A stretch of DNA of 37,547 nucleotides, taken from Candidatus Kapaibacterium sp. Lineage in GTDB: Bacteria; Bacteroidota; Ignavibacteria; Kapaibacteriales; Kapaibacteriaceae. The notes beneath the pieces are model-generated. The model was not told the DNA's origin, did not search any database, and saw only the letters and a program-made list of their open reading frames with translations. The DNA lies in NCBI GenBank assembly GCA_030833725.1, contig JAURGP010000020.1, forward strand, positions 1 through 37,547, read 5' to 3'. Shown one piece after another: positions 1 through 37,547 of the stretch (the stretch's first letter is position 1; each line of letters starts with the position of its first letter). The position numbers and the translations under genes were made by a program.

Positions 1-718
1 GGGTAAGGGGCTCTAACACCGTGTCGATTCCGGGGATGCGATCGCGCTCGAAACCGGTGCTCCGCGTGCCGAGGAGTTCGGGTGCCTGCAGTGCAAGATT
101 GTGTCCCGCCATCATGGCATTGACTTCGCTCACAAGTTCGTCAAGGTCGCGACGGAGGTATCCGTCGGTGTCTACATTGCCGACGACGTACTCAGCGAAC
201 AACCGCTCCTCTGCGCTGATGGGAAGGTATCGAATCTGCTCTAGCAGGTCGTCCTCGAGTGTTTCAACATCGCGAAACTGAAAGCCCCCTTCATCATCCT
301 CTTCATCAGGCGAGGAAAAGTCGTTGGTGCGAGCCGAGGAGGGATCTTCACCCCAAATCAACTTGTAGAACTCGAAGCCGTCACGATCGTCAGGAATGAG
401 GGCTTCAGCCTTCGTGTCTGACCCCGATTCCGGACCTGACCCCGATCCTGACCCCGATCCTGACCCTTCCTCTGAACCCGAAACTGCCTCTGTTGTATAC
501 GGTTGAGCTCGTTCGGACCTTGTCTGGATCGTAGCATCGGTAGCTTCGTCGCGATCCTCTATCTCGCGCGCATCCTCCAGCATGGGATTGGTCTCTACCT
601 CTGAGCGGACGTGCTGCTCGAACTGCAACGCCGTGAGTTGCAGCAGTTTCAGGTATTGAATCTGCTGTGGCGTAAGCGTCTGTTGAAGCGACGCCTGGAG
701 GTTCAGACCAAGCTTCAT
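1..718 (-). CDS. rpoN: RNA polymerase sigma-54 factor RpoN, N-terminal part (cut by left edge)
   Basis: Sigma-54 binds core RNA polymerase and directs it to -24/-12 promoters that need an AAA+ activator. About 239 residues are visible; the C-terminal DNA-binding domain with the RpoN box lies beyond the window. The start MKLGLNLQASLQQTLTPQQ, then YLKLLQLTALQFEQHV and ETNPMLE, is the glutamine- and leucine-rich Region I that contacts activators. Next come an acidic Region II with a Gly-Ser tract (about residues 85-100) and the beginning of the core-binding domain, with the GNVDTDGYLRRDLDEL pattern near residue 185. The ATG at 718 shares bases with the TGA of the upstream DUF3109 gene (ATGA overlap), so translation is probably coupled. 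Identity is confident from Region I. Confidence 0.93.
   Translation of the reverse strand, partial: MKLGLNLQASLQQTLTPQQIQYLKLLQLTALQFEQHVRSEVETNPMLEDAREIEDRDEATDATIQTRSERAQPYTTEAVSGSEEGSGSGSGSGSGPESGSDTKAEALIPDDRDGFEFYKLIWGEDPSSARTNDFSSPDEEDDEGGFQFRDVETLEDDLLEQIRYLPISAEERLFAEYVVGNVDTDGYLRRDLDELVSEVNAMMAGHNLALQAPELLGTRSTGFERDRIPGIDTVLEPLT
419..466. repeat. 12-base tandem repeat encoding a Gly-Ser linker in rpoN
   Basis: About three near-identical 12-base units (CCTGACCCCGAT on the plus strand) encode alternating Gly-Ser in the acidic Region II of RpoN. The repeat length is a multiple of three, so gain or loss of a unit changes linker length without breaking the frame. Confidence 0.8.
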
Positions 719-1287
719 GACTTGTCCTCCTGAGCCTCATGAGCCATCCGTACCATTCGGGCTGTCAGCTCTGGGCCGAAGGCGCGTTCTAATGCCTCAC
801 GAACGGCCTCAACCAGCAACGTTCCGCTCTGATTGCCACGCTCACGCCCTGGTGTACACTGGTCGAATTGCTCATAGTGCAGGTAGGGTCCGCCGAAGTT
901 GGCAACGCGAATCGGAAACAGGTGGCAGGAGAGTGGCTTCCGGAACGTGGATGTTCCCGCGTGCCATGCCTTTTCGATCGAGCACACGGCAACATCACCT
1001 TCGTAGGTCACAAACACGCAGTCGGCATCGTCGATACACGTTGTGGACCAGCCAGTAGGGCTCTGTTCAACAGCTCCATGCACGTGGAGATACTCGCGTG
1101 ATTGATCCGAGAGGTATGGCAATGCAGCCAGGATACTCTGGTGTACCAACTCGACCTCTTCAGCCAGGAGGGGGGCTCCCGCACCACCTGGGAGCGTGCA
1201 GCATGCACCCTTGCAGCGGGCTACATCGCAGGAAAACCTCTGCGTTAGCACGCGGTTATCGATCAAGAGATGGTCCAGCGAAATCAT
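715..1287 (-). CDS. DUF3109 family Cys-rich protein
   Basis: A 190-residue protein of the DUF3109 family, common in Bacteroidota, related in cysteine pattern to YkgJ-type metal-binding proteins. Biochemical function is unknown. Near the N-terminus the pattern CDVARCKGACC (Cys 20, 25, 29, 30) is the expected metal-ligand cluster, and further cysteines lie in STTCIDDADC, VAVCSIEKAW and LSCHLFPIRV. No signal peptide or membrane segment is visible, so it is probably cytosolic. I prefer the ATG at 1287 because MISLDHLLIDNRVL fits the usual family start; an in-frame GTG at 1308 would add seven residues. It follows copA by 50 bases and overlaps rpoN by four. Metal binding would suit the copA neighbourhood, but that is inference. 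Confidence 0.85.
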   Translation of the reverse strand: MISLDHLLIDNRVLTQRFSCDVARCKGACCTLPGGAGAPLLAEEVELVHQSILAALPYLSDQSREYLHVHGAVEQSPTGWSTTCIDDADCVFVTYEGDVAVCSIEKAWHAGTSTFRKPLSCHLFPIRVANFGGPYLHYEQFDQCTPGRERGNQSGTLLVEAVREALERAFGPELTARMVRMAHEAQEDKS

Positions 1288-1337
1288 GTCGCCAGAAAAA
1301 TAGCACACTTTTTGCTAGGGAGAACTACTCCGCTGTT

Positions 1338-3596
1338 CTACCTGGACGTTCTAAGACGTATCGCATTCGTCACCACCGTGACCGACGACAATGCCATGGC
1401 AGCTGCTGCCACCATCGGCGAAAGCAACCACCCCGTGAACGTATAGAAGACTCCCGCCGCCAGAGGGATGCCCAACACGTTGTAGAAGAAGGCGAAGAAC
1501 AGGTTCTGTTTGATCACGCGTAGCGTGGAATGCGAAATCTCGAAGGCGTGAACAAGCGTGGAGATGTCATTCCGGACAAGCGTAACATCAGCCGTTGATT
1601 TCGCGATATCCGTTGCACTACCAACGGCAATGCCGACGTCGGCCTGAGCGAGCGAAGGTGCGTCGTTGATGCCGTCGCCAACCATGGCTACGCGATAGCC
1701 TTTGCGCTGCCAGCGTTCAACTTCAGCAAGCTTCTGAGTGGGCGACACCTGCGCAACCACCTGAGAGATCCCCACGGCGTCAGCAACACGTTGCGCCACC
1801 GCCGGACGATCACCGGTGACCATCACCAACTCACATCCTCTTGCTCGCAACGCTGAAAGACTCTCGTGGGCATCCCCACGAATCGTGTCGGAGAGGAACA
1901 CCGCCATCACGATGCGCCCGTCGATAGCTGCCAAGACTAACGTCTCTCCGCGCTGATCGGCATCCTGAACGGCCTGTTGAATCTCGGCTGGTACAAGCAG
2001 CATTGCACCGCTCATCAGGTCCTCGTTGCCCACACGTACCTTGTGGCTTCCCACCGTACCGTAGGCCCCCTGCCCAGCAACAGCAGTGAACGACTCAACG
2101 TCCTGCCTGTGTGTGCTCTGCGTTGCACCGTACTCCGTGAGGGCCGCTGCGAGCGGATGCTCGGATCGTGCCTCCAGGGAGGTTACCAGCTCCCAGATAG
2201 CTGTACGCTCTGGTTGGTTGGGGTGCGACACATACACAACGTGCTGCACGGACGGTCGGCCCTCGGTGATGGTGCCCGTCTTGTCAAGGAGTACCACGGT
2301 ACAGGACTGTAGCGACTCGAGACTCTCGGCAGAGCTGAAGAGAATACCGTGCTGAGCTGCACGACCACTACCAACAACAACGGCCGTGGGTGTTGCTAGA
2401 CCAAGGGCACAGGGACAGGCAATGATGAGTACCGTAATTGCCGTGTGCAGTGCGAACAACCATTCATATCCGGTAGGGCCAGCTACGTACCATACTGCAA
2501 AGGTTGCGACGGCAATGGCAAGAACCACAGGAACAAACACTGATGCGATCTTATCGGCAAGTCGCTGGATGGGAGCTTTACTCTCCTGAGCTTGCTCTAC
2601 GGCGCGAATGATCCCTGCCAGAACAGTGTGTGTTCCAACGGCGGTAGCTCGCATGGTCACCGAACCCGTGAGGTTGTGCGTTCCTCCCGTCATGCGCGCA
2701 CCAGGCGCTTTCTCCACGGGAAGACTCTCACCCGTCAGCATCGATTCATTCACGGTTGTAGTACCGGTAATGATCTCTCCATCGGTTGGGATCTGCTCTC
2801 CGGGGCGAACGATGACGGTATCGGATACAAGGATGTCGTGAGAAGGGATCTCCACGTCTGCGCCGTCTCTGCGCACACGTGCTACGGCAGGCTGCAGCTG
2901 CAGCAGCGATTGGAGGGCATCAGCCGTGCGGCTCTTCGCGCGGGCCTCCAACCACTTGCCAAGCAGGATCAGTGTGATGATCGTTGTTGTGGTGTCGAAG
3001 TATGCTCCGGGATGTGCCGATGAACCTGGGACGACCTGTGGTGCTACCATCACTACCACGCTGTAGATCCAGGCTGCACCAGTACCCAGTGTTACGAGCG
3101 TGTCCATGGTTGCGGAGCGATGCGCTGCCGCTCTCCACGCCCCCTCGTAGAATCGCCGTCCACTGTACAACACCGGCAACGTAAGCGTGAGCAACGCAAT
3201 ATTGATCCACACGGTTTGCTGATGATCGACTTCGATCACCATCGACACCATCGACACCACCATCACGATTACGGCAAATGGAATCGCCAGTAGCAACGAG
3301 CGCTTCCATTCAGCGGCAACAACCAACTGCCGCTGAGGGATGCTGTCGCGTTGGGAAGGGGGCTGATCGCCATAGATGGCTTCGACAGTGTACCCAGCGG
3401 ATGAGACGGCTGCTCGGAGAGCATCGTCGGATATAGCACCTGATGCAACCACCGTTGCACGATTTAACATCAGGTTCACGGATACCTGTTCAAGACCGGA
3501 CACCTGCTCCAAAGCCGTCTCTACGGACGACACACAAGCCGAACAGTGCATTCCGGCGATATCAATATGCCGGACACTGGCGTGGGTGCTACTCAT
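1338..3596 (-). CDS. copA: Copper(I)-exporting P1B-type ATPase CopA
   Basis: A 752-residue inner-membrane ATPase that exports Cu(I) from the cytosol. It has one N-terminal heavy-metal domain with GMHCSAC (Cys 18 and 21), the actuator TGES motif, the membrane metal site CPC in [13 protein letters not shown], the phosphorylation motif DKTGT, the nucleotide-domain SEHPLAAAL and the hinge GDGINDAP. The last helices carry FFYNVLGIP and MALSSVTVV. Together with CPC these YN and MxxSS residues define the Cu(I) subclass (P1B-1) rather than Zn/Cd pumps. Length and domain order are normal. The ATG at 3596 lies inside the end of the upstream crcB-msrA frame (8-base overlap), so the two are cotranscribed and probably coupled. 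No CueR or CsoR site was recognised. Confidence 0.95.
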
Positions 3597-4566
3597 CTGT
3601 GCGATAGCTCTCCTTGATCCGCTCTTTGAAGTTCTTCATGAACTTCTCCACCTTGGGTTGCACCACAAAGGCACAGTATGGCTGGCCACCATTCTGGTTG
3701 AAGTAGTTCTGATGGTAGTCCTCTGCAACGTAGAAGGCCTCGAAGGGAACAACCTCAGTCACGATGGGGTCAGGCCAGATCTGGGCATCGTTGAGTTGCC
3801 GGATATAGGCCTCGGCGATGGAACGCTGTTCGTCCGAATGGTAGAAGATCGCACTCCGGTACTGCGGTCCCACATCGTTACCCTGACGATTCAGCGTTGT
3901 AGGATCATGGGCCGTGAAGAACACCTGCAGGATCTCCTCATAGGAGATCACGGCCGGGTTGTAGCTGATCTGACAGGCTTCAGCATGTTTGGTGGTACCG
4001 GTGCAGACTGTTTTGTAGTCGGCTGTTTCTTCGGTTCCTCCGCTATAGCCGCTGATGACAGTATCCACGCCCTCGAGCCGTTGGAATACGGCCTCGACAC
4101 ACCAAAAACATCCTCCAGCAACAGTGGCAGTGTGCAACGTAGAATCCATGGATACTTCCCTGACAGATGTGGTAACAGGATGATCTTGCGGTTGGGTTTG
4201 AGGGGCAACAGCAAACCACGCAGCAGCACTCACCAGAATGCCCCCTACAAGTGTCAATGCAGAGTATGTCAGTGCCATGGTGTATTGTCCCAGATGAAGG
4301 AGATGAAACGATTCAGCCGACACCGCAGAAAACGTTGTAAAGCCCCCACAGATTCCCGTACCAAAGAAGATGATGGTGGTTGTCGACCAGCCACCGCTTC
4401 GTTCAGCTCCGCCAAGTAGGGCACCCAACGCAGCGCTGCCAAGCAGGTTCACAACGAACGTCGACCACGGAAATCCCGATGATGGGCCCATGAACTGTGA
4501 GACCATGAACCGCAGTCCTGTGCCGATAGCACCACCGCTCATTGCAATCAACAGGTTGAGGATCAT
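3589..4566 (-). CDS. Fusion of fluoride channel CrcB/Fluc with methionine sulfoxide reductase MsrA
   Basis: One uninterrupted 325-residue frame joins two complete families. Residues 1-122 are a full Fluc fluoride channel: four hydrophobic helices (about 3-22, 33-54, 63-83, 96-120), the pore Asn in VVNLLGS (Asn 40) and the signature GGFTTFS (74-80). After a polar linker (123-140), residues 141-325 are a full MsrA, which reduces methionine-S-sulfoxide: [15 protein letters not shown] with catalytic Cys 153, [27 protein letters not shown] and AEDYHQNYF. The ATG at 4566 is preferred over a TTG two codons earlier. An internal ATG at 4149 (Met 140) follows AGGGA by about 7 bases and could yield a free 186-residue MsrA. 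Normally these are separate proteins. The copA start lies within the last codons. Confidence 0.92.
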
Positions 4567-4569
4567 GCA

Positions 4570-4609
4570 CAAAGATACGCTGCGTGCCTACCCTCGTACC
4601 TACCCTCGT
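4570..4609 (-). promoter_or_regulatory. Promoter of the crcB-msrA/copA operon with two direct repeats
   Basis: On the minus strand TATCTTTG (4577-4570) matches the Bacteroidota -7 consensus TAnnTTTG. It lies only 3 bases before the ATG at 4566, which would make the mRNA leaderless. No TTG is present at the -33 position. In its place are two exact 11-base direct repeats with a 12-base period (plus-strand CCTACCCTCGT at 4587-4597 and 4599-4609), which could be an activator site. Motif matches are seen; promoter activity is inferred. Confidence 0.5.
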
Positions 4610-4676
4610 GCGTTCAGCATGAGGTATCTTCGCACGACACGTCTCTAACCTGTTTTCTTTTCCCCCTTCCTTGCCC

Positions 4677-7112
4677 ATGAACCTGTTCAACACTCTTCTG
4701 ATTCTGTGTGCAGCCACGGCTGTTGTTGCAGCCCAATCTGCCGCTGTTCCTACCACAACCTACGTCGTGGTGCCAGAGAGCGAGCCTCGCGAGCGCTCAC
4801 TTGATATCACCCAGATGGACCTGACCGTATCGTTTCTTCCGTTTGAAGGGACGGTGTTGGGTAAGGTGGTGCACGCCTACAAGGTTCTACGGCCAACAGT
4901 TGACAGTCTCGAGTTCGACGGTATCAAGCTCACCGTCAAGCAGGCCCTGATTAATGGCAAGCCTGTTCGATTCCGCACCACGGATACGTCCGTTCTGGTG
5001 TATTGCCAGCCGGCGCTGCAATGGGATCAGACGGGTACGATCGAATTCACGTATGAGGCCAATCCGCGAAAAGGACTGTACTTCATTGGTTGGAATGATC
5101 CATCGGGCCGAATGATCCGGCAGATCTGGACCCAGGGCCAGGCCTTTGATCATCGTTACTGGATTCCGATGTACGACGATATGAACGACAAGATGATCAC
5201 GACAACAACGGTCACCTTCGACTCGACGTACACCGTGATTTCCAATGGCGATCGCACCAGTGTAGTGTCGAACAGCGACGGTACGCGCACCTGGGCCTAT
5301 GCGATGACAAAGCCCCATGCCAACTACCTCCTGATGCTTGCTATTGGACAGTACTCGTCAACAACGTTTCGAACGAGCCGCGGAGTAGAAACCGAGTGTT
5401 ACTGGTATCCATGGAAGCCAGAAGCTGTCGAGGCAACCTATCAGTCCATGAACGAAATCATGGACTATCTCGAGGCGGAGATTGGTGTACAGTATCCATG
5501 GGGAACTACGTACCGGCAGGTCCCTGTGGCCGACTATGTGTATGGTGCCATGGAGAATACCACGGCAACGATCTTTGGCGACTTCTACCACTCTGATGAG
5601 CGTGGCCAACTCGATCGCAAGTACCTCAGTGTGAATATCCATGAGCTGGTGCACCAGTGGTTTGGAGACTTGATCACCGGACGGTCGCGGACGTCTCTGT
5701 GGCTGCAGGAGTCGTTTGCCACGTTTTACCCCCACCTCTACCTCCGCACTGCCGAGGGTGAGGACGCCTATCAGTGGAGTCGGCGACAACTTCAAGAGCG
5801 GTCGTTGGCAGCGGGACGCAGGGACCGACTGCCGATCGTGCATCCTGATGCCGGCTCGTCGCGCTACTATCCGAAGGGTGCGGCTGTGATCGATATGATG
5901 CGATCCACCTTTGGCGAAGATGCCGTGCGACGAGTGCTGAAGACCTTCCTAACGCGCTATGCCTACAATGTGGTGGAGACCAATGACCTTTACCAGGTGT
6001 TCCAGGACACCTTGGGAATATCACCGCGCTGGTTCTTTGATCAGTGGCTCTACCGAGGTGGTGAACCCCATTATCGGATCCAGTATCGCTCGGTACCGGC
6101 TCCTCAACCCGTGACCTCCGTGATGGTGGAACAGATTCACGCCGTGGACAACCTCACCGGCTACTTCCGGATGCCGATCACAGTAGACGTGTGGTATACC
6201 AACGGCACCCATACCGACCAGACAGCATGGATTGATGGCCCGCTGACGGTGGTTGATGTGCCCAATCCCCAAGAGAAGGATGTTGCCTTCGTCCTGTTTG
6301 ACCCCACGGGGAAGGTGCTGAAAAACATAACGTTCCCGAAGTCGCAGGAGGAGCTCCTAGCGCAAGTACGCATGGCACCAGCGATGATCGACCGTTACGA
6401 CGCGCTCGTGGCCCTGAACGATGTGGCCATGCCTGATGCCGATCGCCTGGCCATCTTGGTGGATGTGTACACCAAGGAGACCTTCCACGCGATTCGTTCT
6501 GCTGCGCTTGATCAGGCTGTGCGGATGATGCAACGAGGTTCCACCGAAGCCTCAGGGATGGTTGGGAAGGGGCTGAGCGACGCCAACGTTGAAGTGCGAC
6601 GGTCAACCCTACGCGCAATGGAGCGCATTCCCGAATCCCTGCGTGGCACTGCTGAAGGCCTGCTCATGGATCCATCGTTCGGTCTTCAGCGCGAGGCTTT
6701 GGAGAAACTCTGGGTGTCATTCCCCGAACATCATGAGCGCTACCTACGTTTGACCGATGGGGCAACATCGCCCCATGCTGCCATTGAGATCACACGTGCC
6801 AGTTTCCTGGCTCTAGAGGGTGATACGACAGCATTGACCCAACTGGCCGATTACGCTGGTCCCGGTTTTGAATTCATCACACGCCAGAATGCTATGGAAG
6901 CACTCGTGCGTGTTGGAGCAGCGACACCAACGGTGGCCACAGCGATGGTGCAGGCCTGTTTGAGCACGAACAACCGACTGGCCGACCGTGCAGCTGCAGC
7001 CGTCACACAGTTGACGGTGTCGGAACCTGCCAAGGACACGTTCCGTGGCGTACTAGATCGCATGACGCTCACCCCGTCCGATCGTGCACGGATGAACCGT
7101 CTACTGCGGTGA
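4677..7112 (+). CDS. Secreted M1 family metallo-aminopeptidase with C-terminal helical repeats
   Basis: An 811-residue zinc aminopeptidase that removes N-terminal residues from peptides, probably in the periplasm or outside the cell. The start MNLFNTLLILCAATAVVAAQ is a signal peptide. The substrate-binding GAMEN motif is at about residues 290-294, and the zinc motif HELVHQWFGD starts at His 322 with the third ligand Glu 345 in LWLQESFA (HExxH-x18-E). Residues from about 555 onward form Ala/Leu-rich helical repeats of HEAT type, as in large M1 enzymes. The ATG at 4677 is chosen over an in-frame TTG two codons earlier because it begins the signal peptide. It stands alone, divergent from the crcB-msrA operon. 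Substrate is unknown. Confidence 0.92.
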   Translation: MNLFNTLLILCAATAVVAAQSAAVPTTTYVVVPESEPRERSLDITQMDLTVSFLPFEGTVLGKVVHAYKVLRPTVDSLEFDGIKLTVKQALINGKPVRFRTTDTSVLVYCQPALQWDQTGTIEFTYEANPRKGLYFIGWNDPSGRMIRQIWTQGQAFDHRYWIPMYDDMNDKMITTTTVTFDSTYTVISNGDRTSVVSNSDGTRTWAYAMTKPHANYLLMLAIGQYSSTTFRTSRGVETECYWYPWKPEAVEATYQSMNEIMDYLEAEIGVQYPWGTTYRQVPVADYVYGAMENTTATIFGDFYHSDERGQLDRKYLSVNIHELVHQWFGDLITGRSRTSLWLQESFATFYPHLYLRTAEGEDAYQWSRRQLQERSLAAGRRDRLPIVHPDAGSSRYYPKGAAVIDMMRSTFGEDAVRRVLKTFLTRYAYNVVETNDLYQVFQDTLGISPRWFFDQWLYRGGEPHYRIQYRSVPAPQPVTSVMVEQIHAVDNLTGYFRMPITVDVWYTNGTHTDQTAWIDGPLTVVDVPNPQEKDVAFVLFDPTGKVLKNITFPKSQEELLAQVRMAPAMIDRYDALVALNDVAMPDADRLAILVDVYTKETFHAIRSAALDQAVRMMQRGSTEASGMVGKGLSDANVEVRRSTLRAMERIPESLRGTAEGLLMDPSFGLQREALEKLWVSFPEHHERYLRLTDGATSPHAAIEITRASFLALEGDTTALTQLADYAGPGFEFITRQNAMEALVRVGAATPTVATAMVQACLSTNNRLADRAAAAVTQLTVSEPAKDTFRGVLDRMTLTPSDRARMNRLLR

Positions 7113-7118
7113 AGTCAG

Positions 7119-7126
7119 TAGTTTTG
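7119..7126 (+). promoter_or_regulatory. Possible -7 promoter element for the 7169 surface protein
   Basis: TAGTTTTG matches TAnnTTTG and lies 42 bases before the ATG, leaving a leader of roughly 37 bases. No TTG box is found 19-20 bases upstream, so the call is weak. Confidence 0.3.
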
Positions 7127-7168
7127 ACGTATTCGTAGATCGTTTGACACTCTCGATAGGACCTCATC

Positions 7169-10100
7169 ATGCGACAGCAAGCATTTGCGCTTCTCTGCGC
7201 TTGCATCATTACGTGTAGTGGTGCATTCTCAAGCGTCGTAGCACAGGGTACGGCCATCACCTATGGCGTAAGCCAAGGGACCTACCAGGAAATCACTGGA
7301 GGAAATCTCCTAGCAACAGGCAGCGAACTCCAAGGGTATGCAGGGACCGTTCTGCTCCCCTTCACCTATAGCTGGGCCGGTGAGGATTACACGGAAGTGG
7401 AGGTCTTTGGTCGATCCGGTGCGGTGCGGTTTGGCACGGAAACGATCTATGCATGGGTTACTCATCTGTCGGCCATGGTGAATGGAACGTTACGCACGCA
7501 AACGTTGGGTACTGCGCCTAATCGCACGGTGGTGATTCAGTGGCGCAATGCAACACGTGCTCCCCATGGGAGCTCACAAGATCAGTATAACATGCAGGTG
7601 CGTATCAACGAGGGTGGTTCCGTGGATGTCGTGTATGGGGCCATGACGGTTACGGCCTACATGCAGCCCGTGATTGGTGCGACGTCTGCATCGAATAGCA
7701 TCTTTCTGCAAGCTTCATACTGGCACAGTTCGTGGATGATGCCAACCGTACAGACAACGGAAACCGCCTGTGAAGTCATTGCCGGCTGGACTCCTTCGTC
7801 CGGCTTGACCTACACGTTCCGCGCGGCCGCTGCTGTTGACGCCTCTGTTGTTGCCGTGTCGTCACCTACCGGAACCTTCGACGCAGGGCAACCGGTCACG
7901 GTGAAAGCCATGGTGATGAACCGTGGCACCACGCCGCTCACCTCCGTGCAGGTTGCCTGGTCGATTAGTGGCGTTGCTCAACCAACCATCACGTACGATG
8001 CCAATCCCGCCCTGCAACAGGGGGACATGATTGAAGTGCAGTTGGGATCCTTTACGCCAGCAGCAACAAGTTTCAACACGGTCACGATCAGTACGACGAA
8101 TCCCAATGGAGGAGCCGATGACGTGCCGGGGAACGATGCCATGGTGGAGTACCTCGCTCCACGAGTGAACGGTCTGTTGAACGTGATTCAGAATGGGGCT
8201 GCTGGAGCATTCACATCTGTGAGCGCCGGTATCCGCCATCTGGCCAACTCAGGGCTGAAGGGTGATGTGCGTCTGCGCATCTTCGGCACCGAGTACGACG
8301 AGCAGATTATCGTTCCAGACATTCCGGAATCCGATTATACGATCACGCTGTTCGCAGCCGAAGGCTACACACCAAACTTTACGTACCATCCATCGAATCA
8401 GCCAGGTGCGGGTCTGCTCGACAACGTTGAGCAAGGTATGTATCAGGTGTATATCGTTGGTGAACATGCACATCTCGTCCTGGAGGATCTCCGATTCTCG
8501 TTGCCGGAAGAAGGACTATGGGGTGGCCACGTCTGTGCTGGCGATGCAAAGGGGCTCACGATACGTAACTGCAGCTTCGTTGGCGTTGACGATTATGCCA
8601 ACGCTGTTCCTGGTGTAGCCTCGCTGATGATCCTTCGAACGCCATTTACGTTTCATAACAGTAGCATTCGCAACGTCGAGATGGCCATCGAAGTCGATAA
8701 TGATGAGGAGGCTGTCCTGATTGATAGCTCGCAGTTCGCGTCAATCGGCTATGGCGCCATCGATGTCATCGGGCAGAACCTGACGGTTCATGCCAATCAG
8801 ATCACATCGGATTCGACGTCCAGTGCGTTCAACGGTATCTTAGCTATTGGTGCAGGAACCGTGAGTGCCAACACCGTTACGGCGCTTAGAGGCTCCGTAG
8901 AGGGTTCGCGAGTTGCTGGCATTGGCGTGCTATCGTTGGATGGCTTTGCTGGTGGAGATCATGGCATCGACGTGTACAACAACATGATTTCCGTATCTGG
9001 CACGGAGCTGACATTTGGCCTTGCAGTGTTGCCATCGTCAGCAATCGACCACACGCGCATCGTGTTTAACACGGTAGTCGCTTCTGGTACAGCGCCGATT
9101 CATCGATCCGCAGCACTAACGATTGGTAGGGAGTTTTTCCCCGGCACGTCGCAGCAGGAGGAAGAGTTTACCTTGCTGAACAACATCTTGACCAATACCT
9201 CTGAACCCGGTGGCTACGCGGTGATCAACGAGTTTGATTATGCAACCATTAGCGACTACAACAACCTGATGACGACGGGTGCGTTGATCGGGCGTTTCAA
9301 TCAAACTGATGTTGCTCGTGACACGACGGGTCATCCCTTGACCAGTTGGCGTGCAGCGACCGGACGCGACATTAACTCGTCGTCGGTAGCTGTGAGTTTC
9401 GTCGGCGAAAACGATCTCCACCTTGCTGAGATCTCCACCAGTCTACTTGGTGCATCCAGCGGCATGGACTTCGTACGCACAGACATCGACGGCCAAGAGC
9501 GGCTAGCCCCCTACATGGGTGCCGACGAAGCGATTCCCGTGCCGGTGATCACGAAGCAGCCCCTTGGCAGGTATGCCTGCATTGGTGAGGAGATGCAGTT
9601 CAGCATCGAGGTGACCGTGCCGGAAGGGGCTTCGGTAACGTATCAGTGGTATCGTGATGGTCGTCCCATCGTGAGCGCGACTGGACCCATACTTCAGTTT
9701 ACGTTTGTGACCTTCTCGGTGTCCGGTGTGTATTCCTGCGAGGTAATCGCTACCGACGGCTTCCATACCGAACGGGTGATGTCGGAACCGGCTACGCTGT
9801 TTGTTGTGCGTCCTACTGAGGTGATTGACCAGCCGGTATCACAACCGGCGGCTCCCGGATCGACAGTGTCGTTTGAGGTGATTGCCGATGCCATCGGATC
9901 GCCCTTTACGTTCTCATCGCGCTACCAGTGGAAGAAGCGCTACTGGGATCCGTCTGCCCAGGCTTACGTTGACACCAACGTGGTGGACAACGACCGCATC
10001 TCGGGAGCAACATCATCCCGCCTGACCATTCGAGACGTGGAGATGGTAGATACGTCCGACACCTACGTCTGTGAGGTGATCGGTTACTGTGGTACACTGA

Positions 10101-11218
10101 ACTCTCGTGACGTTCGTGTTTTTTTTCCGCTTCTCCATCTCGAGTATACCGATACGATTTTGTGTAGTTCCCGTCATTATGAGTTAACGTGTGAAGTGTT
10201 TCCGAAGGAAGTCCGTGGAGTAGAGCCGACGTTTGTGTGGCGAAGAGACGGTACTCAGATTGAAGATGACTCGATTGTCACTGGAACTAGGACCAATCGA
10301 ATTCGGTTCAAGCGCGGTGATGCAGCGTATGCTGGTCAGTACTCCTGCGCAGTATCTTATGGGGCGGCCTCCGCCCTGCTCTCTGACAGTGTTTTACTGA
10401 CTTATGGCGTCAGTCCGAGAATCACGTCACAGCCTATTGGTGCACTAGTGTGCGTTGGAGATAGTGCGACGTTTTCAGTGACGGTTGATGATTCATTAGC
10501 CACGACTGAGTGGTATCTAAATGGAACCCGTGTGCCTTGGGCCAATCGACCAACAATCACTTTTGTTGATCTGCGACTTCGGTTTGACGGTCGCATCTTT
10601 GCTCGGGTCGTAGGCTACTGTAGTGAGGTAGTTAGCGACACTGTCGATTTCTCAGTACGAAGTACTCCACGCATTACGAAGCAGCCAGAGGACATCACGG
10701 TGTTCGACGGTGACGTGGTGCGATTCACGGTAGAGACAGATGAGCAAGAGCCCCTTACCTATCAGTGGTTCCGCAATGATTCGCTGGTGGACAGTGCCGG
10801 ATCGGCAACGTATGAAGTTGAAGCTGGCATTACTGGTGAACAGGCCGGAGAGTACTACTGTGTGGTGAGCAACGTGTGCGGCAGCGACACATCTGCCGTT
10901 GCTACGGCGTCGATTACCGTAGGTGTACAGGAAACCGACTTGTTGCCGGGTGGCTATCGCTGTGGCGTGCCGCAGCCAAACCCCGCCATGGATGCATTCC
11001 GCCTGTCGTATGCCTTGCCATCCTCGCAGCACGTACAGATCTCGATTGTGAACACGATCGGGGCTGAGGTGGCTACACTTCTCGATGCGCCGATGGATGC
11101 CGGTGGACATACTGTCGAGGTAGATCTGCGCTCGCTGAATGTTGCGCCAGGCATGTATCTGGTGAACTTCCAGGCCGGTGGCGTGCGCACGGCTCGCACG
11201 GTGATGATTGTGCGCTAA
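7169..11218 (+). CDS. Large secreted beta-helix and Ig-repeat surface protein with type IX sorting-like C-terminus
   Basis: A 1349-residue extracellular protein of unknown role, probably adhesion or matrix. After a signal peptide (about 1-26) comes an N-terminal beta-rich module (30-220), then a CARDB-like domain (about 227-330, DAGQPVTVKAMVMNRG). Residues 335-770 resemble a right-handed parallel beta-helix with short Val/Ile/Asn rungs. About five Ig-like domains follow (790-1265), recognisable by PRITKQP starts, YQWYRDG/YQWFRND and GVYSCEV/GEYYCVV Cys strands. The last 80 residues (PNPAMDAFRLSY... GMYLVNFQAGG... RTVMIVR) match the type IX secretion sorting domain. AGGA stands about 7 bases before the ATG. 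A run of eight T (10119-10126) and lower GC mark the third Ig domain. Its stop codon overlaps that of the convergent LolA-like gene. Confidence 0.85.
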   Translation: MRQQAFALLCACIITCSGAFSSVVAQGTAITYGVSQGTYQEITGGNLLATGSELQGYAGTVLLPFTYSWAGEDYTEVEVFGRSGAVRFGTETIYAWVTHLSAMVNGTLRTQTLGTAPNRTVVIQWRNATRAPHGSSQDQYNMQVRINEGGSVDVVYGAMTVTAYMQPVIGATSASNSIFLQASYWHSSWMMPTVQTTETACEVIAGWTPSSGLTYTFRAAAAVDASVVAVSSPTGTFDAGQPVTVKAMVMNRGTTPLTSVQVAWSISGVAQPTITYDANPALQQGDMIEVQLGSFTPAATSFNTVTISTTNPNGGADDVPGNDAMVEYLAPRVNGLLNVIQNGAAGAFTSVSAGIRHLANSGLKGDVRLRIFGTEYDEQIIVPDIPESDYTITLFAAEGYTPNFTYHPSNQPGAGLLDNVEQGMYQVYIVGEHAHLVLEDLRFSLPEEGLWGGHVCAGDAKGLTIRNCSFVGVDDYANAVPGVASLMILRTPFTFHNSSIRNVEMAIEVDNDEEAVLIDSSQFASIGYGAIDVIGQNLTVHANQITSDSTSSAFNGILAIGAGTVSANTVTALRGSVEGSRVAGIGVLSLDGFAGGDHGIDVYNNMISVSGTELTFGLAVLPSSAIDHTRIVFNTVVASGTAPIHRSAALTIGREFFPGTSQQEEEFTLLNNILTNTSEPGGYAVINEFDYATISDYNNLMTTGALIGRFNQTDVARDTTGHPLTSWRAATGRDINSSSVAVSFVGENDLHLAEISTSLLGASSGMDFVRTDIDGQERLAPYMGADEAIPVPVITKQPLGRYACIGEEMQFSIEVTVPEGASVTYQWYRDGRPIVSATGPILQFTFVTFSVSGVYSCEVIATDGFHTERVMSEPATLFVVRPTEVIDQPVSQPAAPGSTVSFEVIADAIGSPFTFSSRYQWKKRYWDPSAQAYVDTNVVDNDRISGATSSRLTIRDVEMVDTSDTYVCEVIGYCGTLNSRDVRVFFPLLHLEYTDTILCSSRHYELTCEVFPKEVRGVEPTFVWRRDGTQIEDDSIVTGTRTNRIRFKRGDAAYAGQYSCAVSYGAASALLSDSVLLTYGVSPRITSQPIGALVCVGDSATFSVTVDDSLATTEWYLNGTRVPWANRPTITFVDLRLRFDGRIFARVVGYCSEVVSDTVDFSVRSTPRITKQPEDITVFDGDVVRFTVETDEQEPLTYQWFRNDSLVDSAGSATYEVEAGITGEQAGEYYCVVSNVCGSDTSAVATASITVGVQETDLLPGGYRCGVPQPNPAMDAFRLSYALPSSQHVQISIVNTIGAEVATLLDAPMDAGGHTVEVDLRSLNVAPGMYLVNFQAGGVRTARTVMIVR

Positions 11219-11805
11219 CGCAGGTTGATCACTGTCCACCCCGTTGGGGGAACATAGGAAAACGTCGAGGCTGCTATCGTAGGATTACGAAGCAGCCTCG
11301 TGACGTTCCAGACAGACTCAACACCCGACTCCGAGACGCTGATCGACGTGATGGTGCCCTTGGCATTCAGAGCGATGTCGGCGTGCGTCACGCCAGCGAT
11401 GGTGGCTGAAGGGTCAGGTGGAAGGAGTCGGATCACCGTGGTGGGGTGCGTGCGCAGAACGGTTGGTACGTACACGTTCATCAAGACGAAGAACACGCGA
11501 TCAATCGACATGCTCTCTGCGTTTGGCTGATACCGGTTGACAATCACCGTTGTTGTTGCCGATTGGACGTTCCACACCGTGGTCGCGTCGCAGATGAACA
11601 ACCGGTCGGACACCTCGATACGGTACTTGCCACCTTTCTGCGCCCGAACTCTGCCGCGCATTCCCTGAGATTCGAACGACACATCAACCGATTTCAGGGA
11701 ACCGTACCTCGATCGAAAGGTGTCGATGACTGTTGATGATTGCTGAGCAACGGCGGATACCGATGCTATCACGGCGCAGGCAAGAGCGAGCATCAAACGT
11801 GGCAT
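11215..11805 (-). CDS. LolA-like outer-membrane lipoprotein carrier family protein
   Basis: A 196-residue protein with a signal peptide (MPRLMLALACAVIASVSAVAQ), so periplasmic. The body has the single-domain half-barrel pattern of the LolA family: an N-terminal helix (VIDTFRSRYGSLKSVDVSFES), then alternating strands such as GRVRAQKGGKYRIEVSDRLFICD and TTVWNV, ending in SYVPPTGWTVINLR. LolA carries lipoproteins from the inner to the outer membrane; this copy could do that or bind another lipid. It lies six bases after the DUF3108 gene in the same direction, so the two are probably cotranscribed. Its stop (11217-11215) overlaps the stop of the convergent surface-protein gene. Family placement is fairly good, exact substrate unknown. 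Confidence 0.75.
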   Translation of the reverse strand: MPRLMLALACAVIASVSAVAQQSSTVIDTFRSRYGSLKSVDVSFESQGMRGRVRAQKGGKYRIEVSDRLFICDATTVWNVQSATTTVIVNRYQPNAESMSIDRVFFVLMNVYVPTVLRTHPTTVIRLLPPDPSATIAGVTHADIALNAKGTITSISVSESGVESVWNVTRLLRNPTIAASTFSYVPPTGWTVINLR

Positions 11806-11811
11806 AGTGTG

Positions 11812-12588
11812 TTATCGTAGGTGGGCATCAACACGACCTCGTGTGCCGGCATAGGACGTGAGTTCGGCATCAATCGAGCCGATGGGAATCTTCGTGCGCA
11901 CGCGTACCGGAACAGCCCTGTCGTCGGCCGACATCCACATGCGTAGTCGACCTTCAAAGGCGAAGGGGCTTCCCGAGGCGATCTCTGGTTCGATCACCAC
12001 ACAGTCGAAGGTGCCAGCTTCTACCGTGATGCGCTCTCTACCCAGCACCTTCACGCGCAGATCGTGCGTTTCACGATCGAAGAAGTTCTGAAGGCGGATC
12101 ACGTCGCCGCGGCGTGCCTGCTTCAATGGTTGGGTTCGAACGTAATAGAACGCCGAGACCACATCATGCACAAATGGAGGCACGGTAAATGTGCCTTCAG
12201 TCGTCGTGGCGGTTTTGGCTACCTGATCGAAGACGGCCTTGAAGTCCCTCTTGTAGGTGTTCTCGCGCGTGCGTTGGGTGAACTGCCAGGGGAAGATGCC
12301 CTCCATGTCGATCCACGTTGTGTACGTATCGCGCACCTTGTAGATCAGCTCCAGCGACTTGTGCGACTGCACCGTAAACTGCACCACGTAGCATGGACGA
12401 CGTGATACGGTGGCCGGCTGTTTGGCTACCTGAAACACGGCCGTGCCAGCGCTGATGAAGGCGTAGCTGATGTCGTACTCTAGGCGCTCACCAAGGTGAA
12501 AGGCTGTGTTGGGAATCGAACGCAGTGGAGGTGCCGACGAATCTGATCGCAGTGTAACGGCACTCAGCATGATTCCAAGAAGGAGCAC
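11812..12588 (-). CDS. DUF3108 domain periplasmic protein
   Basis: About 258 residues of the DUF3108 family, beta-rich periplasmic proteins of unknown function. Typical family features are FHLGERLEYDISYAFISAGTA near the N-terminus, YKVRDTYTTWID, the RENTYKRDFKAVFD strand pair, VHDVVSAFYYVR and a late EGRLRMWMSADDRAVPVRV. The open frame extends upstream to 12684, but that extension is the antisense-free reading of a tRNA gene (12600-12672) and cannot be protein. The start is therefore after the tRNA: GTG at 12588 gives a short hydrophobic leader (LLLGIMLSAV), while ATG at 12570 is preceded by GGA and gives 252 residues. The choice between them is open. The tRNA trailer forms its leader, and the LolA-like gene follows by six bases. 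Confidence 0.8.
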   Translation of the reverse strand: MLLLGIMLSAVTLRSDSSAPPLRSIPNTAFHLGERLEYDISYAFISAGTAVFQVAKQPATVSRRPCYVVQFTVQSHKSLELIYKVRDTYTTWIDMEGIFPWQFTQRTRENTYKRDFKAVFDQVAKTATTTEGTFTVPPFVHDVVSAFYYVRTQPLKQARRGDVIRLQNFFDRETHDLRVKVLGRERITVEAGTFDCVVIEPEIASGSPFAFEGRLRMWMSADDRAVPVRVRTKIPIGSIDAELTSYAGTRGRVDAHLR

Positions 12589-12599
12589 TCCGAGAAGAG

Positions 12600-12672
<73 letters not shown>

Positions 12673-12695
12673 CTTACCAATCATGAAGATGTCGG

Positions 12696-13469
12696 TTAGT
12701 TGAACAACCCAACAAACACTCCGAGTTGTGCACTCAGTGCCGTCATGCTGATGTCCGAGGGTACATTGGCCACTGTGGCGATACGGTTACCCAGCCAACC
12801 GCTGGCATCGAACTGGTAGTTATAGGCAACCTGACCGCGCAGAGCGATGAAGGGCGTAACGGCGTATTCAACGTTGACGCGTGGGGCAAGGTAGAGCGTA
12901 CTGCGCTCTAGTTCCGAGAACGCATCTGGGGACGTTGCGATCGGACGATAGTCGTCCCACGACCGCTCACCATCACTCTGATATCGTGCAATGGTTTGTG
13001 AGCCAAAGCCAAAACCCAATCCGGGCAGAATGGCCAGTCCCTTTGCCGGAACCAGCGCGTAATCAACGTGGATGGCGCGGTTACTCATCGTGTAGGCCAT
13101 TGTCCGGGTTCCAGATACGCCATCGCCAAGATCTACGTTCGACTTCGATGTTTGGGTCGAGCCGGCCACCCAGCTGAAGCCAACGCGAAGATTCGGCACA
13201 ATACCTACGGCTGTAAAGATTTCGGCACCCCACTGAATCATCGGTGTGCTCAGGGCATCCAGTCCCATTGTTTGGGCAGCGGCGTTCAGGTCTTCGACAT
13301 TCGGAAAGGCAACGTTGAAGACTGGACCAAGACCTACAGCGAAGTACGGCACAACTTCGTCCTGGAGAGGAGACTCATCAAAGCTGAGATCGTCGAGTCG
13401 GTCATCCTGGGCAGACAGTGATAGTGTCCCGGTGATGACAAGCGTGATGGCACAAAGCCAACGTACCAT
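12696..13469 (-). CDS. Outer-membrane beta-barrel protein
   Basis: A 257-residue protein with a clear signal peptide (MVRWLCAITLVITGTLSLSAQ) and a short acidic stretch (DDRLDDLSFDESPLQDE). Amphipathic strands of small barrels follow: YFAVGLGPVFNVAF, PNLRVGFSWVAG, AIHVDYALVPAKG, YLAPRVNVEYAVTPFIALRGQVAYNYQF, ending LGVFVGLFN. It is probably a small outer-membrane barrel similar to OmpA-type or PorT-like proteins; no enzyme motif is seen and the function is unknown. The ATG at 13469 is supported by AGGAGA six bases upstream, so in-frame extension to 13673 is not used. A TATCTTTG box lies 42 bases upstream. The tRNA(CAT), DUF3108 and LolA-like genes follow in the same direction and may share its transcript. 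Confidence 0.8.
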   Translation of the reverse strand: MVRWLCAITLVITGTLSLSAQDDRLDDLSFDESPLQDEVVPYFAVGLGPVFNVAFPNVEDLNAAAQTMGLDALSTPMIQWGAEIFTAVGIVPNLRVGFSWVAGSTQTSKSNVDLGDGVSGTRTMAYTMSNRAIHVDYALVPAKGLAILPGLGFGFGSQTIARYQSDGERSWDDYRPIATSPDAFSELERSTLYLAPRVNVEYAVTPFIALRGQVAYNYQFDASGWLGNRIATVANVPSDISMTALSAQLGVFVGLFN

Positions 13470-13510
13470 GATAGTTCTCCTGATTGAATCTCTTGATCGA
13501 AACGGTGGCG

Positions 13511-13518
13511 CAAAGATA
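13511..13518 (-). promoter_or_regulatory. -7 promoter element of the outer-membrane protein gene
   Basis: TATCTTTG on the minus strand fits TAnnTTTG exactly and would start transcription near 13505, giving a leader of about 35 bases that contains the AGGAGA ribosome site. A TTG lies 13 bases upstream instead of 19-20, so the -33 box is not convincing. Confidence 0.4.
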
Positions 13519-13583
13519 CGAAGTCGGCCAAGGGTGGTATGCAGCGGGTGGATTGGCCGGATCGGTTTCCGTAGTTTGCCGTG

Positions 13584-14675
13584 ATGAAAATAGTTGCTTG
13601 TGTGCTTGCAGGGGGCTTGGGCGTGCGGTTGTGGCCTCGCGCAACCGAGAAGCATCCGAAGCAGTTCAGTCACATGCTCGGTGATGGCACCCTGATCCAG
13701 AATACGGTGATGCGGTTGCTTCCCTTTGTGGATACGTCGGATATCTGGGTGGTGACGACTCGTGACCTAGCCGCCCACGTGTCGGAGCAGCTGCCGCTGG
13801 TTTCGCCAGATCACGTTATCCTTGAGCCGTTCGCGCGGAACACCGGCCCGTCCATCGGACTGGCAGCATCCGTCATCACAGCGTCGTATAACGAAGATGT
13901 GGTGATTGTCGTGTTGCCCAGCGACCATCTCGTGATGAATGTTCGGGAGTTTCAGATAACGCTCGACCGGGCCTGCGTTGCAGCAGAGAGCGCCGATACC
14001 ATTGTTACCATTGGTGTAACGCCTACACGATCGGAAACAGCCTACGGCTACATTCAGGTGGGCGACACCTTAGATCTGGAGAATCCTGTACTCAAGGACA
14101 AGGTACATCGTGTCCGCACGTTTGCGGAAAAACCCGATCTGGCGACGGCGCAGCGATTCATCGACGCTGGCGATTTCGTGTGGAACTCGGGCATCTTTGT
14201 AGCGCGTGCCCAAGTGATCATGGACGCCATCGACCAACACCTCCCCGATCATGGCCCGCTGCTGCACATCGCGCGCAAGGCTCTGGGGACGGAGGAGTAC
14301 GATGCCGTGCTGGAGTATCAGTTTCGACAGATGCGCAGCGTGTCCTTCGATGTGGGAGTCATGGAGAAGGCTACCAACGTTTGCGTCGTGGACGGCTCGT
14401 TCGGTTGGTCGGATGTGGGCACATGGGACGAGCTGTATCGTTTGTCGATGAAGGACGGAAAGAACAACGTGATCGAGGGGAACGTTGTAACGGTCAACAC
14501 CCACAACTGCTTCGTGAGTAGTCAGACGGGCAGGCTGGTGGGGATTGTTGGCGTCGACAACCTTGTGGTAGTGGAAACCGAGCAGGCGTTGATGATCTGC
14601 AATCGTGGCAAGACCACCGATGTGCGAGATCTTGTGGATCTGCTCCGACGCCGTCATATTGGCGGTCCCCTGTAA
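13584..14675 (+). CDS. manC: Mannose-1-phosphate guanylyltransferase
   Basis: A 363-residue cytosolic enzyme that makes GDP-mannose from mannose-1-phosphate and GTP for glycan and lipopolysaccharide synthesis. The nucleotidyltransferase signature LAGGLGVRLWP with KHPKQF (residues 8-28) is complete. EPFARNTGPSIGLAA, the metal-site PSDHLV, the FAEKPD loop, WNSGIF and the late GWSDVGTWDEL are all as in the GMP/ManC family. Length matches the short form with no C-terminal isomerase domain. ATG at 13584 is preferred; a GTG directly before it (13581) is also possible. rlpA follows 25 bases later, so the two may be cotranscribed. The 114 bases upstream are shared with the divergent barrel gene. Confidence 0.94.
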   Translation: MKIVACVLAGGLGVRLWPRATEKHPKQFSHMLGDGTLIQNTVMRLLPFVDTSDIWVVTTRDLAAHVSEQLPLVSPDHVILEPFARNTGPSIGLAASVITASYNEDVVIVVLPSDHLVMNVREFQITLDRACVAAESADTIVTIGVTPTRSETAYGYIQVGDTLDLENPVLKDKVHRVRTFAEKPDLATAQRFIDAGDFVWNSGIFVARAQVIMDAIDQHLPDHGPLLHIARKALGTEEYDAVLEYQFRQMRSVSFDVGVMEKATNVCVVDGSFGWSDVGTWDELYRLSMKDGKNNVIEGNVVTVNTHNCFVSSQTGRLVGIVGVDNLVVVETEQALMICNRGKTTDVRDLVDLLRRRHIGGPL

Positions 14676-14700
14676 TCAGCGACGCCTAGGACGCATCTGA

Positions 14701-15399
14701 GTGATAGCAGCACTTATCATCCTTGCTCTCGGAAGTTCTCCCTCCGGATCTCCCTCCTCCGACACACTACAGCTGCGCGCCGACCAAGCTGAGCGCGCAG
14801 CAGATTCTCTGCGAGCGGAATGGGATCTGCTGTGGAAACGGAGCGATAGTCTCCGTATCGAGTCGATGCTACTGCGCATGAAGAGCAATCAGTTGCGCAA
14901 GCAGGCCGCGGCGTTGCGGGCCGAGATCCAGGATACAACACCACCAACTCCCTCCAGCGACGAGTTGATCATGGCCTCCGTGATGGCCCGTGCAGCAGCC
15001 GTGCGAGGAGGGAAGCAGCGATCAGGCCAAACGCTGAGTGACACCATCACTGCCGAGGTGATGAAGGTAGATCCCGACGAGGGGATTGCATCGTACTATG
15101 CCGATGCCTTTCATGGAAAGAAGACCTCCAGTGGCGAGGTCTTTAACATGCACGATAGCACGTGCGCCCATCGGTGGTTGCCGTTTGGAACACGCGTGCG
15201 CGTCACGAATCTGGACAATGGCAAAGAAGTCATCGTACGTGTCAACGACCGCGGTCCGTTCCATCACGGACGACTCATCGACATGTCCAAGGGGGCAGCA
15301 CACGCCTTGGGGATGATCCGAAACGGCACGGCTCGCGTGCGCATCGAAGTGGTACTAGCCCCCTCCCCGGAGGATGATTCTACAGAAACGGAACCTTAG
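14701..15399 (+). CDS. rlpA: RlpA-like double-psi beta-barrel protein
   Basis: A 232-residue envelope protein. A short hydrophobic leader ([20 protein letters not shown] start) is followed by a heptad-rich coiled coil (about 24-80: [18 protein letters not shown]...). The C-terminal double-psi barrel is at 118-222: [60 protein letters not shown]. Asp in VNDRGPF and His in FHGKKT are the residues used by RlpA lytic transglycosylases that cut peptidoglycan strands lacking stem peptides. No SPOR domain is present; the coiled coil replaces it, so septal targeting is not assured. It follows manC by 25 bases, and its last 20 bases overlap the end of the convergent gcvT gene. Confidence 0.87.
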
Positions 15400-16471
15400 C
15401 CACCTCGGCAGCAAACGTGGTACCTCGGGCTGCAATCTCGATCGCTGTACCTGGTTCCTTGTGCTCTACTGTAACGTAGCCCATGCCAATACCTGTCCCG
15501 AGGCCCGGCGAGTGCGAGCCACTGGTCACCTTACCAATCACTGCTCCTCCGGAAACGATGTCGTAGCCGGGACGGGGAATGAGTTTCTCGGACTTCATCA
15601 CGAAGCCAACCAACCGGCGTGTAGGTCCGGCATCCTTGGCAGCCTGGATGGCTTCTGAACCGTTGAAGACACCCTTCTTGAGCTTCGTAATCCAACCAAG
15701 GCCTGCCTCGATGGGATTGGTCGTTTCGTCGATATCGTTGCCGTAAAGGCAGTAGCCTTTTTCCAGACGGAGTGAGTCCCTCGCACCAAGTCCGATCCAG
15801 GCGATGCCGTGTTCGGCTCCCGCCGACCACAGTGCATCAACAACCTGCGCGGCAATGGTCTCGTCGCCCTTAAAGTAGAGCTCGAAACCTAACTCACCGG
15901 TGTATCCAGTGCGCGAGATGATCATCGGGACTCCTGCCAGCGCTCCCGTACGGAAGGTGTAGAACTCCACCTCGCTGAGGTTGACGTCTGTAAGCTTCTG
16001 CAGAACGTCCAGGCTCTTCGGACCCTGGACAGCCAGCAGGTGCGTCTCATCGCTGTCATTCACGATCCGAGCATCTGGAAACTGAGTGGCGTTTTCGGCC
16101 ACCCAAGCCCAGTCCTTGTCGATGTTTGCACCGTTGACCACCAGCATGTAGTGATCGTCTCCGAGGCGGTACACGAGAAGGTCGTCTACGATGCCTCCGT
16201 TCAAGCGACACATCGCTGAATACTGAGCCTGACCAATGGTAAGCTGCGAGGCATTGTTTACGGTGAGTTGCTGTACGAGGTCTAACGCCTGCGGGCCGGA
16301 TACCATGAACTCACCCATGTGCGACACATCAAACACACCCACACCGGTCCGTACAGTGCGATGTTCTTCGATGATACCAGTGGGATACTGAATCGGCATC
16401 TCGAAGCCTGCAAAGTGCACCATCTTGGCGCCAGCGGCTATGTGGAGGGAGTGAAAGGCGGTTTTTTTCAT
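15380..16471 (-). CDS. gcvT: Glycine cleavage system T protein (aminomethyltransferase)
   Basis: A 363-residue cytosolic enzyme that transfers the aminomethyl carbon from the lipoyl H protein to tetrahydrofolate, releasing ammonia. It has the family start [27 protein letters not shown], the [11 protein letters not shown] motif with the catalytic Asp region, [48 protein letters not shown] and the C-terminal [21 protein letters not shown]. The length equals the usual one. The ATG at 16471 is chosen because an extension to 16540 would add unrelated residues. No glycine riboswitch is recognisable in the 47 bases between the start and the divergent promoter at 16518. It overlaps rlpA tail to tail by 20 bases. 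No other gcv gene is in the window. Confidence 0.96.
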
Positions 16472-16517
16472 CGTGGGTATCCGTGGTTGTTGACGCGCAA
16501 AGATCATGAAAAAACGC

Positions 16518-16548
16518 TTGACAACACCGGACCACTGCACTACTTTTG
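16518..16548 (+). promoter_or_regulatory. Plus-strand promoter, TTG-N20-TACTTTTG
   Basis: TTG (16518-16520), exactly 20 bases, then TACTTTTG (16541-16548) match the Bacteroidota vegetative promoter TTTG-N19/21-TAnnTTTG. The rpsT promoter in this window has the same geometry. A sigma-70 style reading (TTGACA-17-TACTTT) is also possible. It points away from gcvT into a stretch with no plus-strand gene that ends at a strong terminator. Confidence 0.65.
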
Positions 16549-16553
16549 GCGTG

Positions 16554-16672
16554 GCTACTGCTCAACGGGACATTGACTGTAGCTAACCTTGTCTGGTGGG
16601 ACGTGGCATAACGGGGGACGTGAAAACTCCGTTATGGACGACTCGGCTCCTCGAGCCGAGTCGTTTTTTTTT
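16554..16672 (+). ncRNA. Candidate small RNA, about 119 nt
   Basis: Promoter and terminator on the same strand bracket about 119 bases with no credible reading frame, lying between two genes on the other strand. The predicted RNA folds simply. A 5' stem pairs GCTAC with GTAGC. A central hairpin pairs CATAACGGGG (16607-16616) with CTCCGTTATG (16627-16636) around loop GACGTGAAAA. The terminator hairpin follows. The octamer GGGACGTG occurs twice (16598-16605 and 16615-16622), once before the central hairpin and once partly in its loop, where it could act as a pairing region. It does not fit 6S, SRP, tmRNA or a glycine riboswitch as far as I can judge. Both the start and the existence of the RNA are inferred. 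Confidence 0.5.
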
Positions 16673-17102
16673 CGAGCAGCTCCTGAGGTTGAAACACCTC
16701 ACGGATTTCCTGTTCCACCGTTCGAAACTCATGGTACCGGTCCTGATCACGCAGAAAGCTGGCCATGATTTCCAGATGCCATGGCGGCAGCAGCGTTACG
16801 TGCACCTTGTCGCTCAGGTTGAACGACGGATAGTACGACGCCACAACGCCTGTAACGCCGTCCATGCACGTGTGAATGAAGCTGGCGACGCCTTCGTCCT
16901 GCGTTGCTTCTACAAGGATGTGCACGTGATCCTCCCGCACACAGCTCTCGGTGTAGATGCACAGGGTTTCGGTAGCAGCCTGCATGACGACGTCCATGAT
17001 TTCTCGTCGCGCAAGCCGGGGAATGCGCATGCTGGTTGAGGCTGGCAACAACATCACGTGCAGACCGATTCCGCGCATGTTGCCGTTGGATGAAGTTGTC
17101 AT
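16632..17102 (-). CDS. Y1/HUH transposase-like (IS200/REP-associated) protein, apparently lacking the catalytic Tyr
   Basis: A 156-residue protein of the IS200/TnpA_REP family. The single-strand-nuclease HUH motif is His 59-Val-His 61 in CVREDHVHILVEA, after the usual beta-helix-beta core (GIGLHVMLLP, IMDVVMQAATETLCIY). In this family the nucleophile Tyr lies in a YIxxQ helix followed by an E-rich FEEEY segment. The matching segment here reads FLRDQ (116-120) then TVEQEIREVF, so Phe 116 stands where Tyr is expected. GAGGAG six bases before the ATG at 17102 is a strong ribosome site, suggesting the gene is expressed. The last ten codons run through the plus-strand terminator hairpin. There is no TnpB and no visible element end, so a domesticated or REP-type role is possible. 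Confidence 0.75.
   Translation of the reverse strand: MTTSSNGNMRGIGLHVMLLPASTSMRIPRLARREIMDVVMQAATETLCIYTESCVREDHVHILVEATQDEGVASFIHTCMDGVTGVVASYYPSFNLSDKVHVTLLPPWHLEIMASFLRDQDRYHEFRTVEQEIREVFQPQELLEKKTTRLEEPSRP
16639..16672 (+). terminator. Strong intrinsic terminator of the small RNA
   Basis: An 11-bp perfect stem (CGACTCGGCTC / GAGCCGAGTCG) with a 3-base loop is followed directly by nine T. On the minus strand no T run follows, so it ends plus-strand transcription only. Confidence 0.88.
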
Positions 17103-17226
17103 GGAGAACTCCTCTTGGTTTTATCGTGGGTTGTAACGTGGTTGGTAACGTAATACCACGTGACGGCAGCGCGCGTGCACGTGACATTGCCAGTACGTGA
17201 TCGTTACCGGGAGTTTACCTTTCCTT

Positions 17227-17267
17227 TATTTGGACTTAGTCCAAATAGCGCTATATTCGGACCAAAT
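17227..17267 (+). promoter_or_regulatory. Iron-operon promoter overlaid by a 21-base palindromic operator
   Basis: TTTG (17229-17232), 19 bases, then TATATTCG (17252-17259) match TTTG-N19-TAnnTTTG with one mismatch, placing the start near 17265, about 35 bases before the ATG. A perfect palindrome with 9-base arms, TATTTGGAC-TTA-GTCCAAATA (17227-17247), covers the -33 box and spacer. A second half site TATTCGGAC (17254-17262, 8 of 9 bases) covers the -7 box. This layout is typical of a repressor. It does not look like a Fur box. The regulator (DtxR-, Rrf2- or other type) is unknown; iron response is inferred from the genes downstream. Confidence 0.65.
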
Positions 17268-17299
17268 TGATCCGTCATTCATGTTCACGAGGTCATCGT

Positions 17300-18421
17300 A
17301 TGTGGTCACTCTCGACGTCAATTCGGTTTGTTTCGGTCATCGTAGCTCTAGCAGCAGTGCTCTCCGCCTGTGATAGCAGCAGCACCAATCCCGATCCACT
17401 GGTGATCCCCACCAGCTATCCTGGCGATGGATTCCAGCAGAACGCAGAAACGGAACTGGAGGTCCTGACCCATCTGCAGAACCTTACAGATCTGATGCAT
17501 ACCGGAAGAAGCGGTGTCACCATAGATGTTTCAGACCTCGTTGCGGCCATAGCGCCCTTGCGTGTACTTGCGGAGCCATCGTTCCAATCCATTGCTGACA
17601 TATATGCACTTGACCTAGCAGCCTCTACGGGCGGTACCTACGATCCATTGAAAGCTCCTGATCAAAACAATCAGGGAGGGGTCTATGGGGGATACCTCCT
17701 CGATGAGCATGGAGTAGAGGTGCAACAGTTGATCGAGAAGGGTCTGTATACGACAATGTGCTACGACCACGCCGTGCAACTGATGAAGAATTCGTCACTG
17801 ACAATCCCTCAGCTTGATGCCGTAGTGGCAATCTTTGGCGCCACCCCAGCGTTTACCAACAGTGACGTTGCCACTACCAACAGGGATCGTTTCGCAGCCA
17901 AGTACGCTGCTCGCAGAGACAAGGCCGACGGTACCGGGCCGTATACCCGCTTCCGCGACGGTGCACTCTTGGCCCACGGTGCCATTACGGCAGGCGCCAA
18001 CTACCTCACTCGGCAACGAGAAGGATTGACGGTTATGCGTCAGAACTGGGAGCGATCCCAGATGGCCACGGTGACGAATTACCTCTACACAGCCATCGAT
18101 AAACTCTCACAAACGACAGTGTCCGATTCTGATCGTGCGACAGCGATCCATTCGATCTCGGAAGCGGCAGGATTCGCAATTGGTTTTCGGTTCCTAGAGC
18201 AAGGCGTAAGTGTCATCACAGAAGACCAAGTAGACGAACTGCTTACGGGAATGCGCATTCCTGCAGCTGGCCCGTGGACTCCGTATCTGTTTTGGCAGAA
18301 CCCTACAGAGACACTACCGGAACTGCAGGCAGTGATCACGAAGATTCAAGAGATCTACGGATTCACGCCAGAAGAGATGGAGAGCTTCCGGTTTAACTGG
18401 GTGACAGTACAAGGGCGTTAA
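17300..18421 (+). CDS. DUF4856 family lipoprotein
   Basis: A 373-residue lipoprotein, first gene of the iron-type operon. The signal peptide MWSLSTSIRFVSVIVALAAVLSAC ends in a lipobox (LSAC) followed by DSSSTNPDP, so it is probably anchored to a membrane facing the periplasm or the cell surface. The body is mostly helical and begins with SYPGDGFQQNAETELEVL, the usual entry to DUF4856. Later features are YGGYLLDEHGVEVQQLIEKG, RDRFAAKYAARRDKADGTG and GFAIGFRFLEQG. The biochemical role is not known. In Bacteroidota this family often stands beside imelysin genes, as here. ATG 17300 is supported by GAGG about 7 bases upstream; an in-frame ATC/ATT region before it has no signal sequence. The next gene starts two bases after the stop. 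Confidence 0.8.
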   Translation: MWSLSTSIRFVSVIVALAAVLSACDSSSTNPDPLVIPTSYPGDGFQQNAETELEVLTHLQNLTDLMHTGRSGVTIDVSDLVAAIAPLRVLAEPSFQSIADIYALDLAASTGGTYDPLKAPDQNNQGGVYGGYLLDEHGVEVQQLIEKGLYTTMCYDHAVQLMKNSSLTIPQLDAVVAIFGATPAFTNSDVATTNRDRFAAKYAARRDKADGTGPYTRFRDGALLAHGAITAGANYLTRQREGLTVMRQNWERSQMATVTNYLYTAIDKLSQTTVSDSDRATAIHSISEAAGFAIGFRFLEQGVSVITEDQVDELLTGMRIPAAGPWTPYLFWQNPTETLPELQAVITKIQEIYGFTPEEMESFRFNWVTVQGR

Positions 18422-18423
18422 CC

Positions 18424-19491
18424 ATGAACATGGTTCACCGACTAGGGGCAATTGTTACCGTGGTGGTACTCGCTGCAGCTTGCACCGAAACGAGCACGCC
18501 GCCGCAGGATGTCTTCAACCGTCAGCAGATGCTGCAAGAGGTGGCCGACGGCCTGATCGTTCCGGCATTCGATACGCTGCTGCAACGAACGGATCTCCTA
18601 GCAGCGGCTGTGAAACGGCTATCTGTAGCATCGTCCCCTGAGGACGTCGCCTCGGCACAGAGCGCGTGGGTTTCGGTAGCGGAAGCATGGCAGGACGCGC
18701 GGCTGTTCAGTTTCGGTCCAGCAGAAGGCATGTTTGGTACGCTTGCCGAGAACATTGGAACATATCCCGTGAGCGTGAGCAAGATCACCGCCCGTATCGA
18801 AGCTGGTGATACGGCACTGCGCGGCTTTGATCGTGATGCCTGGGGTATCTACGGTGCCGAGTACCTGCTGTGGAACGATCCACTCACCGTCCACAAGCTC
18901 GCCTACCTGCGAGCTGTTGTGGCCAAGGTACGTGCCGAGGTTGTATCAGTTGCCGAGGCTTGGCGGCAGAGCTATCGGACTACCTTCGTCGGACGCAACG
19001 GTACCGATCCCGGCAGCGGAACATCGATGTTGTTCAACGCAACGATCTTCAGTTTCGAACAGATGAAGAACTACGGGCTGGGGCTACCGCTGGGACGATT
19101 GGCGGGCCAGTCTGGGCCGGAGCCGCAGGCCGTGGAAGCGTACTATAGCGGGCGGTCCCGTGATCTGCTGAAGCGTCACTACGCCGCCGTGATGCGCATC
19201 TGGGAGGGGGCTTTGCCAAATGGCACGAAGATCCAGGGCTTTCGGGACTACCTCACCACCGTAGCTAATGGTCAACGATTGATTGATGAAACGCTTGTTC
19301 AGCACAAACGCGTCGAGGATGCCTTTGCGAGCGTTCCCACATCGGAGCCACTGTCGGACTTAGTACGTGCCAATGATGCTTCGGTGATGGTATTGCACAC
19401 AGAGGTTCTGAAGCTCACACGGTTTCTGAAGAGTGAGCTCTCGTCGCTACTGGGAATCGCGATCACGTACTCCAGCGGTGATGGCGATTAG
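18424..19491 (+). CDS. Imelysin family (EfeO/IrpA-like) lipoprotein
   Basis: A 355-residue imelysin-domain protein, a family of periplasmic or surface proteins tied to iron uptake. The lipobox LAAAC ends a short signal peptide, then TETSTPPQ. The helical-bundle repeats include LIVPAFDTLLQRTDLLAAAVKRL, AQSAWVSVAEAWQDARLFSFGP, RGFDRDAWGIYGAEYLLWND and VEAYYSGRSRDLLKRHYAAVMRIWEG. In iron-binding imelysins the motif is GxHxxE; here it reads GIYGAE, so His is replaced by Tyr while Glu is kept, which may change metal binding. It lies two bases after the DUF4856 gene and overlaps the next gene by 11 bases. Together with the FecA-like receptor this points to iron or another metal complex as the substrate. 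Confidence 0.88.
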   Translation: MNMVHRLGAIVTVVVLAAACTETSTPPQDVFNRQQMLQEVADGLIVPAFDTLLQRTDLLAAAVKRLSVASSPEDVASAQSAWVSVAEAWQDARLFSFGPAEGMFGTLAENIGTYPVSVSKITARIEAGDTALRGFDRDAWGIYGAEYLLWNDPLTVHKLAYLRAVVAKVRAEVVSVAEAWRQSYRTTFVGRNGTDPGSGTSMLFNATIFSFEQMKNYGLGLPLGRLAGQSGPEPQAVEAYYSGRSRDLLKRHYAAVMRIWEGALPNGTKIQGFRDYLTTVANGQRLIDETLVQHKRVEDAFASVPTSEPLSDLVRANDASVMVLHTEVLKLTRFLKSELSSLLGIAITYSSGDGD

Positions 19492-20770
19492 TCGGTGGGT
19501 ACTGTTGTACCTACAGCAGCAGGTGCCGGCAACGGCACTTGCTGCTGTGCGTATTGTGTTTGGCCTACTCATGCTCGCAAGCTGCTTACGGTTCATCGCC
19601 CTTGGCTGGATTGAGCAGCAGTACATTCTACCCAAGATCCACTTCCCCTACACTGGCTTTGAGTGGGTAGCCTCACTTGGCTCGCCGGGGATGTACATCA
19701 TCTTTGGCCTGATGACGGTTGCCACGGTTGGGATGATCCTTGGAGCATGGTATCGCCTAAGTGCGATTGTGTTCTTCCTCACGTTCACGTACGTGGAACT
19801 GATCGACAAAACCTACTACCTCAATCACTACTACTTCGTGAGTCTGGTGGCCTTTCTGTTGTGCCTCGTACCAGCTCACGGAGCATGGTCAATCGATGCG
19901 CGCCGTTCGGCAGCTCAAGCCCGTACAACCGTGCCACGCTGGACATTCGACATCTTCCTGTTTCAACTCACGGTGGTGTACGTGTATGCCGGAATTGCCA
20001 AGATCAACGAGGCATGGCTGCTGGACGCCATGCCCCTGCGGATCTGGATGCCAGCCCACGATGACCTCCCCGTGATTGGCTCGCTGATGTCCATACCCTG
20101 GATGCCGTGGGTGTTTTCGTGGGCAGGCATGCTCTACGACATCTCCGTGCCGTGGTTCCTGATGCATCGCAGAACGCGGTGGTTTGCCTACGCAGCCGTT
20201 GTGGGCTTCCATTTGGTTACCGGGATGATGTTTCAGATTGGGGTCTTTCCGTTGGTGATGATCGGTATGACGCTGCTGTTCTTCATCCCTGCACCCGTAA
20301 CGGTAGCCCCTTCCACTCCCACGCTGCGACCGGTCCACGCAGTGATAGGACTGTTCATTGTGCTACAGCTACTGACCCCCTGGAGATTTCTGCTCTACCC
20401 CGGCAATCTCTACTGGACGGAGGAGGGCTACCGGTTCTCGTGGCGCGTGATGCTCGTGGAGAAGGCCGGCACGGCGACGTTTTCGGTCACCGATCGCCGG
20501 ACGGGACGAACGGGGATTGTCGATAACCGCATGTTCCTGAATGAGCATCAGGAAAAGCAGATGAGTTTCCAGCCCGACATGATCCTCCAGTTTGCGCACG
20601 TGCTGCACGACCACTTCGAACGCATGGGCATGACGGATCCGATCGTGACGGCTGATGTGTGGGTGACCATGAATGGTGAATCCAGTACACAGTTAGTCGA
20701 CCCTACTGTCGATCTCTCTCGTGAGCAGCTTGGATTTCACCGAAATGCCTGGGTGCTCAGTGATGAGTAG
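19481..20770 (+). CDS. HTTM / vitamin K-dependent gamma-carboxylase-like membrane protein
   Basis: A 429-residue inner-membrane protein of the HTTM family, related to vertebrate gamma-glutamyl carboxylase. About eight to ten hydrophobic helices are seen, e.g. ALAAVRIVFGLLMLASCLRFI, MYIIFGLMTVATVGMILG and AVIGLFIVLQLLTPWRFLLY. Conserved patches are ELIDKTYYLNHYYF and VVYVYAGIAKINEAWLLDAMPL. In the human enzyme the equivalent stretch reads AGVKKLD with a catalytic Lys; here AGIAKIN keeps the second Lys, so activity is possible. The soluble C-terminus is shorter than in the animal enzyme. The ATG at 19481 lies inside the imelysin gene (11-base overlap), and its own end overlaps the receptor gene by eight bases. 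Which protein, if any, it modifies is unknown. Confidence 0.85.
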   Translation: MAISRWVLLYLQQQVPATALAAVRIVFGLLMLASCLRFIALGWIEQQYILPKIHFPYTGFEWVASLGSPGMYIIFGLMTVATVGMILGAWYRLSAIVFFLTFTYVELIDKTYYLNHYYFVSLVAFLLCLVPAHGAWSIDARRSAAQARTTVPRWTFDIFLFQLTVVYVYAGIAKINEAWLLDAMPLRIWMPAHDDLPVIGSLMSIPWMPWVFSWAGMLYDISVPWFLMHRRTRWFAYAAVVGFHLVTGMMFQIGVFPLVMIGMTLLFFIPAPVTVAPSTPTLRPVHAVIGLFIVLQLLTPWRFLLYPGNLYWTEEGYRFSWRVMLVEKAGTATFSVTDRRTGRTGIVDNRMFLNEHQEKQMSFQPDMILQFAHVLHDHFERMGMTDPIVTADVWVTMNGESSTQLVDPTVDLSREQLGFHRNAWVLSDE

Positions 20771-22979
20771 TTGGGGAATCACTGTACCACTGGTACTACT
20801 GGCACTGCTTGCTGTGAGCAGTTCAGCTCAGGATACCATACAGATCAAAACCATCGAGGTTCGTGATCAGCGTCACGGTCTTGGTATGGCCGTTCTCTTC
20901 ATGGACGAGATCACAGCCGATGCCATCTTCGCAGGTCGTAAGACCGAGTTGATACCCATTGACACACGATGGATGACAACCGCTACCAACAATGCCCGTC
21001 AAGCCTTCGCTTCCGTAGCGGGTTTGAACATCTGGGAGTCCGATGCTGCGGGTCTCCAGCTAGGAATTGGTGGTAGGGGGCTTTCCCCGGATCGTACCAG
21101 TAACTTCACCACTCGACAGAACGGCTACGATATCTCGGCCGACCCACTGGGTTATCCTGAAAGCTACTACACACCACCGTTTGATCTCGTAGAACATATC
21201 GAGGTGGTACGTGGTGGTGCTGCACTTCGGTACGGCACGCAGTTCGGTGGCGTGATCAACTTTGCATTTCGCCCTCCTGTGCATACCGCCGCACTAGCAT
21301 CCCGCGTAGCCGTCAGTGGAGGGTCCTTCGGATTTGCAAGTGCTCTGGTAGACATCTCCGGCACGCTGGATCAAACGGAGTATCGAGCCTTTTACCAAGG
21401 CAAGCGCGGAGATGGCTGGCGTCCGAACAGTGACTTCACCATGCATACGGCCCACGCGATGGTAGATCATCACCTCAGCGACCGCATGCGCTTGCGGGCA
21501 GAGTACACGGGGATGCACTACGTGGCCCATCAGCCGGGCGGCCTCACCGATCGCCAGTTCGAACAGGATCCTCGGACGTCGATCCGGGCACGCAACTGGT
21601 TCGGTGTTGACTGGAATCTCTTTGCTGTGCGACTCGACTACCTGCTTGGTGAAACAACCACGCTGCGTTCACAGTGGTTTGGCAACATCAGTCAGCGCAC
21701 ATCACTTGGGAATCTGGAACGGATTACGATGGTGGATCTCGGCAACAACCGGACCATGATCGATGGTACGTTCCGGAACATTGGTACCGAGACGACCATT
21801 TCATGGGATGCCGAACCTCTGGGGCTGCCGTGGTCGTTTGTCTCGGGAGTACGGTTGTTCCAGGGTACAACCACGCAGCAGCAAGGTGATGCTTCGAACG
21901 GATCCGGACCAGACTTTGCCTTTCTGCACCCCAACAACCTGGACGTATCGGACTACACCTTTCCCAACAGTAATGCGGCAGTGTTTTCCGAAGGTATCCT
22001 GCGGTTGGGCGGCGGATGGAGTGTGGTGCCAGGCATCCGTCTGGAGCACATCGTCACCCGAGCGAACGGGTGGTACCGGCAAACCGTTCGGGACCTTGCT
22101 GGCAACGTGGTGGCTGATACCACCATCAACGAAGACCGGTCTCGCAGCAGGACGATTCTTCTGGCAGGGATCAGTCTCTCGTGGAAACCCACCGATGCCA
22201 TCGAGTACTACGCGAATGCCGTACAGAACTACCGGTCAATCACCTTCAGTGATCTGCGGCTGGACAATCCTAATCTTGTCATCGACCCCAACATTGGCGA
22301 CGAGCGTGGCGCTACCTTCGACGTAGGTGCGCGTGGCCGACTCACACCATGGCTTGCTTTTGATGTGAGTGGTTTCTATCTGCTGTACAACGATCGGATC
22401 GGAGAGATCCTGCGCAGCGATCTGGCTCCTCTCTACCTCCCGTATCGGTATCGCTCCAACATCGCCGACGCCTACACCGCCGGTATCGAGAGCATGATCG
22501 ACTTCGACCTTTCCGATGCAGCAGGGTGGGAACCATCGGCTCCTCATGTTCACCTTCTGTTGAATGCCTCATACCTGACGGGGCAGTATACGTCTTCCCA
22601 AAACACAGCCGTCGATGGTAAGCGGGTCGAGTTTGTGCCGGCCTACACCATACGCACCGGTGTTCGTACGTGGTGGCAAGGGGCTTCGGCATCGGTGATG
22701 GTTCATGCAGTGGGGGATCACTACACCGATGCATCCAACACCACGGCAACTGCCACGGCTGTCACAGGCCTGATTCCAAGCTACATGGTGGCCGATGTCA
22801 CCCTAGCCTATCGATGGAAGTCTGTGGAGCTCTCGGCAACCATCAATAACGCCCTAGACCATTCCTACTTCACCCGGCGTGCAGTGTCCTATCCGGGGCC
22901 GGGCATCATTCCAGCTGAGGCTCGTTCCATCGTGCTGACAATGTCATGGAACGGTGATATCATCACCGAGGTACTATAG
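20763..22979 (+). CDS. TonB-dependent outer-membrane receptor, FecA-like
   Basis: A 738-residue outer-membrane receptor for a ferric complex, inferred from FecA likeness and context. The signal peptide is MSSWGITVPLVLLALLAVSSSAQ, then a possible TonB box (TIQIKTIEV). The plug domain (about 65-180) has ARQAFASVAGLNIWE, LGIGGRGLSPDRTSNF, RQNGYDISADPLGYPE and HIEVVRGGAALRYGTQFGG. The 22-strand barrel follows, with ELSATINNALDHSYFTRR near the end. No N-terminal signalling or carboxypeptidase-like domain is present, unlike full FecA or SusC. It is the last gene of the operon and starts eight bases inside the HTTM gene. The ATG at 20763 is chosen because the signal peptide begins there. Confidence 0.92.
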   Translation: MSSWGITVPLVLLALLAVSSSAQDTIQIKTIEVRDQRHGLGMAVLFMDEITADAIFAGRKTELIPIDTRWMTTATNNARQAFASVAGLNIWESDAAGLQLGIGGRGLSPDRTSNFTTRQNGYDISADPLGYPESYYTPPFDLVEHIEVVRGGAALRYGTQFGGVINFAFRPPVHTAALASRVAVSGGSFGFASALVDISGTLDQTEYRAFYQGKRGDGWRPNSDFTMHTAHAMVDHHLSDRMRLRAEYTGMHYVAHQPGGLTDRQFEQDPRTSIRARNWFGVDWNLFAVRLDYLLGETTTLRSQWFGNISQRTSLGNLERITMVDLGNNRTMIDGTFRNIGTETTISWDAEPLGLPWSFVSGVRLFQGTTTQQQGDASNGSGPDFAFLHPNNLDVSDYTFPNSNAAVFSEGILRLGGGWSVVPGIRLEHIVTRANGWYRQTVRDLAGNVVADTTINEDRSRSRTILLAGISLSWKPTDAIEYYANAVQNYRSITFSDLRLDNPNLVIDPNIGDERGATFDVGARGRLTPWLAFDVSGFYLLYNDRIGEILRSDLAPLYLPYRYRSNIADAYTAGIESMIDFDLSDAAGWEPSAPHVHLLLNASYLTGQYTSSQNTAVDGKRVEFVPAYTIRTGVRTWWQGASASVMVHAVGDHYTDASNTTATATAVTGLIPSYMVADVTLAYRWKSVELSATINNALDHSYFTRRAVSYPGPGIIPAEARSIVLTMSWNGDIITEVL

Positions 22980-23002
22980 GCAGTTCCCGTATCCTTGTAC
23001 CG

Positions 23003-23926
23003 ATGCACAACGCTGTCTTCTACATTCTGGCTGTGGTGGCCTTGCTGTGGCCTGCAGTTACCGGGCCGGTGGCACTGGTAGCGGGTATTGTGATTTCTCT
23101 GGTTTTCCGTCTGTCCGTACCGGCAGTCGTTAAGCCCTGGACCTCGCACCTGTTAGGTGCGGCAGTTTCGCTCCTTGGTGCCGGAATACCCTTAGCTACG
23201 GTGATTAGTAGCGGTGGTAGGGGGCTGGGGTTCTCGCTGGCACTCATCGTGGGAACGTTGGTCGTGGGGGCACTGCTAGCACGGAAGATGCAGGTCGATC
23301 GGGAGATTGGTACGTTGATTTCGAGCGGTACCGCTATCTGCGGCGGTAGTGCTATCGCAGCCGTTTCTGGTGCGGTCAAGGCAAAACCCGAGCAGACGGC
23401 TATTGCCCTAGCGATTGTGTTTGTCTTGAACGCGCTGGCCGTGTTCATCTTTCCGCCGCTGGGAACGTGGTTTGGCCTTACGGGGGAGCAGTTTGGCATG
23501 TGGGCAGCCATGGCCATTCATGACACGAGTTCCGTGGTAGCTGCGGCCGTAGCCTACGGTAATGGAGCCGAGGCCGTTGCTGTGCCGATGAAGCTCGCCC
23601 GTGCTCTCTGGATTATACCCGTTGCTGCTGTCATTGGACGCATCTATGCTGGTAAGGGTGGCGGTAAACTACCATGGTTCCTGGCCACCTTCGTTGCTCT
23701 TGCCGCCTTCTTCAGCCTGTTCCCGGAGTTCGGACACGTAGGCACGTTGTTGGCCGATGCTGGCAAGAGGCTACTCGTGTTGGTGCTCTTTCTGATTGGT
23801 GCCTCCATTACGAAGTCGTCACTACAGGTCATGGGGCGATCGTCCGTGATACTTGCTGTGACGTTGTGGTTAGGCATCAGCATCCTTTCACTGTGGGCAA
23901 TTCTGTCTTTTTCATCGATTGTATAG
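23003..23926 (+). CDS. YeiH family putative sulfur-anion exporter
   Basis: A 307-residue inner-membrane protein of the YeiH/UPF0324 family, proposed to export sulfate or sulfite-like anions; direct proof is limited. About nine to ten membrane helices are visible (VFYILAVVALLWPAV, GPVALVAGIVISLVF and so on). Family signatures are LGAAVSLLGAGIPL, LISSGTAICGGSAIAAV, AMAIHDTSSVVAAAVAYG and KLARALWIIPVA. It starts 23 bases after the receptor gene and ends 10 bases before a rhodanese gene, so it may belong to either transcript; no clear promoter is seen in front of it. Pairing with two sulfurtransferases suggests a job in disposing of sulfur oxyanions or in sulfane-sulfur balance. Confidence 0.9.
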   Translation: MHNAVFYILAVVALLWPAVTGPVALVAGIVISLVFRLSVPAVVKPWTSHLLGAAVSLLGAGIPLATVISSGGRGLGFSLALIVGTLVVGALLARKMQVDREIGTLISSGTAICGGSAIAAVSGAVKAKPEQTAIALAIVFVLNALAVFIFPPLGTWFGLTGEQFGMWAAMAIHDTSSVVAAAVAYGNGAEAVAVPMKLARALWIIPVAAVIGRIYAGKGGGKLPWFLATFVALAAFFSLFPEFGHVGTLLADAGKRLLVLVLFLIGASITKSSLQVMGRSSVILAVTLWLGISILSLWAILSFSSIV

Positions 23927-23936
23927 GAGATGTGGT

Positions 23937-24359
23937 GTGAATCTGAAAACACTTGGGCTGATCGCCCTAGCGATTCTGGCCGTTGTCGTGGTGACGAATG
24001 TCCGCGCCGGAAACACACGTTCCGTCACTCCCAAGGAGGCCAATACGCTGGTCGCCAAGAAGCAGGCCGTGCTGATCGACGTGCGTGAGGCGGGCGAGCT
24101 GGCAGAGTCGGGTACGGCGAAGGGGGCCTACTGGCTTCCAATGTCGAAACTTAGTGCCAATAGTCCGGAGATGCAGGACCTTCTGAAGAAGATCAACCCT
24201 GATGGCAAGAAGGACAAGGAACTCATCTTCTTCTGTCGCTCGGGCGGCAGAGCCAACACTGCCGCTGCAACGTTCGACAAGCTTGGCTTTAAGGTGGTCA
24301 ATATGGGCGGGTTTTCCAGCTGGCAGGCAGCGGGTTTACCGGTAGAGCAACGTAAGTAA
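23937..24359 (+). CDS. Membrane-anchored single-domain rhodanese
   Basis: A 140-residue rhodanese. Residues 5-24 form one hydrophobic segment (LGLIALAILAVVVVTNVRA), either a cleaved signal peptide or an anchor, so the domain acts outside the cytosol. The rhodanese fold follows: AVLIDVREAGELAESG, LIFFCRSGGRA with catalytic Cys 100, and GFKVVNMGGFSSWQAAGLPV. Rhodaneses move sulfane sulfur between a persulfide Cys and acceptors such as cyanide, thiols or sulfite. The GTG start at 23937 is preferred because AGGAGA stands about 8 bases upstream and the hydrophobic segment begins right after. It lies 10 bases after yeiH and 30 bases before a second rhodanese. Confidence 0.9.
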   Translation: MNLKTLGLIALAILAVVVVTNVRAGNTRSVTPKEANTLVAKKQAVLIDVREAGELAESGTAKGAYWLPMSKLSANSPEMQDLLKKINPDGKKDKELIFFCRSGGRANTAAATFDKLGFKVVNMGGFSSWQAAGLPVEQRK

Positions 24360-24389
24360 CAATCAAACTTCTCTGTAGAAAGGCATCTC

Positions 24390-24707
24390 ATGTTTGGAGC
24401 AATCAAAACCATGTTCGGTGGGGGCAATGAAGCCGTCGCCGAAGCAATCAAGAATGGCGCTGCGATCATTGATGTACGCACGAGGGCCGAGTACAGTGGC
24501 GGTCATGTAGCTGGCTCGAAGAACATCCCACTTAATGAGTTAGGTAGCGCACTGTCTGGTTTACCGAAAACGAAACCAGTCGTGTTCTGCTGCGCTTCTG
24601 GAGCCCGCAGTGGGCAGGCAGCAAGTATGGCTCGTTCAGCAGGCTACGACGCACATAATGGTGGCCCGTGGACAGCCGTGAATCGCATGGTGGCCGAGCA
24701 GGTGTAG
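24390..24707 (+). CDS. Cytosolic single-domain rhodanese
   Basis: A 105-residue rhodanese with no signal peptide, so cytosolic. It has AAIIDVRTRAEYSGGHVAGS, NIPLNELGSAL and the active loop CCASGAR in which Cys 68 holds the persulfide; the Cys before it (67) is unusual and could form a disulfide. It lies 30 bases after the membrane-anchored rhodanese with AAAGG before the ATG. The pair places one sulfurtransferase on each side of the membrane, next to the anion exporter. A 14-bp hairpin 39 bases downstream ends the unit. Confidence 0.9.
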   Translation: MFGAIKTMFGGGNEAVAEAIKNGAAIIDVRTRAEYSGGHVAGSKNIPLNELGSALSGLPKTKPVVFCCASGARSGQAASMARSAGYDAHNGGPWTAVNRMVAEQV

Positions 24708-24745
24708 GCAAGTAGGCAGAGTGTAGCGTATGTGCGTAAACGACT

Positions 24746-24779
24746 GAGGGGTTGAGATCAATTCAGATCTCAACCCCTC
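24746..24779. terminator. Bidirectional hairpin between convergent transcripts
   Basis: A perfect 14-bp inverted repeat (GAGGGGTTGAGATC / GATCTCAACCCCTC) with a 6-base loop lies between the rhodanese gene (plus) and susD (minus). There is no long T run on either side, so it may end or protect both mRNAs. Confidence 0.7.
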
Positions 24780-24804
24780 GTACGTTGTTGCTATGGATGG
24801 AGAA

Positions 24805-26151
24805 CTACTCTACATCCCACCATACTCGCGAGAAAATTGTGAGTCCACTAGGCATGTTAGCTCCGTTATAAAGCCGCTCAGACTGTGGATATGCGAATCT
24901 GCGTGGAATATCACTTCCGCTAACCGGCGTCAGTGCTGGAATACCAGTCCTGCGCCAATCAGTGAACGACTCACTCTGCGTGTACATAGCAATGTACTTC
25001 TGCGTCATGATGTGCTCTAGAGTAAGAGCATCAGCACCAGGATCTACTGCTGCCTGAGCAACGTAGGTATCAGCATCAGCATCGGCCACACCGGTACGCG
25101 ACAGCGAAGCACGGATGGCTTCAAGGTAATCTGCGTGAGCCCCCTGCTTATCTCCACCCCGCATTCGCGCCTCTGACGCGACGAATTTCATCTCGGTGAA
25201 CGTAATGAACGGAACGGCCGAGTTGATGCTGGTGTAGAATGGTCCAAGCCAGCTATCGGTAGAGTAGCCACCTGCGTCATCAGCAATCGCATAGAATGGC
25301 AAACGAGGGTCGCTTGTAGCGTTCATCAACTCAGCCAGCTTAGGACCGAACGTGACATCGCCACGCTGCTGGTCGAACTGGAACCATGGATTAGCTTCGG
25401 TTTGTGCAGATCCAAAGTAGAACTGCCAATCATCATCATTGGATCCCATGGCGCTCTGCGCTGCTGCCAGTGCTTCCTGAGCAGCCGCAGCATCACGCTT
25501 CACACGGTGAAGCGCTAACCGAGCCTTCAATCCATAAGCGGCCTTCGTCCACGCAGATCGATCACCTCCAAACATCAAGTCATCGCCACGGGGCGACATG
25601 GCACTCGAGGCAGCCGAGAGATTGGTGATGGCTTGATCTACCATTGCTGTGAGGTCGGTGTAGACCTTCTGTTGAGCATCGTAAGCAGGCTGTGTGTTAA
25701 CAGCCCCTTGCAGTGCTGCCGAATTAGGTACATCGCCCCACAAGTCAGTGACGGTGAGCATGTTGAATGCGTACATCACCTGAAACACGCCAGTGTAGTG
25801 GGGTGCACCGTCCGCGATGGAACGATCAATCAGGATTTTTAAATCATTGAGGGGGCCAGAGTAGACGCCTTCCCAGGCGTTGTTGATGTCTGCCTCCGTG
25901 AACTGGTAGTTATAGATGCCAAGGTGTTGACGGTCCAATCCGAAGTTATGCTGCGTAATCACACTGGCAAATCGACCAAAGTCGCCACCTAACACATATG
26001 CCGACGAAGCCTGAATGACCGGGAGCACTACGTCGTAGGATGCGGTTTCCGGCTGCGTAGGATTAACGTTCACGTTGGGATCGATCCATGAGTCACACGC
26101 TGAAAGCGCAAGAACCATGAAGCACAGCCCGATAACTAACTGCTTTCTCAT
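24805..26151 (-). CDS. susD: SusD/RagB-like outer-membrane lipoprotein
   Basis: A 448-residue surface lipoprotein that forms the lid of a SusC transporter and binds its substrate. The signal peptide MRKQLVIGLCFMVLALSAC ends in a lipobox followed by DSWIDPNVNVNPTQP, typical of the SusD-like 2 group. TPR-like helices follow (LIDRSIADGAPHYTGVFQVMYAFNMLTVTDLWGDVP is the conserved core). Near the C-terminus are ITFTEMKFVASEARMRGGDK, IMTQKYIAMYTQSESFTDWRRTGIP and RRFAYPQSE, all usual. It begins 35 bases after susC in the same direction, the standard order. No glycoside hydrolase, protease or sulfatase is nearby, so the substrate (glycan, peptide or other) cannot be named. Confidence 0.95.
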   Translation of the reverse strand: MRKQLVIGLCFMVLALSACDSWIDPNVNVNPTQPETASYDVVLPVIQASSAYVLGGDFGRFASVITQHNFGLDRQHLGIYNYQFTEADINNAWEGVYSGPLNDLKILIDRSIADGAPHYTGVFQVMYAFNMLTVTDLWGDVPNSAALQGAVNTQPAYDAQQKVYTDLTAMVDQAITNLSAASSAMSPRGDDLMFGGDRSAWTKAAYGLKARLALHRVKRDAAAAQEALAAAQSAMGSNDDDWQFYFGSAQTEANPWFQFDQQRGDVTFGPKLAELMNATSDPRLPFYAIADDAGGYSTDSWLGPFYTSINSAVPFITFTEMKFVASEARMRGGDKQGAHADYLEAIRASLSRTGVADADADTYVAQAAVDPGADALTLEHIMTQKYIAMYTQSESFTDWRRTGIPALTPVSGSDIPRRFAYPQSERLYNGANMPSGLTIFSRVWWDVE

Positions 26152-26186
26152 TGTATAGTTCCTTGAAAGACAATAATGCGTGTGGA

Positions 26187-29100
26187 TTACAGATTCAGGT
26201 TGAAAGCGAAGACGAAGCTCTTCGTATTCGGCATGTTGAAGTAGTCAAGGCCCTGACCGCTGGCGGCCCCTAACAAGCTTGTCTCAGGATCAACGCCGCG
26301 GTAGTCCGTGCTCAACCACAGGTTCCGACCAGTGAATGATACCGTAAGTCCGCTAAAAGGTGTCGAATCCATCACACTGGTTGGAATCGTGTACGATAGT
26401 GTGACTTCGCGCAAACGAATCCATCCGGCATCCTCAATAAAGTCCTCCGTGTTACTGCCAAAGAACCCGTTGCCATTACCGAGGGACATCCAAGCTTCGC
26501 CGTACGGCACTTCAATATCATTGGCAGCGCCATCCGAGGCCTTCACACCGGTAAACACCTTTGTTCCCTCGCGATCTGCCGTCTCTTGGTGTGTACCAAA
26601 GAAGTACAATGCACCGCGTGTGCCGTTCCACATCACGCCACCACTACGAATATCGAGTTGCGCCGACAAGCTCAACCCCTTCCAGCGGAATGTGTTGCGA
26701 ATGCCCATGAGCCAATCCGGATTGAAGTTTCCGAAGGCCTTCTCTTCAGGATCTAGAATTGGATAGCCGTAGTTGTCGGAATTGGGATCGTCGTCGATCA
26801 GAACGTTTCCACTCTCATCCCGCAGCCAACCAAAGCCAAAGATCGAGCCGTATGGCAGCCCCGCGACAGCGCGAACGGACGAACCAACGAATCCTCCAAG
26901 GAAGATGTTGTCCACGCCAGGAGCAAGGCGCTCTACCGTACTAACGTTCCTCGTAAAGTTCACCAAGATGTCCCACGAGAAATCGGATGTGCGAATTGGC
27001 GATCCACCAAGCACCACTTCGATACCAGAGTTTCGCATGGCTCCAGCATTCTTTAGCTGATTTGTGTAGCCACTTGATCCAGCGATAGGCACAGCGAAAA
27101 TCTGATCGTCAGAGAGTTGATCGTAGTACGTGAAGTCAATGTCTACACGTCCGTCCAAGAATGCAGCCTCGAAGCCAAACTCAATCGATGTGGTGGTCTC
27201 CGGACGCAGATCAGGATTTGCTAGGAGATCACTTCGCGTGTATCCAATCTGACCGCCAAACGGAAAGATGATACCATCGGTCCATCCGTCAGCAAACGAT
27301 CCCGCCGAATATCCTGTGATCGTTCCGTAGGCAGGTGCATCCCTACCAACTTGAGCGAAGTTGGCTCGAACCTTGAGGAAGGAAAGTGTGCTACTCTGCA
27401 TATCTGGGAACAACTCTGTTAGGACCGCAGCAGCAGAAACGGATGGGTAGAAGAATGAGTTATTTGCTTCGGGCAGTGTAGTAGACCACTCGTTACGACC
27501 AGTGATATTCAGGAACAACGCGTTGCGGTAGTCTAACCGAACATCGCCGTAGAAGGCCATTGTCCTCTTGGCAGTAAGACCTGTACTTGCAATGCGGCTG
27601 GCGAAGTTGTCTACATTGTAGAATCCTACAGCACCGATACCGTCAGCCTGGATGTAGTTGAATTCGAAGTGAGAAGAGTACAGGTTGTTACCGGCAAGCG
27701 CTTGCAAGTGGATGTCGTCTGTTAGATCCGCATTATATGTCAGGATCAGATCTGAGGTTACGTCGGCTAGTGTGTTGTTGTCAAGGAACATCCGACCACT
27801 TGGATAGGCACGTGAATACTTAGCAAATCGCTGTTCACGGGCGTCATTATAGTAGTCCAATCCCAAACGATACATCAGATCAAGACCAGGCAAGACTCCC
27901 CAGTCCAGTTGGATGTTACCAAATACACGGTTGACGTCGTCTTGAAAGATGTTCTCGTTCACGGTCCAGAACGGGTTGTCGTAGCCACCACCTGCACGAT
28001 ACGTTCTTTGCGTGCCGTCCGCAAACTTGTACGCAGCAGGATTATCTGCGGCGTCGGCACCAAATCCGCGTGCGTTGTCGAACGTTGGTGGAGTTCGAAC
28101 AAGTCCTAACATTACACCGGAAACGTTGGAACCCTGTTGAATACGAGTACCACCAGAATTGACGTAGTTGATGTTGGCCGAAGCTGTCAGATTCTCGCTG
28201 ATGTTTGCACTGCTACTCAGCTTGAAGTTACGCTTGGCAAATGACGAGTTCGGAACAACACCGTCGGAGACCATATTGGCAAATGAGAACAGGAAGTTTG
28301 CAGTGGAGCTTCCGCCCGACAACGTTACTGTCTGGTTCTGCGTAAGTCCGGTTCGGAAAAACGACTCGTATTGATCAATCGGAGTCACCTTTGTTTGAGC
28401 CGAAGGGTCGCTCTGGCCAACAATAGCACCGCGTGGATCCCATTTGTAGTTAGGATCACCGTTATAGTATAGCGTGTCGATCTTGGCTCCCCATGAGCGA
28501 GAGGCGCCGGATGAAAATGCGTACCTGCCTCCGGCACCTTGTGAATACTGATTCTGAAGCTCTGGGAGCTTATTCACTTGGTCGAAGCTCCACGAGCCGG
28601 TTACGTTTACGTCGATGCTGCCATCTGTTGTTGCCTTACCCTTTTTCGTGGTAATGATGATGGCCCCATTCGCTGCGCGAATGCCATAGAGTGCAGTAGC
28701 AGCTGGTCCCTTCAACACGTTGATATTCTCGATACTGTTGGGATCGAGATCGATTGCACGGTTGGAGTAGGCAACGGAACCAGTGGTACTCTCCGAAGCA
28801 AGTTGGGAGTTATCGATGGGGATACCGTCAATGACGAACAGGGGTTGGTTGTTCCCCGTGAGAGATGCAGAACCACGGATCCGTATGTACGAAGACGCTC
28901 CTGGCACCCCCGTGGAGCTATTGACCTGGACACCTGCAACTCGTGATGCCAAAGCATTCACGACGTTTGTTTCCCTCGAATCAACGATCTCCTGATTGCT
29001 TACTTCCTGAGTGGCGTAGCCAAGAGACTTTTTCGAGCGATCCAAACCAATGGCTGTGACGACCACTTCAGACTCAATGCTCGAGTCATCCTTGAGAGTC

Positions 29101-29372
29101 ACGTTAATGGAGGCAACGTCGCCTACAGTCATTTCGGTGGTGACTTTGCCTATGCTCTTGAACAATAGGACCTCACCAGCAGAGGCCTCGATCGAATACG
29201 TACCGTTCTTTTTGGTGAAGGTACCACGCTTGGTTTCCTTTACCTGGACGGTCGCTCCAGGAATAACAGCACCATCACTACCTGTGACGGTACCAGTGAT
29301 TGTCCTTGTTTGCGCCGTGACAATACTCGAAGCGACGCTCAGGACGACAAGAAGGGTAATAATGTGTTTCAT
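26187..29372 (-). CDS. susC: SusC/RagA-like TonB-linked outer-membrane transporter
   Basis: A 1061-residue TonB-dependent importer that works with the SusD lipoprotein encoded just after it. Order: signal peptide MKHIITLLVVLSVASSIVTAQ; carboxypeptidase-like domain (about 22-98, TITGTVTGSDGAVIPGATV... GTYSIEASAGE); TonB-box region VVVTAIG; plug (115-235, ALASRVAGVQV, YIRIRGSASLTGNNQPLFVIDGIPI cut short here, GPAATALYGIRAANG, IIITTKKG); then the barrel ending in the aromatic tail SFVFAFNLNL. All parts are present and the length is normal. The ATG at 29372 is chosen for its signal peptide; the frame stays open to 29456 without one. A TACCTTTG box lies 145 bases upstream, so the leader would be long. 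A truncated SusC-like remnant lies head to head upstream. Confidence 0.95.
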   Translation of the reverse strand: MKHIITLLVVLSVASSIVTAQTRTITGTVTGSDGAVIPGATVQVKETKRGTFTKKNGTYSIEASAGEVLLFKSIGKVTTEMTVGDVASINVTLKDDSSIESEVVVTAIGLDRSKKSLGYATQEVSNQEIVDSRETNVVNALASRVAGVQVNSSTGVPGASSYIRIRGSASLTGNNQPLFVIDGIPIDNSQLASESTTGSVAYSNRAIDLDPNSIENINVLKGPAATALYGIRAANGAIIITTKKGKATTDGSIDVNVTGSWSFDQVNKLPELQNQYSQGAGGRYAFSSGASRSWGAKIDTLYYNGDPNYKWDPRGAIVGQSDPSAQTKVTPIDQYESFFRTGLTQNQTVTLSGGSSTANFLFSFANMVSDGVVPNSSFAKRNFKLSSSANISENLTASANINYVNSGGTRIQQGSNVSGVMLGLVRTPPTFDNARGFGADAADNPAAYKFADGTQRTYRAGGGYDNPFWTVNENIFQDDVNRVFGNIQLDWGVLPGLDLMYRLGLDYYNDAREQRFAKYSRAYPSGRMFLDNNTLADVTSDLILTYNADLTDDIHLQALAGNNLYSSHFEFNYIQADGIGAVGFYNVDNFASRIASTGLTAKRTMAFYGDVRLDYRNALFLNITGRNEWSTTLPEANNSFFYPSVSAAAVLTELFPDMQSSTLSFLKVRANFAQVGRDAPAYGTITGYSAGSFADGWTDGIIFPFGGQIGYTRSDLLANPDLRPETTTSIEFGFEAAFLDGRVDIDFTYYDQLSDDQIFAVPIAGSSGYTNQLKNAGAMRNSGIEVVLGGSPIRTSDFSWDILVNFTRNVSTVERLAPGVDNIFLGGFVGSSVRAVAGLPYGSIFGFGWLRDESGNVLIDDDPNSDNYGYPILDPEEKAFGNFNPDWLMGIRNTFRWKGLSLSAQLDIRSGGVMWNGTRGALYFFGTHQETADREGTKVFTGVKASDGAANDIEVPYGEAWMSLGNGNGFFGSNTEDFIEDAGWIRLREVTLSYTIPTSVMDSTPFSGLTVSFTGRNLWLSTDYRGVDPETSLLGAASGQGLDYFNMPNTKSFVFAFNLNL

Positions 29373-29516
29373 ACACCCGCACGATGAAGTGGATGATAAA
29401 GAGAACTTGAGGTCCGATTTTGCAGGCGGAGCGCTACTCATGCGTCCCCACGGCATCCATACTATGTCCGACTCCGGTATCGCTTATGATAAGCTCACTG
29501 CAATACCTTCACTCGG

Positions 29517-29524
29517 CAAAGGTA
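29517..29524 (-). promoter_or_regulatory. Probable -7 element of the susC promoter
   Basis: TACCTTTG on the minus strand fits TAnnTTTG and lies 145 bases before the susC ATG. TTTC is found 18 bases upstream in place of TTTG. It predicts a leader of about 138 bases. Confidence 0.4.
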
Positions 29525-29615
29525 GTCAAAGGGCGATGTATGGAAAGGAAAAAATTAATGCACAAGTAAATTTTTGCGAACATGTGTTACGAAATCCGGT
29601 TGGTAGGGCAACACG

Positions 29616-29631
29616 CCTCATTGCAATGAGG
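29616..29631. repeat. Perfect 16-base palindrome upstream of susC
   Basis: CCTCATTGCAATGAGG is its own reverse complement with no spacer. It lies about 92 bases upstream of the susC -7 box and 57 bases before the open part of the truncated SusC frame, so it could be an operator. Confidence 0.5.
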
Positions 29632-29687
29632 ACGATTGCGATTCAGGAAGGCGTGCTGTATGTTAACTTCTGTTCACAAGTACCTAA

Positions 29688-31115
29688 AGGTCACCCAAGT
29701 TCTATTCGTTCAGTACCGGTAGCACCGGTGGATTGGGCTACTTGATCTCCTACGGTCGTCGAAATGAACAGGGCATCGTGAACGGTAGCTACAGCACAGC
29801 CGACTTTACCCGTCCTCAGGGCGACAACAACATCTTCGCCGAGTATGCGATGAAGTATCTTGTTGATCCAAACTGGCTGGGTACCAGCTATATCTTCGGT
29901 GTAGACTCCCTCGCAATGTCGCGGATCGAAAACCGCCCGAACACAGAGCGGTTCACAGCTTCGGCTCAGCTGAACTACCGCCGCGATTGGGCTCCAGGAT
30001 TGACATTCCGCGGCGTTGTGGGCTATGATGGCAACGTCTACACGGAGGAGTCTTACCAGCCACCTCGATTCTTCTACACCGGCATTGGCTTTGACGGCAA
30101 TCGCACAACGGGTACACAGAGCATCAATCGGTTGAACTACGACGTTAGCGCGTCGTACGCCACAACGATTGGTACCGACATTACCTCGACCACGCGCCTG
30201 GGCTTGCAGTCCTTTGATACGCGCTCGAACAGCGCGTTGATCGACATGCAGGGCTTTGCCTCGCCGAAGATCCGTGCCCAGCAGTCTGCAGCGACGTTCC
30301 TTTCTACGGCCGATGGGGTTGGCCAGTCTCGCGAGGCTGATTTGTACCTGCTGGAAGAGCTCGTATTCAGCGAGACCTACTTCGTATCGGTGGGCGGCCG
30401 CCTCGACTACACCAAACTGCTCGGTGCTACCGCTACACAGCAGTTCTTCCCACGTGCTTCCGGTATGGTGCGTCTCGACACATTCGACTTCATGCCAGAA
30501 GCCTTCAACCTCTTCAAGGTTCGTGCAGCATGGGGCTTGTCCGGTCAGCCACCAGGAACAACGGCAGCTGATCCTCTTCGCTGGTCCACAGCTCGCCCCG
30601 GCGTAGGCGTGGGATACGTAGTCGGTTCCATCGGTAACCCCGATGTGGAACTTGAGAGCATTAGCGAGATCGAACTCGGCTTGGAGTTTGAAATCGATAA
30701 CAGCTACGGCATGGACTTCACCTACAACTTGGGTTCGGCAACGAACTCGATCGTGAGCTTCCAGAACGACGTTGAGTACAATAATGCTGAAACCGTTGTT
30801 GGAGCGCCCGATGCCGACATGAACTCGCAAGAGTACAAGGATGCTGCTGCTGCGCTGGCACGTCTGGACAACACGTTCTCGACGAACTTCATCAACAGCG
30901 CCGATTGGGTTCGCTTCCACGAATTGAGCTTGCGCATCAATGCAACGGACTGGCTCAACGACCTCTTCGGCGGTAACAGCCTGCAGGGTGTCAACGCCGT
31001 TCTGTCGGTGCGGAACGTTGCGCCTTTCACCAGCTACGACGGTGTCGACCCCGAGGGTAAGGCCGATGGTGGTCAGAGCTCGTGCGTGGATCGTGGTGTT
31101 GAGTTCAATTTGTAA
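29688..31115 (+). pseudogene. 5'-truncated SusC-like TonB-linked barrel remnant
   Basis: About 475 codons after a TAA at 29685 read as the barrel of a SusC-type protein: FSTGSTGGLGYLISYGRRNEQGI, FTASAQLNYRRDWAPGLTFRGVVGYDGN, LYLLEELVFSETYFVSVGGRLDYT, KVRAAWGLSGQPPG, ISEIELGLEFE, WVRFHELSLRINATDWL, SVRNVAPFTSYDGVDPE and an end GVEFNL. The signal peptide, carboxypeptidase-like domain, plug and first barrel strands (300 or more residues) are missing, and no promoter or good start precedes it (only TTG at 29733). It has no internal stop or frameshift, so the loss is recent or the piece is kept. No SusD follows. It differs from the intact susC in sequence and is not its duplicate. Confidence 0.8.
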
Positions 31116-31131
31116 CGCAACAGGATTGTCT

Positions 31132-32016
31132 GTGGCTCACATCATCGTTCATGGCCGACTGCGCAATCACCCACAACTGCATCAGCTGGTGGCAGAATAC
31201 GGTGCACCGGTGTTCGTAACCGAGTACCCCGGCCATGGTAGGGTATGTGCGCGTGATCTTCCGGAGCAGTGCACGCATGACACCATACTCATCGTTGTAG
31301 GGGGCGATGGCACGCTGCACGATGTGGTGAACGGACTCATGGAGCGGGCGCCGGAACAGCGTCCGTTGATTCATCTCGTGCCGTTGGGCACTGGTAATGA
31401 CGTAGCCCGAGCCTTGCGATCTGTGGAGTCAGACACCGTAACGTGGGATGTACTCCGTGTGGACTACCTGGACCTGGATGGGCAGCCGGCATTCCGCTAT
31501 TGCATCAATGTGGCCGACATTGGCTTGGGGGGCGAAGTCACGCGCCATTACGACGGTGTTTTACGCCGATATCCCTTTGGGACGGGTTACATGGTGGCCG
31601 GTTTGAAGGGCCTGAAGACGGCCCAGCGCAGTGCGACAACGATCAACATCGATGATAGGGTGGTGGAGTCCACGATCCTGTCGGTCTGTTTCTGCAACAG
31701 TTCGTGGTTTGGCAGTGGAATCGGCATCAATCCCATGGCCGACCCCACCGACGGCCTGATCGACGTGACCGTCGTAGCCAACATCAGCGCCGGTACATAC
31801 CTAAGCTATCTTCCTCGCCTGCGTGCCGGTACGCCGATTACCCATCCCAAGGTCCAGTACTTCCGAGGATCCCGAGTATCCGTTACCACAACGGAACTCC
31901 TACCAGTGGAAATCGACGGCGAGCACGTCGGCACAGGTCCTATCACCGTTACCGTTGTGCCTCAAGCTATTACGTTTGTGAAGGAACAGTTTCATCAACG
32001 ACTCAAGCGAGCATAA
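31132..32016 (+). CDS. Diacylglycerol/lipid kinase family protein
   Basis: A 294-residue cytosolic or membrane-associated kinase of the DagK/YegS family, which phosphorylates diacylglycerol or a related lipid with ATP. The nucleotide motif GGDGTLHDVVNGL (about 56-68) and the PLGTGNDVARAL motif (about 88-99) are complete. DIGLGGEVTRHY and the C-terminal VEIDGEHVGTGP also fit. The GTG at 31132 is chosen because AGGA lies six bases upstream and the product then begins at the usual first strand (AHIIVHGRL). It starts 16 bases after the truncated SusC frame, and the TPR gene follows after two bases, so those two form a unit. Confidence 0.88.
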   Translation: MAHIIVHGRLRNHPQLHQLVAEYGAPVFVTEYPGHGRVCARDLPEQCTHDTILIVVGGDGTLHDVVNGLMERAPEQRPLIHLVPLGTGNDVARALRSVESDTVTWDVLRVDYLDLDGQPAFRYCINVADIGLGGEVTRHYDGVLRRYPFGTGYMVAGLKGLKTAQRSATTINIDDRVVESTILSVCFCNSSWFGSGIGINPMADPTDGLIDVTVVANISAGTYLSYLPRLRAGTPITHPKVQYFRGSRVSVTTTELLPVEIDGEHVGTGPITVTVVPQAITFVKEQFHQRLKRA

Positions 32017-32018
32017 CC

Positions 32019-32813
32019 ATGCCAAGGTACATCATCACTGTCCTCCTTCTCCTCCTTGCCGGAGCCCCCTTCCATACATCGATGAGGGCTTCCATGACGC
32101 CATCCATGAGGACCTCTGCGATGACCTCTTCGGAGGCATGTACCCAGTTCGACAATCTGATCGAACAGCGGAATGTGGTGGAGGCGCAGAAGGTGCTGCA
32201 GGGGGCGTTCCAGAGCACGCCGAAGGACTACAATGTGTTGTTTCGTATGGCACGCCTGCACGTGCTGCTGGGCGACCGCGAAACATCCGAGGCTAAACAG
32301 GAGGCGCTCTACAAACAGGCCGTGCAGTATGGCGATCAGGCCATAGCGATCAATCCCAAAGGGATGGGGGGCTATGTGTACCGAGCCGCTGCCAATGGCA
32401 AGGTAGCGCTGTTCAAGGGGGTGTTCTCGGTTTCCGATGTAGTGGCCAAGGTGCGCGACGATGCCACAAAGGCCATCAGTCTGAACAATGAGGGTTCGCA
32501 GCGGCTGGCTGCTGCGGAGTACATCCTGGGGAGAACCCATCTGGCGCTGGCCTATAAGCCCAAGCTGGTGCGCCTGCCGCTGGGCCTGGGGTGGGGCAGT
32601 ATCGACGAGGCCTATGCCCACCTGAAGCGGGCGCGCTCATTGCGTCCTGGCTTCATCATGTTCGAACTCGAGTTTGCCCGCTGCCTAGCTGAAATGGACG
32701 AAACAGCCGAGGCCCTGAAGGTAGCCAAGAGCATCTCCGCCATGAAGCTCCAAGAGCCCGGCGACGAGAAGCGCAAGGACGAGGCTCGACAGTTGATTCA
32801 GGATCTGGAGTGA
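32019..32813 (+). CDS. Secreted tetratricopeptide-repeat protein
   Basis: A 264-residue protein with a signal peptide (MPRYIITVLLLLLAGAPFHTS), so periplasmic. After a Met/Ser-rich linker (22-40) it consists of TPR-like helix pairs: FDNLIEQRNVVEAQKVLQGAFQ, YNVLFRMARLHVLLGDRE, LYKQAVQYGDQAIAINPKG, AHLKRARSLRPGFIMFELEFARCLAEMDE. The central GGYVYRAAANGKVALFKG and KVRDDATKAISLN resemble RMD1-type TPR proteins. It probably serves as a protein-binding scaffold; no enzyme motif is present. It begins two bases after the lipid kinase gene. A direct repeat CCATGAGG/CGATGAGG in the linker codons is probably incidental. Confidence 0.8.
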   Translation: MPRYIITVLLLLLAGAPFHTSMRASMTPSMRTSAMTSSEACTQFDNLIEQRNVVEAQKVLQGAFQSTPKDYNVLFRMARLHVLLGDRETSEAKQEALYKQAVQYGDQAIAINPKGMGGYVYRAAANGKVALFKGVFSVSDVVAKVRDDATKAISLNNEGSQRLAAAEYILGRTHLALAYKPKLVRLPLGLGWGSIDEAYAHLKRARSLRPGFIMFELEFARCLAEMDETAEALKVAKSISAMKLQEPGDEKRKDEARQLIQDLE

Positions 32814-32928
32814 TACGGAACGGATGCACTGCAGTGTGCACTCCAGCGACCTAACGGATACAGGTCGTTGTGCGAAGAGGATTTCTTGGGCAGGCTACTG
32901 CAGGCTCTCGCGGAACTTGCCAACGCAG

Positions 32929-32965
32929 AAAACGCTAAGCCCAAAGAGGAATTGGACTTAGCGTT
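32929..32965 (-). terminator. Intrinsic terminator after tRNA-Arg
   Basis: On the minus strand AACGCTAAG pairs with CTTAGCGTT, with an inner CCAA/TTGG extension, followed by four T. It lies 12 bases after the tRNA and would end the rpsT-tRNA transcript. Confidence 0.7.
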
Positions 32966-32977
32966 GCAAAAATCTTG

Positions 32978-33051
32978 CACACCCGTAGGGATTCGAACCC
33001 CAAACCTTCTGATCCGTAGTCAGATGCTCTATCCAGTTGAGCTACGGGTGC
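32978..33051 (-). tRNA. tRNA-Arg (ACG)
   Basis: A 74-base cloverleaf. The acceptor GCACCCG pairs with CGGGTGT, the D arm is GCTC/GAGC, the anticodon stem TCTGA/TCAGA encloses loop CTACGGA with anticodon ACG (its A is normally deaminated to inosine to read CGN), and the T arm is TGGGG-TTCGAAT-CCCTA. The discriminator is G and CCA is not encoded. It lies 31 bases after rpsT on the same strand, so the two are probably one transcript. Confidence 0.96.
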
Positions 33052-33082
33052 GTCATGTATGTGCGAGGTGGGTAACGGAGCG

Positions 33083-33343
33083 TTACGCGTTCTCGAGCTT
33101 GCGGACGTGCAGAGCGAGCGAAGACTTGCGGTTTGCAGCCGTATTGGTCTTGATCACACCCTTGGCAGCTGCCCGATCTAGGATCGAGAAGGCCTTGGTG
33201 AGTGCTTCGCGAGCAACCGAGGCGTCCGTAGCGAGGCGTACGGCCTTTACCGCTTCACGCATAGCCTTCTTGTGTACGCGGTTGTACAGCATGTGCGTGC
33301 GGGTCTGCCGAATGCGCTTTAACGCTGACTTGTGGTGAGCCAT
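33083..33343 (-). CDS. rpsT: 30S ribosomal protein S20
   Basis: An 86-residue basic protein that binds 16S rRNA in the small subunit. The start MAHHKSALKRIRQTRTHMLYNR, the middle MREAVKAVRL and the end AAAKGVIKTNTAANRKSSLALHV match S20 across the whole length. The ATG at 33343 lies about 33 bases after the predicted transcription start. It stands upstream of tRNA-Arg and divergent from murQ. Confidence 0.97.
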   Translation of the reverse strand: MAHHKSALKRIRQTRTHMLYNRVHKKAMREAVKAVRLATDASVAREALTKAFSILDRAAAKGVIKTNTAANRKSSLALHVRKLENA

Positions 33344-33380
33344 ATCAGTATCGATGTCGATGGTAGAAACGAGAGAGTCA

Positions 33381-33411
33381 CAAATATACAGGGTTGGTGT
33401 GGATTGAGCAA
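33381..33411 (-). promoter_or_regulatory. rpsT promoter, TTG-N20-TATATTTG
   Basis: On the minus strand TTG (33411-33409), exactly 20 bases, then TATATTTG (33388-33381) match the Bacteroidota promoter consensus. Because rpsT is a strongly expressed housekeeping gene, this serves as the reference promoter for the window. Confidence 0.75.
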
Positions 33412-33427
33412 GCGGTACTGCGTGAGA

Positions 33428-34417
33428 ATGGTCACGGAAGCTTCCGCCGTACATTTGAGCATGTCCGACGGTCCTCAACCACAGTCCACACTGTTCGACG
33501 AACTCTCCGCACTGGCCACCGAGGGCATCAATCCCCGCACGGCTGCAATCGATCGTGCGGATACGGCAGATGTGGTGCAGATGCTGCTCGACGAGGATCG
33601 TCGCATTCTTGAGGCCGTCCAGGCCGTAGCCCCTCAGATTACCCAAGCCATTGATACGGTGGTTCCAGTTCTTCGGGAAGGGGGCTCGCTGATCTACGTG
33701 GGTGCTGGCACGAGTGGGAGACTGGGAATCTTGGACGCCTCGGAGATGCCCCCAACGTACGGCGTACCCCCCACGATGGTGCGAGGCATTATTGCTGGCG
33801 GTACCGAGGCCGTGTTTCGGTCGGTGGAAGGTGCCGAAGACAATGCTGTTGCTGGGGCAGAGGCGCTGGCAACAGAGTTGCAGCGTGCCCACCATGCTCA
33901 CCATGCCGTCGTGTGCGGCATCAGTGCCTCAGGACGAACTCCCTTTGTACTGGGTGCTCTCGAAGAGGCGCACCGCCGCGGGCTGCCTACCATCTTCATC
34001 AGCACCAATCACCACGATACCGTACGTGCCTACGCCCCCTACGTCGATACCCTGATCTGTGCCCACATCGGGCCGGAGCCGATTGCTGGCTCCACGCGAA
34101 TGAACTCGGGGACGGCGCAGAAGCTGATCCTGAATACCATCACCACGGCCAGCATGGTGCGTCTTGGTAAGACCTATGGCAATGTGATGGTGGATCTGCA
34201 GCTGACGAATGAAAAGTTGGTGCAACGCGCACATCGTATTGTGATGAGCATTACTGGCGTGGAGTATGCCAGAGCTACCGAGGTCCTGCAGGGGGCTGGT
34301 GGCAGCGTGAAAGTTGCCATCGTGATGGCGGCCTTCGCATGTTCGGACATCGAGGCACGATCACTTCTTGATCAGCATCATGGAAGTGTGCGTGCCGTTC
34401 TGGAATCAATAACATAA
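33428..34417 (+). CDS. murQ: N-acetylmuramic acid 6-phosphate etherase
   Basis: A cytosolic enzyme of cell-wall recycling that splits MurNAc-6-phosphate into GlcNAc-6-phosphate and D-lactate. The SIS-domain signature YVGAGTSGRLGILDASEMPP with the catalytic Glu, VRGIIAGG, AVVCGISASGRTPFVLGAL, GPEPIAGSTRMNSGTAQKL and GNVMVDLQLTNEKL are complete. The ATG at 33428 gives 329 residues; the in-frame ATG at 33461 (MSDGPQPQSTLF) gives 318, closer to the usual length, and is equally likely. A thioredoxin-like gene follows after seven bases. No MurNAc transporter or NagA is in the window. Confidence 0.95.
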   Translation: MVTEASAVHLSMSDGPQPQSTLFDELSALATEGINPRTAAIDRADTADVVQMLLDEDRRILEAVQAVAPQITQAIDTVVPVLREGGSLIYVGAGTSGRLGILDASEMPPTYGVPPTMVRGIIAGGTEAVFRSVEGAEDNAVAGAEALATELQRAHHAHHAVVCGISASGRTPFVLGALEEAHRRGLPTIFISTNHHDTVRAYAPYVDTLICAHIGPEPIAGSTRMNSGTAQKLILNTITTASMVRLGKTYGNVMVDLQLTNEKLVQRAHRIVMSITGVEYARATEVLQGAGGSVKVAIVMAAFACSDIEARSLLDQHHGSVRAVLESIT

Positions 34418-34424
34418 AAGACGA

Positions 34425-35015
34425 ATGATACCCCTCGATGTTCTCCATACAGCCCAGACAGAGGGCATGAGCTTTGCCGCCTTCCTTGAGCGTGCCCATG
34501 ATCGCAAGGAGGCAAACGATCCTGCCGATCCCTATGCGCCGGGCCGACCCTTGAACTACTCGCGTATGACGCGTCATCAGGCTTCCTACGCACCAACAGA
34601 GGCGATGACGGCAGCAATGCAGACCATCACCACGCCGCAAACGTGGGTGGTGATCACTGAGGACTGGTGTGGCGATTCCGCCCAGACGCTTCCGGTGATC
34701 GACGCCATTGCTGCGCTGAACCCGCTAGTAGAACTCCGTATCCTTGATCGCGATACGTATCCTCAGGCCATGGACCTCTACCTGACGAATGGTTCACGAT
34801 CTGTTCCTATGGTGATAGCCTTCGCCACCGGTGGAACTCCCGAACAACGCTGGGTGTGGGGCCCCCGTCCCGAAGCAGCTAAACTGGCCGTGGCAGCGTG
34901 GAAGACGCACTTTGCCGTGAACACCGAATGGTATCCACTGCTCCATGCGTGGTACGTGCAACACGGCCATCAGGAGGTGGAAGCAGATTTCATTCATCAC
35001 ATCACCAGCGCGTAG
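34425..35015 (+). CDS. Thioredoxin-like protein with CGDS in place of CxxC
   Basis: A 196-residue cytosolic thioredoxin-fold protein. After a helical N-terminal part (1-68) comes [19 protein letters not shown] (74-92), in which Cys 82 is kept but the resolving Cys of CxxC is Ser 85. Then follow LRILDRD, the cis-Pro strand [12 protein letters not shown] and a C-terminal helical region. The WCGDS form is typical of the thioredoxin family group often found in Bacteroidota and Firmicutes, whose role is unclear; monothiol redox or bacillithiol-type chemistry is possible. It starts seven bases after murQ, and dedA follows 13 bases later. Confidence 0.85.
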
Positions 35016-35028
35016 GGGATATTCGCGC

Positions 35029-35676
35029 ATGGAACTTGTTCAAGCACTGATCGACTTCATCCTCCACATTGATGTTCATCTGGCTGCGCTGACGGCAGAT
35101 TACGGAGTATGGACCTATGCCATTCTTTTCCTGATCGTGTTCGCTGAGACTGGACTCGTTGTAGCCCCCTTCCTGCCCGGAGATTCTCTGCTGTTTGCAG
35201 CCGGAGCCATCTGTGCATTGGGAACGCTGGATGTTACTACGATGATTCTCTTGTTGATTGTGGCGGCGGTTCTCGGTGATGGCGTCAACTATGCCGTGGG
35301 GCAACGCATTGGTCCACGGGTGTTCCGAAGCGACACGTCGCGCTGGTTCAACAAACAACACCTCACCAGAACACAGGCCTTCTACGACAAGCATGGCGGA
35401 AAAACCATCATCCTTGCGCGATTCATGCCGTTTGTTCGCACCTTTGCCCCCTTTGTGGCGGGCATCGGCTCGATGAGTTACTCGCGCTTTCTGGCCTACA
35501 ACGTTGTTGGGGCTGTGTTGTGGGTAGGGGGCTTTGGCGTGCTGGGATACTTCTTCGGCAACCAACCGGTGGTAAAGAAGAACTTCACACTGGTGATTCT
35601 GGGTATCATCGTCATCAGTGTGATGCCTATTGTTGTAGAGTTCATCCGCTCACGTTCATCAAAAGCCGACGCGTAA
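35029..35676 (+). CDS. DedA family membrane protein
   Basis: A 215-residue inner-membrane protein of the DedA/VTT family, which includes undecaprenyl-phosphate and phospholipid flippases. Hallmarks are [19 protein letters not shown] near residue 40, the reentrant-loop Gly/Asp residues [41 protein letters not shown] with the conserved Arg residues, and [16 protein letters not shown]. About five membrane segments are visible. AGGGG stands about 10 bases before the ATG at 35029. It follows the thioredoxin-like gene by 13 bases and is followed after 19 bases by tRNA-Leu. Lipid carrier recycling would suit the nearby murQ, but that link is inferred. Confidence 0.92.
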
Positions 35677-35695
35677 GCACACAACTTCTGATCAG

Positions 35696-35781
35696 GCCTG
35701 GATGGCGGAATAGGCAGACGCACGGGACTTAAAATCCCGAGTCTCGTAAGAGGCGTGCGGGTTCGACTCCCGCTCCAGGCA
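35696..35781 (+). tRNA. tRNA-Leu (TAA)
   Basis: An 86-base class II tRNA. The acceptor GCCTGGA pairs with TCCAGGC, the anticodon stem CGGGA/TCCCG encloses loop CTTAAAA with anticodon TAA, a long variable arm (TCTCGTAAGAG) forms its own stem, and the T arm is GCGGG-TTCGACT-CCCGC. The discriminator is A and CCA is not encoded. It lies 19 bases after dedA. Confidence 0.97.
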
Positions 35782-35787
35782 CAGAAC

Positions 35788-35822
35788 AAGCCGATCAACA
35801 CCACGGTGTTGATCGGCTTTTT
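35788..35822 (+). terminator. Intrinsic terminator after tRNA-Leu
   Basis: AAGCCGATCAACACC pairs with GGTGTTGATCGGCTT around a tiny loop, ending in five T. It begins seven bases after the tRNA. Confidence 0.88.
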
Positions 35823-36136
35823 CATTATATGACGCCGCTAGTTGATAACATTCTTGTTTACTATCAGTAGTGAAAGTTTCATGATCGATAGTAGTGAATC
35901 TCCTTGATGTATGGCGTAATCATATCACTGGGCACGCGGAATGGAGGTTTGCAGGGTGCAACTGTTAAACCTCGTTACATGGCTATACAGGATTGGAGTT
36001 CTCTAGATCAACAAGCGATCGTAGAGTTCGCATTTGGTACACTGTGATGGAGGTAACTGGTTGTTGTAGTATGCTGTTCGGAACAAAGTATCAAGCAATA
36101 ACCGTCTCATTAACAACAAATGAAGGAGCGTTCGTA
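35823..36136. other. AT-rich intergenic region with small repeats
   Basis: About 314 bases with no gene. Two copies of AGTAGTGAA (35866-35874 and 35890-35898) lie 24 bases apart, flanked by ACTATC/GATAGT inverted bases. A 7-bp inverted repeat GAGGTTT/AAACCTC (35944-35950, 35967-35973) encloses 16 bases. No TTG-N20-TAnnTTTG promoter was found, so control of the next gene is unclear. Confidence 0.5.
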
Positions 36137-37547
36137 ATGAAGCTGACGAACATCCACAAAATCGTGCACAGCGTTCTGCTGTGCTCACTGCTTGGAGTCC
36201 TCGGGGTGGTGTTCTCACCACCGGCGGTCCATGGACAGCAGCCCGTGGTGATTCATGGGTACTATGGCGAAGACGGCAATGGCACGTCGAATCCTGCAAG
36301 TAATCAGTTCCCCAGCCCGATCACGAGCTATCACTGGAACTACAACTATCCCAACAACTATGCCTACATCTACGGCTTCTACTGGGGTGGTTACTACTTC
36401 TACACGAAGGCCTATAGTGAGTTCATCGTGAATGTGAATGACTTGCGTGCAGCTGGTTTGTGCGCAGGTCCCATAGATCAGCTGGGAATCAAGTTTGTCT
36501 TGAATGGACGGCAGCTGAACGCCAACATGAAGATCTACATGCAGAACACCACATTGAGTACGCTCGGTGGTATCTCAGATACGTACCGTGGTTTCCCGTG
36601 GTACTACTTCCGTAACGTTAGTCGGTCTGGTAACAACATCCTTCCACACCGCGATGCGCAATTCGTCGCCGATGTGAATTACGCTGTACCGGTCATCCGA
36701 TACGAAGGCAACAACTATCAGACCGATGGCGGTGCCCAGCTCAATGAGTTTGGGGAGTGGATTGATTATGACTTCAACCGTAGCACGTTTGTGTGGGATG
36801 GTAATAGCAACATCATCGTCGGTATGTATTACTGCCATGCTAATCCGAATTCCTACAGCTACTCTTGGCCTCCACCCACGTATTTGTTGACACACGTACG
36901 TCCTCCCGTTCCGAGCTCGTGGTTTTCGACAAACAACAGTGTATGGCGAATCGGGATCGGATACTACTACTCGGGTGGCTGTTCACAGCTCAACACGTAC
37001 ACGAATCCCTACATGTACAGTTATAGCTGGCAGAACTACCAGAGCAGGACTGGCGCCTACCGACCACTGATCCGCCTGCGCTCGTTGGCCGGCTTCAGCC
37101 AATCCTTCCCAGATGACGTAGATCCACGGCGGATTCTTCGAAACGAGGAAGTGTATGACGGTTCGGATGCAGCGCATCCGAAGCCATCGCTGACGTTCTA
37201 TCAGCAGCCAGGTACCGTGTATGACCTGACGTACAAGATTGTTGACAAAAACGACAACGTGGTCTACCAAGCGCTATCAGGTGGCAGCACGACGATTCGC
37301 TACACGGGTAATGGCACTGGTTATACAACGGTATCCTTCGACGAAGCCACGGGACCATTTGCCGGTAGCAATGGTGCTCTGGATCTGTCGGCAGGTGTCA
37401 TTGGTGGACAGTACCTGCTGGAGGCTACGATGGTCAACAGCTGCGGTACGTCGTACTGGCGGAAGGCCTTTATCATTGCCAACCAGTGGGATGTAGCTGT
37501 AGCGCAGATCCGTAATCCGCTGGAGACACCCCGGAAGTATCCGGTGA
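36137..37547 (+). CDS. Large Tyr/Asn-rich secreted protein, N-terminal part (cut by right edge)
   Basis: About 470 residues are visible with no stop. The signal peptide spans roughly residues 1-35 (MKLTNIHKIVHSVLLCSLLG, VVFSPPAVHGQ). The next 250 residues are rich in Tyr, Asn, Trp and Gly, for example WNYNYPNNYAYIYGFYWGGY, and contain a beta-sandwich module (DLRAAGLCAGPIDQLGIKF, MKIYMQNTTLSTL) common in type IX secreted proteins of Bacteroidota. From about 360 on, VYDLTYKIVDKNDNVVY and GGQYLLEATMVNSCG suggest an Ig-like fold, and the visible end (WDVAVAQIRNP) looks like the start of a CARDB-type repeat. AAGGAG six bases before the ATG supports the start. Function is unknown; a sorting domain may lie beyond the edge. 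Confidence 0.8.
   Translation, partial: MKLTNIHKIVHSVLLCSLLGVLGVVFSPPAVHGQQPVVIHGYYGEDGNGTSNPASNQFPSPITSYHWNYNYPNNYAYIYGFYWGGYYFYTKAYSEFIVNVNDLRAAGLCAGPIDQLGIKFVLNGRQLNANMKIYMQNTTLSTLGGISDTYRGFPWYYFRNVSRSGNNILPHRDAQFVADVNYAVPVIRYEGNNYQTDGGAQLNEFGEWIDYDFNRSTFVWDGNSNIIVGMYYCHANPNSYSYSWPPPTYLLTHVRPPVPSSWFSTNNSVWRIGIGYYYSGGCSQLNTYTNPYMYSYSWQNYQSRTGAYRPLIRLRSLAGFSQSFPDDVDPRRILRNEEVYDGSDAAHPKPSLTFYQQPGTVYDLTYKIVDKNDNVVYQALSGGSTTIRYTGNGTGYTTVSFDEATGPFAGSNGALDLSAGVIGGQYLLEATMVNSCGTSYWRKAFIIANQWDVAVAQIRNPLETPRKYPV

Follow-up and report, generated by a model that had tools for sequence, protein, structure and literature searches.

A candidate regulatory small RNA gene beside gcvT with a G-rich core kept in six genomes of one Kapabacteria family

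Does the stretch between gcvT and a small HUH gene in Candidatus Kapaibacterium sp. encode an RNA of its own, and how might such an RNA work? The first-pass annotation of this DNA had proposed a new small RNA (sRNA) here, and our analysis of the window (the whole stretch of 37,547 nt) and of related genomes supports the proposal, the candidate being kept at the gcvT-side locus in six genomes. The stretch beside gcvT, a gene of glycine metabolism, very probably encodes a regulatory sRNA that had not been described before, because promoter, folded ends and a G-rich core are all kept at one chromosomal place in these six species. Judged from the DNA, it is highly probable that the locus is a transcribed RNA gene.

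Table 1. Features of the candidate sRNA locus, its neighbours and RNA B (positions refer to the window unless a contig is named).
Feature	Position	Strand	Basis or remark
Candidate sRNA locus, promoter to T-run	16518-16672	+	Candidatus Kapaibacterium sp. (genome G000)
Putative promoter: TTGACA (−33 type), N20 counted from TTG, TACTTTTG (−7 type; 16541-16548)	16518-16548	+	exact pattern
Predicted sRNA body, about 124 nt	16549-16672	+	homologs, fold z, no conserved ORF
5′ hairpin, loop CGGGACA	16552-16585	+	MFE fold
G-rich conserved core UCUGGUGGGACGUGG, probable pairing site	16592-16606	+	invariant run across six homologs
Central 10-bp hairpin, second GGGACGUG within arm and loop	16607-16636	+	fold
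Intrinsic terminator, 11-13 bp stem and T9	16637-16672	+	terminator scan, compensatory changes
gcvT, aminomethyltransferase, divergent neighbour	15380-16471 (start 16471)	-	Pfam GCV_T, 2.5e-95
HUH gene (Y1, IS200-like / RAYT-like), convergent neighbour	16632-17102	-	Pfam Y1_Tnp, 3.7e-05
RNA B, C-rich candidate sRNA, divergent from pyrF, unannotated	G000:C32:58984-59116	+	L248/L185; homologs L243-L261

The locus has its own promoter and its own intrinsic terminator on the same strand, and no other plus-strand gene lies between them. The promoter was found as the first-pass annotation had described it, with TTG at 16518-16520, a spacer of 20 nt and the second box at 16541-16548. A search of the 37.5-kb window for TTG-N20-TANNTTTG, the strict form of the pattern, gave two occurrences vs 0.11 expected from shuffles. 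The second of them lies upstream of rpsT, which alone within the window shares this geometry, as had been pointed out. By its sequence, the putative promoter is of the Bacteroidota type and of the housekeeping type. The 5′ end of the sRNA was placed a few bases past the −7 box and the 3′ end at the T-run. The hairpin described earlier on the promoter's strand was confirmed to have 11 G/C-rich pairs (13 with the flanking G-U and A-T pairs), a CTC loop and T9 at 16664-16672; a stringent terminator scan of the window returned this terminator and one near 35790, and no others. It had also been stated that no credible gene lies in between and that both neighbours are on the other strand. This stands with one correction, since the minus-strand HUH ORF crosses the terminator antisense and the 3′ end of the sRNA therefore overlaps it. 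A cis-acting riboswitch or leader was rejected, as the gene downstream is on the opposite strand and the T9 terminator is strong.

Homologs were found in six genomes from four genera of one family (G000, G002, G005, G009, G010 and G011), three of the six belonging to one genus. A DNA search covering 40 genomes gave a single match beyond the own genome, in G002 of the same genus. The aligned block, 75% identical, spans exactly from the promoter to the last T, vs 50% and 56% identity in the 100-nt flanks. In this alignment both promoter boxes are kept and the spacer has diverged, conservation extends, with one indel, over a long block that takes in the core and the central hairpin, and the terminator stem has changed on both sides. 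The homolog in G010, a member of another genus, was found by reading upstream of gcvT across the family, and that in G005 by a motif scan. A covariance model built from the first four homologs returned G011 (E 8e-8) and G009 (E 1e-5). A model match in G001 C27 (E 3e-6) was judged by inspection to be a terminator or coding sequence of another gene, and weaker matches in G002 C12, G006, G016, G018 and G019 to be terminators or coding sequence; none of these was counted. Similar promoter boxes are present in G005, G009 and G010, the last reading TTGAC..TACTACATTTG and having its own terminator, and the boxes of G011 are degenerate.

The homologs sit at the same locus, flanked by gcvT(-DUF4199) on one side and a downstream gene on the other. 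The sRNA of G009 also adjoins gcvT; in G005 and G009 a DUF4199 gene stands between gcvT and the sRNA, and in G011 an ORF resembling DUF4199 lies upstream of the sRNA in the same arrangement. The HUH gene is the same neighbour in G002 and G005. The ORF lists of G009, G010 and G011 hold no HUH ORF downstream of the sRNA, which indicates that the sRNA does not require the HUH gene as a partner. These arrangements bear on a reading in which the locus acts in cis only, its promoter interfering with gcvT or its 3′ end being antisense to the tail of the HUH gene. Some 50 nt do separate the promoter from the start of gcvT, which is on the other strand, and the terminator is antisense to the HUH ORF. 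However, with a DUF4199 gene intervening in two genomes, the HUH ORF missing from three ORF lists and the core kept regardless, we consider such a role very unlikely.

In three species of the genus the small HUH gene itself (Y1, RAYT-like) has kept its position (window 16632-17102 and L003 1923-2369, both on the minus strand, and L002), and it resembles a domesticated gene more than a mobile one.

The presence of this RAYT-like Y1 gene beside the locus in three genomes would also fit the view that there is no gene here, but a chance promoter next to a conserved terminator or DNA element, such as a REP-like element belonging to the HUH transposase. A REP element of a RAYT would be expected in many copies and was rejected, as the sRNA is single copy in its own genome. 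Moreover, the sRNA is present in G009, G010 and G011 without the Y1 gene, and its promoter boxes, core and compensated stems are all kept. The no-gene view appears extremely improbable.

Against shuffles the fold scored a z of −4.8, and the bare transcript −5.2. The central 10-bp hairpin (16607-16636) and the twice-present octamer of the first-pass annotation were both recovered, GGGACGTG being present at 16598-16605 and 16615-16622. A third variant of the octamer, GGGACAT, is located at 16567-16573 in the loop of the 5′ hairpin, which is absent from that annotation and re-forms with different letters in relatives (loop GGGGACA in G002, a loop with GGGUGGGAUC in G005). The emphasis on two octamers held only in part. 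One core, UGGUGGGAC(GUGG), is invariant, UGGUGGGAC being the longest invariant run in the six homologs and usually followed by GUGG, but the second octamer varies among relatives. The double octamer was rejected as a signature, since the same spaced octamers in other genomes are repeats or coding-type sequence. A tandem array whose repeat unit contains GGGGCACGA-N-ACATCGTGCCC was observed in G016:C70 near 7111 (L037).

The predicted pairing of the core varies from species to species, and for G000 and G002 RNAfold puts the core into a weak hairpin. Since the core stays the same where its predicted pairing changes, the constraint appears to lie on the sequence, as an antisense seed or a protein site. 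Each of the six homologs has a central hairpin, whose letters differ except between G000 and G002, and in the six-sequence alignment from core to terminator 9 of the 12 terminator pairs show at least one double compensatory change. It had been proposed that relatives not keeping the promoter or the stems would speak against the sRNA; this check was passed, as the six genomes from four genera keep the sRNA near gcvT, with the terminator compensated and the central hairpin re-made. No ORF shared among the homologs was found.

Searched at the gathering threshold, Rfam gave no family (6S, SRP, tmRNA, RNase P, riboswitches and McaS included), and up to E=5 nothing overlapped the window's own sRNA and only chance-level matches appeared. 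This bears out the earlier remark that the RNA matches no known family. Only the G002 homolog had a sub-threshold McaS match, of 28.1 of 42 bits. The candidate is, as far as its sequence tells, a new small-RNA family of limited range, with six genomes found. Small RNAs have received little study in this uncultured lineage, and a literature search combining Kapabacteria and small RNA found no paper in the library searched. The locus provides one well-bounded sRNA family with a defined core, in bacteria where Hfq and CsrA were not found.

As to function, we somewhat favour an autonomous sRNA of about 124 nt acting in trans by pairing of its core. It would be transcribed from the housekeeping-type Bacteroidota promoter and end at its own terminator; the G-rich core UGGUGGGACGUGG would pair antisense with C-rich stretches of other RNAs, and the hairpins would provide a scaffold and protect the 3′ end. 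Hfq and CsrA are the two classic sRNA helpers. Models of both found nothing in the 23 family genomes (the Hfq search controls were positive), which suggests that the sRNA would work unaided or via another RNA-binding protein; on the same count an Hfq-dependent sRNA was rejected. CsrA was present in 13 of the 17 genomes sampled from other families of the order.

Exact 11-mer core matches were not clearly commoner than those of a reversed-pattern control. Pairing of the sRNA with the 43 start regions of the window gave none beyond chance after 43 tests, the best (start at 11805 on the minus strand, −26.8 kcal/mol) not being significant after multiple testing. The gcvT start was rejected as a target, nothing beyond chance being found in G000, G002, G005 or G009.

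GibS and FopS of Bacteroides are comparable to the candidate in being intergenic, trans-acting sRNAs of Bacteroidota with their own terminator and a conserved seed, without obvious Hfq or ProQ (PMC7366714, PMC11697453). Bacteroides has no obvious Hfq or ProQ (PMC7366714), and the FopS sRNAs have canonical sigma-ABfr promoters (PMC11697453). Their conserved segment, however, is at the 5′ end, whereas here it is internal, G-rich and placed between hairpins; the comparison is one of descriptions, not of sequences.

Another way to read the repeated GGGAC motifs is that the sRNA titrates an RNA-binding protein in the manner of CsrB or RsmZ. G000, G002, G009 and G011 each have at least three GG(G)AC sites within loops or close to them, and repeated GGA-containing loops are also found in the CsrA-titrating CsrB, CsrC, RsmY and RsmZ. 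However, CsrA, which is known to read such motifs, was found in none of the 23 family genomes, for which reason a CsrB/RsmZ-type RNA with CsrA titration was rejected. The candidate further differs in having no Rfam match and in its motif, GGGAC(GUG), and the number of motifs varies, with one in G010. Protein titration therefore seems rather improbable.

When its own genome was searched at E≤10, the sRNA matched only one place besides the inverted repeat of its terminator, a 14-nt stretch at C32:59045 on the opposite strand of RNA B. RNA B is conserved in every one of the six members of the genus, and a covariance model located it in 19 of the 23 family genomes. It has a 9-bp stem and a terminator with a conserved UCCCUCCC loop and T-run, and no match to it was found in Rfam. 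A promoter of the form TGTAAC-N16-18-GTC, which we take to be of the ECF type, is present in 12 of the 19 genomes (chance 0.0014 per 150 nt). RNA B would add a second, more widely kept sRNA, presumably under an ECF-type promoter. The T-run, most G-U wobbles and the presumed ECF-type promoter are all on the RNA B strand, which speaks against a paralog of the sRNA encoded on the opposite strand, although one G-U wobble event points the other way.

The match raises the question whether the sRNA sponges RNA B or is itself silenced by it. Staphylococcal RsaI and other sRNAs take part in sRNA-sRNA or sponge networks. The idea of a G-rich and a C-rich sRNA pairing together is shared with them, the pairing here being only predicted, and the phylum, sequence and promoter are different. 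The complementarity is perfect over 14 nt in G000; the core is complementary to the RNA B linker CACGUCNCACCAGA and the 5′ loop to the RNA B terminator loop, the sites being colinear. At the loop, 8 of 8 positions match in G002 and 7 of 8 in both G000 and G005; one double change turns C-G into U-A. Duplex energies without masking were uninformative; with masking, the duplex in G000 beat 397 of 400 shuffles, 3 being as good. However, shuffles were as good in 32, 70 and 323 of 400 cases in G002, G005 and G009, respectively, and a cross table of duplexes showed cognate pairs to be no better than non-cognate ones. The match itself has an E of about 4, so that several such would be expected by chance. 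No RNA B was detected in two genomes that have the sRNA, G010 and G011, and other genomes in which the sRNA was not found do have RNA B. RNA B was rejected as an obligate partner, co-occurrence and cognate pairing both failing. Because of the weak pairing in relatives, the lack of cognate preference and the incomplete co-occurrence, the sponge is kept as a rival and not as a verdict, and we regard it as unlikely. Less likely again is that the G-rich sRNA, under its housekeeping promoter, would be the dedicated sponge of an ECF-driven RNA B, forming an Hfq-free two-RNA stress circuit in Kapabacteria.

In G010, a C-rich element at C168:32848-32863 on the minus strand (L199) has a strong terminator and a tandem GUCCCACCACCACAC, is complementary to the core of that genome and adjoins a run of N.
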